This document shows, one piece after another, positions 1 to 64,000 of a DNA stretch of 64,000 bases. Every line of letters begins with the position of its first letter. The first letter of the stretch is position 1. Below the pieces are notes generated by a model, which saw only the letters and a list, made by a program, of their open reading frames with translations, had not been told where the DNA came from and made no database searches. Origin of the DNA: Halomonas sp. KG2 (lineage in GTDB: Bacteria; Pseudomonadota; Gammaproteobacteria; Pseudomonadales; Halomonadaceae). A program made the position numbers and the translations under genes. The stretch is from assembly GCA_030440445.1 (NCBI GenBank), contig CP098528.1, forward strand, positions 3,968,001 through 4,032,000. Reading direction: 5' to 3'.

Positions 1-1
1 T

Positions 2-1117
2 CGTCGCTTTACTGCGCAGCCCCCTGAGCATCAGCCAGGCGCAAGCCCGTTTGCCGCTAACAATGCCCGTTGGCTATTAGGTAACGCGTCTCCATCGCCC
101 TCATCACCCGCTTTTGATGCTTTTGATAGACAACCAGCGCCTTGCCCTGCCGTGCAGCGCTGGTGCGGTCAGTACGGTGTTAGTGATGATTTCGCGGCAC
201 TTGCCACCACCGCCTGGGCGGCCTGCTTTGTGCCCGGCGCAGTGATTGTACCCAGCCCGCTTACCGCTCAGCGGCTGGCGCTTCAGGCGATTGTCTTCAA
301 GCAAGAGAACTCGCCCCACGGCAGTTGGGTGATAGCGATGGGTAGTCAAGCCAACCACGCTATGGTGGCGCTGTTGGAAGACGCCGTGTTAGCTGCCTCT
401 AAGGCTCAACAAGGGCTGCTGGCTCAGCAGTTGATACAGCGCTTAACACCACTGCCTGCCGAGCCTGTGGTATGGGTTTCCCATAACACAGGCGCCGCTG
501 CCGTTTGCCACGCGCTAGCAAACCTGGCGAGCCGCGTCGCAATACGCGCTGAGCAGCCTCCCCCTGCTAGCCCAGCGACCAGTACCGCCATCATGCGGAC
601 ACTGAGCCTGCCGGGCACTCCCAGCCAGCGATTACTATTGGCACTTGCGGAGCAGCACCACAGCGCAGCATTTTTTCAGCAGGCGCGTTATGACCATCAC
701 TTGGGCTATGTAGCGGCGGTTCGCAGGGGTGACGGCGCGCCTTGTTCACTTGGCTATGTCGTGCAAGCTAGTCATGCAGGGCAAGTCAGCAAAAACGCGG
801 ACTCGGCAGGGAGGAAGCTGAGAGAGGAAAAACGGATAGCGGAAAAGCTACGGTCGATCACCGACGCCCTCTGGCAAGAGTCTGATAGCGTTCTGCAGGC
901 ACAACTGCCAGCGCTAACACCGCCTGAAACGCCACTCGCGGCGCTGGTTCTTCAGTGGCAAAGTCTCTTGGCAGGTACCCATCAGCCACTGCATCGCCTC
1001 GGAGAACAACGCATCGATTCACAGGCCCTTACCAATTTACTCTCCCAGATAAACACCTTGAGCCACTGGCAAACCCATTGGCTGGATAGCGCTGGCCATT
1101 ATTTTGTCAACGATTGA
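2..1117 (+). CDS. C-terminal part of a probable M16-family (PqqF-like) peptidase, 5' truncated
   Basis: The frame is open from base 2, so the gene starts outside the window; the GTG at 152 lies inside the open frame and is not a convincing start. About 371 residues are visible. No zinc motif (HxxEH) is present, as expected for the inactive C-terminal half of an M16 peptidase. The stretch LGYVAAVRR...[10 protein letters not shown] resembles the conserved LGYxV...xxQS strand pair of M16/PqqF proteins, followed by a helical K/E-rich segment. PqqF-type peptidases process the PqqA precursor in PQQ synthesis. The neighbour is a LuxR-type response regulator of the kind often found near PQQ and alcohol-oxidation genes, which fits but does not prove this. 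The 3' end overlaps the convergent regulator gene by 11 bp. The family call rests on one weak motif. Confidence 0.5.
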
Positions 1118-1778
1118 GAAACTGGGAAAAATCGATATCGTTGGCGGATAAAATCGCCTGTACTCGGCTGGTCACCCCCAGCTTGCGCAAGATCGCTGAC
1201 ACGTGGGCTTTCACCGTGGTTTCCGCAATATTAAGGTGGTAGGCAATCATCTTGTTAGATTCACCGCGTGTCATATGCTCCAACACTTGTAGCTGCTTGC
1301 GGGTCAGCAGGCGCAGTTGTTCCGCGGTAAAACCCTGATCCTGATGGCGACGCTTGCGGATACTGTCCGGTGCGCGCATGGCATCAGCCGGTAGAAAGAT
1401 ATTGCCTTCCAACACCTGGGCAATCGCGTGGCGCATCTGATCACGGGGCAGTGATTTGGTGATAAACCCCGCCGCTCCACAGGAGACTGCCTGGAGAATA
1501 ATCTGCTTATCCTCTTCCGCAGATACGATCACCACTGGAATCGTAGGCTGCTCATTACGCAGTTGCAAAAGCCCTGTTAACCCGTTCATGCCGGGCATAT
1601 TTAAATCTAGCAATATCAAATCAAGATCAGGATCTTGCTGGGCATGGGCGAGAGCTGCATCAAAGTCTTCTACCTCGATAACCTCAGCATCTGCGTAAGC
1701 TTCACGGATCACTCGCGCCATGGCATCGCGTACCAGGGGATGATCGTCGGCAATCAGGAGTTTATATGTCGCTGTCAT
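1107..1778 (-). CDS. NarL/FixJ (LuxR-type) response regulator
   Basis: The protein has 223 residues. An N-terminal receiver domain (about 1-125) carries the acidic pair D11/D12, the phosphoacceptor D58 (LLDLNMPG) and the conserved Lys in FITKSL. A C-terminal LuxR-type helix-turn-helix (about 155-215; [41 protein letters not shown]) binds DNA. Length and domain order are standard. No histidine kinase lies beside it in the window. The setting next to a PqqF-like gene suggests an AgmR/ErbR-type regulator of alcohol oxidation or PQQ genes, but that is inference from context. The family call is secure; the regulon is not known. Confidence 0.9.
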
Positions 1779-1903
1779 TATTATGGTTGCCTGTGGTTTA
1801 GCTAAATCCCGCTTACGGTGTCTTTTATAACACTCTACTAAGTCATCTCGATCAAGTCATCCGCCTTTAGTAAAGCAATTTCCCACCACCAAGCGGGGTG
1901 AGG

Positions 1904-2842
1904 CTACTGTTTAGCGGCGCTCTGCTTAAAGGTGCTAGCGAATTCGATCAGCGATTGCGTCAACCAAATGAGGGCTGGGTCGTTAGCATACAGCCCATGC
2001 TGAATCAGCGTCATATTAAGTGCAGGTAACTCTTTAGGTGGCGCGACGATCCGCACTGGCAGCATGGTGATAAATCGCTCGGCCATTTGGCGTGGCAACG
2101 TCATGATCGCATCAGTGAGCGCCACGACCCGCGCTGCCGCAATATAATTTAAATTCTTTGAAATCACCCGGCGGTTTAAGCCGTGCTGCACTAAACAGTT
2201 ATCGATGTTACTGGGTCTTAACCCACTGATATCAGACAGTGCCACATGGGACTCACAGGCAAACTGCTGAATATTCAGTGCATCACCTACGCGATCATTG
2301 TCAGTTGCTGCCAAACAAACCAACTCCTCATCCATCCACAGATGCTGAATGACACCACTGGGCAGCACACTTTGGCTATCCAACCCGACCACCATATCCA
2401 CTTGGCGCTGTTCCAGCCCTTCACTCAGTACGTTGGGAGTGATCAGCTCAATGGAAAAGCTGATATCCGGCGCGTAAGCCAGCAATTGGCTAACAAACGC
2501 CGGATACATCACCTCTTCAAAATAATCCGTGGTGGCCAGGGTAAAATGCCGCTCGCTGGTGGCGGGTAAGAAGTTGATCGGCGGGGCGAGGCCTTCCTGC
2601 AACATGGCCAGTGCCTGCTGCACGACTGGCAACAGCGCCAGCGCACGAGGCGTTGGCTGCAGACCATTGTTGGTACGTATTAATAATGGGTCGTCCAATG
2701 CGTCCCGCAGCCGTTTTAACGCATGACTCAGGGCGGGCTGGCTTAAATGCAGCTTTTCCGCTGCTCGTGTCACGTGACGCTCACGCATTAGCGCTTCAAA
2801 TACCAGCAGAAGATTCAAATCAAAATGACGAAGCGAACGCAT
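1904..2842 (-). CDS. LysR-family transcriptional regulator, divergent from speB
   Basis: The protein has 312 residues. The N-terminal winged helix-turn-helix starts RHFDLNLLLVFEALMRERHVTRAAEKLHLSQPALSHALKRLR and is followed by a periplasmic-binding-type effector domain (about 90-300). The DLNLL opening is typical of the NodD/LeuO-like branch of LysR proteins. It is transcribed away from the agmatinase gene at 2983, with a 140-bp shared intergenic region that contains a short inverted repeat (2865-2878). LysR regulators commonly control the divergent neighbour, so regulation of speB is a reasonable inference. The inducer is unknown. Confidence 0.9.
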   Translation of the reverse strand: MRSLRHFDLNLLLVFEALMRERHVTRAAEKLHLSQPALSHALKRLRDALDDPLLIRTNNGLQPTPRALALLPVVQQALAMLQEGLAPPINFLPATSERHFTLATTDYFEEVMYPAFVSQLLAYAPDISFSIELITPNVLSEGLEQRQVDMVVGLDSQSVLPSGVIQHLWMDEELVCLAATDNDRVGDALNIQQFACESHVALSDISGLRPSNIDNCLVQHGLNRRVISKNLNYIAAARVVALTDAIMTLPRQMAERFITMLPVRIVAPPKELPALNMTLIQHGLYANDPALIWLTQSLIEFASTFKQSAAKQ

Positions 2843-2864
2843 AGCGCCTCACTATTTATCCAAC

Positions 2865-2878
2865 GAATGGTTTCATTC
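2865..2878. promoter_or_regulatory. Inverted repeat in the LysR/speB divergent promoter region
   Basis: GAATG-GTTT-CATTC is a 5-bp inverted repeat with a 4-bp centre, followed within 20 bp by two more CATTC/CATTT half-sites. It lies between two divergent genes and is a candidate LysR binding site. The repeat is short, so the call is tentative. Confidence 0.35.
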
Positions 2879-2982
2879 TAAACATTCATTTCATTCATCG
2901 CTAAAAATTCCTTATCGTCGCGCTACTTCAAGCCCTATCCCCCGGTTTTATTGCTACTGCACACCATAGGAGTACCCGCTCG

Positions 2983-3897
2983 GTGACCCCATCTCAGATC
3001 ATGCCAAGCCTGTTTGGTGATGTTATTTCTACCTTTATGGGCGTGCCGAAGGCCAGCGATCCTAAAACGACCGATGCTGAGGTCGTGGTGAGTGGTGTGC
3101 CCTTTGATCTAGCATGCTCAGGACGATCAGGCACCCGCATGGGGCCAAACGCCATTCGTCAAAGCACTGCTAACCTGATCTGGGAAGGCAAACGCTGGCC
3201 TTGGAACTTCGCCCTGGAAGAGCGGCTGCGGGTATGCGACGCGGGCAATCTGGACTACGCCTACGGTGAGCCGGAAAGCCTAGTCGACAACCTTGAGACC
3301 CACGCATTGCGGTGGCTAAAAGCCGATAAAAAAATGCTGACACTGGGCGGTGACCACTATATCAGCCTGCCCCTGCTACGCGCTTATGCTCGGGTGCATG
3401 GCCCACTGGCACTGATTCATTTTGATGCCCACACCGACACCTACGAGCAAGGCACGCGTTTTGACCATGGCACTATTTTCCACCATGCCTTAAAAGAGGG
3501 CTTGGTAGTGCCGGAACACTCGCTGCAAATTGGCATTCGCACCAGCTATGACCGCCATAACCACCCTTATGAAGTGCTGGATGCAGACTGGGTAAATGAT
3601 CACGGCCCTGCCGCCGTACTGGAACGCATTCGTGCCCGTGTTGGCCATCATCCGGCTTATATCAGCCTGGACATTGATGGCTTAGACCCTGCCTACGCGC
3701 CAGGCACTGGGACACCGGTATGTGGCGGCATGTCTACCGACCTGATGCTAAAAGTGATCCGCGGCATGGCAGGCATGCAGTTAATAGGCATGGATGTTGT
3801 TGAAGTAAACCCTGCTTACGACCATGGCGATATCACATCACTCGCCGCAGCCACGTTGGGGCTAGAATTTTTATATACGCTGGCCGCGTATAAATAA
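2983..3897 (+). CDS. speB: Agmatinase (agmatine ureohydrolase)
   Basis: The protein has 304 residues and belongs to the ureohydrolase (arginase) family. Agmatinase hydrolyses agmatine to putrescine and urea in the cytoplasm. All dinuclear manganese ligands are visible: H125 in GGDH, D148/H150/D152 in HFDAHTDT, and D230/D232 in SLDIDGLDPAYAPGTGTP. The segment FDHGTIFHHALKEG is typical of SpeB rather than arginase. The start is a GTG at 2983 with GGAG about 10 bp upstream. A divergent LysR gene may control it. No arginine decarboxylase is in the window, so the agmatine source lies elsewhere or outside the cell. Other guanidino-acid ureohydrolases (for example guanidinobutyrase) share these motifs and cannot be excluded. 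Confidence 0.88.
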   Translation: MTPSQIMPSLFGDVISTFMGVPKASDPKTTDAEVVVSGVPFDLACSGRSGTRMGPNAIRQSTANLIWEGKRWPWNFALEERLRVCDAGNLDYAYGEPESLVDNLETHALRWLKADKKMLTLGGDHYISLPLLRAYARVHGPLALIHFDAHTDTYEQGTRFDHGTIFHHALKEGLVVPEHSLQIGIRTSYDRHNHPYEVLDADWVNDHGPAAVLERIRARVGHHPAYISLDIDGLDPAYAPGTGTPVCGGMSTDLMLKVIRGMAGMQLIGMDVVEVNPAYDHGDITSLAAATLGLEFLYTLAAYK

Positions 3898-4088
3898 CGT
3901 TTTTAACCCTGCAAATGGCAGCTGATAACGAGTAAAAAAACGCGGTAAAACGTAACCATCGTGACGGGTTATCGCTACTTTGTTGCGCCTTACGACGAAG
4001 TGTCAATGGCGCTTCCCGAGCACAAGACTACTATCAGTAATAAAAATATAACTAAAAATCATACCCGTCTTTGCTCTTGGAGTTCGCC

Positions 4089-5471
4089 ATGTATAAGTCT
4101 TTGTTGTTCAGCCGCAGGGAGCTGCTAAAAGTAGGTACGGGTCTTGGTGTTAGTAGCCTTTTTGCACTCAGCACCGTCTCTGCTGCCCCGCTCAGAACCC
4201 AGGCTCATATTGTCATTCTGGGTGGTGGCGCCGCAGGTATGGCAATGGCCAATCGTTTGGCAAAACGCCTGCAGGGCGGAACGATCACATTAGTGGAACC
4301 ACGCGAAACGCATCATTATCAGCCAGGCTGGACATTAGTGGCATCAGGCGTTTGGCAGCCCGATAAAACCATGCGCCCTAACGCTCAGTTTGTGCCACGG
4401 GGAGTAGAGTGGGTGCGTGAATACGCCGCTAGTATTGATGCTGACAACAAGCGAGTAGCTCTTGCCAATGGTGCAACGCTTGTCTACGACTACCTGGTGG
4501 TGGCCACAGGCATTCAACTCAACTATCACCTGATCGAAGGTATGTCACCCACATTGGTAGGGCAGCACGGGATTGGCAGTGTGTATGCTAGCCTCGATGG
4601 CGCAATACGAACGAACCAAGCCATTCAAACATGGCTGGATCACGGCCAGGGAAAAGGGATATTCACGGCCGCCCCAACACCAGTAAAGTGCGCTGGCGCT
4701 CCGTTGAAAATGACGTTTACTACATTAAGTCGGCTAGAAGCATCTGGGCGACGAGACGCCTTCGATGTGGAATATATGGCGCCTGGCACCAGTCTCTTTT
4801 CCCAGCCCTGGGTCAACGAATTTGTTAAACAGCGTTTTGATGAACAAGGTGTCACCCGTCGTCATCACTATCGCCTTTCTGCCATTGACCCTCAGGCTAA
4901 GCAGGCTGAATTTACCTTTATTGGCCCTGAGAGCGAATTTACCTCGCATCACCAGCTTCGCGAAGCTGAATTCAGGCGCGAAGGTCAGCCAACGGTGGTT
5001 GCGGATTACGATTTTATTCACGTAGTGCCACCAATGAGTGCCCACGACTTCATCAAACAGAGTGCACTTATTGCACAGGAGGGTCCTTTCAGAGGGGAGT
5101 GGTTGGATGTGGATATTTACACCATGCAGCACAACCGCTATCCCGAAGTGTTCGGTATTGGCGATGTGATCGGCGCACCGATTAATAAAACGGCCGCCAG
5201 CGTTAAGGCCCAAGCACCCGTCGTAGAAGCCAACCTGCTTGCTGTCATGCAAGGAAATCCTCTCCCCGCCCGCCATACTGGTTACACCTCGTGTCCAATG
5301 ATTACTGGCATTGGCAAGGCCATGCTGGTGGAGTTTGGCTATGAAGACAACTTCGCCTTTATGCCATCTTTCCCGTTTATTGATCCTACCGATGAATCTT
5401 GGGTTACATGGGTAATGAAAGATCGCATGCTACAGCCCGCCTACTACGCAGTACTAGCAGGACAAGCCTAA
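4089..5471 (+). CDS. Sulfide:quinone oxidoreductase-like FAD flavoprotein with Tat-type signal
   Basis: The preferred start is the ATG at 4089, preceded by GGAG at 4079; an upstream TTG at 4071 has no ribosome site. The 460-residue product opens with SRRELLK followed by a hydrophobic stretch and AxA, a twin-arginine export signal. The FAD-binding GGGAAG is near residue 46, with a second nucleotide motif VVATG and a GDV motif near 358. Two cysteines, C201 (PVKCAGAP) and C402 (TSCPMITG), are placed like the redox cysteines of type II SQR enzymes, which pass electrons from sulfide to quinone. Only two cysteines are present. The gene for a small membrane protein follows after 11 bp and may be a partner. 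Flavocytochrome c sulfide dehydrogenase is a less likely alternative. Confidence 0.8.
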   Translation: MYKSLLFSRRELLKVGTGLGVSSLFALSTVSAAPLRTQAHIVILGGGAAGMAMANRLAKRLQGGTITLVEPRETHHYQPGWTLVASGVWQPDKTMRPNAQFVPRGVEWVREYAASIDADNKRVALANGATLVYDYLVVATGIQLNYHLIEGMSPTLVGQHGIGSVYASLDGAIRTNQAIQTWLDHGQGKGIFTAAPTPVKCAGAPLKMTFTTLSRLEASGRRDAFDVEYMAPGTSLFSQPWVNEFVKQRFDEQGVTRRHHYRLSAIDPQAKQAEFTFIGPESEFTSHHQLREAEFRREGQPTVVADYDFIHVVPPMSAHDFIKQSALIAQEGPFRGEWLDVDIYTMQHNRYPEVFGIGDVIGAPINKTAASVKAQAPVVEANLLAVMQGNPLPARHTGYTSCPMITGIGKAMLVEFGYEDNFAFMPSFPFIDPTDESWVTWVMKDRMLQPAYYAVLAGQA

Positions 5472-5482
5472 GGAGCATCGCT

Positions 5483-5824
5483 ATGACGATTACCGGCATC
5501 GTTACTATTTTAATGTTCGCTCTAGCCCCTTATATTTGGTTCATCGTTGCGGGCATTGTTATTATTGTTGTGCTCCATCTTTCTGCCTATCTACGTGGTT
5601 ACCAAATCACCCGTCACCATAGTGTGATTGCTCTATTATTAGCCGTGTTAGTCGGGCTAACAGCTTACATTTGGGTACCCTGGTTAACTCACTCTAAGCT
5701 GGATTACGTAGCGACAGTTTTTGACTGGGTGGCTTTGACAGGCGCCGCAATCGCGGCCTTTATCGTGGCGCTAATTGTGCTTCACCCTTTAAGCTATTTA
5801 ATCCGTGATCGACGTATCCATTGA
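5483..5824 (+). CDS. Small four-helix membrane protein downstream of the SQR-like gene
   Basis: I chose the ATG at 5483, which has AAGGAG at 5470 and begins 11 bp after the flavoprotein stop; upstream in-frame starts would overlap that gene. The 113-residue product has three to four hydrophobic helices (about 5-33, 46-66, 80-105) and a basic C-terminus RDRRIH. There are no cysteines, histidine clusters or recognisable cofactor motifs. The tight spacing implies co-transcription with the SQR-like gene and suggests a membrane anchor or quinone-site partner, but this is inference. I do not recognise a characterised family. Confidence 0.75.
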   Translation: MTITGIVTILMFALAPYIWFIVAGIVIIVVLHLSAYLRGYQITRHHSVIALLLAVLVGLTAYIWVPWLTHSKLDYVATVFDWVALTGAAIAAFIVALIVLHPLSYLIRDRRIH

Positions 5825-5838
5825 GCACCCAGACGCCA

Positions 5839-5864
5839 CTAAGCCCACGCTAACGTAGGCTTAG
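5839..5864. terminator. Hairpin between convergent genes
   Basis: CTAAGCC...GGCTTAG forms a 7-bp stem extended by three inner pairs, sitting in the 80-bp gap between two convergent genes. It has no T-run on either strand, so it may be a weak or Rho-aided boundary rather than a classical terminator. Confidence 0.4.
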
Positions 5865-5904
5865 TCGAAGCCGCCAATGACACCATTCATAACGTGAGTG
5901 CAGG

Positions 5905-6411
5905 CTAATGCTCTTCACGCACCAACGTCGCATCAAAAGACACGTCAATATCCATGGTATTGCTGTGATCATAGTCGTCTGACATAGACGCCAAATAGGC
6001 AAGCGACGTTGCAACACGCCCTTTTACTCGGCCAGTGTCACCATCGATATCCAGCAGCTCTATATCAATGGGCACATCTTGTTCTGTGCCGTAATGGGGC
6101 AACATTCCACTTTCAGGAAAATAGCTCACTGAGGCATCACCCGCGCCACCATTCATCACTATAAAGCTAATGCTAAGCGTGCCCTGGGTTTCAAATCGTG
6201 GTTCTCTATGCCCTTGGACAGTGACATTCATCATGCCCGGCATCAGCTCAGAAAAATTAGCCGTAGAACCTTCCGAGTGAGTAACGACATGCCACTCCTT
6301 AGACTCTCCATCTAGCGTGCCGCTGATCTCATCGGCAACGGCGTGCCCGGCACCCCATATAAGCCCACCCAGTAGGAGTGCGCCGCTCACGTATCGTTGT
6401 GGGTTTATCAT
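5905..6411 (-). CDS. Unrecognised periplasmic or secreted protein
   Basis: The 168-residue protein begins with a signal peptide (basic start, hydrophobic segment about 10-25, AVA cleavage context), so the mature part (about 140 residues) should be outside the cytoplasm. The mature sequence is acidic, rich in Asp, Gly and Ser, and predicted mostly beta, with stretches such as ELLDIDGDTGRVKGRVATSL that resemble small beta-sandwich domains. It has no cysteine. It is the last gene of a four-gene minus-strand cluster of envelope proteins, 137 bp after the previous one, and may have its own promoter. Function unknown. Confidence 0.75.
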   Translation of the reverse strand: MINPQRYVSGALLLGGLIWGAGHAVADEISGTLDGESKEWHVVTHSEGSTANFSELMPGMMNVTVQGHREPRFETQGTLSISFIVMNGGAGDASVSYFPESGMLPHYGTEQDVPIDIELLDIDGDTGRVKGRVATSLAYLASMSDDYDHSNTMDIDVSFDATLVREEH

Positions 6412-6549
6412 TTATTTTTCTCCTGTTTAATCACTTGCCTAATTCGGCGCCACTGATTTTATTGCTGGTTATTATGCTGGCTGAAACGGGGTGAGTTCGC
6501 TTTAGTGCATAGCTAGCGCACTGCTTCTTTTATTAAAAAATTCAGCAGA

Positions 6550-7518
6550 TTACTGACCCTGCCTCGGCCAGGGCTGTTGATCACTGGTGGAGAGCATTAG
6601 CGCAGTATTGCCTGCACCGAGGATAATCAGCCGCTCCCAGAGCGCACGGGTATGGTCATCCATCAACTGGTCGTGGTGAATGACGAGGTCTAACGCGTCG
6701 TCCTGCCCCAGCCCCCTTTCTATAGAAACCTCAATAAAGGGCTCCCCCGCTGCAACACTTTCCGGCCACTCGGGGATACGCCAGCCAGCGTGACCCTGCT
6801 CATCGCGTAGGCCCAGCTTCTCTAGGCCTACCTGTAGCACCGATAGCTCCAACGGCCCCTGGTCGAACAGAGGCTCGACCGGCTCGAATTCTGGCCAATC
6901 ACGTACTACTTCGTTGAGCGACTCAACGTCACGACAAGAAATCCCGAAGCAGTCATCAGCACGCAGTTGTGACAGCTCACGTCGAGCCGCATGAGTGAGA
7001 CCTGCAACCTGCCCCATAATAGGTCGAGTAACTAACCGCCAAGCAACATCCGGCGCCTGACCAAACGCTGTAGCAGGCGCCACCTGCTTCTCGCCATATA
7101 TCTCGATAAGCTCGGCGCGCCGCGACGGCCCAAGGTTAAAACGCGAAATCTCGACTAGTTCAACTATCAGTGGCGAGCTCAACTCGGGGGTCACATTGGC
7201 CTGAGCATAGCGTAGCCGGTAGCGAGCGTGTGGAATCACAGGCTCTTCGTTGAGCACTAGCAGCAGCGCCTTGCTCAATGGACCAATACCAGTGTCGGCC
7301 AAGAAGATACTGTCATTATCGGTTAGCGCCTCACGCAGCTGCTGCTCTAGCGCCGTCGCCTGCTGGCGCTGCCATATGTCTTCTGGAATAAAAACCGTCG
7401 CGACGTCCTCCAGCGAAGCGGCTGCTTCCGGTCGTTGCTCCGCAGCCATTTCACCGCCAAAGACAACACCACAGGCACCCAACGCAGCACAAAAAGCCAA
7501 AGGACGCAGGCTCAACAT
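6550..7518 (-). CDS. Unrecognised secreted or periplasmic protein of 322 residues
   Basis: The protein starts with a signal peptide (MLSLRPLAFCAALGACGVVFGGE); the cysteine in GACG does not form a clean lipobox. The mature region is acidic and mixed alpha/beta, with two closely spaced cysteines (DDCFGISCRD, about residues 190-195) that could form a disulfide. It lies 36 bp downstream of the 215-residue secreted protein gene in the same orientation, so the two are probably co-transcribed. I do not recognise a family or catalytic motif. Confidence 0.75.
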   Translation of the reverse strand: MLSLRPLAFCAALGACGVVFGGEMAAEQRPEAAASLEDVATVFIPEDIWQRQQATALEQQLREALTDNDSIFLADTGIGPLSKALLLVLNEEPVIPHARYRLRYAQANVTPELSSPLIVELVEISRFNLGPSRRAELIEIYGEKQVAPATAFGQAPDVAWRLVTRPIMGQVAGLTHAARRELSQLRADDCFGISCRDVESLNEVVRDWPEFEPVEPLFDQGPLELSVLQVGLEKLGLRDEQGHAGWRIPEWPESVAAGEPFIEVSIERGLGQDDALDLVIHHDQLMDDHTRALWERLIILGAGNTALMLSTSDQQPWPRQGQ

Positions 7519-7554
7519 TCAACTCTCCTCACTCAATCGCCCAGAGCGGCGATG

Positions 7555-8202
7555 TTAACGCGCGCTTTGCTCACGCACAGCAGCAAGATCCCAGTCACGC
7601 ATTAGGTCGACAGCGACATCCTGGGATTCCAGGTTTTCCCCCTTCACCTGCATCATAATTCGACCATCGAGTAATAACGTTACTTCTGCACGGGAGCGCT
7701 CAGGTTCCCACTTCACCACTGCCGCTTCACGCCCCAAACGAACACGCTCCATATTAGGCTGCGCGGCGATCATTGCCGGATTATTAAACATTGCCCCCAT
7801 GCTTTGTATCAGCGGACTATCAAGCATCATGCTCGCGGTTATCTGACCATCGCCGTCATCTTGTTGATAAGTGCGCTCAAGCGACGTACCACCAGCGCCA
7901 AACATGGCAGCGGCTCCCCCTCCTGCGCTACCGGAGGACGCTTCATGTGCCGTCCAACCCTCGGGGGCATCAGGGAACGTTTGGGCAATCAGGCCTGACA
8001 TCATCTTGCGCATGTCTTCAATGGCAAATTCCAACTCGGTAATTGCCGCGCCGTACTCTTGCTCTTGATAGAGCTCAAGACCTAGCTCAATCTGTTCAAC
8101 GACCTCATCCGCTAATACGCTTTGTGCGGCTGGAAGCATTAGGACGCTAGCCAGTGCAACAGCCTTGAGACGATGTGTCGACAAGATAATACTAGATTTC
8201 AT
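7555..8202 (-). CDS. Unrecognised exported protein with an N-terminal helical repeat-like segment
   Basis: The 215-residue product has a signal peptide ending near ADE (about residue 32). Residues 36-60 (LGLELYQEQEYGAAITELEFAI) look like one tetratricopeptide-type helix pair. A Gly/Ala-rich low-complexity stretch follows (about 92-106), then a beta-rich domain containing MQVKGENLESQDVAVDLMRDWD. There are no cysteines after the signal peptide. It lies between a polytopic membrane protein gene (70 bp upstream) and another secreted protein gene (36 bp downstream), which suggests one envelope-located pathway. Function unknown. Confidence 0.75.
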   Translation of the reverse strand: MKSSIILSTHRLKAVALASVLMLPAAQSVLADEVVEQIELGLELYQEQEYGAAITELEFAIEDMRKMMSGLIAQTFPDAPEGWTAHEASSGSAGGGAAAMFGAGGTSLERTYQQDDGDGQITASMMLDSPLIQSMGAMFNNPAMIAAQPNMERVRLGREAAVVKWEPERSRAEVTLLLDGRIMMQVKGENLESQDVAVDLMRDWDLAAVREQSAR

Positions 8203-8272
8203 GCCTCTTCCCTCTTAGTAGATATTGTTGGTTATTTCGAAGCGGTTTTACGATTTATCTGATGCTACTTTC

Positions 8273-9268
8273 TTATGCCTGCCCCCTATCGAATGCGCTC
8301 GCTTCATTTGTTTGTGTTATTTGCTCAGAGGCCACTTTCTGTTTTAACTCACGGAATTTTTTTGACATGCCATCCAGTTTAGCTTCCCATTCAGGGTCTG
8401 GGGTTTGGCCTTCGATGACGTTGAAGTAGACCTGCGTCATGCAGGTGACGGCCAGCGGCTCGAATACCGCCGCTTTAACGCTCCAGGCAAACAACAGAGC
8501 AATCAATAGGCCCGTCGCTGACCAGCCTCCAGGAATCAGATACGCTACCAGCGCAGCCGGTGCCAGCATTACCAGAAAGACCAAGAACGACAGCAGATAG
8601 ATGATTAATGTTAGCCAGGCAGCATTCTTCATCATTGGCTTTAGGTTCTGCCCATAAAGTACTAACGCATCTCGCGAGCTTGCCCATGTATTGGTTGACC
8701 GCGTCCGAATGCAATACGCCAGAATCACTTCATCGATAAAGCCTATGGCAACACGTAAAAAGGCCTGCACAATGCGTAAAAACTGCTGCGCCCCTGGAAT
8801 CGGCAGAATCCGAAACACTGTCCTGACGATGCCAACCAGTGACCTGAGTACTCCCTTAATCAATTGATCCACCACAAACAGGGCACTAGCCTGGCCGAAC
8901 CGCTGCTTAACCACCTGGCTGGCATGCTGAATTTGTCCACGTCCTTCGGGTAGCGACTGCCCCGCCAGCAACTCGACCAATACCGCAATATGCCCTGCTT
9001 TAACGACATACAAGAGGTACTCACGCAGCACATACATCACCGCACCAACAATCCCAAAACCAATGGCACCACCCCAAAAAGTTGAAGCCGCGCGAAAGCC
9101 TTCGTCACCAAAGCCGCCAACGCCCCAGCCGACACCAGCGCCAATGCCCGTCATCAGTACATAGGCCAGCGCAACGCCAAAATAGACCACTAAGCGAAAG
9201 ATAATAAAAGGCAATGTTCTGAGCATCAGGCCAATGGCCTGACCAAGCCGAAAATCCCACATAAGCAT
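8273..9268 (-). CDS. Unrecognised polytopic inner-membrane protein
   Basis: The 331-residue protein has about five to six strongly hydrophobic segments (near 17-45, 62-90, 120-185 in part, 220-245, 250-275) with Gly-rich runs such as GIGAGVGWGVGG. The C-terminal 40 residues are hydrophilic and charged (WEAKLDGMSKKFRELKQKV), so probably cytoplasmic and helical. ATG codons at 9268 and 9262 are both possible starts. It is the first gene of the four-gene minus-strand cluster. I do not recognise a transporter signature. Confidence 0.75.
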   Translation of the reverse strand: MLMWDFRLGQAIGLMLRTLPFIIFRLVVYFGVALAYVLMTGIGAGVGWGVGGFGDEGFRAASTFWGGAIGFGIVGAVMYVLREYLLYVVKAGHIAVLVELLAGQSLPEGRGQIQHASQVVKQRFGQASALFVVDQLIKGVLRSLVGIVRTVFRILPIPGAQQFLRIVQAFLRVAIGFIDEVILAYCIRTRSTNTWASSRDALVLYGQNLKPMMKNAAWLTLIIYLLSFLVFLVMLAPAALVAYLIPGGWSATGLLIALLFAWSVKAAVFEPLAVTCMTQVYFNVIEGQTPDPEWEAKLDGMSKKFRELKQKVASEQITQTNEASAFDRGQA

Positions 9269-9447
9269 GTATCTCTATTAGTGAAGACGTTAAATAACGT
9301 GTCGTCATCAATAACGTTAAAACATGCACAGCAGTGGCGCCCCCTTCGTTTGAAGAGGGTTAACGTGTTGACGACATGTTATTGCGTCAACACTTTGCTA
9401 AGGTGAATGAATAAAGCAGCTCTCTAATAAGAAACATTAACCAAGCG

Positions 9448-9996
9448 ATGGCGAATGCTCCCATGCCCCTACTCTATTTTTTATCAAGTTTGCTGGCTGC
9501 CATACTCGCTCCTTCAATGCTGTACGCCGATAGCCATCATTCAGTAGCGATAGAACGCCTGCTGCCTCCCCCCTCTGGGCCGGTGCTGCTGACCATTGAC
9601 GGAGCAATCAGCCACACCAATATCGACAATAGCGCCCAGTTCGACGCATTAATGCTTAGCTCGCTAAATTCCTATACGCTCGCCACAGAGACGTCGGTCT
9701 CCGACGGCGTTAGCTACTTTGAAGGCTTTCTATTGCGCGACCTGCTGAAATGGGTGGGCGCCGACGGTGAACAGGTCATTGCTACCGCGCTGAATGACTA
9801 TATTGTTGAAATTCCACTAAACGACTTCTATCAATATGATGTGCTGGCTGCCACCCATATGAATGGCGAAGCACTAACCCCCCGCGATAAGGGACCGCTA
9901 TGGATTGTCTATCCGCGCAACGATCATCCAGAGCTGCAAGATATCCGCTACGACTACCGCTGGGTGTGGCAACTTAACGGGCTGACCGTGGAATGA
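9448..9996 (+). CDS. Periplasmic molybdopterin-binding-fold (sulfite-oxidase-like) protein, sensor partner
   Basis: The 182-residue protein has a signal peptide (MPLLYFLSSLLAAILAPSMLYADS). The mature part resembles the small sulfite-oxidase-fold proteins often annotated as molybdopterin-dependent oxidoreductase: VLLTIDGAIS near the start, GYSYFEG-like and LLRDLLKWVGAD in the middle, and PLWIVYPRND...YRWVWQL at the end. The mature domain contains no cysteine, so the Mo-coordinating Cys of true sulfite oxidases is absent. Its stop overlaps the start of the histidine kinase gene by 4 bp (ATGA), which points to a ligand-binding accessory of that kinase rather than an enzyme. The fold call is from sequence resemblance; the role is inference. 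Confidence 0.65.
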   Translation: MANAPMPLLYFLSSLLAAILAPSMLYADSHHSVAIERLLPPPSGPVLLTIDGAISHTNIDNSAQFDALMLSSLNSYTLATETSVSDGVSYFEGFLLRDLLKWVGADGEQVIATALNDYIVEIPLNDFYQYDVLAATHMNGEALTPRDKGPLWIVYPRNDHPELQDIRYDYRWVWQLNGLTVE

Positions 9997-11789
9997 TCCG
10001 TTTTCCGGCTCGTGCACGTATTTACTGGTTGCCGCTAGTAGCCATTGGCCTGTTTATTATTCTTTTATTTTTCTCTCTGCTACGCCTTTCTGGGGTCGAG
10101 AAAGATATGCGCAGCAACGTTGATGAGAACATGCTGTGGGTTATCACTCAGTCCCAGTTAGCAAGCCATCGCCTGCAGGAAGCGGTACATCGCCATGCCA
10201 TGGGGCATACTGATGCTCAGCCAGAACAACGCCTAGATGTGCTCTACAGCCGCCTAATCCTTATGGGTCAAGGCCCACAGCGTCGTTATATTCAAGCCTT
10301 AGGCTTTGAACCGCTACTGGATGACACCCTTGAGCAGTTAGCGCACATTGACAGCCTGCTACCGCTGTTCTTGCTGGACGAGATACCCTCGGACGACATG
10401 TACCGCAATATTCAGCCACTGCTTACCACATTAAACCGCATGGCTAATGCGGTCATGATGGAAGAGTGGGAAGCTACCGGTGAGCGGCTGGACGACTATC
10501 GCGATAGCCTAATGCAGGTGATTTACTCGGCCGTGGGCATACTGGTCACTGGCCTACTGTTAGCCCTGTTATTGCTATGGGCGCTTAGCAAACGCCGGCA
10601 GGCACAAGAAGCGCTTACCCAGCACCTTGATCACTTGGAAGACGTCGTCAGCGCTCGCACTCAGGATCTGGAAGATCAGCGTCGCAGGCTGGCAGATTCA
10701 ATAAACACAGCGCCTGATGGCTTTGCGGCCTTTGATGCCACCGGGCGGTTACAGTTAATCAACGCACGTTTAGCGCAGTTACTCCCTAAGACAGAATGCA
10801 TCTTCTCTCCTGGCACTCCCTTGCATGATGTTGTGACGAAACTCTGCCAAACCTGCGTTAGCACGTCGGCAGTACTGCCTCTTCACCAAGCCAGCGCACA
10901 ATGCGATATCGAACTTGCTGGCGGCGAGTGGCGACAGTTGACGTTGCGCAGAACGCCATCCGGTGGACACGTCATGCGCCTTGCTGACATTACCTCTTAT
11001 AAAACAACGGCGATTGCCTTGGAAAACGCCCTGGAGCGTGAACGAGGCATAAGTGATTTCTACCGTAGCTTCGCCGCCATGGTGTCCCATCAGTTCCGCA
11101 CCTCACTGGCGGTGATTGATTCAGGCCTGCAGCGCTTGATGCGCCGCCACTCGGGCTACTCGGCAGAAGCGCGGGCTGCCCGCTATCAGCGCCTGCGCGA
11201 TACCGTCGCCCATATGACTGAATTGGTTGATGCCTCGCTGCTGACTGCACAGCTAGACGCCGGGCAGGTAAGTAGCCATCAGCAACCCCACGACCTGATT
11301 AAGTTGATTAGAAAGGCATGCCACTTACATCAGGAAGCGCTCGGCACTACTCGACTACTCATTAACGTGGAGATTCCGTCAGGATTAAAAACGTTGCAGG
11401 TAAGCTGTGACAAAGCGCTAACCGAACACATTATTGATAACTTGCTGACCAACGCCTGCAAATATTCACGCCAGGGAAGCCCCATCAATGTCGAACTATC
11501 ACGTGATGCATACGGAGCTTACTGTCGTGTCAGTAATCAGGGAGATGCCATTCCTGATGTCGAGCAGTCGCATATCTTTGAACGTTTCTATCGTGGTGCC
11601 AATAGCACCGGCCAGCAAGGACTTGGGCTAGGACTCAACATTGCCCGCACACTGGCACATATTCAACAGGGCGAGCTGACATTGCTCCGTTCAACATCTG
11701 AGACGACTACCTTCCAACTCACCCTGCCCCAAGTACAGACACAGGCAGATCAATGCGGTACTCAAGGTGGTAAGGAGTTAGCACGATGA
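9993..11789 (+). CDS. Membrane sensor histidine kinase with PAS domain
   Basis: The 598-residue protein has a first membrane helix (about 11-32), a periplasmic helical sensor region (about 33-175), a second helix (about 177-200), a coiled-coil linker, and a PAS-like domain (about 228-340; INTAPDGFAAFDATGRLQLIN). The HisKA phosphoacceptor is H366 in MVSHQFRTSL. The HATPase domain follows, with the N box in EHIIDNLLTNACKYS and the G box GQQGLGLGLNIA. It overlaps the preceding periplasmic-protein gene and the following response regulator gene by 4 bp each, a translationally coupled three-gene operon. The stimulus is unknown; the periplasmic partner may deliver it. Confidence 0.93.
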   Translation: MIRFPARARIYWLPLVAIGLFIILLFFSLLRLSGVEKDMRSNVDENMLWVITQSQLASHRLQEAVHRHAMGHTDAQPEQRLDVLYSRLILMGQGPQRRYIQALGFEPLLDDTLEQLAHIDSLLPLFLLDEIPSDDMYRNIQPLLTTLNRMANAVMMEEWEATGERLDDYRDSLMQVIYSAVGILVTGLLLALLLLWALSKRRQAQEALTQHLDHLEDVVSARTQDLEDQRRRLADSINTAPDGFAAFDATGRLQLINARLAQLLPKTECIFSPGTPLHDVVTKLCQTCVSTSAVLPLHQASAQCDIELAGGEWRQLTLRRTPSGGHVMRLADITSYKTTAIALENALERERGISDFYRSFAAMVSHQFRTSLAVIDSGLQRLMRRHSGYSAEARAARYQRLRDTVAHMTELVDASLLTAQLDAGQVSSHQQPHDLIKLIRKACHLHQEALGTTRLLINVEIPSGLKTLQVSCDKALTEHIIDNLLTNACKYSRQGSPINVELSRDAYGAYCRVSNQGDAIPDVEQSHIFERFYRGANSTGQQGLGLGLNIARTLAHIQQGELTLLRSTSETTTFQLTLPQVQTQADQCGTQGGKELAR

Positions 11790-12847
11790 ATGAACGTGCG
11801 CCGTTGGTGCTGTGTGCTGAAGATCACGAAGAGCTACGTCGCGATTTGTGCGACGAGCTGCGTGAGGCGGGCTACCGCGTGGTGGAAGCTAGCGACGGAG
11901 AGGAAGCGCTGGCACATTTGAAGGCGATGCCCGATGTAATTCTGTGCGATATCACCATGCCGCGCCTGAACGGCTATAACCTGCTAAAGCAGGTGCGAAA
12001 TGAATTCCCAGAACTTGCGGATACACCGTTTATCTTTTTGACCGCGCTTTCAGACCGCTTTGACATTATCGAAGGCAAACGCCTGGGTGCCGACGATTAT
12101 CTGGTTAAACCGATTGACTACGATCTGCTGCTAGCCACGCTAGAAGCGCGACTGCGACAGGTAAGCCGTATGCGCGCCAAAAGCACGCGAGAGCTCAACC
12201 ATTTGCGCCAAGGTATCCACCATTTACGTAGTGAAATCAGTGAACACGCCTTTGCTGCAGCCAAGAGCGCACTCGACCTGATGGCCGCCGGTGTGGTGCT
12301 GTTGGATAACCGCGGCCAGCCACTTTTGACCAACCGAGCGGCCTTAAGGCTAAACCTCGACAAGCCGCCATTAAGCGGCATTCCTAGCCTGGAAGGCATT
12401 AGCGACACGTCCAGCCAACAACTACATCAAGCCGTACGCAGAAGCCTAGTAGCCAATCGGCTTAGTGCTGAAAACACTGATTGCCTACGCCTTTCCCGCT
12501 TGGGAGCGCGCAGTGACCTGATGTTGTTTATCTGCTCACTCGCCAACGGTGCGCCCAACGCCGATAGCCCCGCCGTGGCCGTGATGCTGATCGACCCGAA
12601 TCAGCGCGTCCAACTACCGGAGCCACTGCTTGCCGAGCTATTCGGATTCACCCCCACCGAAGCAACGATTGCCACACACTTGGCCGAGGGACAACGCAAG
12701 GAAGATATTGCCGAGCTGTTGGGCGTTTCTGCAACAACGGTGGCCTTTCACTTACGCAACCTGTTCCAAAAAACCGACACTCGGCGGCAGGCGGAATTGA
12801 TCGCGGTGATTCTAGCCGGCTCAATGAGTTTATCTATTCAGAGCTAA
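11786..12847 (+). CDS. Response regulator with receiver and C-terminal LuxR-type helix-turn-helix
   Basis: The 353-residue protein has a receiver domain (about 6-125) with an acidic pocket near E17/D18, phosphoacceptor D55 (ILCDITMPRLNG) and the conserved Lys in DDYLVKPID. A long middle region follows (about 130-280), with a coiled start and a PAS-like part (AAGVVLLDNRGQPLLTNRAA). The C-terminal LuxR HTH is at about 285-345 (FTPTEATIATHLAEGQRKED, TTVAFHLRNLFQKTDT). The extra middle domain makes it longer than the usual 210-residue NarL type. It is translationally coupled to the kinase gene, its likely phosphodonor. Targets are unknown. Confidence 0.92.
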   Translation: MNERAPLVLCAEDHEELRRDLCDELREAGYRVVEASDGEEALAHLKAMPDVILCDITMPRLNGYNLLKQVRNEFPELADTPFIFLTALSDRFDIIEGKRLGADDYLVKPIDYDLLLATLEARLRQVSRMRAKSTRELNHLRQGIHHLRSEISEHAFAAAKSALDLMAAGVVLLDNRGQPLLTNRAALRLNLDKPPLSGIPSLEGISDTSSQQLHQAVRRSLVANRLSAENTDCLRLSRLGARSDLMLFICSLANGAPNADSPAVAVMLIDPNQRVQLPEPLLAELFGFTPTEATIATHLAEGQRKEDIAELLGVSATTVAFHLRNLFQKTDTRRQAELIAVILAGSMSLSIQS

Positions 12848-12916
12848 TGCCAACGTAATAACGCCAGGAACTTAAGAACTTAAGCACCTAGCGTTAAAGA
12901 CAGAATCAGAGGTACT

Positions 12917-14191
12917 TTACCCCTGAGAAGCCGCTAGCGCTTGATCAATATCTGCTAGCAGGTCGTCGATATGCTCAATGCCAATCGACAAACGCACCAT
13001 ATCCGGCGTTACGCCTGCGGCCTTTAACTCCTGCTCATTTAACTGACGGTGTGTGGTGGAGGCAGGAATGGAAGAGCAGCTTTTAGCATCGCCGATATTA
13101 ACCAAACGCAGAATCAGTGCCAGGGCATCGTAGAAACGCTCACCGGCAGCCTGCCCCCCCTCAATACCAAAGCTAAGAATTCCCGAGGCATGGCCGTTCA
13201 TATAATGCTTGGCCAGCGCATGGTCAGGGTGGTTTTCCAAGCCCGCGTAGTGCACCCACTTCACCAGCGGATGGTTTTCCAAATGCTTGGCAACGGCTAA
13301 CGCATTGGCACAAATGCGCTCAATACGCAGTGATAGCGTTTCCAGCCCCTGAAGCAGGTTCCAGGCCGCTTGGGCAGAAAGCGCCGCACCCATGTTGCGC
13401 AGCGGCACCACACGGGCACGGGCAATAAAGGCGGCGTCACCCACATCGCGGGTATAGCTAACGCCGTGATAGGAGATGTCTGGCTCGTTAAGGAGCGGGA
13501 AACGGCTGGCATTTTCCGCCCAGGGGAATGTGCCTGAATCGACAATCACACCGCCCACCGTGGTGCCGTGGCCACCGATATATTTCGTGGCCGAGTGAAC
13601 GACAATATCCGCTCCGTGCTCGATGGGACGACATAAAAACGGCGTGGCGGTGGTGTTATCAACAATCACCGGCACCCCATGGCGATGAGCCGCATCAGCT
13701 AGCTTTTGTAAGTCCACCACGCCACCGGATGGGTTACCGATACTCTCGCAAAAAACTGCTTTAGTACGCTCATCAATCAACGCTTCAAGGCCATCGATAT
13801 CATCTTTATCGGCAAACCGTACTTGGATGCCTTGGCGTGGCAAGGTGTGGGCAAACAAGTTGTAAGTGCCGCCATACAGCTCACTAATCGAGACGATATT
13901 ATCGCCTGCTTCAGCGATGGTTTGGATCGCATAGGTAATCGCCGCCATGCCAGACGCCACTGCCAACCCTGCAATGCCACCTTCTAGCGCGGCCACCCGT
14001 TGCTCCAGCACCGCACAGGTTGGGTTCATAATGCGCGAGTAAATATTCCCTTCCACTTTCAGATCAAACAGATCCGCCGCGTGCTGGGCGCTATCAAATG
14101 AAAACGACGTGGTCTGGTGGATCGGCACGGCAACTGCGTTTTGTGAATCAGGCGCATAGCCATGGTGGAGGGCAATAGTTTCAGGTTTCAT
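12917..14191 (-). CDS. metY: O-acetylhomoserine sulfhydrylase (aminocarboxypropyltransferase)
   Basis: The 424-residue protein is a Cys/Met-metabolism PLP enzyme. The PLP lysine is K203 in SATKYIGGHGT; the cofactor-binding GMAAI (about 81) and the VDNT motif at 177-180 are present. Length and the long insert near 230-250 match O-acetylhomoserine thiol-lyase rather than cystathionine gamma-synthase. It converts O-acetylhomoserine and sulfide (or methanethiol) to homocysteine (or methionine) in the cytoplasm. It stands alone, convergent with the response regulator gene. I saw no SAM riboswitch in the 246-bp leader. A weak alternative is an O-succinylhomoserine enzyme of the same fold. Confidence 0.9.
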   Translation of the reverse strand: MKPETIALHHGYAPDSQNAVAVPIHQTTSFSFDSAQHAADLFDLKVEGNIYSRIMNPTCAVLEQRVAALEGGIAGLAVASGMAAITYAIQTIAEAGDNIVSISELYGGTYNLFAHTLPRQGIQVRFADKDDIDGLEALIDERTKAVFCESIGNPSGGVVDLQKLADAAHRHGVPVIVDNTTATPFLCRPIEHGADIVVHSATKYIGGHGTTVGGVIVDSGTFPWAENASRFPLLNEPDISYHGVSYTRDVGDAAFIARARVVPLRNMGAALSAQAAWNLLQGLETLSLRIERICANALAVAKHLENHPLVKWVHYAGLENHPDHALAKHYMNGHASGILSFGIEGGQAAGERFYDALALILRLVNIGDAKSCSSIPASTTHRQLNEQELKAAGVTPDMVRLSIGIEHIDDLLADIDQALAASQG

Positions 14192-14437
14192 AAGAACAGC
14201 TCGCTGATTAATGAAGGATCACTCTTGATCCTAAACAAGCGCCACTCTGAAGGCCAACGTCGTTTAGTCGAGGTAATCAGCCTGATATGTCAGATATTGC
14301 ACTTATCTATCCCCATACGTTGCTAGGAGTATAGAGTCACCCATCGACATACAGTATAATTAGCCTGTTAAAATAAGCGTCATGTTAGACTCTCGACTTC
14401 CATCATTTATTCACACCTATCGACAAAGGAACTGGCG

Positions 14438-15199
14438 ATGCAAACAACGCCCCTAGTACGTAAAACATCCTACACCTTAGGTTTAGCTGCCGTACTCACC
14501 CTCAGCGGCTGTCAATCAGGCGCGGATATAGGCGGCATGATCTCTGCTGGCACCGGCTTAGCAGGCGCTGCCACGATGAGCGACGAACAGATGCAACAAC
14601 TAGGCGACCAGACAATTGCCCAGCTTGATGCCGAAAACCAGCTTGTCGCCAGCAACAGTCAATATGCCGAGCGGCTGGCAAGCCTGACCCAGGGTTGGGA
14701 AAACATCGACGGAAACGACCTTGAGTACAATGTCTATCAGTTGGATGACATCAACGCTTTTGCGGTACCCAACGGCTCTATCCGGCTGCATACCGGCCTA
14801 ATGGACGCAATGACAGACGACGAAGTGCGTTACGTTATCGCTCATGAGATTGGCCACGTGGCGCTAGGACACTCCAAACGTGCTTTCCAAGTTGCTTACG
14901 CAGCATCGGCTGCGCGTGAAGCCGCCGCCGCCAGCGGAAGTGCTACTGCAGCGGCACTGTCAAGTTCTCAACTTGGTGAGCTGGGCGAAAAACTGGTGAA
15001 TGCCCAGTTCTCCCAACGTCAGGAAAATGAAGCTGATGACTACGCTGTTGAGCTGATGCAGCAGTACAACTTGAATACAGAAGCCTCTTTGACTGCGCTA
15101 CGCAAATTGGAAGCTGCATACGGCAACAATAGCAGCTTTTTCTCCAGCCACCCCGCCCCGGGTGAACGAGCCGAGCGCCTTGAAGCTACGCTAAACTAA
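14438..15199 (+). CDS. M48-family zinc metalloprotease lipoprotein
   Basis: The 253-residue protein starts with a lipoprotein signal (LAAVLTLSGC, lipobox LSGC at about residue 25), so it is anchored in the envelope. The catalytic motif HEIGHVALGH (about 139-148) and the downstream glutamate motif QENEADDYAVELM (about 197) are those of M48 proteases of the LoiP/YggG/BepA group. A Gly/Ala-rich linker lies between them. It ends SSHPAPGERAERLEATL, the usual FSTHPxxxxRI-type tail. The family acts in outer-membrane protein quality control; the substrate is unknown here. It is monocistronic, with an ATG start and AGGAACTGG upstream. Confidence 0.9.
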   Translation: MQTTPLVRKTSYTLGLAAVLTLSGCQSGADIGGMISAGTGLAGAATMSDEQMQQLGDQTIAQLDAENQLVASNSQYAERLASLTQGWENIDGNDLEYNVYQLDDINAFAVPNGSIRLHTGLMDAMTDDEVRYVIAHEIGHVALGHSKRAFQVAYAASAAREAAAASGSATAAALSSSQLGELGEKLVNAQFSQRQENEADDYAVELMQQYNLNTEASLTALRKLEAAYGNNSSFFSSHPAPGERAERLEATLN

Positions 15200-15578
15200 G
15201 CGCAGCGTACTGCTTCACCACGTATTACTTCACCGTTCACTACTTCATTGCCTTGCCAAGTAAGCGCCTCTCGGCCTTGCTTGGCAAACGCATTGCCCTG
15301 TTCGCGACCATTTTCCCCCTACCACCCGCTACCTAACACAAAGCAGTCGTTTGACCTCACGGGAACCACGTGACGTTTCGCCCGTCGCACCTCGTTTTTT
15401 GCGTGAGTGACCAATCCTAGCCCCTCAAAAAAAACATTCTAAATAATAGAATGGTTCGAGTATTTTTAATCAATTTTATAATTATGTTAGCCTGCTTACA
15501 ATATCTCTCGTCGTCCACATAGCGATGAACAGTTATCGCAAATGTAGAGACGTTTTATTTAACGTGAGGTTAAAAGTT
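15200..15578. other. Intergenic region with a 19-bp palindrome and a likely promoter
   Basis: No gene is visible in these 379 bp. They contain an imperfect hairpin at 15253-15287 (TTGCCAAG...CTTGGCAA), a perfect 7-bp inverted repeat at 15435-15453 (CATTCTA-AATAA-TAGAATG), and a TATAAT at 15477-15482 that could be the -10 box of the small secreted-protein gene downstream. The palindrome sits just upstream of the expected -35 position, so it is a plausible operator. Confidence 0.5.
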
Positions 15579-15755
15579 ATGAAGTTAATCAATACAGTAG
15601 CAGCCGCCGCTCTTATTTTATTCTCTGGTGCAGCACTTGCCGAGCGCGGCTCTGGTGAAGCCAATAAGATCGCCTACCCAGATTCATCAGCGCAACACCA
15701 AACCGACGCGAGCACGTTCAGTGCTTCTGAGTTACCGATTAGAAATTCGAAGTAA
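15579..15755 (+). CDS. Small secreted protein of 58 residues
   Basis: I chose the ATG at 15579, preceded by GTGAGG about 9 bp upstream; it gives a clean signal peptide (MKLINTVAAAALILFSGAALA) that an earlier in-frame ATG at 15525 would bury. The mature peptide is only about 37 residues, polar, and ends ASELPIRNSK. It has no cysteine or known motif. It has its own promoter-like region with a palindrome and a strong terminator 34 bp after the stop, so it looks like an independently expressed gene. Function unknown. Confidence 0.65.
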   Translation: MKLINTVAAAALILFSGAALAERGSGEANKIAYPDSSAQHQTDASTFSASELPIRNSK

Positions 15756-15788
15756 TCAGCAACCTTCCTAAATCAGGAATTTGCTAAT

Positions 15789-15815
15789 GGGTGGGCCTTT
15801 TGGCCCACCCTTTTT
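15789..15815 (+). terminator. Rho-independent terminator of the small secreted-protein gene
   Basis: A perfect 9-bp GC-rich stem (GGGTGGGCC / GGCCCACCC) with a TTTT loop is followed by five T. It stands 34 bp after the stop codon at 15755. Confidence 0.93.
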
Positions 15816-16025
15816 CATAGATGGAAAGAGCGGTATATGAGCGCTGATGCCCCCTCCATAGACGAAAGCACTCGCTAGCGATCTCTTGAGACTCGCTTCT
15901 AGCCCTTTATGAAGCCCCCACAAGTCAACTCCGATTTACCACTGAGCAACGTCTCTTGTTGTTCGCCATTCGAACAAAATGTTATTTTCTCGCCTCGTAC
16001 CCACATCGACGCAGCCGAGACACTC

Positions 16026-16820
16026 ATGAGTAATGCCCTACCAGAAGATGCTTTAAAACCGACGGATCGTGATTTTGTTGCCGCGCTGGCCAGCGGACTA
16101 GAAGTCGTGATGGCGTTTGATGAGACGCACACGCGGATGACACTCAGCGAAGTCGCCGAGCGCACAGGCATGAATCGCGCGAAAGCACGGCGATTTTTAC
16201 TGACGCTCCACGCCCTTGGCTATGTCCGCAAACAGCAACGCTACTTCGAGCTAACCCCCAAAGTACTGCAGCTCGGCTACTCCTATTTAGCGTCTAATAA
16301 TTACCGAGGCGTCATTCAGCAGTATCTGGAGGAGATTACCCGCCAGTGTGGTGAGTCTTCATCGCTTGGAGTGCTCGATGGTGACGATGTTATCTATCTG
16401 GCCCGCTCAGCTGCCCCGCACCGCTTGATGGCAATCACGCTTTCCGTCGGCACCCGCCTACCAGCGGCATACACATCCATGGGTCGAGTGCTACTTGCCC
16501 AGTTGCCGGATAGCGAGCTGGATAACTACCTGAGCCAGCTCACCTTGACGCGCTATACCGACAAAACCATTACCGATAGCGCATCACTAAAAGCGGCGAT
16601 TCAGCAAGCGCGGGAACAGGGTTATGCGATTACCGATCAAGAGTTGGATTCTGGCCTGCGCTCGATTGCTGTCCCCGTGTTTGATACCCATGAAAAACTG
16701 ATCGGCGCGATGAATATCAGTACCAATGCCGCCCGCGTGGATATGCCTACGTTGCTAGAAACTTACCGGCCGTTATTGATGGAAAAAGCACAGCTCATTC
16801 GCCAAACGGTGAGTGTGTAA
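16026..16820 (+). CDS. IclR-family transcriptional regulator (PcaR/PobR-like)
   Basis: The ATG at 16026 gives a 264-residue protein of normal IclR length; an earlier in-frame ATG at 15909 would add 39 residues of no known domain. The N-terminal helix-turn-helix is at about 27-65 (MTLSEVAERTGMNRAKARRFLLTLHALGYV). The effector domain (about 85-255) contains the family signature around ITDQELDSGLRSIAVPVFD. The pattern with an initial DRDFVAALASGLEVV resembles regulators of aromatic-acid catabolism (PcaR, PobR). No catabolic genes adjoin it; the next gene, ccoG, is convergent. Its target is therefore not evident. Confidence 0.88.
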   Translation: MSNALPEDALKPTDRDFVAALASGLEVVMAFDETHTRMTLSEVAERTGMNRAKARRFLLTLHALGYVRKQQRYFELTPKVLQLGYSYLASNNYRGVIQQYLEEITRQCGESSSLGVLDGDDVIYLARSAAPHRLMAITLSVGTRLPAAYTSMGRVLLAQLPDSELDNYLSQLTLTRYTDKTITDSASLKAAIQQAREQGYAITDQELDSGLRSIAVPVFDTHEKLIGAMNISTNAARVDMPTLLETYRPLLMEKAQLIRQTVSV

Positions 16821-16933
16821 CCAAGATGAATGCTTAAGATGGTTCAGGCTATGGTCAAACGGCAAGTCCTCGCCTCTGGATGTCTGGGAGGGCTTGCCGA
16901 CTGCTGACTAGCGTGTGGCTACGAGAAAGGCGA

Positions 16934-18427
16934 CTAACTCGATGGCCCCAAGAAACGCGTTTCACTAACACGCGTTACCGAGGGTTCTTCCAGCGATGTA
17001 AAGCGCAACTCAATGGGGTGGCTGGGGTGAGTCAAAACACCCTCATCGGCGCTGAGAGCAACCCGTAAGTGACGGGTCTCGTTAGCCTCTACGTCTATGG
17101 TTTCCATGCCTTGTAAGCGCAGCCCTGGCAAGCCGGATGCCGTTAATACATAGCGGTGAGGATCGGTATCTTGATTGCGCAGCGTTACGTTGTAGTAGTT
17201 GACGATGCGTCCACTTTCGGTGCCTTCAAACAACGCTTGGCGATCTCGCGCAATATCAACATCAATGGGCACCCGGGTATTCAAGAAGCCAACGAGTAGC
17301 GCCACCATAGAAAGCAACGCCACAGCATAGGCGATCAGTTGAGGGCGCCAGAAACGGGTGCCTTTTCCCTCCAGCGCGCGCTCCGTGGTATAGCGTACGA
17401 GGCCAAGCGGTTTATTAAGCCGGGCCATGACGCTGTCACAAGCATCAATACACGCGGCACAGCCAATGCATTCGTACTGCAGTCCATCACGAATATCGAT
17501 TCCTGTTGGGCATACTTGAACACACAGCTCACAATCGATGCAGTCACCAACACTGGATGCCTTAGCAGCTTTTTGATGATGGTTACGGCGAGGCTCACCA
17601 CGCGCAGCATCATAAGAAACAATCAGTGTATTAGCATCGAACATTGCCGACTGAAAACGCGCGTAAGGACACATATGGAGGCAGACTTGGTGGCGTAGCC
17701 AACCCGCATTCAGGTACGTAAAAACCGTGAAGAAGCTGATCCAAAATAGCGCCCAGGGGTGCGCACTCAAGCTGACAAAATCCACCACCAACGCCCTAAT
17801 CGGCGTGAAGTAACCGACAAAGGCGATCCCCGTTGCCAGCGCGATTAGCAACCAAGCCGTATGTTTAGCGGTTTTGCGCCACAGCGTGTCAAAAGTGCGT
17901 GATGCGTTATCACGACGTATACGACGGTGCCGAGGCCCTTCCAAGCGATGCTCAAACCAGATAAACAGCAAAGTCCAAACGCTTTGCGGGCAGCTATAGC
18001 CACACCACACGCGCCCCGCCGCCACCGTAATTAAAAACAGCCCAAAGGCGCACAGCACCAAGATCCAGGTGAGCAAGATAAAGTCTTGTGGATAAAACGT
18101 CGCCGCAAAAATATGAAACTCTTGGGCAGCAAGATCAAACCATACCAGCGGCCGGTCCCCCCAATTAACCCATGGCAAGCCAAAATACAGCGCCATTAAC
18201 AACCAGTTTGAGTAACGCCGGATGCGTTGAAAGAAACCGCCAATTTCTCGCACATAAATATGCCCAAGCTTGGATGGCTTACTATTAGGTGGCTTGTTAC
18301 TAGCAGGCTGGTGACGGGAATCATTAGCAGAAGGCGAGTGGTATTCAACCGCTGCCTCAGTGGTTAAATTTTGCAGTGGAATGCGTTGCGTCATACCGAT
18401 ATCCAGAATAGAGGGAGTGGAGGCCAT
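16934..18427 (-). CDS. ccoG: Cytochrome c oxidase accessory protein CcoG (RdxA/FixG)
   Basis: The 497-residue protein is a polytopic membrane ferredoxin. Membrane helices lie at about 72-90, 112-135, 185-205 and 220-245, with the WCGYSCPQSVWT motif near 143. A 2x[4Fe-4S] ferredoxin region (CIDCELCVQVCPTGID, CIGCAACIDACDSVM; about 290-330) follows, then a final helix (about 355) and a C-terminal immunoglobulin-like FixG domain. It helps to mature the copper centre of cbb3 oxidase. Unusually, no ccoNOPQ or ccoHIS genes adjoin it. It is divergent from a MocR regulator gene, with a long inverted repeat between them. Confidence 0.93.
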   Translation of the reverse strand: MASTPSILDIGMTQRIPLQNLTTEAAVEYHSPSANDSRHQPASNKPPNSKPSKLGHIYVREIGGFFQRIRRYSNWLLMALYFGLPWVNWGDRPLVWFDLAAQEFHIFAATFYPQDFILLTWILVLCAFGLFLITVAAGRVWCGYSCPQSVWTLLFIWFEHRLEGPRHRRIRRDNASRTFDTLWRKTAKHTAWLLIALATGIAFVGYFTPIRALVVDFVSLSAHPWALFWISFFTVFTYLNAGWLRHQVCLHMCPYARFQSAMFDANTLIVSYDAARGEPRRNHHQKAAKASSVGDCIDCELCVQVCPTGIDIRDGLQYECIGCAACIDACDSVMARLNKPLGLVRYTTERALEGKGTRFWRPQLIAYAVALLSMVALLVGFLNTRVPIDVDIARDRQALFEGTESGRIVNYYNVTLRNQDTDPHRYVLTASGLPGLRLQGMETIDVEANETRHLRVALSADEGVLTHPSHPIELRFTSLEEPSVTRVSETRFLGPSS

Positions 18428-18511
18428 ACGGTCGAGGGGCGTCGCCGATTATTAACCACCACTATCCCCACTACGCTGACTAACAAACAGGCGCAGTTTT
18501 AGAGAAATATT

Positions 18512-18559
18512 GCATATCAGTTGCGTCGAAACAGTTTATTAATTCACCTTCTGATATGC
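18512..18559. promoter_or_regulatory. Inverted repeat GCATATCAG...CTGATATGC between ccoG and the MocR gene
   Basis: A perfect 9-bp inverted repeat (18512-18520 and 18551-18559), separated by 30 bp, lies in the 213-bp divergent promoter region. The arm CTGATATG recurs upstream of cioA at 20271, also followed by a T-run. It is a candidate operator for the MocR regulator. The arms are too far apart for a simple dimer site, so looping or two separate sites are possible. Confidence 0.45.
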
Positions 18560-18640
18560 TTTTTATTAATCGATTTGATCCTGTTTTAAATTTCCCACAT
18601 CCATCACAGTGGCATTTCCCTCTAGCAGAGAGTTTCACTT

Positions 18641-20113
18641 GTGCCACTTAAAACTGTGATGGAGTATCCTGGGGCTATCCTCAACGCACCGACGGTTTAT
18701 CCCATGAAACGTTACGAACAATTTGCCGATGAGATCGCCACGTTGATTCGTCAGGGCGTGCTGGGTCCTGGGGAGCGAATTCCGTCGGTTCGCCAGGCCA
18801 GTCGCCACCATGGGATCAGCCCATCCACAGTGTTTCAGGCGTACTACCTACTCGAAAACCGCGGTCTCATCACCGCACGAGCACGTTCAGGCTATTTTGT
18901 GCGTGAACATGCTCGGCGCTTGCTGGGTGAGCCACGTGTGACGCTGCAGCCCACCGACCCCGCGGAAGTAGAAGTCAGTGAGCTAGTGTTCTCGGTGCTC
19001 GATTCACTACAAGATGATCGAACGGTGCCTTTTGGGTCGGCCTTCCCAAGCCCTGAGCTTTTCCCACTTTCGCGGCTGAGCACCAGCATGACACGTGGTC
19101 TGCGCGAGCTTTCTCCTCAGCAGGTAGTGGCCGACATGACCACCGGGCATGTCGACCTGTGCCGACAAATCGCCCTGCGCTACATGCTGGGGGGAATTCA
19201 GCTTCCAATGGAAGAGCTGGTGATTACCAATGGTGCGATGGAAGCGCTCAACTTAGCCCTGCAGTGCGTGACCCAACCTGGCGATTTGGTGGCCGTTGAG
19301 TCCCCAGCGTTTTATGCCAGCTTGCAAGTATTGGAGCGGCTAAAACTGCGTGCAGTAGAGATTCCAGTGCATCCGCGCGAGGGTATCGACCTTGATGTGT
19401 TAGCGGAGCGGCTAGCATCACTACCTATCAAAGCCTGCTGGTTTATGAGTCATCTGCAAAACCCGCTCGGCGCCAGCCTAAGCAATGAGCGCAAGCAGAC
19501 CCTTTACCAACTATTAAAGCAGCACCAAGTCCCTATGCTAGAGGATGATGTGTATGCCGAGCTGTACTTTGGCAGCACGCCGCCTACCCCAGTGAAAGCG
19601 TTTGATGATGAGGGGTTAGTCATTCACTGCAGCTCTTTCTCGAAATGTTTGGCACCTGGCTATCGCGTTGGCTGGGTAGCCGGGGGACGCTACGCCGAAG
19701 CTATTTCACGGCTGAAATTAATGACGACTATTTCGCCTTCCATTCCCGCACAGGCAGCCATTGCCGACTATTTACAGCACGGCGGCTATGACCGTCACTT
19801 ACGTAAGCTACGCCACGCTCTAGAAGCCCAACAAGGTAGTATGCTGGCGTCTGCAGACCGCTACTTTCCCACCCAAACGCGTATTACCCGCCCTGATGGC
19901 GGCTACTTTTTGTGGGTAGAGTTTCCTGAAAAAGTTGACTCACTGCGCTTATTTAACATGGCGCTCGACCATGGTGTTAGCTTAGCGCCAGGCCCCATTT
20001 TTTCCGCAACTCAGCAGTTCCGACACTGCATACGCTTAAGCTATGGCCATCCGTGGACAGCACGCAGCGAGCGGGGCATGGAAACCCTGGGGCAGCTATT
20101 AACTCTGTTTTAA
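18641..20113 (+). CDS. MocR-type (GntR helix-turn-helix plus aminotransferase-fold) regulator
   Basis: The 490-residue protein joins an N-terminal GntR winged helix (about 22-95; RYEQFADEIATLIRQGVLGPGERIPSVRQASRHHGISPSTV) to a class I aminotransferase fold (about 125-485). The likely PLP lysine is in HCSSFSKCLAPGYRVGW (about 338). MocR proteins sense PLP or amino-compound ligands and bind DNA. The GTG at 18641 has GAGAG upstream; the ATG at 18704 is a possible alternative. It is divergent from ccoG and followed by cioAB, so control of respiratory genes is possible though not typical for the family. Targets usually lie nearby. Confidence 0.88.
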   Translation: MPLKTVMEYPGAILNAPTVYPMKRYEQFADEIATLIRQGVLGPGERIPSVRQASRHHGISPSTVFQAYYLLENRGLITARARSGYFVREHARRLLGEPRVTLQPTDPAEVEVSELVFSVLDSLQDDRTVPFGSAFPSPELFPLSRLSTSMTRGLRELSPQQVVADMTTGHVDLCRQIALRYMLGGIQLPMEELVITNGAMEALNLALQCVTQPGDLVAVESPAFYASLQVLERLKLRAVEIPVHPREGIDLDVLAERLASLPIKACWFMSHLQNPLGASLSNERKQTLYQLLKQHQVPMLEDDVYAELYFGSTPPTPVKAFDDEGLVIHCSSFSKCLAPGYRVGWVAGGRYAEAISRLKLMTTISPSIPAQAAIADYLQHGGYDRHLRKLRHALEAQQGSMLASADRYFPTQTRITRPDGGYFLWVEFPEKVDSLRLFNMALDHGVSLAPGPIFSATQQFRHCIRLSYGHPWTARSERGMETLGQLLTLF

Positions 20114-20186
20114 TACCCTCTGTTTTAATAGCCCTTTTTTAATAGCCCTGTTTTAATAACTATTTTTTAATAACTCTTCTTTAATA
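20108..20186. repeat. AT-rich tandem repeat, six copies of a 14-15 bp unit
   Basis: The core TTTTAATA starts at 20108, 20123, 20137, 20151 and 20165, with a sixth copy (TTTAATA) at 20180; the variable part is gccctg, actatt or similar. The first copy includes the stop codon of the MocR gene. This is a degenerate minisatellite in the 293-bp gap before cioA. The rest of the gap holds CTGATATG at 20271 and an AT-rich inverted repeat (GTTTTTTAATAAAAAAC) just after it. Confidence 0.8.
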
Positions 20187-20406
20187 ACTATGTCTTAACA
20201 GTTTGGTTCTAGTAGACCGGCCATAACTCATTGCTGTTATGTTGCTTGCCTCGTGACACCTCCCAACCAACTGATATGGTTTTTTAATAAAAAACTGAGT
20301 CTGTTATGAAATACAGCAGGCAATAGACTATTCCGATGAAGCCACACAGCGGCTATACCGGCCCACTATTGAGTTAAAGAGGGTGGCTGTCACCGGAGGA
20401 AGCACC

Positions 20407-21816
20407 ATGCTCGGAATTGAGGCCATTGACCTGGCCAGAATTCAGTTTGCCTTTACGATCTCCTTTCATATTATCTTTCCCGCCATCACCATCGGGCTAG
20501 CCAGCTACTTAGCGGTATTAGAGGGTCTCTGGCTTAAAACCCAACGGGATACCTATCGCCTTCTTTACCATTTCTGGTCAAAAATATTCGCCGTTAATTT
20601 TGCGATGGGTGTGGTATCCGGCATTGTGATGGCGTACCAGTTTGGGACCCACTGGAGCGGCTTTTCCGCCTTTGCAGGCAGCATCACAGGGCCCTTGCTC
20701 ACCTATGAAGTGCTTACCGCCTTCTTCCTTGAAGCCGGGTTTTTAGGCGTAATGCTATTTGGCTGGGAACGTGTCGGCCGAGGCTTACACTTTTTCGCTA
20801 CCTGTATGGTTGCACTCGGCACCATCGTATCGATGTTTTGGATTCTCTCTTCCAATAGTTGGATGCAGACACCTCAAGGGCACGAAATTGTTAATGGCGC
20901 GGTGATTCCAGTTGACTGGATGAAGATTGTCTTTAACCCCTCGTTCCCCTACCGACTTGCCCATATGGCGCTAGCCGCCTTTTTGAGTACAGCCTTATTC
21001 GTCGCCGCCTCTGGCGCTTGGCTGCTGCTACGGGGTAAGCAGTCTGCCGAGGTACGGACGATGCTTTCCATGGCACTCATTATGCTGGCGATCACCGCTC
21101 CGCTTCAGGCTGTGGTGGGTGACTTTCATGGCCTCAATACGCTTAAGCATCAGCCTGCCAAAATCGCCGCCATCGAAGGACATTGGGATAACAACAGCGG
21201 CGAGCCCACCCCACTCATTCTATTCGGCTGGCCCGATATGGCGCGCGAAGAAACCCGCTTCAAGCTGGAGATCCCCGTGCTGGGAAGCCTGCTGTTACAA
21301 CATAGTTTGACCGAGCAGGTGCCCGCCCTTAAAGAGTTCGCCCCACAAGACAGACCCAATTCGACCATCGTATTTTGGAGCTTTCGCTTGATGGTGGGGT
21401 TGGGGGTGTTAATGATTTTGCTTGCCATCGTCGGCAACATCCTGCGCGCCAAAGGCCGACTTTATAGGTCCCGTAAATTTCTTATCTGCACCCTATGCAT
21501 GGGGCCAGCAGGTCTGGTGGCACTGCTAGCGGGCTGGTTTACCACAGAAGTAGGCCGACAACCCTGGGTAGTTTACGGATTATTAAGAACCACCGATGCA
21601 GCGTCAGCGCACAGTGCTGTTCACCTCAGCATTAGCTTAACTATTTTTGTGGTGGTGTATCTGGCGGTTTTTGGCACCGGCGTTGTGTACATGATGCACC
21701 TAGTAAACAAAGGTCCAAGCGAGCCCTCCACACCTGCACTAGGCGGCCCGGGCCATCATCGCACGCCTGCTCGCCCTCTCTCGGCGGCCAATGAAACGCT
21801 GAGCTCGACTCACTAA
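20407..21816 (+). CDS. cioA: Cyanide-insensitive bd-type ubiquinol oxidase subunit I
   Basis: The ATG at 20407 follows a strong GGAGGA at 20395-20400; an in-frame GTG at 20383 lies upstream of that site and is rejected. The 469-residue protein is CydA-like: DLARIQFAFTISFHIIFPA at the start (haem b595 histidine region), the GRQPWVVYGLLRTTDA motif near 395, and a short quinol (Q) loop. The short Q loop is typical of the CIO/CioA branch, which reduces oxygen to water with ubiquinol and resists cyanide. It forms an operon with subunit II (17 bp downstream) and a tiny DUF2474 gene. It is membrane-bound. Confidence 0.93.
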   Translation: MLGIEAIDLARIQFAFTISFHIIFPAITIGLASYLAVLEGLWLKTQRDTYRLLYHFWSKIFAVNFAMGVVSGIVMAYQFGTHWSGFSAFAGSITGPLLTYEVLTAFFLEAGFLGVMLFGWERVGRGLHFFATCMVALGTIVSMFWILSSNSWMQTPQGHEIVNGAVIPVDWMKIVFNPSFPYRLAHMALAAFLSTALFVAASGAWLLLRGKQSAEVRTMLSMALIMLAITAPLQAVVGDFHGLNTLKHQPAKIAAIEGHWDNNSGEPTPLILFGWPDMAREETRFKLEIPVLGSLLLQHSLTEQVPALKEFAPQDRPNSTIVFWSFRLMVGLGVLMILLAIVGNILRAKGRLYRSRKFLICTLCMGPAGLVALLAGWFTTEVGRQPWVVYGLLRTTDAASAHSAVHLSISLTIFVVVYLAVFGTGVVYMMHLVNKGPSEPSTPALGGPGHHRTPARPLSAANETLSSTH

Positions 21817-21833
21817 TTAGAACGGGGTGCACT

Positions 21834-22841
21834 ATGGGAATTGATCTATCACTCGCCTGGGCCATTATCATTCTGTTTGGGTTGATGATGTATGTGGTCA
21901 TGGATGGATTTGACTTGGGCATTGGCTTGCTCTTTCTGCATGTTCATAACGAGCAAGACCGAGACATTATGATGAACACCGTTGCGCCGGTGTGGGATGG
22001 TAACGAAACGTGGTTGGTACTAGGCGGAGCAGGGTTGTTTGCTGCATTTCCCCTCGCCTATGCAGTCGTGTTGGAAGCGCTCGCTATTCCGCTGATCGTG
22101 ATGCTGCTAGGGCTGATTTTTCGCGGCGTCGCCTTTGAGTTTCGCTTCAAGGCCTCCCCCGAGCGACGGCATGTATGGGATAAAGCTTTTATTGGCGGCT
22201 CGCTGCTGGCAACGGCGGCCCAGGGCATTGCATTAGGTGCTTATATTCAAGGTATCGCTTTCGATGGCGTTCACTACAGCGGAGGTGCGCTAGATTGGCT
22301 AACGCCATTCTCGCTGTTTTGCGGTATCGGCTTGCTGTTTGCTTATGCACTGCTTGGCAGCACCTGGCTGATTATGAAAACTGAAGGCCCCTTGCAACAA
22401 CGGATGTACCAGATCACCAAACCGTTAATCATCGGGCTACTCATAATGATCGCCCTGACAAGTGCCTGGACGCCGCTGGCCTATCCAAACATTGCGTCAC
22501 GCTGGTTTTCGTTACCCAACCTACTGTGGTTCTTACCGGTGCCGCTATTAGTGGCAATCACCGGCTGGTGGCTGTGGCGTGCCATTACTAATCAACACAA
22601 CGCGCTTCCGTTTGTTCTGGTACTGGGGCTGGTTTTTCTGGGCTATAGCGGTTTGGGAATTAGCTTGTGGCCAACCATTATTCCGCCAAATGCGTCTATC
22701 TGGCAGGTTGCCGCTCCGCCCCAAAGCCAAGGCTTTGCCCTAGTGGGAACACTGTTTATTTTACCAATTATTTTGATGTACACCGCATGGAGCTACTACG
22801 TCTTCCGCGGCAAAGTGAAGCCAGGTGATGCCTACCATTGA
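21834..22841 (+). CDS. cioB: Cyanide-insensitive bd-type ubiquinol oxidase subunit II
   Basis: The 335-residue protein is CydB-like with about eight or nine hydrophobic helices. The start IDLSLAWAIIILFGLMMYVVMDGFDLGIG and the motif VAPVWDGNETWLVLGGAGLFAAFPLAYA are signature CydB sequences. It forms the heterodimeric oxidase with CioA, 17 bp upstream. The start is the ATG at 21834 with a GGGGTG-type ribosome site. The DUF2474 gene follows after 54 bp. Confidence 0.93.
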   Translation: MGIDLSLAWAIIILFGLMMYVVMDGFDLGIGLLFLHVHNEQDRDIMMNTVAPVWDGNETWLVLGGAGLFAAFPLAYAVVLEALAIPLIVMLLGLIFRGVAFEFRFKASPERRHVWDKAFIGGSLLATAAQGIALGAYIQGIAFDGVHYSGGALDWLTPFSLFCGIGLLFAYALLGSTWLIMKTEGPLQQRMYQITKPLIIGLLIMIALTSAWTPLAYPNIASRWFSLPNLLWFLPVPLLVAITGWWLWRAITNQHNALPFVLVLGLVFLGYSGLGISLWPTIIPPNASIWQVAAPPQSQGFALVGTLFILPIILMYTAWSYYVFRGKVKPGDAYH

Positions 22842-22895
22842 GCAAGCTGACGTTGATCAACGTACTGGCACTAAGGAACGTACAGGAGCAATGCA

Positions 22896-23018
22896 ATGAA
22901 ATCACTCGCTAAGCGTTTAGGCTGGTTAATGACCCTTTGGTTGTCGAGTGTTGGTGTTCTGTTACTGCTCTCACTGGGAATTAAGCTCATGATGGGGCTA
23001 GTGGGCTTAACCAGCTAA
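22896..23018 (+). CDS. DUF2474-type small membrane protein of the bd oxidase operon
   Basis: This 40-residue reading frame (ATG at 22896, TAA at 23016-23018) begins MKSLAKRLGWLMTLWLSSVG and continues as one hydrophobic helix, with CAGGAG about 8 bp upstream. The RLGWL...W.SSVG pattern is that of DUF2474 proteins, single-helix polypeptides encoded after cioAB/cydAB, which like CydX may stabilise the oxidase. It is too short for routine gene calling and could easily be missed. The call rests on pattern, position and ribosome site. Confidence 0.85.
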   Translation: MKSLAKRLGWLMTLWLSSVGVLLLLSLGIKLMMGLVGLTS

Positions 23019-23224
23019 ACGACTGACTTTGTCTGGTCAACGTATTAGGCATGGGGCCATAGATTATGAATGCTCTATGGCAACGTGCCTGCCACTGAAC
23101 AATGTTCACCGCTCTACAAAACCCGACGTTGCTGATGCCGCCAAAAAATCACACAGCTCCCTTACTATTTCACGCCTACAACTCCCCATCTGCCTACACC
23201 AAGACCAAAGTATAAGAATTATAA

Positions 23225-23290
23225 TTATCAAAAATTGATAACTTTTTTTCCTTTTATCTATTTTGCTGCGTATCGTTTATCAAAATTTGA
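23225..23290. promoter_or_regulatory. Two related inverted-repeat sites upstream of the IclR-HutG-GltS cassette
   Basis: At 23225-23241 there is a perfect 7-bp inverted repeat TTATCAA-AAA-TTGATAA, and at 23277-23290 a second related copy TTATCAAAATTTGA. They are 52 bp apart and precede the IclR start at 23301. IclR proteins usually bind such short AT-rich palindromes and repress their own operon. The first repeat, with the T-run behind it, could also act as a weak terminator for cioAB. Confidence 0.5.
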
Positions 23291-23300
23291 GGTAATTGCG

Positions 23301-24011
23301 ATGGGGCCATCCGACCGCATGCTAGCGCTACTGTGCTGCATAGCCAATCAAGGGGAAGCAATGACGGTGAAGTCGCTGGCCGAGCTGACCGCTCAGCCAG
23401 TCTCGACCGCATACCGCCACCTGCGCCAACTTTTGGCCTGGGGCCTAGTCAGCGAGCGCGAGGGCGGTACCTATGCGCCGGGCCCTCAGGCGGTGCGTCT
23501 GCACCAGGGCTTCGAACACCACAACGAACTGCTTCGCTGGGCTCGCCCAGTGTTGACCGAGTTGACCGAGACCACTCAGGAGAGCTCGGCGCTGCTGGTG
23601 GCAGCGCGTGACCACGCCCTCTGCGTAGAGATGATCGATAGTCCACAGCCGCTGCGCTGCTGCTACCACCGGGGCCAAGTGCAACCGTTACTCAAGGGTG
23701 CCAGCGCTCGGGCGCTGCTGGCCTGGATGAGCGAAGAAGAGCGCCAGATGGCACTGATGCTTCGCTCGGAGGCGGAGCGGGACGATGCCCTGATTGGCCT
23801 TGAAGCTATTCGCCATCAGGGCGTAGCGGTCAGTCTGGGCGAAATCGATCAAGGGGTGTGGGGCGCCAGCGCGCCAGTGTTCAACGGCCGCGGTCGTCTC
23901 AAGGCGGTGATCAGTGTGATGGCCCCCAGCGCTCGGGCTCAAGACCGAGCCGAGACTCTTAGCGAAGCCACGCGCCTCAGTGCACAACGATTAGGAGAAC
24001 TCCTGCAGTGA
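23301..24011 (+). CDS. IclR-family regulator of the adjoining hutG-gltS genes
   Basis: The ATG at 23301 (GAGG about 8 bp upstream) gives a 236-residue protein. An earlier in-frame start at 23235 would run through the palindromic operator and is rejected. The N-terminal helix-turn-helix is about 5-60 (MTVKSLAELTAQPVSTAYRHLRQLLAWGLV), followed by the IclR effector domain to the end. The stop overlaps the GTG start of the formimidoylglutamase gene by 4 bp, so regulator and enzyme are co-transcribed. From position it probably controls the cassette in response to a histidine-degradation intermediate or glutamate. The gene and its two partners look more GC-rich than both flanks. Confidence 0.88.
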   Translation: MGPSDRMLALLCCIANQGEAMTVKSLAELTAQPVSTAYRHLRQLLAWGLVSEREGGTYAPGPQAVRLHQGFEHHNELLRWARPVLTELTETTQESSALLVAARDHALCVEMIDSPQPLRCCYHRGQVQPLLKGASARALLAWMSEEERQMALMLRSEAERDDALIGLEAIRHQGVAVSLGEIDQGVWGASAPVFNGRGRLKAVISVMAPSARAQDRAETLSEATRLSAQRLGELLQ

Positions 24012-24958
24012 CACAAGCAGATAATGAGGCGGCGCTGATGGCGCCCTGGCAAGGCCGGGTCGATAACATGGAGACAGGTGACGCACGGCGCTGGCATCAG
24101 GTGATGCGTCCGGCCTTTCGGGCCGAGGCGCCGGGGCGCGCTTTATTAGGGTTTTGCTCTGATGCCGGCGTCGCCCGCAACCAAGGACGGACGGGGGCCA
24201 ATGAAGGCCCCCTGGCGCTGCGTCGCCAGCTAGCTAACCAGGCGTATCACCTGACGGCACCGCTGTATGATGCCGGCGATGTGGTCTGCCAAGGCGACAA
24301 CCTAGAGAGTGCCCAGCAAGCCTTCGCCGGGCAGGTGTCCGAACTGCTCGAACAGGGGCATCGGGTTATCGGCTTAGGCGGCGGCCACGAAATCGCCTTC
24401 GCTAGCTTTTCGGGGCTGCTGGCTCACGCCCAGCGCCAGAAGACGATGCCGCGCTTAGGCATTCTCAACCTGGATGCCCATCTTGACCTACGCCAAGCCG
24501 AGCGTGCCAGCTCCGGCACGCCCTTTCGGCAGTGCGCCGAGCTGTGCCAAGAGGCAGGCATCGACTTCCACTACACCTGCCTTGGCGTGAGTCGTGGCGG
24601 CAATACACCAGCGCTTTTCGCCCGCGCCGAGTCGCTGGGAGTGGAGTGGGTGCTCGACGAGCAGTGTCGCTCGCTGGATAGCCCCGCGCTAAAAGCGGCT
24701 CTGGAGCGGCTGCTGGCACGGGTTGACTGGCTCTACCTCACTATCTGCTTAGACGCCCTACCCGCCTGGATTGCCCCGGGCGTCAGCGCGCCTTCCGCCC
24801 GGGGCATCGAGTTGTCCCTGGTTGAGGATGTCATTGATCACTTAGCCGCACGCGTTGCGCTGCCAGTAGTGGACGTAGCCGAGTTCAATCCAAGCCTGGA
24901 TATAGACGCGCGAACGGCCCGTGTGGCGGCCCGTCTGGTCGAGCGACTGGCGCGCTAA
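24008..24958 (+). CDS. hutG: Formimidoylglutamase-like ureohydrolase with an altered metal ligand
   Basis: The 316-residue protein starts at a GTG overlapping the preceding stop, with AGGAGA upstream. HutG hydrolyses N-formimidoyl-L-glutamate to glutamate and formamide, the last step of one histidine-degradation route. Motifs are GLGGGHE (H127), NLDAHLDLR (D156, H158, D160) and LTICLDALPAWIAPGVSAPS. The last normally reads DxD; here the first Asp is Cys (C247, codon TGC at 24746), leaving only D249. Either one manganese site is altered or this is a lineage variant. No hutH, hutU or hutI gene adjoins it. The context IclR-HutG-GltS suggests use of externally supplied or pathway-derived formimidoylglutamate. 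Another ureohydrolase activity is possible. Confidence 0.8.
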   Translation: MTQADNEAALMAPWQGRVDNMETGDARRWHQVMRPAFRAEAPGRALLGFCSDAGVARNQGRTGANEGPLALRRQLANQAYHLTAPLYDAGDVVCQGDNLESAQQAFAGQVSELLEQGHRVIGLGGGHEIAFASFSGLLAHAQRQKTMPRLGILNLDAHLDLRQAERASSGTPFRQCAELCQEAGIDFHYTCLGVSRGGNTPALFARAESLGVEWVLDEQCRSLDSPALKAALERLLARVDWLYLTICLDALPAWIAPGVSAPSARGIELSLVEDVIDHLAARVALPVVDVAEFNPSLDIDARTARVAARLVERLAR

Positions 24959-25036
24959 CCAACGATTAACCGGTCGTCAACGGCCACCCCTACCCGACCG
25001 CCCTGAGCGGCGCATAACAACTCATGGAGCATCAAC

Positions 25037-26242
25037 ATGCACTTTACTCTGGATGCCGTGTCCACCACGGCACTGGCGCTGATATTGCTTGCATTTGGCG
25101 CCGGGCTTAAGCGCCGGCTCAACTGGCTGGAACACTTCTGCGTCCCCACCCCAGTGATCGGCGGTTTCGGCTTCGCTCTGCTGGCCTGGCTGCTGCGCGA
25201 TCTTGGCTTGGTTACCTTCGAGCTTGACACGGCGATGCAGAGTCCGCTGATGATCGCCTTCTTCACCACCGTGGGCCTGGGCGGAAGCCTGGCGCTGCTC
25301 AAAAAAGGCGGCAAGGCGCTGGGTATCTATCTAGTGGCCTGCTGGCTGTTGGCGCTGATGCAGAACGGCGTGGGCATTGGCATGGCCAGCCTGCTAGGCC
25401 TCGACCCGCTGATCGGCCTGATGGCCGGAGCCACCTCCTTAGAGGGCGGCTTCGGCGCAGCAGCGGCCTTTGGCCCCGAGGCGGAAGCCCTAGGCGCCCA
25501 GGGTGCCACTACTGCCGCCATTGCCTCTGCCACCTTCGGCATGATTGTCGGCGGTGTGATCGGTGCGCCTATCGCCCGCTGGATCATCGACCGTCAGCAG
25601 ATTCCGGTTGTCGCCGAAGACGTACATGATCTGGAGAAGCTGCAAGCCGAGGAGCGCCCCACTCAAGCGCCCATCGACAGCCGCACCCTGCTGCGCGTGC
25701 TGGCCGTCATAGTACCGATCATGGTGCTGGGCGTGTGGTTCAAAGGGGCTCTGTCGACCCACCTGGGGATCATCCTACCGAGCTATGTGGGCGCCATGTT
25801 TGTCGCCATCCTGCTACGCAATCTTAATGATCGCTTCCACTGGGTCAGCATGCCGGACAACGCCCTCGCCACCCTGGGCGACGTGGCCTTGGGTGTGTTC
25901 CTGACCATGGCAATGATGAATCTCAAGATCTGGCAGCTCCAGGAGATGGGCGGCTCACTGCTGTTGATCCTGCTGGTGCAAACCCTGGCCATCGTCTTCC
26001 TGGCCGTGGTGGTGATGTTCCGTCTGCTAGGCCGCAACTACGACGCCGCAGTGCTTACCGCGGGCTTTATTGGCCACGGTCTAGGCGCGACTCCCAATGC
26101 GGTGGCAAATATGAGTGCGGTGTGCGAGCACTATCGTGTGGTGTCGCACAAGGCCTTCATCATCGTCCCGCTGTGCGGCGCCGTGCTGATCGATATTGTC
26201 GCCATCCCCGCCATTACTTGGTGCCTGAACGCCTTCGCCTGA
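25037..26242 (+). CDS. gltS: Sodium/glutamate symporter
   Basis: The 401-residue protein has about ten to twelve hydrophobic segments in two inverted halves. Conserved GltS motifs are visible: FCVPTPVIGGF near 34-44, GATSLEGGFGAAAAFGP near 130-146 in the first half, and TAGFIGHGLGATPNAVANMSAV near 340-361 in the second. GltS imports glutamate with sodium through the inner membrane. It follows hutG by 78 bp and ends at a strong terminator, completing a three-gene unit. Its presence beside hutG suggests uptake of glutamate or a related acylated amino acid. Confidence 0.92.
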   Translation: MHFTLDAVSTTALALILLAFGAGLKRRLNWLEHFCVPTPVIGGFGFALLAWLLRDLGLVTFELDTAMQSPLMIAFFTTVGLGGSLALLKKGGKALGIYLVACWLLALMQNGVGIGMASLLGLDPLIGLMAGATSLEGGFGAAAAFGPEAEALGAQGATTAAIASATFGMIVGGVIGAPIARWIIDRQQIPVVAEDVHDLEKLQAEERPTQAPIDSRTLLRVLAVIVPIMVLGVWFKGALSTHLGIILPSYVGAMFVAILLRNLNDRFHWVSMPDNALATLGDVALGVFLTMAMMNLKIWQLQEMGGSLLLILLVQTLAIVFLAVVVMFRLLGRNYDAAVLTAGFIGHGLGATPNAVANMSAVCEHYRVVSHKAFIIVPLCGAVLIDIVAIPAITWCLNAFA

Positions 26243-26254
26243 TCGCTGTTCGTC

Positions 26255-26296
26255 CGACAACGCCAGCCTCTGGATTCAGCTGGCGTTGTCGTTTTT
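26255..26296 (+). terminator. Rho-independent terminator after gltS
   Basis: A perfect 12-bp stem (CGACAACGCCAG / CTGGCGTTGTCG) with a 13-nt loop is followed by TTTTT. It closes the IclR-hutG-gltS unit 12 bp after the gltS stop. Confidence 0.93.
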
Positions 26297-26418
26297 GTCG
26301 CCGATGCCGCTAGGTATCCGTTGCCTCTAGCCGCCCCTCTGCTACCAGTGATGGCAAACCCCCAGGCATCTCCAACTCCTCCATGGCTTTCGACCGTATA
26401 ACGCCAATCAGAAACACA

Positions 26419-27735
26419 TTAGGCTACGTTATCTTCTTTCGTAACGGGCTCTTCGATGGGTTCGCCATTCTCATCCAACAGTTGGTGGTCATAGGCTGCT
26501 TGAAGACCCGTTTCTTCAGCAGCAGGCTGTTCCTCTTGCGGTGGTTCTTCTTCCGCGGATTCTTCCACCAAGTCTGCCCAGTAATCAATGTGGCCGGGAT
26601 AAGCTGGCGATATAATCGCCACCACAATGCCGACAACCGAAAATAGCGAAAATGCATAGGCATACCCAAAACCGTCCACCAGCATACCAACAACCGGCGA
26701 CCCTACTGCCTGCCCAAGCGCACAGGCCATGAAAGGCAAGACTGGCCCCATGGAAAGCCGCCCCGGCAATAGCCGAATGCCCGTCATCAGATACAGTCCC
26801 GTTAAGCTCATGTAAGCAAGTCCAAATACCATGGCGGAAAATATCGCCAATGCTAACTGGCTGGGACTGGCAGCAAGCAACGCCAAGCTTGAAGACAGCA
26901 TCATTAGCATTAATGCCTGCGTAATAGGAGGGTTATTACGGTCAGCCAAATCACTCACTACGGCGCCTCCAAGCCCAGCAATTCCTACGGCAAACCAAAG
27001 CCAACCGACTTGATGAGCAGGCAATCCGCCAAGGGTAACGGCCAAATCAGGCGCAAAAAGCCAGAACGGCGAAGACACAAACCCCATCGCGAAAGCAAAG
27101 AGCGATAGCCGGGTAAGGCGCGACCACTGTAGCCGCGTGATTGGCGGTGGCGGTGCCGCATTCGCTGGCACAACCCGAGAGACCGAAGGAATAAAGTACC
27201 AGGCAGCAATCACCCCTAAACCCGCCAAAACAGCAAAGCTAGTGTAAGTAAAGCGCCACGCATCGGCCAAGAACACGACCGTCGGCACTGCTACGATAAT
27301 GCCAATACTGGTGCCAGCATTCATGATAGAGCTAACGCGGCCATGCATTGTTCGGCTCACCAACGCCTGCATAGCAGCCGTCAGAGCGGGCATCATCAAG
27401 CCAGTACAAATGCCGCAGACAAACACACCTGCACCGAGCGATAAGGCACCAGACGACTGGCTGATAAAGACAAGGCCGGCCACACCGAACCCACCCGACA
27501 ATACCGCCAAATTACGCGCACCGAGCCGATCGGCTGCAAGCGGTGCAAACAACGTAGCCAAGACAAAACTAATAAACGGCAGTGCCCCGATAATGCCAAT
27601 CAAGTACGCAGTCAGTTCTAGCTCGGCGCTAATGGAAGGCACAAACAAACCAAATGCAAAGCGCGCAAGTCCATAACTAATCGCTACCAGCGCTGCACCA
27701 AATAGGGCAAACCCCATGTTCGACAAGGTCTTCAT
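26419..27735 (-). CDS. Major facilitator superfamily transporter (YbfB/YjiJ-like) with acidic tail
   Basis: The preferred start is the ATG at 27735, with GGAG 8 bp upstream; a GTG at 27798 would add 21 polar residues without a ribosome site. The 438-residue protein has 12 predicted membrane helices (about 5-390) with the opening GFALFGAALVAISYGLARFAFGLFVPSI and the loop motif DRLGARNL, as in YbfB/YjiJ-type MFS proteins. The C-terminal 45 residues are very acidic (VEESAEEEPPQEEQPAAEE), unusual for the family and probably cytoplasmic. The substrate is unknown. It is convergent with gltS and divergent from the M20 amidohydrolase gene. Confidence 0.85.
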   Translation of the reverse strand: MKTLSNMGFALFGAALVAISYGLARFAFGLFVPSISAELELTAYLIGIIGALPFISFVLATLFAPLAADRLGARNLAVLSGGFGVAGLVFISQSSGALSLGAGVFVCGICTGLMMPALTAAMQALVSRTMHGRVSSIMNAGTSIGIIVAVPTVVFLADAWRFTYTSFAVLAGLGVIAAWYFIPSVSRVVPANAAPPPPITRLQWSRLTRLSLFAFAMGFVSSPFWLFAPDLAVTLGGLPAHQVGWLWFAVGIAGLGGAVVSDLADRNNPPITQALMLMMLSSSLALLAASPSQLALAIFSAMVFGLAYMSLTGLYLMTGIRLLPGRLSMGPVLPFMACALGQAVGSPVVGMLVDGFGYAYAFSLFSVVGIVVAIISPAYPGHIDYWADLVEESAEEEPPQEEQPAAEETGLQAAYDHQLLDENGEPIEEPVTKEDNVA

Positions 27736-28099
27736 ACCGAGCACTCCACGGCCGTTTGTGTCTTGTGCATCAAGCTGATCTATCAACTGCGCCACCAATA
27801 GCCTACTTCGCTGGGTGATTGCAATCTCCTGCTGTGCGGCTGCCGCAAAGAGGTATGATCTAGTCGATATACAGAATGCTTAAGTTAAAAATAAGCATTG
27901 AAGAAGGCGACACTGACAATCTCACCGCTCGCTGCCAAGGGCGTTGATAACATCGCTAAGAAGCAACTTCGGTTGTATCACCCCACTATCGTTGCTTTGA
28001 AAGCAACAAATTCGCCATTAAAACGACTCCTTTCTACCCGCCAAGTCGCTTAGCTTACAAAAAGCCGAATAAAGGCACCGACAACAGTAGGGATAGGAA
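27736..28099. promoter_or_regulatory. Divergent intergenic region with two inverted repeats
   Basis: No gene is visible in these 364 bp. They hold two palindromes: ATGCTTA...TAAGCAT at 27876-27898 (7-bp arms, 9-bp centre) and the tight GTTGCTTT-G-AAAGCAAC at 27991-28007 (8-bp arms, 1-bp centre), about 95 bp before the M20 gene. The second is a good operator candidate for the M20-AbgT operon or the MFS gene. The LysR protein encoded at 30833-31729 could bind there. Confidence 0.45.
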
Positions 28100-29254
28100 A
28101 TGTTTTCAGATAAACAAGTTGGTGAAGCCACCGCTTTGCGGCATCGGTTGCACCAACAGCCTGAGCTTAAATTCCAGGAAAATAACACCGCCGCGCTGGT
28201 CGCGGAGCGGCTAAGAGCGCTTGGCTATCGCGTTACCGAAGGCATTGCCACTACAGGCGTTATGGCTGAGCTAGCGACCGGTCGCGAAGGCCCAGTGATT
28301 GCCTTTCGCGCCGACATGGATGCGTTACCCATCGAGGAAGCCAACACGTTTGAGCACCGCTCCCAACGGCAAGGTTTGATGCATGCCTGTGGTCACGATG
28401 GACATACCGCCACGCTGTTATTGGCTGCCGAGGCCATCATGGCCCTGCGTGACGAGCTATGTGGACACATTAAGCTGCTATTTCAGCCTGGCGAGGAAGG
28501 TGGCAATGGCGCCGACATCATGGTCAAGGCAGGGGTATTGGAAAACCCCAAGGTGGACGCAATATTTGGCTACCACAACCGCCCTGGTTTCCCAGCTGGC
28601 CAACTGTTTGTTAAACCCGGGCCGGCCATGGGCGGTAACGACACTTATAAAATCACTATCGAAGGTATTTCCGGCCATGCCGCCATGCCGCACTTAGCGG
28701 TCGATCCTATTTATGTCGGGGCGTCACTGATACAGCAGTTGCAAGGGTTAGTGGGCCGCCACAAATCACCGCTGGAAGCAGGCGTCATCACTGTAGCCGC
28801 TTTTCATGCGGGCGACGCCGCCAATGTGATTCCTGGCCAAGCCGAACTGCTAGTGAATATCCGCAGCGACCGCCCCTCTTCACGCGAAGCACTCGCAGGC
28901 AAGCTTGAGCAGGTAACCGCTGGTGTATGCGCAGCCCACAGTGCGCAGTTTCATCTGGAACACCTACACCAAGTGCCCCCCCTGGTTAACGACCCTAAGT
29001 GGTCAGAACGCGTGCTAACGATTGCCAACAGACACGCAGTAAGTCACGACATTCAGCAGCTGGACTATATGCCCACCATGGGTGCGGAAGATTTCGCGTT
29101 CTACCTGCAAGAGGTACCGGGGTGTTTCTTTTTTGTCGGTAATGGCGATAGCGCCTATCTGCACAACGAGCACTACGACTTTAACGATGCTGTTCTGCCG
29201 GTCGCAGGCGGGATGTTTGTGGCGTTAGCAAAAGAGTTGCTATCACGCACTTAA
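28100..29254 (+). CDS. M20D-family amidohydrolase (N-acyl amino acid / aminobenzoyl-glutamate hydrolase type)
   Basis: The 384-residue metallopeptidase has the M20D motifs FRADMDALP (about 74), MHACGHDGHTATLL (about 94, metal-binding Cys and His), PGEEGGNGA near 136 (catalytic Glu) and MGAEDFAFYL near 328. Such enzymes remove acyl or aryl groups from amino acids. The next gene, 60 bp downstream, encodes an AbgT-type carrier, which in E. coli imports p-aminobenzoyl-glutamate hydrolysed by the related AbgAB. By that analogy this pair imports and cleaves an N-acyl or N-aroyl amino acid, but only one hydrolase subunit is present here. The start is an ATG at 28100 after a GGGATAGGAAA ribosome site. 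Confidence 0.88.
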   Translation: MFSDKQVGEATALRHRLHQQPELKFQENNTAALVAERLRALGYRVTEGIATTGVMAELATGREGPVIAFRADMDALPIEEANTFEHRSQRQGLMHACGHDGHTATLLLAAEAIMALRDELCGHIKLLFQPGEEGGNGADIMVKAGVLENPKVDAIFGYHNRPGFPAGQLFVKPGPAMGGNDTYKITIEGISGHAAMPHLAVDPIYVGASLIQQLQGLVGRHKSPLEAGVITVAAFHAGDAANVIPGQAELLVNIRSDRPSSREALAGKLEQVTAGVCAAHSAQFHLEHLHQVPPLVNDPKWSERVLTIANRHAVSHDIQQLDYMPTMGAEDFAFYLQEVPGCFFFVGNGDSAYLHNEHYDFNDAVLPVAGGMFVALAKELLSRT

Positions 29255-29314
29255 TTCTCTGCAAGCCTCTCATTACGATTAAAAAAATAACGTTAAGAAA
29301 AAAGGATTAATACG

Positions 29315-30820
29315 ATGCAAGGTGTTCTTTCATCTATTGAGCGTGTGGGTAATAAGCTCCCACACCCGTTTATTCTATTTGTCATTTTGGCTGGCGTAGT
29401 TGTGGTCGTCTCAGCCCTGCTTTCTTCACTCGGCGTTTCAGCGGTTAACCCGCAAACCGATGCCGTTGTGCAGGTACGCAGTCTACTCTCAGCTGATGGC
29501 ATTGAGTTTATGCTGACCAGCGTGGTCAGTAACTTCGTTAATTTCCCGCCCCTCGGCCTTATTTTGGTGGTGATGTTTGGCATTGGTTTGGCCGACAAGG
29601 TGGGCTTGATGTCGACGTTGATGCAGGTGAGCGTGGCAAAAGCGCCACCCGCGCTGCTCACTTTCTGCGTTTTTATGGCGGGTATTTGCGGCAGTATTGC
29701 CTCCGATGCCAACTACCTGATCCTGATCCCGCTAGCCGCCATGGTGTACTACTCGGTGGGCCGCCACCCAATCGCCGGTGCAGCCGCCGCCTACGCAGCA
29801 GCAGGCGCCGGGTTTGATGCCAGCCTGTTCATTACCGTCGGGGATGCGTTGTTTGCTGGCATAACCACGGAGGCCGCACGCTTGGTAGACCCAGACGCCT
29901 ACGTTTCACCTGTGGATAACTACTACTTTGTGGCCTGCTCAGTGTTTGTGCTGGCAATTATTGGCACGTTAGTCATCGATAAGATCGTAGAGCCGAGGCT
30001 GCAACGCACCCTACCGATGAGCAAAGACTTTAAAACTGACATCATAAAACCGGCATTAACCGACGCAGAAAAGCGCGGCCTAAAGCGGGTAGGCGTTGCC
30101 ACATTGGTTTACCTAGCGCTGATCTTAATTGCCGTGGTGCCCGAGACATCACCACTGCGCAATGAAGAGGGCGGCTTGATCCCCTCGCCCTTTTTGCGCT
30201 CGCTCGTGCCACTGATGTTTGGCTACTTTGTCACTATTGGCTTGGTCTATGGCATCACCACCGGCAAGATCACCAGCAGCCGCGATGTACCACAACGCAT
30301 GGCGGAGTCTGCCAGTGACTTAGCACCTACCCTAGTACTGTTCTTTGCCATTTCGCAGTTTATTGCTTATTTCCGCTGGTCAGAACTGGGGCAATTTATT
30401 GCTATTGAAGGCTCCAACATTCTACAAAGCACCGGGTTTACCGGGCTGCCGCTGGTAGGCGCGTTTATTGCGATGAGCGCAGTACTGAATGTCTTTATGA
30501 CCAGTGGCTCCGCTCAGTGGGCATTAATGGCTCCGGTATTCGTACCGATGCTGATGATGATCGACTTCGACCCAGCCTTTGTGTTGGCAATGTTCCGCAT
30601 AGGCGATTCCAGCACGAACATTATCTCCCCCATGAGCCCGTATTTTTCGGTAGCACTGGTGTATATGCAGCGTTATAAGCCAGATATGGGACTAGGCACG
30701 TTGATAGCCACCATGCTGCCGTTAGCCATAGGCTTTTTGCTCGCCTGGTCAGCGTTTTTGATGTTCTGGCTGGCCATGGGCTGGCCAATTGGCCCAGGCG
30801 TGTACATGATGGCTAACTGA
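29315..30820 (+). CDS. AbgT-family transporter
   Basis: The 501-residue protein has about eleven to thirteen hydrophobic segments and AbgT signatures: VGNKLPHPFILFVILAGVV at the start, GICGSIASDANYLILIPLAA (about 128-147) and the second-repeat motif TSGSAQWALMAPVFVPM with IGDSSTNIISPMSPY (about 395-450). Family members transport p-aminobenzoyl-glutamate or export sulfonamide-like compounds. Together with the upstream M20D hydrolase gene it forms an uptake-and-cleavage unit. It is followed by a convergent LysR gene after 12 bp. Confidence 0.9.
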   Translation: MQGVLSSIERVGNKLPHPFILFVILAGVVVVVSALLSSLGVSAVNPQTDAVVQVRSLLSADGIEFMLTSVVSNFVNFPPLGLILVVMFGIGLADKVGLMSTLMQVSVAKAPPALLTFCVFMAGICGSIASDANYLILIPLAAMVYYSVGRHPIAGAAAAYAAAGAGFDASLFITVGDALFAGITTEAARLVDPDAYVSPVDNYYFVACSVFVLAIIGTLVIDKIVEPRLQRTLPMSKDFKTDIIKPALTDAEKRGLKRVGVATLVYLALILIAVVPETSPLRNEEGGLIPSPFLRSLVPLMFGYFVTIGLVYGITTGKITSSRDVPQRMAESASDLAPTLVLFFAISQFIAYFRWSELGQFIAIEGSNILQSTGFTGLPLVGAFIAMSAVLNVFMTSGSAQWALMAPVFVPMLMMIDFDPAFVLAMFRIGDSSTNIISPMSPYFSVALVYMQRYKPDMGLGTLIATMLPLAIGFLLAWSAFLMFWLAMGWPIGPGVYMMAN

Positions 30821-30832
30821 TACATCAGCACA

Positions 30833-31729
30833 TCACTGCATCGCCATCATTAACTTCCATAAACAGTCGGCAGCGGGCGAAAGCCTTCTGCCGACTCTAC
30901 GCACCAAATTGCCCTGGCTGCTAGCAGCCATAGGGTGATCAATGGGAATCGCCTTCAGCAAACCCGCTTTTATTTCACTGCGTGCAGCAGCAGCCGTCAT
31001 AAACGACACGCCAATCCCGGCACATGCCATCCTTCGAGACACCGAATGCAGGTTGCAACGATAGGCAGGCGTAGCCAACTGCCCGGCAGCACCAAATAGC
31101 GCATTGACGAACTGCTGCGAGCCCGAGACATCCGGTAAAAAAATCAACTTGTGCTGTAATAATTCCGTGATCGACACGCTATCTTGGCGAGCAAGCCGGT
31201 GGGACGGTGCTACCAGCGCGCACAACGGCCCTCGTTCAAAGGAGTGCACCACTAACCGTGGGTCTGAAATGGGGCCGTAGGTAATCGCGATATCCACCTC
31301 GTCGTTGGCCACCATCTCATGGGGTTCTCGGGGATAATAAATCCCTGTTTTAATCTCGATCAGCACATCGGGGTACTGCTCGGAAACACGGCGCATCACA
31401 TGGTTGATAAAACTATCCACAAAGCCATCACCTACCGAGACGACCACTTTCCCCGACTGTAAATTGCGTAACCGAGACAGCGTATCTCCCAGCTCTGAAT
31501 TCAACCGTCGCTGAGCAAGAAACCCTTCCACTACCAATTGGCCTGCTTCGGTCAACGTCACATGCCGCCCTTGACGCTCCAGCAAGGCCATGCCCAATTC
31601 CCGCTCCAACCCCCGTACTTGGCGGCTTACTACGGAAGGATTGGTATGCAGATGCTCCGCCGCCGCACGAATGCCTCCGCAGCTGCTTACCTCAAATAAG
31701 TACAATGCACGTTTATCCAGTAGGGTCAT
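30833..31729 (-). CDS. LysR-family transcriptional regulator
   Basis: The 298-residue protein has an N-terminal winged helix (about 5-65; YLFEVSSCGGIRAAAEHLHTNPSVVSRQVRGLERELGM) and a LysR effector domain (about 90-290). It is convergent with the AbgT gene, so it does not share a promoter with it, but it may still control the M20-AbgT pair. A 269-bp gap separates it from the GNAT gene. The inducer is unknown. Confidence 0.88.
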   Translation of the reverse strand: MTLLDKRALYLFEVSSCGGIRAAAEHLHTNPSVVSRQVRGLERELGMALLERQGRHVTLTEAGQLVVEGFLAQRRLNSELGDTLSRLRNLQSGKVVVSVGDGFVDSFINHVMRRVSEQYPDVLIEIKTGIYYPREPHEMVANDEVDIAITYGPISDPRLVVHSFERGPLCALVAPSHRLARQDSVSITELLQHKLIFLPDVSGSQQFVNALFGAAGQLATPAYRCNLHSVSRRMACAGIGVSFMTAAAARSEIKAGLLKAIPIDHPMAASSQGNLVRRVGRRLSPAADCLWKLMMAMQ

Positions 31730-31998
31730 GATGATCTCGTGTGAAGAACTTCGCGCCGATGAACTCGCACATCAGCTTTTTCAAACCAACAGCAACAAAA
31801 TGCCCCCTACCTAAGGCAGCTTGCACCCAGGCTTTTTATGTTACATAAATACTTTAATTTTATAGTGACAGGCCACGTGTGCCTATCCAAATCAGAACAC
31901 GTGTCCTAACGTCAAAAAATCACCCAAACGCTCACATAAAGACATCAATACAAAAAATTGAATGGAAATTATTTTGAATGCTATAGGAGCAGGTATCG

Positions 31999-32445
31999 TT
32001 GCAAATCGCTGAGATAACACCCTCTGAAGTACCAATGGAGCTACTTCTTTTAGCAGACCCGTCCGAGGAGGCCATTAAAAGGTACCTACATCAATCAAGG
32101 TGCTTCGCAGCCCACGACAAAGGGTCGATAGTCGGCGCTTGTGTTATCAAGCCCATTTATGAGGGAGCACTGGAATTGATGAACATTGCTGTTTCACCAT
32201 CGGTTCAACAGCACGGTGTTGGTACCCAGCTGCTTAGGTATGTTATCGAAAAAGTGAAGGAATCAGGCGCACAGCGCCTAGAGGTGGGAACGGGTACATT
32301 CGGCTATCAACTGACCTTCTACCAACGCCAGGGCTTTAGGGTTGATTGCATTGATAAAGACTTTTTCTTGAAGAACTATCCCGAGCCTATCATTGAAAAT
32401 GGAATTCAGCACAAAGATATGCTTAGGCTAAGCCTGACATTTTAG
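31999..32445 (+). CDS. GNAT-family N-acetyltransferase
   Basis: The 148-residue protein starts at a TTG (31999) supported by AGGAG at 31985, nine bases upstream. The GNAT core is visible: strand 4 in LELMNIAVSPSVQQHGVGTQLLRYVIEKVKE (acetyl-CoA binding Q/R-x-x-G-x-G/A as QQHGVGTQ, about residues 74-81) and FYQRQGFRVD near 110. It transfers an acetyl group to an unknown amine. The gene looks more AT-rich than its neighbours and stands alone, which hints at recent acquisition. Confidence 0.85.
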   Translation: MQIAEITPSEVPMELLLLADPSEEAIKRYLHQSRCFAAHDKGSIVGACVIKPIYEGALELMNIAVSPSVQQHGVGTQLLRYVIEKVKESGAQRLEVGTGTFGYQLTFYQRQGFRVDCIDKDFFLKNYPEPIIENGIQHKDMLRLSLTF

Positions 32446-32555
32446 CCCTCCTTATAAGATAGCGGTTAATAACTTAGCATATTATTTTTAGATGACTCTA
32501 TAAAACAGCAGCCATTCTTAAATTACCGCCAACAAAGCATTTAGATTGATCGTTA

Positions 32556-33443
32556 TCAATCTAAATGCGCACGAATCCATTCAATAAAAGCGCGCAGTTT
32601 ATAAACTTCAACCATATGCTCTGGGTACGCCATATAATAAGCATCTTGACTCTTAAGTGAGAACTGCCAAGGAATGACTAACTTCCCCTCATCAAGCTCT
32701 TCCTGAGCAAGAAATTTTGGTACTAGGGCGACGCCACAGCCCGCGCGGGCCGCTCTTAACGCCATATAGAACGTATCAAATCTTGGGCCATGGTAGCTGT
32801 GCTCCGTATAGAGATCTTGTGCTTCAAACCAGTCATGCCACCCCTCAGGCCGAGTAGAAACCTGTAACAGCACCATGTCTGTTAAGTCTAATGGGTCACG
32901 AACGGTTGTCTGCTCCATGGCGGAAGGCGCGCAGACAGGCACCACCTCTTCATCCAGCAACTTAATACACTCAGCCCGCGGCCATACGCCATGACCAAAA
33001 AAGAACGCCGCCTCTATACGCTCTTTTTGCATATCAAACGGTTCGGTACGGTTAGCAATATTGAGATTAATATTGGGATATTTAAAGCGAAACCCGTTGA
33101 GTCTGGGGATAAGCCACCGCGCCCCAAAGGTGGGCAACGTGGCGATATTCAGCACATCTGCCTCTACGCCATAAGACTGCATATAACGCGTCGACATTTC
33201 GACTTGGGCTAATATTTTACGCGCTTCGCCAAGATAGACCGCCCCCTCTGGCGTCAGGTGCAGACGCTTTCTCACCCGCCTGAATAACGGATGTTGCAGG
33301 GTAACTTCCAGTTGTGACACCTGCTTGCTCACCGCACTTTGCGTCAGGCTCAGCTCATCTGCAGCCCGCGTAAAACTGAGATGCCTTGCCGCGGCCTCGA
33401 AACAGTTCAGGCTGGTCAAAGAAGGTAAGTTTCGACGACGCAT
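32556..33443 (-). CDS. GcvA-like LysR regulator divergent from amaB
   Basis: The 295-residue protein opens RRRNLPSLTSLNCFEAAARHLSFTRAADELSLTQSAVSKQVSQLE, the winged helix of GcvA-like LysR proteins, with an effector domain from about 92. It is divergent from the aldehyde dehydrogenase gene at 33568; the shared 124-bp region holds a perfect inverted repeat (33473-33491). In Pseudomonas putida a LysR gene likewise lies next to amaAB, so control of pipecolate catabolism is a fair inference. It is clearly similar to the LysR protein encoded at 45776-46741. Confidence 0.9.
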   Translation of the reverse strand: MRRRNLPSLTSLNCFEAAARHLSFTRAADELSLTQSAVSKQVSQLEVTLQHPLFRRVRKRLHLTPEGAVYLGEARKILAQVEMSTRYMQSYGVEADVLNIATLPTFGARWLIPRLNGFRFKYPNINLNIANRTEPFDMQKERIEAAFFFGHGVWPRAECIKLLDEEVVPVCAPSAMEQTTVRDPLDLTDMVLLQVSTRPEGWHDWFEAQDLYTEHSYHGPRFDTFYMALRAARAGCGVALVPKFLAQEELDEGKLVIPWQFSLKSQDAYYMAYPEHMVEVYKLRAFIEWIRAHLD

Positions 33444-33472
33444 AGCATTCCTACTTGGTGAAATTAAGGAAT

Positions 33473-33491
33473 GATGTTTTTCACAAACATC
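33473..33491. promoter_or_regulatory. Palindromic candidate operator upstream of amaB
   Basis: GATGTTT-TTCAC-AAACATC is a perfect 7-bp inverted repeat with a 5-bp centre, in the divergent region between the LysR gene and amaB. It fits a LysR site (T-N11-A spacing is met within it). It lies about 77 bp before the amaB start. Confidence 0.6.
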
Positions 33492-33567
33492 GTTTGATGA
33501 GCTGCCTCATGCTTGGCAATACTGCCCCTGTAACCAATTTACTCACAATTCAATATTTGGTGAAGCA

Positions 33568-35061
33568 ATGATTCATTCCCTGATGGAAAAAATGGGTGTC
33601 GCAAAAGAGCAGTATCAAGGCGGCGACCTGATTGTTACCACACCGATTGATGGTAGCGAAATTGGCCGTCTTACAACGGCTTCTAGCAGCGACGTTGAAA
33701 CCGCTATCGCGAACGCAGAAAAAGCCTTTCAGGCTTGGAAAAGCGTGCCAGCTCCTCGTCGTGGTGAATTGGTTCGCCTGTTTGGCGATCAACTGCGCCA
33801 GCACAAGGAAGCACTTGGCGAGCTGGTTACCTGGGAGTGCGGCAAGATTCTCCAGGAAGGGCTTGGCGAAGTTCAGGAAATGATCGACATTTGTGACCTC
33901 GCCGTTGGTCAATCTCGCCAACTGTTTGGGCTGACCATCGCTTCCGAGCGCCCCGGTCACCATATGCGCGAAAGCTGGCATCCGTTAGGCCCGATTGGCC
34001 TAATTACGGCGTTTAACTTTCCCGTCGCCCCTTGGGCATGGAATTCAGCCTTAGCGCTGGTATGCGGCAATAGCTTGCTGTGGAAACCGTCCGAAAAAAC
34101 ACCGTTAACGGCACTGGCATGCCAAGCACTGTTGGAGCGTGCCATTGAAGAGTTCGGTGATGAAGCTCCCGAGCACCTGAGCCAGGTGATTATTGGTGAG
34201 CGTGCTGCTGGCGAGCAGTTGGTCAATGACACTCGCGTTGCGCTGATCAGCGCTACCGGCAGCACCCGCATGGGTCGCGAAGTAGGCCCACAAGTCGCAG
34301 CACGCTTCGGCCGCAGCATTCTTGAGCTGGGTGGCAACAACGCCATGATCTTAGCGCCCAGTGCCGACCTTGATATGGCGACTCGCGCCATCCTGTTCTC
34401 TGCGGTAGGTACGGCTGGGCAACGCTGCACGACACTGCGTCGCTTAGTTGTTCATGAATCCATTAAAGACGAAATCTTAGCGCGTCTGAAGAAGTCGTAT
34501 AGCGCAGTATCTATCGGAAACCCGCTTGAAGGTAATTTGGTTGGCCCACTGATTGATCACCAAGCCTTTGATGCGATGCAAAGTGTGCTGGCTAAAGCGC
34601 GTGAGCAAGGTGCGAAAGTGTTCGGTGGCAACCGTGTAGAGTTCGCCAACAATGGTGAAGGCTACTACGTCGAGCCCGCCATTGTTGAAGTGACCGAGCA
34701 AAACGAGCTGGTCAAGCACGAAACCTTTGCGCCGATTCTTTATGTCCTCACCTACAAAGAGCTGGATGAGGCTATTGCTACCAATAATGACGTCCCCCAG
34801 GGTCTGTCATCGTGCATTTTCACCACCGATGTTCGCGAAGCCGAAACCTTCATCTCTGCGGTTGGTAGTGACTGCGGCATCGCCAACGTCAATATCGGCC
34901 CTAGCGGTGCTGAAATTGGCGGTGCGTTTGGGGGCGAGAAGGAAACCGGCGGCGGTCGCGAATCCGGCTCTGACGTTTGGAAGAGCTATATGCGTCGCCA
35001 AACTAACACCGTGAACTACTCTCGTGAACTCCCACTAGCTCAAGGCATTAAGTTCGACTAA
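33568..35061 (+). CDS. amaB: Aldehyde dehydrogenase, AmaB-like (piperideine-6-carboxylate / aminoadipate semialdehyde dehydrogenase)
   Basis: The 497-residue protein is an ALDH7 (antiquitin-type) enzyme. The general base E253 (LELGGNNAMI) and nucleophile C287 (AGQRCTTLRR) are present, as is FNFPVAPWAWNSALAL of the NAD-binding region. AmaB oxidises the semialdehyde formed from piperideine-6-carboxylate to 2-aminoadipate with NAD. Assignment to lysine/pipecolate degradation rests on the family and on the next gene, an AmaA-like oxidase, plus the HglS and YdiJ genes beyond. A hairpin follows the stop codon. The start is the ATG at 33568. Confidence 0.88.
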   Translation: MIHSLMEKMGVAKEQYQGGDLIVTTPIDGSEIGRLTTASSSDVETAIANAEKAFQAWKSVPAPRRGELVRLFGDQLRQHKEALGELVTWECGKILQEGLGEVQEMIDICDLAVGQSRQLFGLTIASERPGHHMRESWHPLGPIGLITAFNFPVAPWAWNSALALVCGNSLLWKPSEKTPLTALACQALLERAIEEFGDEAPEHLSQVIIGERAAGEQLVNDTRVALISATGSTRMGREVGPQVAARFGRSILELGGNNAMILAPSADLDMATRAILFSAVGTAGQRCTTLRRLVVHESIKDEILARLKKSYSAVSIGNPLEGNLVGPLIDHQAFDAMQSVLAKAREQGAKVFGGNRVEFANNGEGYYVEPAIVEVTEQNELVKHETFAPILYVLTYKELDEAIATNNDVPQGLSSCIFTTDVREAETFISAVGSDCGIANVNIGPSGAEIGGAFGGEKETGGGRESGSDVWKSYMRRQTNTVNYSRELPLAQGIKFD

Positions 35062-35074
35062 CCCTTCCCCTCTA

Positions 35075-35101
35075 TAAGGGCCCTTCCCTGCTGGGCCCTT
35101 A
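35075..35101 (+). terminator. Hairpin between amaB and amaA
   Basis: TAAGGGCCC / GGGCCCTTA forms a perfect 9-bp stem with a 9-nt loop, 13 bp after the amaB stop. Only a poor T-run (ttaaaa) follows. It is probably a partial terminator or a processing hairpin that lowers amaA expression relative to amaB. Confidence 0.65.
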
Positions 35102-35157
35102 TTAAAAGTACCAGGACCTATGGCCGACCTGCGCTTCTTTTCAGGAGGTACTATAAG

Positions 35158-36450
35158 ATGCAAACGACCCTCTCCGAGCGCTGCCTTTGGCTGCAAACGA
35201 GCGCGGAAGCCCCATTGCACTATCCTGCGTTAGCGAACCAGGAAGAGACCGAGGTCTGTGTTGTTGGTGGCGGTATTACGGGCTTGTCCACCGCGTTACA
35301 TTTGGCCGAAAAAGGCATCAAGGTAATGTTGCTGGAGGCGGGAGATATCCCCACGGGTGGTTCAGGCCGCAACGTTGGCTTGGTTAATGCTGGGCTTTGG
35401 ATTCCACCCGATGACATCGCGGCCGCACTAGGTGAAGAGAAAGGTGAGCGCGTTAATACTATTTTGGGCGGCGCGCCAGCAAAAGTCTTCGACATTATTG
35501 AGCGCTATGCCATTGAGTGCGATGCAACGCGTACAGGCACCCTGCACCTTGGCCATAACACCAAAGGCTGCCAAGAGCTCACACGCCGCCACGAGCAGTT
35601 ACAAAACCGTGGAGCCCCGGTGACCCTATTGGAAGGCGAAGCATGCGAGCGGATGACGGGAACCGCTCAGATACATACCGCGCTGCTTGATAAGCGCGCG
35701 GGCACTATCAACCCGTGCGCCTATACACGAGGGCTCGCCCGCGCTACTGCAAACCTAGGGGCCACTCTCTATTGCCAAAGCCCCGTAACAGGCATCGAGC
35801 GACAGGAAGACCGCTGGCGGGTGTTAACTCAAAATGGCAGCGTAACCGCGAACAAAGTCGTCATGGCGACCAATGCATATACCGAAGACGACTGGAACCA
35901 AGTTCGACAACACTTCTTTACCGGCCATTATTATCAACTGGCGTCAGAACCTCTAACTGGCGAAGCCGCCGATGCGATTCTTCCAGAGAAACAAGGCGCT
36001 TGGGACACTCGCACGGTACTTAGCAGCATTCGTCGGGACAAGGCAGGCCGCTTACTATTGGGCAGCCTGGGGAAAGGTGAAGGCAAACCGCAGGCTTACT
36101 TAACCCGTTGGGCCAATATCATAAAAGATCATTACTTCCCTAGGCTCGGCAACGCTCGCTGGGAATACACCTGGACCGGCAAGGTCGCGTTCACACCGGA
36201 CCACACCTTGCGTATTTTTGAACTGGCCCCAGGGATATTGTCAGCCACTGGCTATAACGGACGCGGCATCACTACCGGCACAGTGGTCGGGCAAGGTTTT
36301 GCTCATTACATTGCAAACGAGGATGACAGCCTGCTGCCGCTGCCGTTGTCACAGCCCAAACCCATCAAAGCCCGCCCGCTGTGGAGCTGCGCCTATGAGG
36401 GTGGTTTCTCGCTGTATCATGCGGGCCAGTGTCTACGGGTGCTTATCTGA
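35158..36450 (+). CDS. amaA: FAD-dependent amino acid oxidase, AmaA-like (L-pipecolate oxidase)
   Basis: The 430-residue protein is a DAO-family flavoenzyme with the FAD motif VVGGGITGLSTALHLAEKG (about 34-52), the motif GSGRNVGLVNAG near 66 and the C-terminal GYNGRGITTGTVVG near 364. AmaA oxidises L-pipecolate to piperideine-6-carboxylate, the substrate side of AmaB. The start ATG at 35158 has a strong AGGAGG. It lies 97 bp after amaB and is closed by a terminator at 36473. Other DAO-type imino/amino acid oxidases look similar; context favours pipecolate. Confidence 0.82.
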   Translation: MQTTLSERCLWLQTSAEAPLHYPALANQEETEVCVVGGGITGLSTALHLAEKGIKVMLLEAGDIPTGGSGRNVGLVNAGLWIPPDDIAAALGEEKGERVNTILGGAPAKVFDIIERYAIECDATRTGTLHLGHNTKGCQELTRRHEQLQNRGAPVTLLEGEACERMTGTAQIHTALLDKRAGTINPCAYTRGLARATANLGATLYCQSPVTGIERQEDRWRVLTQNGSVTANKVVMATNAYTEDDWNQVRQHFFTGHYYQLASEPLTGEAADAILPEKQGAWDTRTVLSSIRRDKAGRLLLGSLGKGEGKPQAYLTRWANIIKDHYFPRLGNARWEYTWTGKVAFTPDHTLRIFELAPGILSATGYNGRGITTGTVVGQGFAHYIANEDDSLLPLPLSQPKPIKARPLWSCAYEGGFSLYHAGQCLRVLI

Positions 36451-36472
36451 TAGGGACGTTACTACTTAACAA

Positions 36473-36500
36473 AACGGCAGCACATTCCTGTGCTGCCGTT
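36473..36500. terminator. Bidirectional terminator between amaA and hglS
   Basis: AACGGCAGCAC / GTGCTGCCGTT forms a perfect 11-bp stem with a 6-nt loop. T-rich sequence (ttcttta) follows on the plus strand and TTTTG on the minus strand. It separates the two convergent genes. Confidence 0.88.
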
Positions 36501-36516
36501 CTTTATAAACGACTGA

Positions 36517-37878
36517 TTAGCTTTTCAAACTTGCCAACACCTTCGCTTTAGAGGCATTTTCGCGCTCTGCATAGAGCGACAACTCATCTGTCACCTGGGC
36601 ACCCAGCGCCTCCTCAAAGGCATCGCGATTGGCATTCCCGGCATAGGCTTCGCTCTCTGCACCACCCAGGTTCGACTGGAAAATACCCGCCGCGCTGACC
36701 GGCAGAAAATCTTCATAGGTAATCGGCTGTGCTTCCACCAGTCCCTGGGCGATTAACGCCTCAATATCGGTATTGCCAACGTCTTTAGCGGCCTGACCTT
36801 TCTCGGTCAGATGATACTGAAAATACGCTAACCCCTCACGGCGCATGGCCTCGTCGTTATCAGGGAACTTGGCAAAGACGTTTTGCATAACCGTTTGGTG
36901 TGCGTCGTTATCTAACCCTGCGGTTTGCTTGCGGCCTTCAGTAAGCAACTGGTCATAAAGCGCACGGCCTTTTGGTGTTAGCGCTACTCCTCGCTGCTCA
37001 ATTTCACCAAAGCGAGCGGTGTGAGTACCTTGCGCGTTACCGGCAAAGCAGATTGACTCTTCCAACGCTTTAAAGCTGGTCTGGCGCAGCAGAATGGGGC
37101 AATCACGACGCGGCGGCCCTTCAATGACGGCTTTAGGATTCATGCCCATCTCCGGCATGCGGCGCTGTGCTTCGTCGATATCCAGGGTACGCGGCGTCAG
37201 GTGATTGATATGCGGCCCACGGAAGCACACCACATCAGCAATCAAACGGTGCTCATCATGAAGAGCCTGATAAGTTTCCAGGTCGACCGTCGCATCCTGG
37301 TGCCAACGGAAGGTCTCCAGCGCTTCTTTGACGAATTGGTCGGCCTCTTCGCTGGTTAAGCCACCCTGGGTTTCATGACGCTCGATAAGTTCGCGCGCCC
37401 CTGAGGTGAAGATATCGCGCTTGGCTAGAATCTCTTCCGAACGCTGGCGCAGCGCCTCGTTTTCAATCAGCTCTAAACGCAGCAGCGAGGTAAAAACGCG
37501 GAAAGGATTCATCGCCAGCGCGTCATCGTCGATGGGCCGGAAGGCGGTTGAGTGAACCGGCACGCCCGCTTCTGAAAGGTCGTAATAACCGACCGGATAC
37601 ATGCCCATCACAGCAAACAGGCGGCGCAGCATGGAAAGCTCTGCAGCAGTTCCCACGCGAATAGCCCCGTGGCGTTCTACGCTCAAACGGGCCAATTCGC
37701 CCTGCGCTTCCAGGCGGCGATGCAGTTCAGGCTGTTGACTAAGTGTTTCTTGGTTAACGCGCTCGACAAGTTCAAGCAGCGTGCCGTACTGCGGCACTTC
37801 GGCTTGATACATGGCCGACATTGCCTTAGAGAAACGGTCACGCACTTCATTGGTTGAAAGAAGGCTCGGCTGAGTCAT
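36517..37878 (-). CDS. hglS: 2-oxoadipate dioxygenase/decarboxylase (HglS, DUF1338/YdcJ family)
   Basis: The 453-residue protein is a DUF1338 (vicinal-oxygen-chelate fold) enzyme. HglS converts 2-oxoadipate to D-2-hydroxyglutarate with Fe(II) and oxygen. Residues I recall as iron ligands and substrate-binding in the Pseudomonas putida enzyme fall at identical numbers here: H70 and R74 (VERHGAIRVG), H226 (GPHINHLTPRTLDID) and E294 (ARFGEIEQRG). Its start overlaps the stop of the ydiJ gene by 4 bp, and ydiJ likewise overlaps an aminotransferase gene, so the three are translationally coupled. This is the last gene of that operon and converges on amaA. Confidence 0.93.
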   Translation of the reverse strand: MTQPSLLSTNEVRDRFSKAMSAMYQAEVPQYGTLLELVERVNQETLSQQPELHRRLEAQGELARLSVERHGAIRVGTAAELSMLRRLFAVMGMYPVGYYDLSEAGVPVHSTAFRPIDDDALAMNPFRVFTSLLRLELIENEALRQRSEEILAKRDIFTSGARELIERHETQGGLTSEEADQFVKEALETFRWHQDATVDLETYQALHDEHRLIADVVCFRGPHINHLTPRTLDIDEAQRRMPEMGMNPKAVIEGPPRRDCPILLRQTSFKALEESICFAGNAQGTHTARFGEIEQRGVALTPKGRALYDQLLTEGRKQTAGLDNDAHQTVMQNVFAKFPDNDEAMRREGLAYFQYHLTEKGQAAKDVGNTDIEALIAQGLVEAQPITYEDFLPVSAAGIFQSNLGGAESEAYAGNANRDAFEEALGAQVTDELSLYAERENASKAKVLASLKS

Positions 37879-40800
37879 TTCGTTGCTCTCTCTTGCATAT
37901 TGTTGGGATAAGGATGAGACACCGGCGTCAATAGCGCCAACAGCGCCTGAAGCGGGTGGTGTAATGTTTGCGCTGAGTAGCGTTTCACCTGGCTGCGGCA
38001 GGAGTAGCCGGTGGCGAGCAGCTTGCCTGTGTTTTCGTCGGCTTCCACCTGGGGCTGCCAGGATTGGGCATAAATGGTTTTGGAGGTTGCGACATTACGG
38101 GTTTCATGCCCGTAAGTGCCCGACATGCCGCAACACCCTGTGGTGGCTAACTCCAGCTCTAAACCAAATGCCGCAAACACCTGCTGCCAAGCCTTTGGGC
38201 TGCCTGGGGCGTTGGTCTTTTCGGTGCAGTGAGACAGCAGCTTAAAGCCAGGGTCGGTTAGGTTCAGTGGGCGAGGCACTAGCGTGTTCATACGCGTGGC
38301 TAGCCACTCTTGCAGCATTAGTACGTTGGGCACTTGCTCGGCCCCCAGGGCTTTGACGTACTCTTGGCGGTAGGTCAGCGTCATGGCGGGGTCGATTCCC
38401 ACCATGGGTACGTCGAACTCTGCCAACGCCCGCAGGCGCTTGGCCTGTTTTTCCGCCGTGCGCTCAAAGGCGCCTAAAAAGCCCTGCACTTGCAGCGGCT
38501 TGCCGTTGGCAGAAAATGGCATCACGAACACCCGCAGATTCAACCGCGACAGCAGTTCCACCACGTCTATCACCAGCTTGGCTTCAAAGTGGCTGGTGAA
38601 GGCATCCTGGACAATGATCACGCTGTTGGCACGCTGCTGTTCAGTCAGCAGCGCAAGCGAGGTGGGCGTAGCTTCGGCAACGCCCCAGGCACGCAGCTGT
38701 TTTTTCACGCTGGCGCGGGAAAGCTGGGGAGAGTCGCTCATTCCCAGCCCTTTGCGCATTAGGCTATCGACCCAGCGCTGGTTGAGTAGGGCGTTATACA
38801 GTGGCGCCACCTTGGCAAGCGTGGGCAGCATAAACTCGGTGCCACCGATCAGGTAATCGCGCAGCGGGCGTAAATAGCGGCCGTGGTAGACCTCTAAAAA
38901 CTGCGAGCGGAACTGCGGCACGTTGACCTTAATCGGGCACTGGCCGGCACAAGATTTACACGCCAAGCAGCCCGCCATGGCGTCGTAAACTTGGTGAGAA
39001 TAGTCGTGGTGTTGCTTACGGCTGAGCGTATTGGCGACGCGCAGCGGAAAGCTTTTAATAAAGCCCCAGCCGTTTTCGGCTTTCTTTTTGCGCGACTCTT
39101 CCACCACATCAATCCCTGCCTGGGACTGCAGACGCAGCCACTCACGCATCAAGCTGGCACGGCCTTTAGGCGAATGCACACGGTCGCGGGTAGCCTTCCA
39201 GGAAGGGCACATGGGGTCATCAACATCATAGTTATAGCAGGCGCCATTGCCATTGCAGTACACCGCCGCGTCATAGGCCTGCCACGTCCGCTCATCAATG
39301 GTGCGATCCAACTGACCGCGCAGGGTAACGCCATCAATCGTTAACAGTTCAGGGTCGCTGTCTTTGGCGATTAGTTCATGGTTTTCGGACCTACCCGCGG
39401 CTTCGGGCGGGCTAGACAACGGCGACGCAATTTTGCCTGGGTTTAGCTGGTTATGCGGGTCAAACGCGGCTTTAACGCGCTGTAGGCTGGGATACAGCTC
39501 GCCAAAGAATTTGGGGCCGTACTCCGAGCGCACGCCCTTGCCATGCTCGCCCCATAACAGCCCGCCGTACTTCTGGGTCAGGTCTGCCACTTGATCAGAA
39601 ATCTCACGAATCAGTTTTTCCTGCTCGGGATCTTTCATATCCAGCGCCGGGCGCACGTGCAGTACCCCCGCATCGACATGGCCAAACATACCGTAGGAGA
39701 GCTTGCGGGCATCCAGTGCGGCGCGAAACTCACTAATAAAGTCAGCCAAGTGCTCTGGTGGTACAGCGGTATCTTCGACAAACGCAAGTGGGCGCTTTTC
39801 GCCCTGCACATTGCCCAGCAAACCCACCGAGCGTTTGCGCATGGCGTAAACTTTTTGGATTTGCGGACGGCCTTCCGCCAGGGTGTAGCCTAAGCGCGCT
39901 ACCGTGGGGTCTTGGCTCAAGTGTTCCGTGAACGCCCGCACCCGCTCAGCCAAGCGCTCAGGATCATCGTCATTAAACTCGATCAGGTTAATGCCACGAA
40001 TCGGCGTGCTGCCGGTGGCGGGGAAAAACGTCGCCACGCTGTCCCAGACAAAGTCCTCCATGGCCAGCTGCAGCACGGTGTCGTCGATGGTTTCAATCGA
40101 GGTGGGGCGCGCGCTGGTCGTCATCAATGCTTTGGCATCGCGCAGCGCGTCCATAAAGCTGGCGTAACGCACATTGACCAAAGTGGCGTGTTTGGGAATC
40201 GGCAGCACATTGAGTACCGCTTCATTCAAAAAGCCCAGCGTGCCTTCCGAGCCACACAGCAGGCTGTTCAGGTTCAGCTGGCCTTCTGCTTCCCGCAGAT
40301 GCGCCAGATCGTAGCCGGTTAAGCAGCGGTTGAGCGGCGGAAATTTGGCCTCAATCAGCCCGCGCTGTTGGTCGATAATTTCGGCCGCGGTGGTATGCAC
40401 CTGGCCGAGCATGCCGGGTTGGGCAACGGCCTGCTGCTCCTCGTCAGCGCTAAGCGGGCGGCTATGCAGATGCTGGCCTCCCAGCAGAACCGTATCCAAC
40501 GCCAACACATGGTCGCGGGTTTTACCGTATTCGCAGCTGCCCTGGCCGCTGGCATCGGTGGAGATCATGCCGCCGATGGTGGCGCGGTTAGAGGTCGACA
40601 GCTCTGGGGCAAAAAACAGCCCATGGGGCTTCAGCGCCGCGTTGAGCTGATCTTTCACCACGCCTGCCTGAACGCGTACCCGCCGTGCCTCTACATCGAT
40701 CTCGAGGATCTGGTTCATATGGCGGGAAACGTCCACCACGATACCATCGGTCAACGACTGGCCGTTGGTACCGGTGCCGCCGCCGCGAGGCGTGAGCACG

Positions 40801-41033
40801 ACATCGCGGTGGGGCAGCTCAGCAGCTAGCTTGGCAAGGCGCTCCAGGTCTTCCGCGTGCTTAGGAAACACCGCCGCCTGGGGCAGGCGCTGGTAAATCG
40901 AGTTATCCGTTGCCAGCACCGTGCGGTTGGCATAGTCAGGGGCTATCTCGCCTTCGAAGCCTCGGGCGCGCAAGGCGTCGAGGAACGCAATATAGCCACT
41001 TCGCACTGCCACTTCGCTGACCATTGCGATCAT
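37875..41033 (-). CDS. ydiJ: YdiJ-like FAD/Fe-S D-2-hydroxyglutarate dehydrogenase
   Basis: The 1052-residue protein joins an FAD-binding PCMH domain (about 35-270; LTPRGGGTGTNGQSLTDG near 80), an FAD-linked oxidase C-terminal domain (about 290-560), a 4Fe-4S ferredoxin region (CLACKSCAGQCP, about 690) and a C-terminal heterodisulfide-reductase-type cysteine domain (ATTGCCGMSGTYGH, about 985). This order is that of YdiJ, which oxidises D-2-hydroxyglutarate to 2-oxoglutarate, passing electrons to the respiratory chain. Placed directly before hglS, whose product is D-2-hydroxyglutarate, it would finish the lysine pathway. It overlaps both neighbours by 4 bp. Confidence 0.92.
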   Translation of the reverse strand: MIAMVSEVAVRSGYIAFLDALRARGFEGEIAPDYANRTVLATDNSIYQRLPQAAVFPKHAEDLERLAKLAAELPHRDVVLTPRGGGTGTNGQSLTDGIVVDVSRHMNQILEIDVEARRVRVQAGVVKDQLNAALKPHGLFFAPELSTSNRATIGGMISTDASGQGSCEYGKTRDHVLALDTVLLGGQHLHSRPLSADEEQQAVAQPGMLGQVHTTAAEIIDQQRGLIEAKFPPLNRCLTGYDLAHLREAEGQLNLNSLLCGSEGTLGFLNEAVLNVLPIPKHATLVNVRYASFMDALRDAKALMTTSARPTSIETIDDTVLQLAMEDFVWDSVATFFPATGSTPIRGINLIEFNDDDPERLAERVRAFTEHLSQDPTVARLGYTLAEGRPQIQKVYAMRKRSVGLLGNVQGEKRPLAFVEDTAVPPEHLADFISEFRAALDARKLSYGMFGHVDAGVLHVRPALDMKDPEQEKLIREISDQVADLTQKYGGLLWGEHGKGVRSEYGPKFFGELYPSLQRVKAAFDPHNQLNPGKIASPLSSPPEAAGRSENHELIAKDSDPELLTIDGVTLRGQLDRTIDERTWQAYDAAVYCNGNGACYNYDVDDPMCPSWKATRDRVHSPKGRASLMREWLRLQSQAGIDVVEESRKKKAENGWGFIKSFPLRVANTLSRKQHHDYSHQVYDAMAGCLACKSCAGQCPIKVNVPQFRSQFLEVYHGRYLRPLRDYLIGGTEFMLPTLAKVAPLYNALLNQRWVDSLMRKGLGMSDSPQLSRASVKKQLRAWGVAEATPTSLALLTEQQRANSVIIVQDAFTSHFEAKLVIDVVELLSRLNLRVFVMPFSANGKPLQVQGFLGAFERTAEKQAKRLRALAEFDVPMVGIDPAMTLTYRQEYVKALGAEQVPNVLMLQEWLATRMNTLVPRPLNLTDPGFKLLSHCTEKTNAPGSPKAWQQVFAAFGLELELATTGCCGMSGTYGHETRNVATSKTIYAQSWQPQVEADENTGKLLATGYSCRSQVKRYSAQTLHHPLQALLALLTPVSHPYPNNMQERATK

Positions 41034-42283
41034 GCCTTGAGCGTCTCCAGCGCCTGCTCGATGAGCCCTAGCCCTTCTGCCATGACGTCTGGTTCAGTGG
41101 TCAATGGCGGCAATAAGCGTAAGACATTACGCTTGCGGCCACTGGGCATTAGCAAAACGCCAGCATCGCGCCCCGCGGCCAATAGATTAGCTAAGTGCTC
41201 TCCCCCCGTGGCATTGTCGGTATCTTCAAAGACGATACCGCGCATCGCGCCAACACCGGTCATGGCTCCTAGCATGGGAAAACGCTCGCTTGCTTTCCAG
41301 CGCTGGTAAGCACTCACAATCGCCGCTTCTTGGGCATTACCCCATGCGCTTAGCGCCTCGTCTTGCATGATATCCATCACTGCCAATGCAGCTGCACACG
41401 CGACCGCATTGCCTGAATAAGTGCCTCCCAACGCGCCTTTGGGTAAAGCATCCATTAACTCTTTACGCCCTACCAAGGCGGCCAGAGGAAGGCCTGAGGC
41501 AATGCTTTTTCCTAACAGAAGCAAGTCGGGTTCGATGCCGAGGTGACTGAAACCAAAGCGTTTACCGGTTCGTCCGAAGCCTGATTGGATTTCGTCACAA
41601 ATCAATAAAATACCGTGCTGATCGCAGATTTCCCGCAGCGCTTTCGCAAACTGGGGGCAAAGTAAGCGAAAACCGCCTTCCCCTTGAATGGGTTCAACGA
41701 CGACACACGCCACTTCACTGGGGGCAATTTCTACGTCAAATACACGCTCTAGGGCCGCCAGCGACTGCTCGGCGGATATCCCACTATCCTGGCTGGGGAA
41801 CGGCAGGTGATAAACCGGGCCAGGCAGCGCGCCTAAACCGGCTTTGTAGGGCTTAACTTTGCCGTTCAAATTGAGTGCGGCCAACGTGCGGCCATGGAAA
41901 GCATCGTCAAAGGCAATCACGCCCTGGCGACCCGTGACACCACGGGCCACTTTCAGAGCATTTTCGGTCGCTTCCGCACCGCTGTTCGTCAACATACATC
42001 CCAGCGGATAAGAAACCGGCACAAACTGGTCAAGTCGCTCTACGACAGAGAGGTAGCCACGGTGCGGCAAGGCATTAAACGCTGAATGCATGAGGGTATC
42101 GACCTGAGCCTTGACGGCCTCGACCACCGCTGGATGGCCATGCCCCAGGTTAAGCACACCAATACCGCCAATAAAGTCGATATAACGCCGCCCTGATTCG
42201 TCCCACACCTCTGCATTACGCCCTTTAGTAATGCAAACGGGGTGGAGGATGCCTAATGCACTGCTGACGTTGGGAAGGTCCAT
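41030..42283 (-). CDS. Class III aminotransferase, probable 2-aminoadipate (or 4-aminobutyrate-type) transaminase
   Basis: The ATG at 42283 has AGGAG 11 bp upstream and gives 417 residues; a TTG at 42325 lacks a ribosome site. Class III PLP-enzyme motifs are present: NSGAEATENALKVAR (about 94), VVEPIQGEGGF (about 197), ICDEIQSGFGRTG (about 226) and the PLP lysine in LLLLGKSIASGLPLAALVG (about 256). Sequence alone says GabT/DavT-like. Because it is co-translated with ydiJ and hglS, the best guess is conversion of 2-aminoadipate to 2-oxoadipate (AmaC role), feeding HglS directly. 5-aminovalerate or 4-aminobutyrate transamination remains possible. Confidence 0.82.
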   Translation of the reverse strand: MDLPNVSSALGILHPVCITKGRNAEVWDESGRRYIDFIGGIGVLNLGHGHPAVVEAVKAQVDTLMHSAFNALPHRGYLSVVERLDQFVPVSYPLGCMLTNSGAEATENALKVARGVTGRQGVIAFDDAFHGRTLAALNLNGKVKPYKAGLGALPGPVYHLPFPSQDSGISAEQSLAALERVFDVEIAPSEVACVVVEPIQGEGGFRLLCPQFAKALREICDQHGILLICDEIQSGFGRTGKRFGFSHLGIEPDLLLLGKSIASGLPLAALVGRKELMDALPKGALGGTYSGNAVACAAALAVMDIMQDEALSAWGNAQEAAIVSAYQRWKASERFPMLGAMTGVGAMRGIVFEDTDNATGGEHLANLLAAGRDAGVLLMPSGRKRNVLRLLPPLTTEPDVMAEGLGLIEQALETLKA

Positions 42284-42740
42284 CGTCGTAAACGCTCCTG
42301 AAATTACCAAGTGTTCGCTTATCAAACAGGTTCAAGTAGCAGATCACAAACGAAAAAAAACGCTAAATGCATGCCCAATAGGAATACATAGAAAATAGCC
42401 GGTTGATTTGAAAGTAGCAGCGGTGGCCACCTAGCACAGGCGCTCCTTGCCTGACACCTATGACACTAAAAAAGATCAAAAAATATTAAAAAAATCTGGG
42501 CATCGGGCAGACTGCTATAAATCGCAAATAATTGATTATGAAAAGCATTTATTAAAACCAAATCGCATGACAAAATGGAATACGTACGCAACTTAATTTC
42601 TTTTGTCTGTCGGGCGGCATACGTGAACAATAGCCAGCTACTTTTTCGCGCTCTTTTCGCTGACCGATCCCCAGACGGTCGGCTTACGAGAATTGCTAAG
42701 CAGAATTTTATTATAAATAATTTAATTAGCAGGAGTTAAC
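42284..42740. other. Divergent promoter region between the aminotransferase operon and the TRAP operon
   Basis: No gene is visible in these 457 bp. The region is AT-rich with A-runs (for example around 42353 and 42475) and a short palindrome ATAATTGATTAT at 42528-42539. It must contain both divergent promoters, but I cannot fix a convincing -35/-10 pair. An AGGAG at 42731 serves the TRAP binding-protein gene. Confidence 0.5.
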
Positions 42741-43766
42741 ATGAAAAACATTACCTCTAAAGTGCTTTCATCAAAAGTGCTATCACCAAAAGTGCTATGC
42801 GGCGTTGGCGCGACTCTTCTGTTGGCGGGTTGTGGTGGCGACAGCAAACCTAATATTGCTATTGGCCCTCCTGCCAGCACCACTCAAGGCGTTTCCCAAC
42901 TACTTTTTGATGCCTACGGTATTGGTAGCGATAAGTACAATACCTATCAAGAAGGCTTTGGTGCTGCACTCGATGGTGTGCAAGATGGCAACATCGATAT
43001 TTCTATCGGTATTCTTGGTTTACCTTCTGGCAGCATCGAGAACTTACAAGCCTCAAGTGGTGATGCACGCCTAATTAGCTTAAGCGATGACGCTATTGAC
43101 TATATTGAAGAGAACAGTGCCTATAAGCGCTTTACGATTCCCGCTAATAGTTATGCGTTCCAAAACGAAGATGTAAATACTATTACGGCTTATGCCATTT
43201 TAGTTGGCAACACAAATACTATTGATGAAGAGCTGGGTTATGAATTAGCGCGTTTAATGCATGAACATGCTGAAGAAAACACGCACTCTCAATCTGCGTT
43301 CATTACCCTTGAAAATGCGCTCAATGGTTCGGAAGGCCTCCCCATTCACCCCGGTGCTAAAAAATATTACGAAGAGCAAGGCCTCACCGTAAATAACCCG
43401 GTTGCGGAGCTTGGCGAAACTGAAGCCAAAGAAGAGTTTATTTTAGGTACCGGTAGCCAAGGCGGCACTTACTACCCACTCGGCGGTGAGATGGCCACCA
43501 TTTGGAACCGTTACCTGGAAAACTATAACTTCACCAATATTGAAACTGGCGCTTCAATCGAAAACTTAGTGAGCATTCGTGATAACGGTATGGATCTCGG
43601 GATGACCGTACACGCACCGGCACAAGATGCCGTTGCCGGACGCGGAGAGTTCGAAAGTGGCGCGATTGATAACGTCGCCTTTATCGGGCACATCTACCCT
43701 GAAGTCATTCAGATTATCACCCGTGAACGCTCCAATATTGACAGCCTAAGTGATCTAACTGATTGA
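42741..43766 (+). CDS. TAXI-family TRAP solute-binding lipoprotein with circularly permuted domain order
   Basis: The 341-residue protein has a lipoprotein signal (lipobox LAGC, cysteine at about residue 31). In ordinary TAXI proteins the order is GTGxxGxYYPxG..., ...YPEVIQII..., SDLxxK, then xIxIGxPxSxT..., ending at LPxHPGAxxYYxExG. Here the second half comes first: IAIGPPASTTQG at about 39, LPIHPGAKKYYEEQG at about 199. The first half follows: FILGTGSQGGTYYPLGG at about 232, HIYPEVIQIITRE at about 315, ending SLSDLTD. Both halves are complete and the joint falls at the lobe boundary. It binds the solute for the TRAP permease encoded next. A 15-bp repeat in three copies (42756-42800) encodes SKVLS/SKVLS/PKVLC in the signal peptide. 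The substrate is unknown. Confidence 0.85.
   Translation: MKNITSKVLSSKVLSPKVLCGVGATLLLAGCGGDSKPNIAIGPPASTTQGVSQLLFDAYGIGSDKYNTYQEGFGAALDGVQDGNIDISIGILGLPSGSIENLQASSGDARLISLSDDAIDYIEENSAYKRFTIPANSYAFQNEDVNTITAYAILVGNTNTIDEELGYELARLMHEHAEENTHSQSAFITLENALNGSEGLPIHPGAKKYYEEQGLTVNNPVAELGETEAKEEFILGTGSQGGTYYPLGGEMATIWNRYLENYNFTNIETGASIENLVSIRDNGMDLGMTVHAPAQDAVAGRGEFESGAIDNVAFIGHIYPEVIQIITRERSNIDSLSDLTD
42756..42800 (+). repeat. Three tandem copies of a 15-bp unit in the TAXI signal peptide
   Basis: Copies start at 42756, 42771 and 42786 and differ at only a few bases (consensus TCAAAAGTGCTATCA). They encode three pentapeptides of the pattern (S/P)KVL(S/C), lengthening the basic n-region of the signal peptide. 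The units are in frame, so copy-number change would not break the gene. Confidence 0.8.
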
Positions 43767-43777
43767 TGTTCCCTTTT

Positions 43778-43800
43778 CGCCGCTGGCTTAGCCAGCGGCG
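43778..43800 (+). terminator. Intra-operon hairpin between TRAP binding-protein and permease genes
   Basis: A perfect 10-bp stem (CGCCGCTGGC / GCCAGCGGCG) with a TTA loop begins 11 bp after the binding-protein stop. The following ttatatg is a poor T-run. Such hairpins commonly protect upstream mRNA so that binding protein is made in excess of permease; full termination is unlikely. Confidence 0.75.
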
Positions 43801-43821
43801 TTATATGTATGAGGTTTAATC

Positions 43822-45779
43822 GTGGATAAAAAAAAACTCCTGACGAAGCGGCGCTTTTAGAAAAGTATGACCGTGAGTCACAAGTACGCTCTGCACTACA
43901 GCTAGGCAAGTGGGGCTGGCTGATCACCCTCATGGGTGTATCACTGACGTGCTTTCATCTCTATACCGGTTATTTTGGTACGCTACCGTCACAGCAGCAA
44001 GGCGCCGTCCACTTAGGGCTTGCCTTGGGGATGATCTTTATCTTATTCCCTGCAACGCGCGGTGCGGGCAGGCGTAATGGCGTGCCGTGGTACGACGTAA
44101 TACTCGCCTTCGTAGCCACCTTTGCTGCCTACTATAAAATCCTGTTTTATGAAGAAGTCCTGCGTGCCAGGGTTACGGGCTATTCAGCCGTTGACCTAAC
44201 GATTGCCGCACTCGGCGTGCTGTTTGTACTAGAAGCAACTCGCCGTACTGTAGGAATGCCAATTGTTGTCATGGCTACGTTGGCAATTCTCTATGCGCTG
44301 TTTGGCAACTTGATCCCCAGCCCTTTGCTTTCTCATCCGGGCTTCTCTCTTGAGCAAGTGTCTCCCTACTTATGGTTTAGGGAAAGCGGCGTTTTTGGTA
44401 CGCCCCTGCAAATATCGGCGCGCTTTATCTTCTTATTCCTGTTTTTCGGCGTTGTTCTGATGCATACCGGCGTCGGCCGATTCTTTAATGACTTAGCCTT
44501 TGCGTTAACCGGGCGCTTTACGGGTGGGGCTGGTAAAGCCGCCGTTATAGCAAGTTCGCTTCAGGGTATGATTTCGGGAAGCTCTATCGGCAACACCGTG
44601 GCTTCTGGCTCTTTCACCATTCCTATGATGAAAAATGCCCGCTTCAAGCCCGAAGTAGCAGGAGCAGTCGAAGCGTCAGCCTCTACCGGCGGGCAGATTA
44701 TGCCGCCCTTAATGGGGGCTGCGGCTTTTATCATGGTGGAGTACGTGGGCGTCTCTTACCGCGAAATCATGTTTTCGGCGCTGATTCCCGCCATTCTCTA
44801 TTTTGCGGGTATTTTTATCGGGGTGCATTTCGAAGCCAAGCGTCATCGCATTCTCGGCCTTCCTAAAGATCAATTGCCCAGCAAGCGTAAGCTGATACTG
44901 TCAAAAGGCTACATGTTGCTGCCTTTGCTCGTCATTATTACGACTATTAGCGTTGGCTTTACCGCTCAACGAGCAGCGCTACTGGGTATCGCATGTGCGT
45001 TTGCTGTCAGTTTGGCGCGCAAAGAAACACGCCCCTCGTTAAAAGATATATTGGTTATTTTTGAAAAAGGGGCGCGCGTGGCACTGCCAGTCATCGCAGC
45101 GGTCGCTTGCGCAGGCATTATCGCTGGCGTGGTAGGCATGACAGGCATGGGGTCAAAATTTGCTGCTGGCATTATTAGCTTAGCGGATGGCGTTTTGATA
45201 CTTGCGCTGTTGTTCACGATGATTGCCTGTATTGTCTTGGGCATGGGATTACCCACAACAGCAAACTATGTGGTTACTGCTACGATTGCCGCACCAGCAC
45301 TGATTAATGAGTTCGGTCTTCCGCCAATGGCAGTACATTTGTTTGTCTTTTATTTCGGCATCATCGCCGATATTACACCTCCCGTTTGTTTAGCCGCGTT
45401 TGCGGGTGCGGGCATTGCACAAGCCAACCCCATGAAGACCGGCTTTACGGCGGTTAAATTGGCGATTGGTGCGTTTATTATTCCTTATGCCTTCATTTAT
45501 AATCCTATGCTGGTATTAGTCGAACCGACGCTGTTGGGACTGTTAAGCGCGTTGTTCTTTTCACTCGTAGGGATTATGGGCGTCAGCAGCGCACTACTCG
45601 GTTACTTTGTGCGTGATTCCTTCTTCGGGGAGCGTCTGGTACTGTTAGTCGCAGGGCTTGCCATGGTGGTTCCCGAGCTGCTAACCAGCGGCTTAGGCTT
45701 ACTTGCCATGGTGACAGTGGGCTGGCTTCAGTCGCGCCGACCTGATAAATCCCAGGAGGCTGCAACGCTCGCCCAATGA
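43822..45779 (+). CDS. TAXI-type TRAP permease (fused small and large subunits) with frame break in an A9 run near its start
   Basis: The GTG at 43822 has GAGG 7 bp upstream, but reading on through A9 (43828-43836) meets a stop (TAG at 43858). One extra A, or a -1 slip, joins it to the long frame: MDKKK-TPDEAALLEKYDRESQ..., then about 620 residues to 45779. The only in-frame ATG (43932) lies inside the first membrane helix, so it is not a good start. The protein has about sixteen hydrophobic helices and TRAP large-subunit motifs (GMISGSSIGNTVASGSFTIP, ASTGGQIMPPLMGAAAF, GMGLPTTANYV). It moves the solute with sodium. It overlaps the downstream LysR gene by 4 bp. A sequencing error, slippage or phase switch are all possible. 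Confidence 0.8.
43828..43836 (+). repeat. Run of nine A at the permease start
   Basis: Nine consecutive A lie five bases after the GTG start codon and exactly at the point where the two reading frames must join. The run is long enough for slippage by RNA polymerase or ribosome and for replication slippage. Confidence 0.9.
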
Positions 45780-46741
45780 GCCACTATAAAAACCTAGCTT
45801 CCCCCCGGCGCTTAGTCGCCGGGGCGGCTTTCAGGTCATCAGGAGCGCCAGGTTTGGCATCACGCAATCTTCCTTCTACGGCGGCTATGCAATGCTTTGA
45901 AGCAGCCGCACGCCATATGAGTTTTACTCGAGCAGCAGATGAGCTAAACCTCACCCAAAGTGCTGTCAGCAAACAAGTCGCGCACCTTGAAGCCACCTTG
46001 CAACACAAGCTATTTCGTCGCGTGCGACGCAGCCTGCTGCTAACCCCAGAAGGGGCCATTTTTTTAAGTGACGTACGCAAAGTGCTCACTCAAATTGAGA
46101 TGTCGACGCAAGCGATAATGACCTACAGCGGTAATAGCGAGGTTCTTAAAATCGCCACCTTACCTAGCTTTGGTAGCCGCTGGCTGGCCAATAAGTTGCC
46201 CTCCTTTCTAGCCGCCAATCCAGGCATTAGTTTGGAGTTTCATGACCGCGTAAAAGATTTCGATCTTGAGCAGCAAGATATCGATATTGCTCTGTTTTAT
46301 GGCCATGGCAGTTGGCCAAGCCTTGCTTGCCATAAGCTTATTGATGAGGATATGGTCGCGGTTGCTTCCCCAGAGTTGCTCGCTCGGCACCCCATTCAGT
46401 CAGTCGATGACTTAACCCAACTGCCGCTGCTGCATCTCTCAACACGCCCTGATGCGTGGCACCACTGGTTTGCAAACCAAGAGATCATTACTGACCGTAG
46501 CTATCACGGCACCCGCTTCGAGACCTTTCCTATGCTGGTGCGAACGGCAATGGCAGGCGGTGGGGTTGCACTGGTTCCTCACTTTACCGTCGATGAAGAG
46601 TTGGAAGGTGGCCGATTGACCGTCGCTTGGCCATACCGGTTGCTCAGTGAGAGTGCTTATTACCTTGTTTACCCTGAACACTTGGGGGAACTCGCCAAAG
46701 TGCGACGCTTTGTAGAGCATATTACCCAGTTCAGTGATTGA
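45776..46741 (+). CDS. GcvA-like LysR regulator coupled to the TRAP permease
   Basis: The 321-residue protein starts at an ATG overlapping the permease stop (ATGA). About 29 extra residues precede the winged helix (RNLPSTAAMQCFEAAARHMSFTRAADELNLTQSAVSKQVAHLE). The effector domain follows from about 115. It is closely similar along its whole length to the regulator encoded at 32556-33443 (for example FEAAARHxSFTRAADEL, STRPxxWHxWF, DRSYHG/EHSYHG, YPEH). Its position makes it part of the TRAP operon, so it may autoregulate transport and perhaps the divergent catabolic operon. Confidence 0.9.
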   Translation: MSHYKNLASPRRLVAGAAFRSSGAPGLASRNLPSTAAMQCFEAAARHMSFTRAADELNLTQSAVSKQVAHLEATLQHKLFRRVRRSLLLTPEGAIFLSDVRKVLTQIEMSTQAIMTYSGNSEVLKIATLPSFGSRWLANKLPSFLAANPGISLEFHDRVKDFDLEQQDIDIALFYGHGSWPSLACHKLIDEDMVAVASPELLARHPIQSVDDLTQLPLLHLSTRPDAWHHWFANQEIITDRSYHGTRFETFPMLVRTAMAGGGVALVPHFTVDEELEGGRLTVAWPYRLLSESAYYLVYPEHLGELAKVRRFVEHITQFSD

Positions 46742-46964
46742 TACTGACACAATGCCACGCACGGCTATGTGATAGCTAAACAACTAGCCATTGCTTTGTG
46801 CTAAACAATTACCTCATTTAACCCCTATTAAAAGCTTAACGCTATTAATATGTTTATATATTCATACGCTTGAGATTTTATAACAGCATTGATAACTATC
46901 GGGCAAAAGCACCAAAGAAGAGAACATCTTCTTACGTCACTCCCACCCGAGAGTACATCTTGGT

Positions 46965-48071
46965 TCAGTCAATGGTGTCGACAAATTCGCTGAGATCCCG
47001 CACTCGACTCCTATCGATAGTCACGCCAAGTCCAGGTGAGTCGTCCAACACAATATGCGTTTCATCTCCCGGCATCTGGGCAACATCTTCGCCAATCATG
47101 GCGGGCCCTACCAAGTCATTCGCAATAATATTGGGATGCGCCAGCGCTAGGTGGGCACCCGCGAGCGTCGCGATCGAGGACTCCACCATAGAGCCGATCT
47201 GGCAGGGTATATCCGCCGCCATTCCGACCTCTGCCATCGCCATGGCAGGACGTAAGCCGGAGGATTTCATTAACTTGATGTTAACCATGTCGGCAGCGTT
47301 TAGTTGAATCACCTCCAGCATTTCTTTAACACCATGAATAGGTTCATCAGCCATAATCATGGCATCAGTTGACTGAGTTACACGGGCCATGGCGGTGAGA
47401 TTCTCCATAGCGACGGGTTGCTCAAACCAATCCACTTGATAGGGCGCTGCCTGCCGAATGACCTGAAGTGCTTGCTTTGCACTCCACCCTTGATTGGCAT
47501 CCACGCGCAACGCAATCGATCGATCTAGTGCTTCTCTAACCCGCGCAATCCGCTCAACATCATGTTCCGGCGTATCTCCCAGTTTGATTTTGATCGACTG
47601 ATAACCGCGCCGAGCAGCCTCTTTCGCCTGACGCGCCATCTCCTCCGGCGCTAACATGCTGATAACGTATGGAAGTTCCAATCTAGTATGGCTACGCCCA
47701 CCTAGCAGCGCATAAAGCGGCTTTCCGCACTCACGCGCCACCAGGTCGTGAAGCGCAATATCGAGAGCTGCTTTCGCCGAGGGGTTATGGCGAATTTTAC
47801 GGTTGGCAGCATGATGGAATTGCGCAATATCACTAGCGTCGGTGCCCATTAGTAGTGGCGCTAGTTCACTGGTTATGATTTCTCGTGCGCCAAGATACGT
47901 TTCTCCCGACACATGCTGATCTACCACGGCTTCACCCCAGCCAATCTGGCCAGAAGCAGTCTCGATGCTGACAATCAGGCTGGCGATATCGTGATAAGTG
48001 TCATAGGCAATCTTAAATGGTTGTTTAAGCGGAAGACGCACACCATAGACCGTGATTTTGTTAATACGCAT
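46965..48071 (-). CDS. Enolase-superfamily epimerase/cycloisomerase (muconate-lactonising subgroup)
   Basis: The ATG at 48071 (AAGG about 9 bp upstream) gives 368 residues; an earlier start would add 35 residues overlapping the carrier gene. Catalytic residues of the MLE subgroup are visible: KIK (K161, K163), metal ligands D191 (DANQGW), E217 (WFEQP) and D242 (ADEP), and K266 (NIKLMKSSG). Having lysines on both faces fits 1,1-proton transfer, as in dipeptide epimerases and N-acyl amino acid racemases. It is the last gene of a unit with an M20 amidohydrolase and a YfcC carrier, which favours an acyl-amino-acid or dipeptide substrate over muconate. Confidence 0.82.
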   Translation of the reverse strand: MRINKITVYGVRLPLKQPFKIAYDTYHDIASLIVSIETASGQIGWGEAVVDQHVSGETYLGAREIITSELAPLLMGTDASDIAQFHHAANRKIRHNPSAKAALDIALHDLVARECGKPLYALLGGRSHTRLELPYVISMLAPEEMARQAKEAARRGYQSIKIKLGDTPEHDVERIARVREALDRSIALRVDANQGWSAKQALQVIRQAAPYQVDWFEQPVAMENLTAMARVTQSTDAMIMADEPIHGVKEMLEVIQLNAADMVNIKLMKSSGLRPAMAMAEVGMAADIPCQIGSMVESSIATLAGAHLALAHPNIIANDLVGPAMIGEDVAQMPGDETHIVLDDSPGLGVTIDRSRVRDLSEFVDTID

Positions 48072-48085
48072 TATTGATGCCTTAT

Positions 48086-49510
48086 TTATGTCCAGGAAAA
48101 GATCTGAGCCAGCGCAATCATGAGACTTGCCATACCCAGTTGAAGAATCGCTAATGGAAGTATCCATTTGATCCACTTACTCCACGACACACCTGCCACC
48201 GCAAGCCCTGCCATGAAATATCCCGACGTTGGGGTAAGAATATTGGAAATGCCATCACCAAACTGAAACGCGAGGACAGCCGTCTGACGGGTGACTCCCA
48301 CAAGATCCGCAAGAGGCACCATCAAAGGCATGGTCAGTGCTGCTTGACCACTGCCAGAAGGGACTAAGAAGTTCAGGACAAGTTGAACAAAAAACATACA
48401 TACCGCAGTAACCACCGCGGGCATTCCGCTCAGCAGCCCTTCGAGATGATAAAGAATGGTATCCAGGATTTCCCCATTTCTCAGAATCACCAGGATGCCA
48501 AAGGCAAAGCCCACTACCAGTGCCCCCATCGCAATTTCCTGAATGCCTTCAACAAAGTGGTCGGCAATTTTATTCGGGTTCATGCGCGCAAATGCACCGA
48601 TTAAAATAGCCATCAAGAGAAAGGCGCCAGACATCTCACCGATATACCAGCCGTGACGTATCACGCCATAGGCAATAACAAGAATGGTGCCTACGAAAGC
48701 AGCGAGGACGAGTTTATCGGCAACTGATAACGCACCTGGGTCTTCATTGGCTTGTGGTTTACCAAATTGACGGCGGTCACTATTAAAGACAAGGCTCGCT
48801 TCGGGATGAGCTTTCACTTTGGCCGCATAGCGAGTGACGAAAGCAATACTGATACTGACGAATATTAGCCAGTAACAGGCCCGCAGAGTCATTCCAGAAA
48901 ACATCGGGAGCTCAGCGATATCCTGGGCAACGCCAACGGTAAAAGGATTCATAAACGCTGCAGAGAAACCGGCACCAGCACCTACCAAAGGTACCGCTGC
49001 GGCCGTAATAGAGTCATACCCCAGCATACGCAGCAGCGGTGCAAGGATAATGATAAAAGCAATCGTTTCCTCTGCGAGCCCGAAGGTTGCTCCTCCCATC
49101 GCAAATAAAAGCATCAGTAAAGGGATAAGAATGAGATCACGCCCAGTAAGCGCATTACTGATACTGGCAACGACTTTTTGTAGTACCCCGGTTGCTTTCA
49201 GCACGCCAAACGCGCCGCCTGAGATAAAAATAAAGAAGATAATGCTACTGCCTTCACCCATCCCTTCAAAGACCGCCATGAACGGACTTAACCAGCCAGC
49301 TTCTTGCGCTTCCACCGCCGCATAACTGTCTGGCACTACAACCGTACGCCCTTGCTCATTGGCTATACGCTCATAACTACCCGCCTGAAGAAAGTGGGTT
49401 GATAAAGCAGCGAGACAGATAAAGCTAAATAACACGACAAAAATATGCGGGAAGCGAAATGTTGGTCGTGAACTCTTCTCGTGTGTCATTGTTTTTTCGA
49501 GAGACGTCAT
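48086..49510 (-). CDS. YfcC-family carrier (putative C4-dicarboxylate/amino-acid type antiporter)
   Basis: The 474-residue protein has about eleven to twelve hydrophobic helices and YfcC-family features: a short cytoplasmic start, RFPHIFVVLFSFICLAAL, GGAFGVLKATGVLQK near 78, VGAGAGFSAAFMNPFTVGVAQ near 175 and the C-terminal LVPSGSGQAALTMPLMVPLADLVG near 385. Family members are linked to uptake of amino acids or carboxylates. It sits 14 bp after the M20 gene and 14 bp before the epimerase gene, so the three are one operon. The substrate is probably an N-acyl amino acid or dipeptide. Confidence 0.85.
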   Translation of the reverse strand: MTSLEKTMTHEKSSRPTFRFPHIFVVLFSFICLAALSTHFLQAGSYERIANEQGRTVVVPDSYAAVEAQEAGWLSPFMAVFEGMGEGSSIIFFIFISGGAFGVLKATGVLQKVVASISNALTGRDLILIPLLMLLFAMGGATFGLAEETIAFIIILAPLLRMLGYDSITAAAVPLVGAGAGFSAAFMNPFTVGVAQDIAELPMFSGMTLRACYWLIFVSISIAFVTRYAAKVKAHPEASLVFNSDRRQFGKPQANEDPGALSVADKLVLAAFVGTILVIAYGVIRHGWYIGEMSGAFLLMAILIGAFARMNPNKIADHFVEGIQEIAMGALVVGFAFGILVILRNGEILDTILYHLEGLLSGMPAVVTAVCMFFVQLVLNFLVPSGSGQAALTMPLMVPLADLVGVTRQTAVLAFQFGDGISNILTPTSGYFMAGLAVAGVSWSKWIKWILPLAILQLGMASLMIALAQIFSWT

Positions 49511-49524
49511 GGGGTATCCCCAGT

Positions 49525-50688
49525 TTATTGATGGTTATCGAGAAACTGCATTGCCACACTTGTCAGGAAGTCGCTTCCAATCGACAGAATGGCATCGTTA
49601 AAGTCATAGTCAGGCTGGTGAAGTTTCGGTGTTTGTGGCCCTGAACCATTGCCAATCCATGCATAGGTACCAGGAATATCGGTAAGAAAAGCCCCCATAT
49701 CATCAGCTCCCATGCTGACGGGGTGCTCTACCAGCTGTTCATGCCCCCAACGCTGCACCACCACATCGCGGCACAGCTGGGCACAACCGCGGTCATTGGC
49801 AACCGCTGGTGTTGAAGGAACGTAATCAAGTGTGACGTCGCATCCTGTTGCCTTGGAAACCCCTTCCGCCACATCGCTAATCCGCCTCTCAAGACGTTTG
49901 CGTAGCTCAGGTTTAAAGCAGCGCGCGGTACCCGTCAGCCGAGCAGTCGCCGGAATAATATTGCTAGCATGGCCACTTTGCAGGCTACCCAGACTGATAA
50001 CAGCGATGTCTTGGGGGTCAATATTACGACTGACAATCTGTTGAATAGCGGTTGTAAATAGGCTGGCCGCGACGATGGGGTCTGTTGTGAGATGAGGCAT
50101 CGCCCCATGCCCACCGGTGGAGTGGAACGTCACCTCAAAGTCGTCGCTTGATGCCATATGAGGGACGTCATGGATAACAAAACGCCCGGCCTCTACACCT
50201 GGCCAATTGTGTAGTCCAAATATCGCATCAAGCGAGAATTTTTCCTGAAACCCCTCAGCAAGCATCGCTTCAGCACCGGTACCAATTTCCTCGGCGGGTT
50301 GAAAAATCAACACGACATTTCCCCGCGCCGGGCGCTGGTTAACCAACTGTGCAGCAGCAGCCATCAACATTGCCGTATGGCCGTCATGTCCACATGCATG
50401 CATTACATTTGACTGGCTGGAACGATGCGAAAACTGATTAGCCTCCTCGAGTGGCAAAGCATCGAAATCGGCTCGAAGCCCAACGGTTGCCCCCGTGCTG
50501 GCGCCTTTAATGACGCCGACCACACCGTGGCCGCCTATCTTCTCATGCACCTCATCTACCCCCAAGCCACGTAGCATCATTGCAATACGCTCAGCGGTTA
50601 TAGACTCCTGGCCAGATAACTCTGGGTGCTGGTGGAGTTCCCGACGAAACGTGATCATTTTCTCAAGCTCAATGGCTGATAACGTCAT
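49525..50688 (-). CDS. M20D-family amidohydrolase (second copy type)
   Basis: The ATG at 50688 gives 387 residues, the normal M20D length; a TTG at 50772 would add 28. Motifs are LRADFDALPLEE (about 70), MHACGHDGHTAMLM (about 95), PAEEIGTGAEAML near 137 (catalytic Glu) and MGADDMGAFL near 325. It removes an acyl group from an amino acid or cleaves a related amide. It resembles the M20 protein encoded at 28100 but has its own partner genes (YfcC carrier and epimerase). The divergent LysR gene at 50942 probably controls the unit. Confidence 0.87.
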   Translation of the reverse strand: MTLSAIELEKMITFRRELHQHPELSGQESITAERIAMMLRGLGVDEVHEKIGGHGVVGVIKGASTGATVGLRADFDALPLEEANQFSHRSSQSNVMHACGHDGHTAMLMAAAAQLVNQRPARGNVVLIFQPAEEIGTGAEAMLAEGFQEKFSLDAIFGLHNWPGVEAGRFVIHDVPHMASSDDFEVTFHSTGGHGAMPHLTTDPIVAASLFTTAIQQIVSRNIDPQDIAVISLGSLQSGHASNIIPATARLTGTARCFKPELRKRLERRISDVAEGVSKATGCDVTLDYVPSTPAVANDRGCAQLCRDVVVQRWGHEQLVEHPVSMGADDMGAFLTDIPGTYAWIGNGSGPQTPKLHQPDYDFNDAILSIGSDFLTSVAMQFLDNHQ

Positions 50689-50870
50689 GAGAGGTAAAAC
50701 CTTGTTGTAAAGTGGTAAGCCTGGGAGAAGTGCGCCATCTGGCGTCCGCAGGAACGCATACTTGTGCAACAAGAGTCGCGTACGCCGTTATGCGCTTAAC
50801 CAGATTGGTTTTGAGTATGTTGTAACGCTTAGTGCGAATAAAATACTTCTTCCCGATAGCGTCATACCTT

Positions 50871-50913
50871 TATGAGATGAGACTTTAGTTGTATTTTCTG
50901 TATGAAATGAGAC
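50871..50913. promoter_or_regulatory. Direct repeats TATGARATGAGAC in the M20/LysR divergent region
   Basis: TATGAGATGAGAC (50871-50883) and TATGAAATGAGAC (50901-50913) differ at one base and are spaced by 30 bp, about three helical turns. They lie just upstream of the LysR gene. They are candidate sites for that regulator. Confidence 0.55.
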
Positions 50914-50941
50914 GCGCATCGTGACGTCTCCGGGAGCGGAC

Positions 50942-51823
50942 ATGGACACAAAAAAACTAAGGTACTTCCTGGCGGTGGTCGAAGCGGGTTCGATATCATC
51001 TGCAGCCAAGCAGATACCGATCGCTCAGCCCGCCTTGACGCGACAGATACATCAGCTTGAAGCCGATATCGGGGCAGTCCTGTTTTATCGTGACCGCAAA
51101 GGGGTATCTCTGACCCAAGCGGGGCATTACCTATATGCCAATGGGCAGCGCCTACTGTCAGAACTCGAAAGTGTCGCGAAGAAAACACGCGATATTGCCA
51201 ATGGTTACCGCGAAAGTCTCTCGCTCGGGATTAGCACCATACATCCCTATATTCCCAGCATCACAGCACTCATCAGCAGATTTCGCTCACGCTACCCCTC
51301 AACACAGTTAACGCTAGAATCAATGTTGTCAGGCCCCCAGGCAGAGGCGATTCTGGCGGGTCGGCTCGATGCCGGCATTCTCTTCATTGAACGAGAAGAT
51401 GAGCCCAGGCTAGACTACTATCCGTTAGCCAGCTTTCGTATGGCGGTCTTCACCAGTCGATGCCACCCTCTCATAGCGACTACCCCGACCTCGCTTAAGG
51501 ATTTTCACGACGCGCCATTCATTCGGTTTAGCCGAACCTCAACGCCTGGCAGCTTTGACCGGCTAGATAGGTGCTTTCAGAAGGTAGGCTTCGTACCCAA
51601 TACTGTTCAGGAATGTCGCGATGACATCACTATTCGCAGTTTGGTCGCCACGGGAATGGGGTATGCGATTATGCCCAGCATCATGGCACTCGGGGACGAA
51701 GACATTGTCGCCTATGAATTAAACGACTTGCCAATAGCCACGGATCTCATGCTTGCCTGGCAAAAGGGCCGCCAGCCAGCGGCAGTAAAAACACTATGCC
51801 AGCTCGCCGAAGAATCACATTGA
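50942..51823 (+). CDS. LysR-family transcriptional regulator (NAC/Cbl-like)
   Basis: The ATG at 50942 has GGGAG about 8 bp upstream; an in-frame GTG at 50921 adds seven residues only. The 293-residue protein has the winged helix MDTKKLRYFLAVVEAGSISSAAKQIPIAQPALTRQIHQLE and an effector domain from about 88. The LRYFxAVVEAGSIS opening is common among NAC- and CynR-like LysR proteins. It is divergent from the M20-YfcC-epimerase operon, its likely target. Confidence 0.88.
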   Translation: MDTKKLRYFLAVVEAGSISSAAKQIPIAQPALTRQIHQLEADIGAVLFYRDRKGVSLTQAGHYLYANGQRLLSELESVAKKTRDIANGYRESLSLGISTIHPYIPSITALISRFRSRYPSTQLTLESMLSGPQAEAILAGRLDAGILFIEREDEPRLDYYPLASFRMAVFTSRCHPLIATTPTSLKDFHDAPFIRFSRTSTPGSFDRLDRCFQKVGFVPNTVQECRDDITIRSLVATGMGYAIMPSIMALGDEDIVAYELNDLPIATDLMLAWQKGRQPAAVKTLCQLAEESH

Positions 51824-51856
51824 TTTCATCATTAACGACAAAAAAGATTATATCTA

Positions 51857-52333
51857 ATGACAAAAGTTGCGATATTTGTTGATATCCAAAACGTCTATTA
51901 CACCGTGCGGGAAGCGTATGGTAAGAACTTTGATTACAACAAATTTTGGGCACAAGTAACCGCTGGCAGAGACGTTGTGGCTGCTTTTTGTTATGCCATC
52001 GACAGAGGTGACCAAAAGCAACGGGAGTTTCAAAACATACTCAAAGCAATTGGTTTTAATGTAAAACTGAAACCTTTTATCCAACGTTCAGATGGCTCTG
52101 CAAAAGGCGACTGGGATGTTGGCATTGCTCTCGATGCAATGGAGTACGCTGAACAAGCAGATATTATTGTATTAGTCTCCGGCGATGGAGACTTTGATCT
52201 TTTAGTCAACAAAATACGTGTTAAGTACGGTAAAAAAGTTGAGGTTTATGGTGTTCCCCAACTTACGGCAGCCTCATTAATAAATGAAGCCAGTGAGTTT
52301 ATAGCGATAGATCGTTCGCTCTTGCTACGTTAG
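51857..52333 (+). CDS. NYN-domain (PIN-like, LabA/DUF88 family) protein
   Basis: The 158-residue protein is a single NYN domain: FVDIQN (acidic residue D9) at the start, KGDWDVGIALDAMEYA near 81-96 and VLVSGDGDFDLLV near 105-117 carry the conserved aspartates of a putative metal-dependent RNase. It ends EASEFIAIDRSLLLR. Family members act on RNA, but substrates are mostly unknown. The gene looks AT-rich compared with the operons before it and stands alone. Confidence 0.88.
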   Translation: MTKVAIFVDIQNVYYTVREAYGKNFDYNKFWAQVTAGRDVVAAFCYAIDRGDQKQREFQNILKAIGFNVKLKPFIQRSDGSAKGDWDVGIALDAMEYAEQADIIVLVSGDGDFDLLVNKIRVKYGKKVEVYGVPQLTAASLINEASEFIAIDRSLLLR

Positions 52334-52363
52334 GTTGCTAATAGCGTCGCTTAACTGCAGGGG

Positions 52364-52717
52364 TTATTCGCCTGGCAACTGATCGACCCGCGTGAGGGTA
52401 AGCCGCCGCCCCTCATGCGGAGAGAAGTGAAACTGGCCTTCTACCTCCACACTTTCATCTAAATAGGGCGCTATTTCCTGGTGGGGAAATATCTCAACCC
52501 GATTAAGCTGTTCGTCTTCGATCCAATAATGAAGGGGGTCGTTGAAATGCCGCACGACGCCCTGGGTAACGATGTGCCTGTCATCAAAGGCTGCTGGATT
52601 GTTCACCAGCATGGGCAATGGCACCGTTACAGTTAGTTGCCCGCGACATCCGCTGATGAGAGTTACCATCGCTAGTATGATGGCCGTAAGGCTAATACGT
52701 TGCTGGAGTGACTGCAT
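52364..52717 (-). CDS. Small lipoprotein with a probable OB-fold domain
   Basis: The ATG at 52717 has GGGGAG 7 bp upstream; six extra residues from 52735 are less likely. The 117-residue protein has a lipoprotein signal (lipobox LISGC, Cys at about 24). The remainder (PAAFDDRHIVTQGVVRHFNDPLHYWIEDEQLNRVEIFP...VEVEGQFHFSPHEGRRLTLTRV) looks like an OB-fold of the nucleic-acid-binding-like periplasmic type. Function unknown; convergent with the NYN gene. Confidence 0.75.
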   Translation of the reverse strand: MQSLQQRISLTAIILAMVTLISGCRGQLTVTVPLPMLVNNPAAFDDRHIVTQGVVRHFNDPLHYWIEDEQLNRVEIFPHQEIAPYLDESVEVEGQFHFSPHEGRRLTLTRVDQLPGE

Positions 52718-52847
52718 TGCGGTACTCCCCCTCATTATGGCTTGTTTTTTTATCTCTGCTGGGCGTTGCTAGTATTTCATCGGTATTAAAAGAGGCTGAG
52801 TGGAATAAGCGTAAGTCTTGCAGCTAGGTGCTGCGGCCTGGTGCAGA

Positions 52848-53168
52848 TTATTCGTTAAGACGGTGCTGCAGTGAGTCCAACTCCTCGGTGTGCTCTTCAA
52901 GCTCACGCACTTCTTCCTGGCTCTCTCTAATCTCTTCGGCAGCCTCAGCAAGGATTTGCTCATTCGTGCAATGCTCTTCGATGGAGTGCAACGCACGCTG
53001 CAATCCTCGAACACGATGTTGATTATCGTGTGCTTGGGCGTGCTCCAGCTGTTGACGTAAGACGGTCATTTTGTCTTCGCACAACCTGTCTGCTGCGTGC
53101 GCTGCTGGCAAAGATAAAACCCCAGCGGTTACCGCTAAACTTAAACAACCCAGCCATTTTCTGTTCAT
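52848..53168 (-). CDS. DUF1090 (YqjC-like) periplasmic protein
   Basis: The 106-residue protein has a signal peptide ending AAHAAD and the DUF1090 pattern: a Cys (CEDK), then EHAQAHDNQHRVRGLQRALHSIEEHC with the second Cys, and a long charged coiled C-terminus (EEIRESQEEVRELEEHTEEL). The two cysteines probably form a disulfide. The family (E. coli YqjC) is periplasmic and linked to envelope stress, function unclear. It is monocistronic. Confidence 0.87.
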   Translation of the reverse strand: MNRKWLGCLSLAVTAGVLSLPAAHAADRLCEDKMTVLRQQLEHAQAHDNQHRVRGLQRALHSIEEHCTNEQILAEAAEEIRESQEEVRELEEHTEELDSLQHRLNE

Positions 53169-53307
53169 TATTCGCTCCTAGCACTCTACGAGCCTTACAA
53201 GGTAAACATAGAGAAGCATTACAGCTTTATAAAACTATAGGTCAAATAGCCAGGCTGCCAATCTTCGCCGCCCGTGGAGCACCCCAGACGAGCGGCGGAT
53301 GAACATA

Positions 53308-53691
53308 TTAAGCGCGCTCTTCTACGATCCAGCTAACCACTTCTTCGTTGCCAAATTTAGCTTTCCACTCTTTAATGACGTTGTGGTTGCCACCACGCGT
53401 TTCAACGACTTCCCCTGTGTGAGGATTCTTAAACACCTTTAAAGGACGCTTCTTGCGACCATCGGTACTACTGGTCTTGGTGACTTTAACTGATGAAGAC
53501 AGATATGATGGGTCAAGCATTTCGCATACATCGCGGGCTAGCTTGCCATGCTCTGTCATTAGCGTCTGTAATTTTTCCTTAAACTCCAGCTCTTTCTTCA
53601 GCTCGCTATTACTTTCAAGCGCTTGCAGCTCTTCCTGCAACTGCTTTAACATCTGTTCTTTCTTGATGTAGTCGCTCAGTACTGATGCCAT
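53308..53691 (-). CDS. MvaT/MvaU-like H-NS-type nucleoid protein
   Basis: The ATG at 53691 has GGAG 8 bp upstream, giving 127 residues; a 12-residue longer form is less likely. The N-terminal coiled coil (about 1-60; YIKKEQMLKQLQEELQALE...LKKELEFKEKLQTLM) serves oligomerisation. The C-terminal DNA-binding domain reads KVFKNPHTGEVVETRGGNHNVIKEWKAKFG (about 85-115), as in Pseudomonas MvaT. Such proteins silence AT-rich and foreign DNA. It lies in an AT-rich stretch near the adhesin gene. Confidence 0.92.
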   Translation of the reverse strand: MASVLSDYIKKEQMLKQLQEELQALESNSELKKELEFKEKLQTLMTEHGKLARDVCEMLDPSYLSSSVKVTKTSSTDGRKKRPLKVFKNPHTGEVVETRGGNHNVIKEWKAKFGNEEVVSWIVEERA

Positions 53692-53885
53692 GTTTTCATC
53701 TCCATAATTTGCTAATTGCTTTGCCATATACTGACTGCACAGTAAAACATGTTAAGAGCGCTACTTCAGTATGGCAGGCGTGCTCATGAACAAGCGCGGC
53801 CATTTAGCGATTATATACCGCGTAATTTCGTAATGTGGGCGTTCTCAATAAATTTTAAATATTATTTACATTCAGCAACGAGTGG

Positions 53886-54404
53886 CTATGCATTGACGAT
53901 GCCTAGCAATATCATAATGCCAGGAACCCACCCCGTAAAAACCGCACAGAAGAGTGTGTAAATCGCCACTGAGCGCTGTATTTTTTTTGCCAACGCTAAC
54001 AGGCAAAAAAAACTGAACCACAAAGCAGACCATGCAAACCAGCTAAGCGTATTCCACAGCTCGAAGTTGAGTCCTATATCGGTGATAGAGCTCGCTCCAA
54101 CAAACGCTGCTGTAATACTAACAAAGAAGCAGAACCATCCAAGTCCGATTCCATCCGCCTTTAAAAACTGGTTAGCCCCAACCCAAAGATAAGTAAAAGA
54201 AAATAGCAAGGTAAATGCCCCAGCGCTAATAGCAGCAGAATTATCCGGCTCTCGAAAAATCAAATAGACAGCAATCATGAAGCTCAACACACCAACCATT
54301 ATGTTGATGACAGATACCTCTTTGTCACCAATTTTGCCTAGCAGCCATATTCCGTTCACAAAAAGAACTGCTCCGACATATAGCAAGGTAAGCCCTAAAA
54401 TCAT
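53886..54404 (-). CDS. AmiS/UreI-family amide or urea channel (orphan)
   Basis: The ATG at 54404 (or GTG at 54407) follows AGGA and gives 172 residues with six hydrophobic helices. AmiS/UreI signatures are GLTLLYVGAVLFVNGIWLLGKIG at the start and FTYLWVGANQF...GLGWFCFFVSITA near 70-100. Family members let urea or short-chain amides through the inner membrane. No urease or amidase genes adjoin it. Formamide released by HutG (encoded 29 kb away) is one possible cargo, but this is speculation. The gene looks AT-rich. Confidence 0.87.
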   Translation of the reverse strand: MILGLTLLYVGAVLFVNGIWLLGKIGDKEVSVINIMVGVLSFMIAVYLIFREPDNSAAISAGAFTLLFSFTYLWVGANQFLKADGIGLGWFCFFVSITAAFVGASSITDIGLNFELWNTLSWFAWSALWFSFFCLLALAKKIQRSVAIYTLFCAVFTGWVPGIMILLGIVNA

Positions 54405-54840
54405 CACAACTATTCCTGTAGTTATATTTTAATTTTTTCTGGCGTTTTTTAGTTTTTTCTACTGCTCTACTGCATATTTAATAAATATCCACCCTCCTCT
54501 CCAGACACATCCACGCTTTAAAAGTGGAAGTAACTTCCAATTAGCTTGAGCGTCGACGTGTAAACCTATAACCGCTTATTTTTATTTTATTTTCATGAAA
54601 CACTTCACTTTCCTTCAAACGACAGGCAAGGCTTGGCAGCACATCATGCGGGCTAAGAAAGCCCGAAATGGCACCAAGAAAGGCTATTTTTAAAAACCGG
54701 GGGAGTATAGCAGGGGTTGCGCGCCCCACCATTGAAATTAGTGCTATAACCTCATAATAAACGGATGCCATAATTAAAAAAAACGCCAGGGTATTTTACA
54801 ACCCTGGCGCTGCACGCTTGTTACTGCCTCTATTGCTGAG
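54405..54840. other. Intergenic region before the adhesin 3' end
   Basis: In these 436 bp I see no convincing gene. A short minus-strand frame at 54541-54771 (76 codons) has no family resemblance or ribosome site I would trust. The region is AT-rich with T-runs near 54421-54470 and ends in the adhesin terminator. Confidence 0.6.
54774..54809 (-). terminator. Rho-independent terminator of the adhesin gene
   Basis: Read on the minus strand, a 9-bp stem (CGCCAGGGT / ACCCTGGCG) with an 8-nt loop is followed by eight T. It stands about 31 bp after the adhesin stop codon at 54841. Confidence 0.93.
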
Positions 54841-57800
54841 TTACTCCACGAGTATACCGCTCTGCACTTTCAACGAGATGTCTTCATCAGCGTTATTGTA
54901 GACTCGGAAAGTAACGCCATCTTCTATGAGATTGCCACCCTCGGTCCAGCCTGCCCCGAGGTCAACGGTGTCATTCTCATCACCTAAAATACTCAGCGTA
55001 TTTCGGTCATCGGTCATTTCCAGCACGTCTTCTGGACGCAGGGCATCCAGCGTATTGCTGCCGCTCTCCGTTAGGTCGAGGCGCTCGATATTATCGAAGT
55101 TAGCGTAGTCGTCCTGTTCCAGGTCCTCGCTGAAGCGCATCACGATAGTGTCATCGCCGCCCAGGGCGTCAATCGGTGAGCCGCTATACAACAGCGTATC
55201 GTCCCCCCCCGTCGGTTCGACGGCTGCGATATTGACCTCGAAGCTATCCGAAACATGCGCCGATTCATCGCTGCCGTCGGTGGTCCAGGCCTCGATAGCC
55301 ACAGAGCCTTGCATTGCCCCCTGCACCAGATACAGGTCGTTGATCTGATCCGGCGTGATACCGCTCAGGGTGTAGGTGTCACTGCCGCTGTCATAACTGA
55401 CGCTATCCAGCAGCGTATCGCCACCGCCGGTGAAGAAGCTGGCATGTTCGCCAAGCCCTGTTAGCTCGATCGTAGCGGTTTCCGAGCCGTCCATATCGGG
55501 CATAGCCGCGCTGAGGTTGAGCGGGATCTTGTCGCCTTCCTCGCCGAAGCTCAGCTCGGGCGACAGCGTGATGCCATCGGCCACGGCTTGAACGTCCACT
55601 TCCAAGTCAGTAGAGGTGGTCTCGCTCTCACCATTGCGGCTGGTCCGCGCCGTCAAGGTCAGGGCATCCGTCCCCTCAAGGGTACCGCTCCAGTTGCGCG
55701 GCGGCACCAGGCCCACGAAGTCCGGCATGCTGCCGTCGGCGTTGAGGATCGACCAGCCTCCTCCACCAACGTTATCAGCCAGCGTCGCCGAACCGGCATC
55801 GCTGCCGGTCTTGACCAGCCAGCCATCCGGCACCCCTTCGAGCAGCAAGGCGTCGAGGCTCTGGGAGGCATCCGGCAACGTGACGTCCAGCCCCTGCAGT
55901 GCGATCGGATTCTCCGGATCTTCAGAGCCGCTGACATCATCGACAGTGATCTCCGGCGGCGGTGGCGCGATCTCGGAAGCACTCGACCCTGTAGAGGTTT
56001 CGACATTGGCCGCACCAGTCTCCTGGGTCGTCGCCTCAGCGATAAGCGAAACGTTGCCCCAGGTATTGTCCCCCGGACGATAGCTCACCGTGACCGAGTC
56101 GCCCACGGAAACACCATCAATCACGTAGTTGCCGTCGCCATCCGGCGTGATCTCTTCGCCGTTGTACCACAGGGTGCCTGTGGCACCTTCACCGCTGCTC
56201 ATACCGGTCTCATCGAGCGTGATCACCAACTGCCCATCCACCAGACTGACATCGGGATTGTCCGCCGGGCTGGAGACGTCGATGGTGAAGTCGATATCCT
56301 CGCCGCTAACAGCATCGCCTGCGGAGACATTGACGGTTGGTTCGTCGGTCACCGGTGTCACCGGCGGCGTCACACTGATCGTCTCCGAGTTCTCCTCGCC
56401 GCTCGGCGCCTGGGTGGTCAGGGTGGTATCGAAGGAGAATTCTCCGTCGGTATCGTTCCAGTTGGCCGGCGGCGTCACGGTGATACCGTCCAGCAGCGCC
56501 TGCAGGCCAGCATTGCTGCCATCCTCGGTGCTGGCGTACCACACCAACTCGCCGTCGATGGTGGTCTGCTGCATACCGTTAACCACGGCGCCTGGCGGCA
56601 AATCGGAGATGGTCACCGCGCTGCGACCATCCGAGGTATCCCCGATCTGGGCATTGACCAGGTCGGACAGCGACCAGGGGGCATCCTCGGTCATGGTGGC
56701 ACCGGCATCTTCCCAGTTGATGATCTCGTTGGGATCCTCGCCGTCGCCAAAGTCACCCTCGCCGGTCAGCGTCCAGCTATCGCTGCCGCGCTCCTCCTGG
56801 CTAGTCGCGCCATTATCCTGAGTCACTGCGGTGATGGTGATTTCATGATTTTCGATAGCATCCACCTGGGTACCATCGCCCATGGTGAACTCGACGGTCT
56901 GGGTCAAGGTATCGGTGCCATTGAAGGCAACATCGGGATCGATCTCGATACGCCACTGGCTGCCGGTACCGCCGGCGACCTGGCCGACGAACTCGCCACC
57001 CACGACGCTGACCCCGGCGGGGACATTGTCGATCAACAGATACTTGAGTGACTCACTACCGTCGGTATCCGGCTGGGTGATATCGACGGTCACCTCGACA
57101 CGATCATTACCGTCGGCGGTGACATCTTTGTCATCGATGGTGGCGTCGCTGCCGCTGCCTTCGACATTTTCGATACCAGTGATGGTCACCGTTGGCATGT
57201 CGGTTACCGCCTCGATGATGACCTCATGGGTCTCGTTCTTGACCACCGTGGTGTCGCCAACAGTGCCTTCATAGCCAGGGTTGGGGGTATCGGTGATCTC
57301 GTACTGCACCTCGAGAGTGCCGGCACTACCGGAGAAGTGCTCGTCACCCTGGGCATAGATATTGTTCCAGGCACCGTCGGTCAGCTTATAGTAGCCGCCC
57401 TCCTCGACCACACCCGGCTCACCGTTCGCTGCGGCATCCGCCAGCGTCGTGCTGCCATCGCTGCCGTAGTAGAGTTCGAACTGATTGCCCGTGACGCTGG
57501 CAACCTCGATCCATACCGAATTCAACGACTCGTTGGTATCGCCGTTCTGCGGCTCGAAGCTCAGGTTAAGCTGCCCCAGTTGATCCTCGGCCAGACTGGA
57601 CTGGATGCTGAACCCTGCCTCCGGCGACGGCGTGACCTGGAAGGATACCTGCTGCTCGGCGCTCTCCAGAGTATCGCCGTCATCTTCGGTGACGATGGGT
57701 GTGACCGAGAAGTCCACCTGGCCGCTGAAGTTCTCCGGCGCGGTGATGGTGACGGCATTCGGATCGGTGGCAACCCAAACACGCTCGGCGCCCTCGCCGC

Positions 57801-60800
57801 GAATCAGCGTCGCGCCCTCGACATCGAACTGCTCGTCGAGGCCGGTGATGCGATAGGTCAGCATCTCCGAGCCATCGTCGGTTTGTTCGCCCGAAGTGGC
57901 GGTGATGATATCGCTCAGCGTGACGCTGGCACTACCATCATCCAGATCCTCTTCGGCGTAGACCGGCGTATCGGTGGTGACATCCGGCGCATCGGCGACC
58001 CCATCCACATGGACGTTGATCGACTTCTCGACCGGCGTCGCCAGGGTGTCAGTCTCACCACCATACTCATCAACGGTGACCACACTTGCGGTAAGCGTAA
58101 AGTCCTCGTTGCTATCCTGGGGTGGCGTGACGGTCAAAGGCGCATTGCGGTCGAAGTCCTCGATCTCGAAGGTGTCACTCTCGCCCGTAGAGGTCCAGGT
58201 TTGTTCACTACCTTCTGGCCCATAGGTGATCACGGCACCGGCTGGCGCTCCGGAAAGCGTGACCGTGAAGCTCTCGTTGGGATCTGAACTCTGTGGTCGA
58301 ATATCCAGCGCAATCGGCTCATCCTCGTTGCCCTCGGCCGGCGAGGCGACGTTCAGCGAAGCAAGATCGGCGACCGGTGTGTCGATCAAGATACCATCGA
58401 GAATGGCTTCGCCGGAGATGGCGGTATCCGTATTACCCTCGGCATCGGTATCCACCGTTTTGGCCTCAACGCGAATCCGGAACTCGCCCTTCTGGTTTGG
58501 CGCCGCACGGAACTCCAGGGTGTCCAGGTATTCCACCGGCACTTCGATGGGCGAGCCGGTATAGGTCTGCTCGACCCAGGTGGTGCCACCATCCGTGGAA
58601 TAGCGGAAGCTGGAGCCGTCGGCGCTACCACCCAGGCCTGAGACTAGTTCTGGCGTCAATAGAGCGAAGGTCTGCTCCGAGCCATCGGCGTCCTGGTTGG
58701 CCCAGCCGCTCGCCGGATTGAAACCATCGGCGTTGAGCGCGAACCACTCGTCTTCGACACCGTCCACGCCCGTGCCATAGGCATGGTTACCGTTCATGGT
58801 CAGATCGGGCTGGCCGTCGCCATCGCTATCGCCACCGACCTCTTCGGCGACCGGTGTCACTGCGACATCCGCCGTGACGTTGTGGGTCTGGGTATCCGAA
58901 CCGGTCGAGGCGGTGTCCACCACCTCCACCTGCAGCGACAGGCTTGCGTCCTCACTGCTATGGGCCGGTGGCGTGATGGTGTAGCCGGTATAGCTGCCGT
59001 CGGCCACATCGCTCGGATCGATCGTGAAGCCACCGCTGCCGTCACCGGTATGCAAGACAGTGCCGTCGCCATCCTTGATCACCCAGCCGTCCGGCACGCT
59101 GTCGATACTGATCGCCGTGATCGTCTCACTGCCATCGGTATCACTGACATCGAGATCCGCCAGGAAGGCGATATCGCTATCCTCCGGCCCCTCGGCGCTG
59201 ATATCGGCCGGCTTATCGGCGACCGGCAGGGTGTCGATATTCAGCGTGACCGAATCGTCCTTCACCGCGCCATCGGGATCGCCGGCATCGCTATCGCGAT
59301 CCTGAGCCTTGAGGGTGACGGTGATGTCGTCGAGATCGCCACTGAAATCGGCCGGCGGCGTCAGTGTCAGGGATGATGGAATCTGCGTCGACTCACCAGC
59401 GCCGAAGCTGCCGAGATCGGTCGCTGGAATAACGATGATGCCATCACTTCCCGCCGTGATGGTGCTGCCATTCACCGTAACCGACGTTCCCTCTGGAACA
59501 TCGCTAATTTCAAGCCAGCGCTCCTCGCTGCCGTCGAGATCCTCGAAGCTGGCGCCGAGCAGGTCGCCAAGGTCCAGCGCGCCGTCCTCGTCGATGGAGG
59601 CGGTATGGGTATCCCCGCCGTTGATGCTCAGATCGACATCGTCCGTCACCGCCTGCACACCGACATCTACCGAGGCGTTGCTGGTCGCACCGTCCACTCC
59701 GCCCAACGGGGTGCCGCTGTCGTCGACCTCATAGCTGGTCACGCTGACATCGACGGTAAAGTTCTCGTGGCTCTGGGCGATCGGATTGACCTGCAGCGTC
59801 TGGTACTGGGCCGTGGTCATGGTCAGATCACCAGCAGCGCCGTCGATGTGGGCACCATCAGAGAGCACAATGGTCAGCGATCCGCCATTGCTGCTATCGC
59901 TCGTCCACAGCACGTTGCCGCTGCCATCCAGCAATTCCGTGCCTTCGGGAATACCACTCAGGGTAATCTCGCCCAGCAGTTCGGGGTTGTCGCCAGCGGT
60001 GCCGGCACCGTTCTGATCCGTGGTATCGACAGGGCTCGGCGCCGTCAGATTCAGCGCGACCGCAGTATCTTCATCGGTCTGGACATTGCCACCTTGCAGA
60101 TCCGGCGCATCGGCAACCGGATTGACCGTCACGTTAACCGTAAAGGTCTTGGTTTCATTGTCGGTCGTCGTGGTATAGGTAAAGGAATCCTCACCGCTGT
60201 AGTGTTCGTTTGGCTCGTAGGTAATAGTGCCATCGTCGTTTACCTTGGCCTTACCGTATGTCGTTTCTACCCAACCATCTGCGTCCGGTGTTCCACCATC
60301 AATGCCGGTATTAGTGCCCGTCGCATCGGCATTGGTATTGAAGGTATTCTCGGTCGACCCGACATCTGAATCCTCCTCCACCGTGATGGCTTTAGGCTCA
60401 ACGCTGGGATCATCATCGACAACGGTGATGGTGAAGTCGGTTTCAACTTTATCATTATCACCGTCGGTGACTGTCAGATGCTGCAAGTTGATATCGAGGG
60501 TCTCGGCCCCGCCGTCATGATCCAGCGGCCGATGCAGCGTGAACTCATAGCCAGGTGTTGCCGCGGTCGGGTTGAGTATCTCGACCGTGAAGACCTTGCC
60601 GCTTTCACTACGATCAGCGCCGCGATAGCCCGTCAGGGTGTGGCCATCGTTACTAACGACATATTCCAGATCTTGTCCATCCGACGTCAGCTCGGCAGCT
60701 TCAAGAGCCGATACTGTCGAATCGACACCCCCTTCACTGAACTGGACATCCCCTGCACCATCGGTACCAAAATCCACTGCAAAGGTATCGGATACACTAG

Positions 60801-63800
60801 TAGCGGGCACATCAGGATCACTGCCCAAGGCCAGGTTGGCTTCGTCTACCGAGGCGTCAGAAGGCGGCATTGTTATGGAAGGACCATCGTCACGGAAGGT
60901 GAACCGACCGCCGACATCGACGGCTTCGCTATCGACGCTATCGCCATCGCCATCAACGGCGGTTGCCACCAGTTGGAGGGCACCGTCGTTCAGGGTGATG
61001 GCATCATCGTGGTCAGTGCTATCCGGGTGCTCCAACGGACGAGTCTGCGTCAGCGTCACGGCACCGCTGTCACCATCGATAGCGATCCGGAAGGCGATCT
61101 CGCCAGTGGGATTATTACCCACACGACCGACCACGTCGTCACCGTCCATAAAGAGGTGAACGGCTTCGCCCGTGGCGGTATCCATTACACCGGATACCGC
61201 ACCTTCGGTGACCTGCAGGCGATAGCTCGTGCTGTCTTCGCCATCTGCCCCATGGTCGATATCGAATACGCCGTCGATAAAGTCGGCATCGGTGGCGCTG
61301 ACTTCCCCAGCGGAGAAGTCGCTCTCATCGACTTCAACACTGCCCAGTTGGCCACTGTCGACATTTATCACCGGCTGATCATCAAGGATATTGATGGTCA
61401 CGGTATTGGTGACGGTATTGCCATGCTGATCGACCGCGGTGTACTCGAAGCTATCGGTCGGCGGCGTGCCGGAGTGGTCCGCGTCACTGTTCAGGGTGTA
61501 ATCGAAAGTGCCATCGGTATTGACCGTCCAGCTACCCAATGACGTCGAGCCGCTCTGCTGAGTCTCCACCGTCCAGCCCGACTGCAAGTCGAGGCTTCCA
61601 CCGCTGATGATCTCGCTGTCGGCGGACGCATCGGTGCCATCCGCCAGGCCCGCCTCATCTACGCTGCCCGTGGTGTCGGTCGGGGTACCTGCGACATCGG
61701 CAACGTCGATGGTCAGGGTCGCGGTGCTTTCGTCACCATCGCCGTCACGCACCGTGTAGGTGAAGACGTCCTGAACGTCGGCATTCGTACTGTCCGGATC
61801 GGCTACGTAGGTGTAACTGCCGTCAGCGTTGAGCATCAGCGTGCCGTATTCACCCTCGATTACCAGCGTGCCATTAGTCTCATCGGCCGTATTGCTTGGC
61901 ACATTATTGCTGGTCACCGCGAAGACTGTGACGCCGTCGGCGCCTTCGGTGTCGGCGACATCGCCCGGCGAGACACCATCGCCGCCGATCACGTTGCCAC
62001 TCGTATCAGCACCTTCAGTCACGGCGTTGGTATCGTCTTTGGCGGTCGGCGCGTCATCGACGATCTTGATATTGAGATCGCCGCTATCTGTCGAGCCATC
62101 CTCGTCGGTGGCCGTCACGGTGATGCTGTCCATCAGGTCATCAACGTTCTCGCTCGGTGCCGTGGTCAGCTCATAGCTGTAGTCGAGAGTGATAGTGCCG
62201 TCAGCGGTCTGGCTGTAGCCGTTGAGGGTCAGCTCGCCGTACTGGGTGGTCAGGCTTTGCGGCGTATCGCCCAGCGCTTCCACCTGCGCCTTGCTCAGTT
62301 CGAGAGTCGCCGGATCGCCGTTCTCGTCGGTATACGCCAGCGTCACCGCGCCCGTGTCCCGCAGGCCGTCCAGGGCGGTCAGCGTCAGGCTGGATTCGAC
62401 GCGGATGTCATCAGCGTCCGGCGCGGAGCCGTCCGCCAAGCCGCTCTCGAACACCACCTGATCAGTGATGTTGCCGTTCGGCGTGGTGGCGTCGTGGTCG
62501 TTGGGCACCTCGACGGTCACGCCGTCATCGCTGCCGTTGACCGTAATGGTCAACGTGGCATCGTCCGCATCACTGTCGCCGTCGGTCAGCGTATAGCTGA
62601 ACACTTCCTCCAACTGCTCACCGTCGCTTAGGCCTTGCACCGTGAGGTTGGCGTTGTCGAGCGTGTAGGTATAGCTGCCATCAGGATTAAGCGTCAGGGT
62701 GCCGTACTCGCCGTCGATCACCAAGGTGCCGCCGCTGTCGGTGGCGTCGTTGCCCGGTACGTTGTCGCTGGCCACGCCGGTCACCGTGGCACCGTCGGCG
62801 CCCTGGGTATCGGCCACATCGCCCAGCGAGGCACCACTATCGCCCAGCACATTGCCAGTCGTGGTGAGAGCGCTGTCTTCCGTCACTGCGTTGGTGTCGT
62901 CTTCGGCCACTGGCGCGTCGTCGACGATCTTGATGTTGAGATCGCCGCTGTCGGTCTGACCATCACGGTCGGTGGCGGTCACGGTGATGCTGTCCATCAG
63001 GTCATCGACGTTCTCGCTCGGTGCCGTGGTCAGCTCATAGCTGTAGTCGAGAGTAATAGTACCGTCAGCGGCCTGGCTGTAGCCGTTAAGGGTTAGCTCG
63101 CCGTACTGAGTGGTCAGTATTTGCGGATCGCTGCCCAGCGCTTCCACCTGCGCCTTGCTCAGCTCGAGATTCGCCGGATCACCGTTCTCGTCGGTATACG
63201 CCAGCGTCACCGCGCCCGTGTCCCGCAGGCCATCCGAGGCAGTGAGCGTCAGGCTGGATTCGACGCGGGTGTCATCAGCGTCCGGCGCGGAGCCGTCCGC
63301 CAGGCCGCTTTCGAACACCACTTGGTCAGTGATGTCGCCATCCGGCGTGATGGCGTCATGGTCGATCGGCACGTCGACGGAGACATCCCAATCCACCGGC
63401 TTCTGATCGTCGTCGCTGCTGGTATTGCCGGCCGGGTCGGTGACCGTGGCGGTGACGCTGACATCGGTGTCGCCCGGCGAGACTGGGACTTCGACGCTAA
63501 CGCCGTTGTCCAGATCGTCCTGGGTGACCTCGCGCTCGTCGAGGACGTTGCCGTCCTTGTCAGTCACGACCAGGGTGTCGCCCACTTCGGTGCCGTCTTG
63601 CAGGGTGACTTGGGCGGTGACGGTGCCGTCGTCGCCGATCTCGTCCTGGCTGTAGGTGCCGTCATCGCCGCTACCGGTCAGCTCCACTGTGACCGCAGGC
63701 GGCACGCTGTCCACCAGCTTCTTATCATCGTCGCTGGCGGTATTGCCTGCCGGGTCGGTGACCGTGGCAGTGACGCTGACGTCGGTGTCGCCCGGCGAGA

Positions 63801-64000
63801 CCGGGACTTCGACGCTAACGCCGTTGTCCAGATCGTCCTGGGTGACCGTGCGCTCGTCGAGGACGTTGCCATCCTTGTCAGTCACGACCAGGGTGTCGCC
63901 CACTTCGGTGCCGTCTTGCAGGGTGACCTGGGCGGTGACCGTGCCGTCGTCGCCGATCTCATCCTGGCTGTAGGTGCCGTCATCGCCGCTACCGGTCAGC
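54841..64000 (-). CDS. Giant repetitive surface adhesin (Bap/LapA-like), 5' truncated
   Basis: The frame is open to the window edge, so at least 3,052 C-terminal residues are encoded and the start lies outside. It is very acidic and made of beta-sandwich repeats. Going downstream: 106-residue Ig-like repeats (VELTGSGDDGTYSQDEIGDD), VCBS/cadherin-type 288-residue repeats (DDAPVAEDDTNAVTEDSA, GTLTLNPDGSYTYTLDN), then many diverged Ig-like domains (about 80-120 residues each). There is no lysine-rich or membrane segment and almost no cysteine. The end (DALGGDDTIVMRF, GDENDTVDLGAGW, ISLKVQSGILVE) resembles the non-cleaved secretion end of type I-secreted adhesins. No type I secretion genes are in the window. 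Such proteins mediate biofilm attachment. Confidence 0.9.
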   Translation of the reverse strand, partial: LTGSGDDGTYSQDEIGDDGTVTAQVTLQDGTEVGDTLVVTDKDGNVLDERTVTQDDLDNGVSVEVPVSPGDTDVSVTATVTDPAGNTASDDDKKLVDSVPPAVTVELTGSGDDGTYSQDEIGDDGTVTAQVTLQDGTEVGDTLVVTDKDGNVLDEREVTQDDLDNGVSVEVPVSPGDTDVSVTATVTDPAGNTSSDDDQKPVDWDVSVDVPIDHDAITPDGDITDQVVFESGLADGSAPDADDTRVESSLTLTASDGLRDTGAVTLAYTDENGDPANLELSKAQVEALGSDPQILTTQYGELTLNGYSQAADGTITLDYSYELTTAPSENVDDLMDSITVTATDRDGQTDSGDLNIKIVDDAPVAEDDTNAVTEDSALTTTGNVLGDSGASLGDVADTQGADGATVTGVASDNVPGNDATDSGGTLVIDGEYGTLTLNPDGSYTYTLDNANLTVQGLSDGEQLEEVFSYTLTDGDSDADDATLTITVNGSDDGVTVEVPNDHDATTPNGNITDQVVFESGLADGSAPDADDIRVESSLTLTALDGLRDTGAVTLAYTDENGDPATLELSKAQVEALGDTPQSLTTQYGELTLNGYSQTADGTITLDYSYELTTAPSENVDDLMDSITVTATDEDGSTDSGDLNIKIVDDAPTAKDDTNAVTEGADTSGNVIGGDGVSPGDVADTEGADGVTVFAVTSNNVPSNTADETNGTLVIEGEYGTLMLNADGSYTYVADPDSTNADVQDVFTYTVRDGDGDESTATLTIDVADVAGTPTDTTGSVDEAGLADGTDASADSEIISGGSLDLQSGWTVETQQSGSTSLGSWTVNTDGTFDYTLNSDADHSGTPPTDSFEYTAVDQHGNTVTNTVTINILDDQPVINVDSGQLGSVEVDESDFSAGEVSATDADFIDGVFDIDHGADGEDSTSYRLQVTEGAVSGVMDTATGEAVHLFMDGDDVVGRVGNNPTGEIAFRIAIDGDSGAVTLTQTRPLEHPDSTDHDDAITLNDGALQLVATAVDGDGDSVDSEAVDVGGRFTFRDDGPSITMPPSDASVDEANLALGSDPDVPATSVSDTFAVDFGTDGAGDVQFSEGGVDSTVSALEAAELTSDGQDLEYVVSNDGHTLTGYRGADRSESGKVFTVEILNPTAATPGYEFTLHRPLDHDGGAETLDINLQHLTVTDGDNDKVETDFTITVVDDDPSVEPKAITVEEDSDVGSTENTFNTNADATGTNTGIDGGTPDADGWVETTYGKAKVNDDGTITYEPNEHYSGEDSFTYTTTTDNETKTFTVNVTVNPVADAPDLQGGNVQTDEDTAVALNLTAPSPVDTTDQNGAGTAGDNPELLGEITLSGIPEGTELLDGSGNVLWTSDSSNGGSLTIVLSDGAHIDGAAGDLTMTTAQYQTLQVNPIAQSHENFTVDVSVTSYEVDDSGTPLGGVDGATSNASVDVGVQAVTDDVDLSINGGDTHTASIDEDGALDLGDLLGASFEDLDGSEERWLEISDVPEGTSVTVNGSTITAGSDGIIVIPATDLGSFGAGESTQIPSSLTLTPPADFSGDLDDITVTLKAQDRDSDAGDPDGAVKDDSVTLNIDTLPVADKPADISAEGPEDSDIAFLADLDVSDTDGSETITAISIDSVPDGWVIKDGDGTVLHTGDGSGGFTIDPSDVADGSYTGYTITPPAHSSEDASLSLQVEVVDTASTGSDTQTHNVTADVAVTPVAEEVGGDSDGDGQPDLTMNGNHAYGTGVDGVEDEWFALNADGFNPASGWANQDADGSEQTFALLTPELVSGLGGSADGSSFRYSTDGGTTWVEQTYTGSPIEVPVEYLDTLEFRAAPNQKGEFRIRVEAKTVDTDAEGNTDTAISGEAILDGILIDTPVADLASLNVASPAEGNEDEPIALDIRPQSSDPNESFTVTLSGAPAGAVITYGPEGSEQTWTSTGESDTFEIEDFDRNAPLTVTPPQDSNEDFTLTASVVTVDEYGGETDTLATPVEKSINVHVDGVADAPDVTTDTPVYAEEDLDDGSASVTLSDIITATSGEQTDDGSEMLTYRITGLDEQFDVEGATLIRGEGAERVWVATDPNAVTITAPENFSGQVDFSVTPIVTEDDGDTLESAEQQVSFQVTPSPEAGFSIQSSLAEDQLGQLNLSFEPQNGDTNESLNSVWIEVASVTGNQFELYYGSDGSTTLADAAANGEPGVVEEGGYYKLTDGAWNNIYAQGDEHFSGSAGTLEVQYEITDTPNPGYEGTVGDTTVVKNETHEVIIEAVTDMPTVTITGIENVEGSGSDATIDDKDVTADGNDRVEVTVDITQPDTDGSESLKYLLIDNVPAGVSVVGGEFVGQVAGGTGSQWRIEIDPDVAFNGTDTLTQTVEFTMGDGTQVDAIENHEITITAVTQDNGATSQEERGSDSWTLTGEGDFGDGEDPNEIINWEDAGATMTEDAPWSLSDLVNAQIGDTSDGRSAVTISDLPPGAVVNGMQQTTIDGELVWYASTEDGSNAGLQALLDGITVTPPANWNDTDGEFSFDTTLTTQAPSGEENSETISVTPPVTPVTDEPTVNVSAGDAVSGEDIDFTIDVSSPADNPDVSLVDGQLVITLDETGMSSGEGATGTLWYNGEEITPDGDGNYVIDGVSVGDSVTVSYRPGDNTWGNVSLIAEATTQETGAANVETSTGSSASEIAPPPPEITVDDVSGSEDPENPIALQGLDVTLPDASQSLDALLLEGVPDGWLVKTGSDAGSATLADNVGGGGWSILNADGSMPDFVGLVPPRNWSGTLEGTDALTLTARTSRNGESETTSTDLEVDVQAVADGITLSPELSFGEEGDKIPLNLSAAMPDMDGSETATIELTGLGEHASFFTGGGDTLLDSVSYDSGSDTYTLSGITPDQINDLYLVQGAMQGSVAIEAWTTDGSDESAHVSDSFEVNIAAVEPTGGDDTLLYSGSPIDALGGDDTIVMRFSEDLEQDDYANFDNIERLDLTESGSNTLDALRPEDVLEMTDDRNTLSILGDENDTVDLGAGWTEGGNLIEDGVTFRVYNNADEDISLKVQSGILVE
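61980..63400 (-). repeat. Two copies of an 864-bp repeat unit within the adhesin
   Basis: Matching points (for example GGCTGTAGCC at 62211-62220 and 63075-63084) give a period of 864 bp, or 288 residues. The two copies are highly similar at DNA level over several hundred bases (boundaries approximate). The copies code for the block from VFESGLADGSAPDADD to NLTVQGLSDGEQ. Confidence 0.8.
63411..64000 (-). repeat. 318-bp repeat unit of the adhesin, one copy plus most of a second before the window edge
   Basis: GGTATTGCC occurs at 63421 and 63739, giving a period of 318 bp (106 residues). The two copies are nearly identical and the array seems to continue beyond base 64000. Confidence 0.88.

Follow-up and report, generated by a model that had tools for sequence, protein, structure and literature searches.

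TAXI proteins of TRAP transporters bind an acidic solute, close around it and dock on a permease driven by an ion gradient. Natural circular permutation has been described for binding proteins of ABC transporters. One case is provided by the glycine-betaine-binding proteins, a set below 24% pairwise identity that includes the permuted OpuAC (2b4l) (available sections of PMC2395249), and another by the lipoprotein TpMglB-2 (Tp0684), for which the class "Type Ic / Cluster Bc" was proposed. TpMglB-2 has relatives mostly among treponemes and Gram-positives and is 13% identical to its unpermuted kin over the part that moved; its authors considered a connection to membrane tethering (available sections of PMC4990184). 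It differs from the protein described here in its Type I / Cluster B fold, its glucose ABC transporter and its rearranged N lobe, which adds a fourth crossover. The TAXI-GltS protein BP0403 is likewise a TAXI lipoprotein of unusual architecture, but it carries an extra N-terminal domain and a helical region before the TAXI domain, and its partner is GltS, with no TRAP permease (accessible text of PMC12344293). The original prediction knew of no permutation in TRAP binding proteins, and our literature search, which covered open-licence papers, likewise turned up no TRAP or TAXI protein with a permutation; the available parts of PMC9732360 and PMC5812351 contain nothing on permuted TRAP proteins. 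Permuted binding proteins are known for ABC transporters, whereas for the TRAP case we found no printed precedent.

Here we describe a gene from a 64,000-nucleotide stretch of Halomonas sp. KG2 DNA (the window) whose product is very probably a working TAXI-type TRAP binding protein, anchored by a lipid, that has undergone one natural circular permutation. Permuted and unpermuted natural forms of this protein are up to 55 to 58% identical per half and have related permeases beside both. With such a pair one can test directly whether the flytrap and its transporter depend on the order of the chain and the position of the tether; the permuted binding proteins described before differ far more from their unpermuted relatives (available sections of PMC2395249 and PMC4990184).

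Segment order and predicted fold

The open reading frame starts with an ATG at 42741, and its stop codon ends at 43766. Its parts are as follows.

42741..43766, + strand: very probable circularly permuted TAXI-type TRAP solute-binding lipoprotein, 341 aa (profiles, VcGluP alignment, relatives)
42741..42833, + strand: lipoprotein signal peptide with lipobox LAGC (sequence)
42831-42833, + strand: codon of the predicted lipidated Cys31 (sequence)
42852..43385, + strand: segment B, residues 38-215, the usual C-terminal part (profiles, VcGluP, model)
43386..43427, + strand: linker, residues 216-229, which would join the old C- and N-termini inside lobe 1
43428..43763, + strand: segment A, residues 230-341, the usual N-terminal part (VcGluP, model)

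The window protein belongs to the TAXI family by the curated cut-offs of both NCBIfam TIGR02122 (TRAP_TAXI; 215 bits against 84.35, E 1.1e-63) and Pfam NMT1_3 (203.5 bits against 27, E 7.2e-60). Each profile matched it in two stretches, the better of which placed residues 38/39-214 on the C-terminal half of the profile (113-289 of 289 positions in NMT1_3 and 144-320 of 320 in TIGR02122). In a comparison with VcGluP (8s4j), a solved TAXI protein, residues 39-215 matched chain positions 120-298 and residues 231-340 matched positions 4-116. Both halves are therefore present and their order is swapped, as the original prediction had read directly from the protein and as the Pfam and NCBIfam matches also indicate. 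The standard Cluster F order places A before B; here B precedes A, both in sequence and in the predicted order of structural elements. Profile-based annotation can mask such a permutation, since both family models score both halves and give one ordinary name. The same genome holds six other TAXI-like genes, 25 to 34% identical per half to the window protein; five have the standard order, and the sixth (L007) matched the B half only.

Segment B comprises most of lobe 2, a hinge strand (145-157) and the C-terminal part of lobe 1, while segment A comprises the start of lobe 1, the other hinge strand (312-328) and the first 16 residues of lobe 2. The linker measured 12 to 14 residues in 46 permuted proteins (between the segment limits used, which correspond to 218-229 in the window protein). 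An AlphaFold2 model predicted a venus-flytrap fold of two lobes with a rotated element order, and the linker region was modelled with block pLDDT values of 98 (211-220) and 90 (221-230). The break had been expected where lobe 1 passes to lobe 2. Mapped on VcGluP through our alignment and the domains given in the available text of PMC11574862, it lies instead about 16 residues into domain 2, past the crossover strand. By this mapping it is lobe 2 that is split, the two hinge crossovers are left uncut, and lobe 1 becomes one continuous segment, as foreseen. Within lobe 1, which contains both of the old termini, the short linker would connect the former C-terminus to the former N-terminus. The new termini would be in lobe 2, where a short helix follows the lobe 1-to-lobe 2 crossover, between this helix and the next strand. 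Because both hinge strands remain continuous, ligand-driven closure should be unchanged. The lipid tether, by contrast, would have shifted from lobe 1 to lobe 2.

The known TAXI proteins (VcGluP, 8s4j/9ibo; Thermus thermophilus, 1us4/8u79; VCA0144, 9ibp) are homologous to the window protein in both halves, with a fused DctQM permease alongside, and four pocket residues of VcGluP have counterparts in it; the window protein differs in its swapped halves, its new termini in lobe 2 and four positions changed relative to VcGluP. The best full-length structural match to the permuted model was OpuAC, at 11 to 12% identity. OpuAC shares with it the natural circular permutation of a two-lobed binding protein, but serves an ABC transporter with an unrelated ligand, and our sequence searches matched TAXI families and chains only. 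We take the entry 1r9l to be E. coli ProX. VIA-align placed no TAXI chain among its 50 rows, which does not count as evidence, as Foldseek ranked 9ibp first, with a match over part of the length.

The residue after the lipidated Cys (+2; 42834-42836 in the window) was Gly, Ser or Asn, and never Asp, in all 46 permuted proteins. By the E. coli +2 rule, these residues would mean outer-membrane sorting in Gram-negative members.

Distribution and origin of the permuted order

The permuted order, the break and the lipobox (by a loose pattern) were found in all 46 distinct permuted proteins examined, which belong to Halomonadaceae and Bacillota apart from one on a Pseudomonas contig. Among 82 congeneric genomes, 19 (the KG2 genome included) carry the protein near full length in permuted order at 85 to 100% identity; a look at related Halomonas genomes was among the checks that the original prediction had proposed. 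A scan of genome contigs gave 32 loci, all encoding a relative colinear with the window protein in one alignment: 25 Halomonadaceae-type records and 7 Bacillota loci (Virgibacillus, Oceanobacillus, Sporosarcina and Bhargavaea; 63 to 69% identity). We assume Halomonadaceae membership of the 25 from genus names; L054 among them is labelled Pseudomonas. Ten more Bacillota genomes were examined, and nine had the permuted order, while the tenth (G1130) had the standard one. Overall, permuted relatives were 58 to 100% identical to the window protein, with the same junctions. Within the family the spread is patchy (19 of 201 genomes, 5 of 24 genera), and samples of the order (2/244 genomes) and the phylum (2/398) held the permuted protein in the KG2 genome and its congener G025 only. 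Matches occurred in 324 of 72,556 plasmid records, none reaching 60% identity, and the 15 rows listed aligned in two pieces at about 30%, like ordinary TAXI proteins.

The L054 locus lies on a 29.6-kb contig labelled Pseudomonas sp. Q2-TVG4-2 and takes a place in the tree beside Bisbaumannia; it may reflect transfer, unless the assembly is misnamed or contaminated.

A standard-order sister family was found in Bacillota. A sample of 348 Bacillota genomes gave two matches, G624 (Oceanobacillus, the sample centre, permuted) and G891, whose protein first matched strongly over the B half and proved to be an intact standard-order TAXI protein (L103:1084-2046). With the L103 protein as query, 196 of 299 genomes of G624's order had a match at E <= 1e-40. 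Among the matches listed, 45 were near full length and in standard order, at 44 to 65% identity (L120-L139 are the best 20 of these 45), and ten genomes aligned only over about residues 140-318, at 54 to 66% identity. These ten were the permuted ones (G624 included; the other nine were confirmed by closer examination), giving at least ten permuted genomes in this order among the matches listed. The 21 sister proteins (L103 and L120-L139) are 46 to 58% identical per half to the window protein. They share its pocket positions, its lipobox (L103) and an adjoining fused permease (6/6 loci), but are unpermuted and have the anchor on lobe 1. The L103 genome is a 2.4-Mb Bacillota genome in which the protein stands apart: in 54 genomes the next best matches within its own family reach only 35 to 39% identity, and for this reason the L103-type sister also seems to move between lineages.

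For phylogeny, we made one alignment per segment and then concatenated the two, A before B as in the family (92 sequences, 28 permuted). The set left out exact duplicates, loci L009-L026 (which have identical named twins) and L007, the one of 148 ORF rows without an A half. Permuted proteins (P) formed one clade, with support of 100 in the joined tree, 96 for A alone and 100 for B alone. Their sister was S1 (L103, L120-L124), P+S1 having support of 100 both joined and for B alone; with A alone, neither P+S1 nor S1 formed a clade. The wider group P+S1+S2 was supported at 93 (joined), 94 (A) and 97 (B). The window protein is thus nested among standard-order TAXI sisters, and this position, the sequence order and the predicted topology together support the circular permutation originally proposed. 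The standard order is ancestral, because all other TAXI proteins in the tree have it, and the tree indicates a single origin of the permutation, since permuted proteins are one clade nested among standard-order ones. Halomonadaceae-type proteins are nested within the permuted proteins of Bacillota, grouping with those of Oceanobacillus and Virgibacillus (support 100); the Halomonadaceae set itself has support of only 69. Because of this placement, the permutation probably arose in Bacillota and was later transferred to Halomonadaceae. The most likely route is an in-frame tandem duplication in a Bacillota ancestor, followed by loss of the outer pieces. Tandem duplication and deletion, as first suggested, stays the likely mechanism and is unproven, with no A-B-A tandem intermediate among the 148 ORF rows.

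Three other accounts of the swapped order were weighed against an inherited permutation. Local misassembly or a sequencing artefact of the KG2 genome, raised by the original prediction, has no result in its favour and is excluded by independent assemblies: the same order recurs in the congeneric genomes, in contig loci from records of different strains and, with the same junctions, in the nine further Bacillota genomes, which leaves this account practically no probability. Since relatives in two bacterial phyla have the same order, the half swap is genuine and has been inherited; it did not arise in assembly. It is no more credible that the gene is decaying and was pieced together out of fragments, for which nothing speaks except the unusual order; frames are open throughout the permuted relatives, and variation is biased to third codon positions in both halves. 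Across ten Vreelandella-type genes, variable positions at codon positions 1/2/3 numbered 31/14/165 in B and 20/7/96 in A, with a less clean pattern in the linker (7/5/16). Values of dS could be computed for two of six pairs, the other four being saturated; dN was 0.076 against dS 1.88 for the window protein and L042, and 0.192 against 1.74 for L063 and L064. At the codon level, the permuted gene shows constraint, and a pseudogene was rejected on the codon pattern across species. A chimera, in which halves of two different TAXI genes were fused, would explain why P+S1 is a clade in the B-only tree and not in the A-only tree. We consider it improbable, as the wider clade that contains the permuted proteins is the same for both halves and each half resembles the same 21 sister proteins to a like degree, while weak resolution is expected of a segment as short as A (112 columns).

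Permease partner and likely ligand

The permuted gene is flanked by the following genes.

43830..45779, + strand: fused TRAP permease of DctQM type (frame open from 43830; first in-frame ATG at 43932)
45776..46741, + strand: LysR-family regulator (GcvA is its top NCBIfam match, slightly under the cut-off)
41030..42325, - strand: 2-aminoadipate transaminase, divergent neighbour (NF049976, 743 against cut-off 650)
37875..41033, - strand: D-2-hydroxyglutarate dehydrogenase YdiJ (NF049975, 1549 against cut-off 1350)
36526..37878, - strand: homologue of the 2-oxoadipate dioxygenase/decarboxylase HglS (84% identity to an L043 protein meeting NF049974)

The window permease matched TIGR02123 (TRAP_fused) with 699 bits against 320.65, and a fused TRAP permease gene follows the binding-protein gene in 41/41 permuted and 6/6 sister loci. 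In the standard-order locus L152 (G1142), the permease match is split into two parts separated by about 1.5 kb (around 3066-4535), which suggests an insertion. A LysR gene follows the permease in 23 of the 25 Halomonadaceae-type loci (L048 ends before it, and L056 has only another LysR gene on the opposite strand) and in none of the 16 Bacillota loci. The genes for the HglS homologue, YdiJ and the transaminase (36526-42325) are divergent from the transporter genes. We take these three to be enzymes of 2-aminoadipate, 2-oxoadipate and D-2-hydroxyglutarate breakdown. At least one of them was present in 22 of the 25 Halomonadaceae-type loci, which span 4.3 to 13 kb (missing from L046, L048 and L049), and none in the 16 Bacillota loci.

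In VcGluP, the side chains of Tyr45, Gln93 and Glu125 coordinate the amino group, Ser75 coordinates the alpha-carboxyl, and Ser40 and His123 take part in a water network around the side-chain carboxyl (available text of PMC11574862). Reading the alignment by hand, we found Ser40, Tyr45, Ser75 and His123 kept as Ser239, Tyr244, Ser272 and His317, and the positions of Gln93, Glu125, Tyr200 and Met201 occupied by Val290, Tyr319, Gly90 and Ile91. Because the latter four are replaced while the former are kept, the pocket argues for a dicarboxylate ligand without a strongly held amino group. Combining these residues with the neighbouring 2-aminoadipate breakdown genes, we offer as a tentative guess, somewhat short of an even chance, that the Halomonadaceae proteins bind one of the C5-C6 dicarboxylates of lysine/2-aminoadipate breakdown; under this guess the candidates would be 2-oxoadipate, D-2-hydroxyglutarate, 2-oxoglutarate or 2-aminoadipate.

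We infer that the captured acidic solute would be handed to the fused DctQM permease encoded alongside. An alternative is that the permuted protein scavenges or senses outside transport and that the permease uses another binding protein. The anchor's position on the other lobe and the outer-membrane location that its +2 residue would imply speak for this; we nonetheless give it only a slim chance, because in the loci examined a fused TRAP permease gene is invariably next to the permuted and sister genes and the pocket positions equal those of the sister family.

The A9 tract and hairpin at the permease start

Two further features precede the conserved N-terminus of the permease.

43778..43800, + strand: hairpin with 11-nt arms and a 1-nt loop, between the binding-protein gene and the permease gene
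43822..43836, + strand: permease GTG start, followed by GAT and a run of nine A (A9, 43828-43836)

The zero frame from the GTG stops after 12 codons; the permease is encoded in the other register. Upstream, the permease frame is closed by a TAA whose two A are the first two of A9, and it has no ATG, GTG or TTG before 43932, at the first membrane segment. The 34 codons past the A run look translated in the permease frame, because their variation is third-position biased (variable columns 1/2/3 = 11/2/27 in 14 hand-picked Vreelandella-type sequences). A conserved A9 with out-of-frame coding downstream was found in 22 of the 25 Halomonadaceae-type loci (L054 was judged by eye); in L046 there are ten A, in frame, and in L058 and L060 there is no run and the start is in frame. 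In each of the 16 permuted Bacillota loci, the conserved permease N-terminus is preceded by a start codon in frame with it. In the window, A9 is the sole run of at least nine A or T. It is a candidate site of programmed transcriptional slippage or -1 ribosomal frameshifting, and programmed slippage fits better than phase variation because A9 is uniform, without a spread of lengths. Our literature search found no report of slippage at a TRAP permease, and neither "TRAP" nor "Halomonas" occurs in the available main text of the GeneTack paper (PMC3711429).

Together, the hairpin and A9 may hold permease levels low compared with those of the binding protein. We regard it as possible, if rather unlikely, that the permutation, by moving the tether from one lobe to the other, altered how flytrap and permease meet, and that permease dose in Halomonadaceae is set by the hairpin and the conserved A9. 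When the window was aligned with 13 of the 25 loci, 98.4% of the hairpin cells in these 14 rows paired and 11 changed on both sides. Covariation was 0.245 against 0.095 in shuffles; pair types numbered 5, no higher than in shuffles (4.7), and five of nine pairs never vary. In L054, L058 and L061, hairpins of different sequence occupy the same place.
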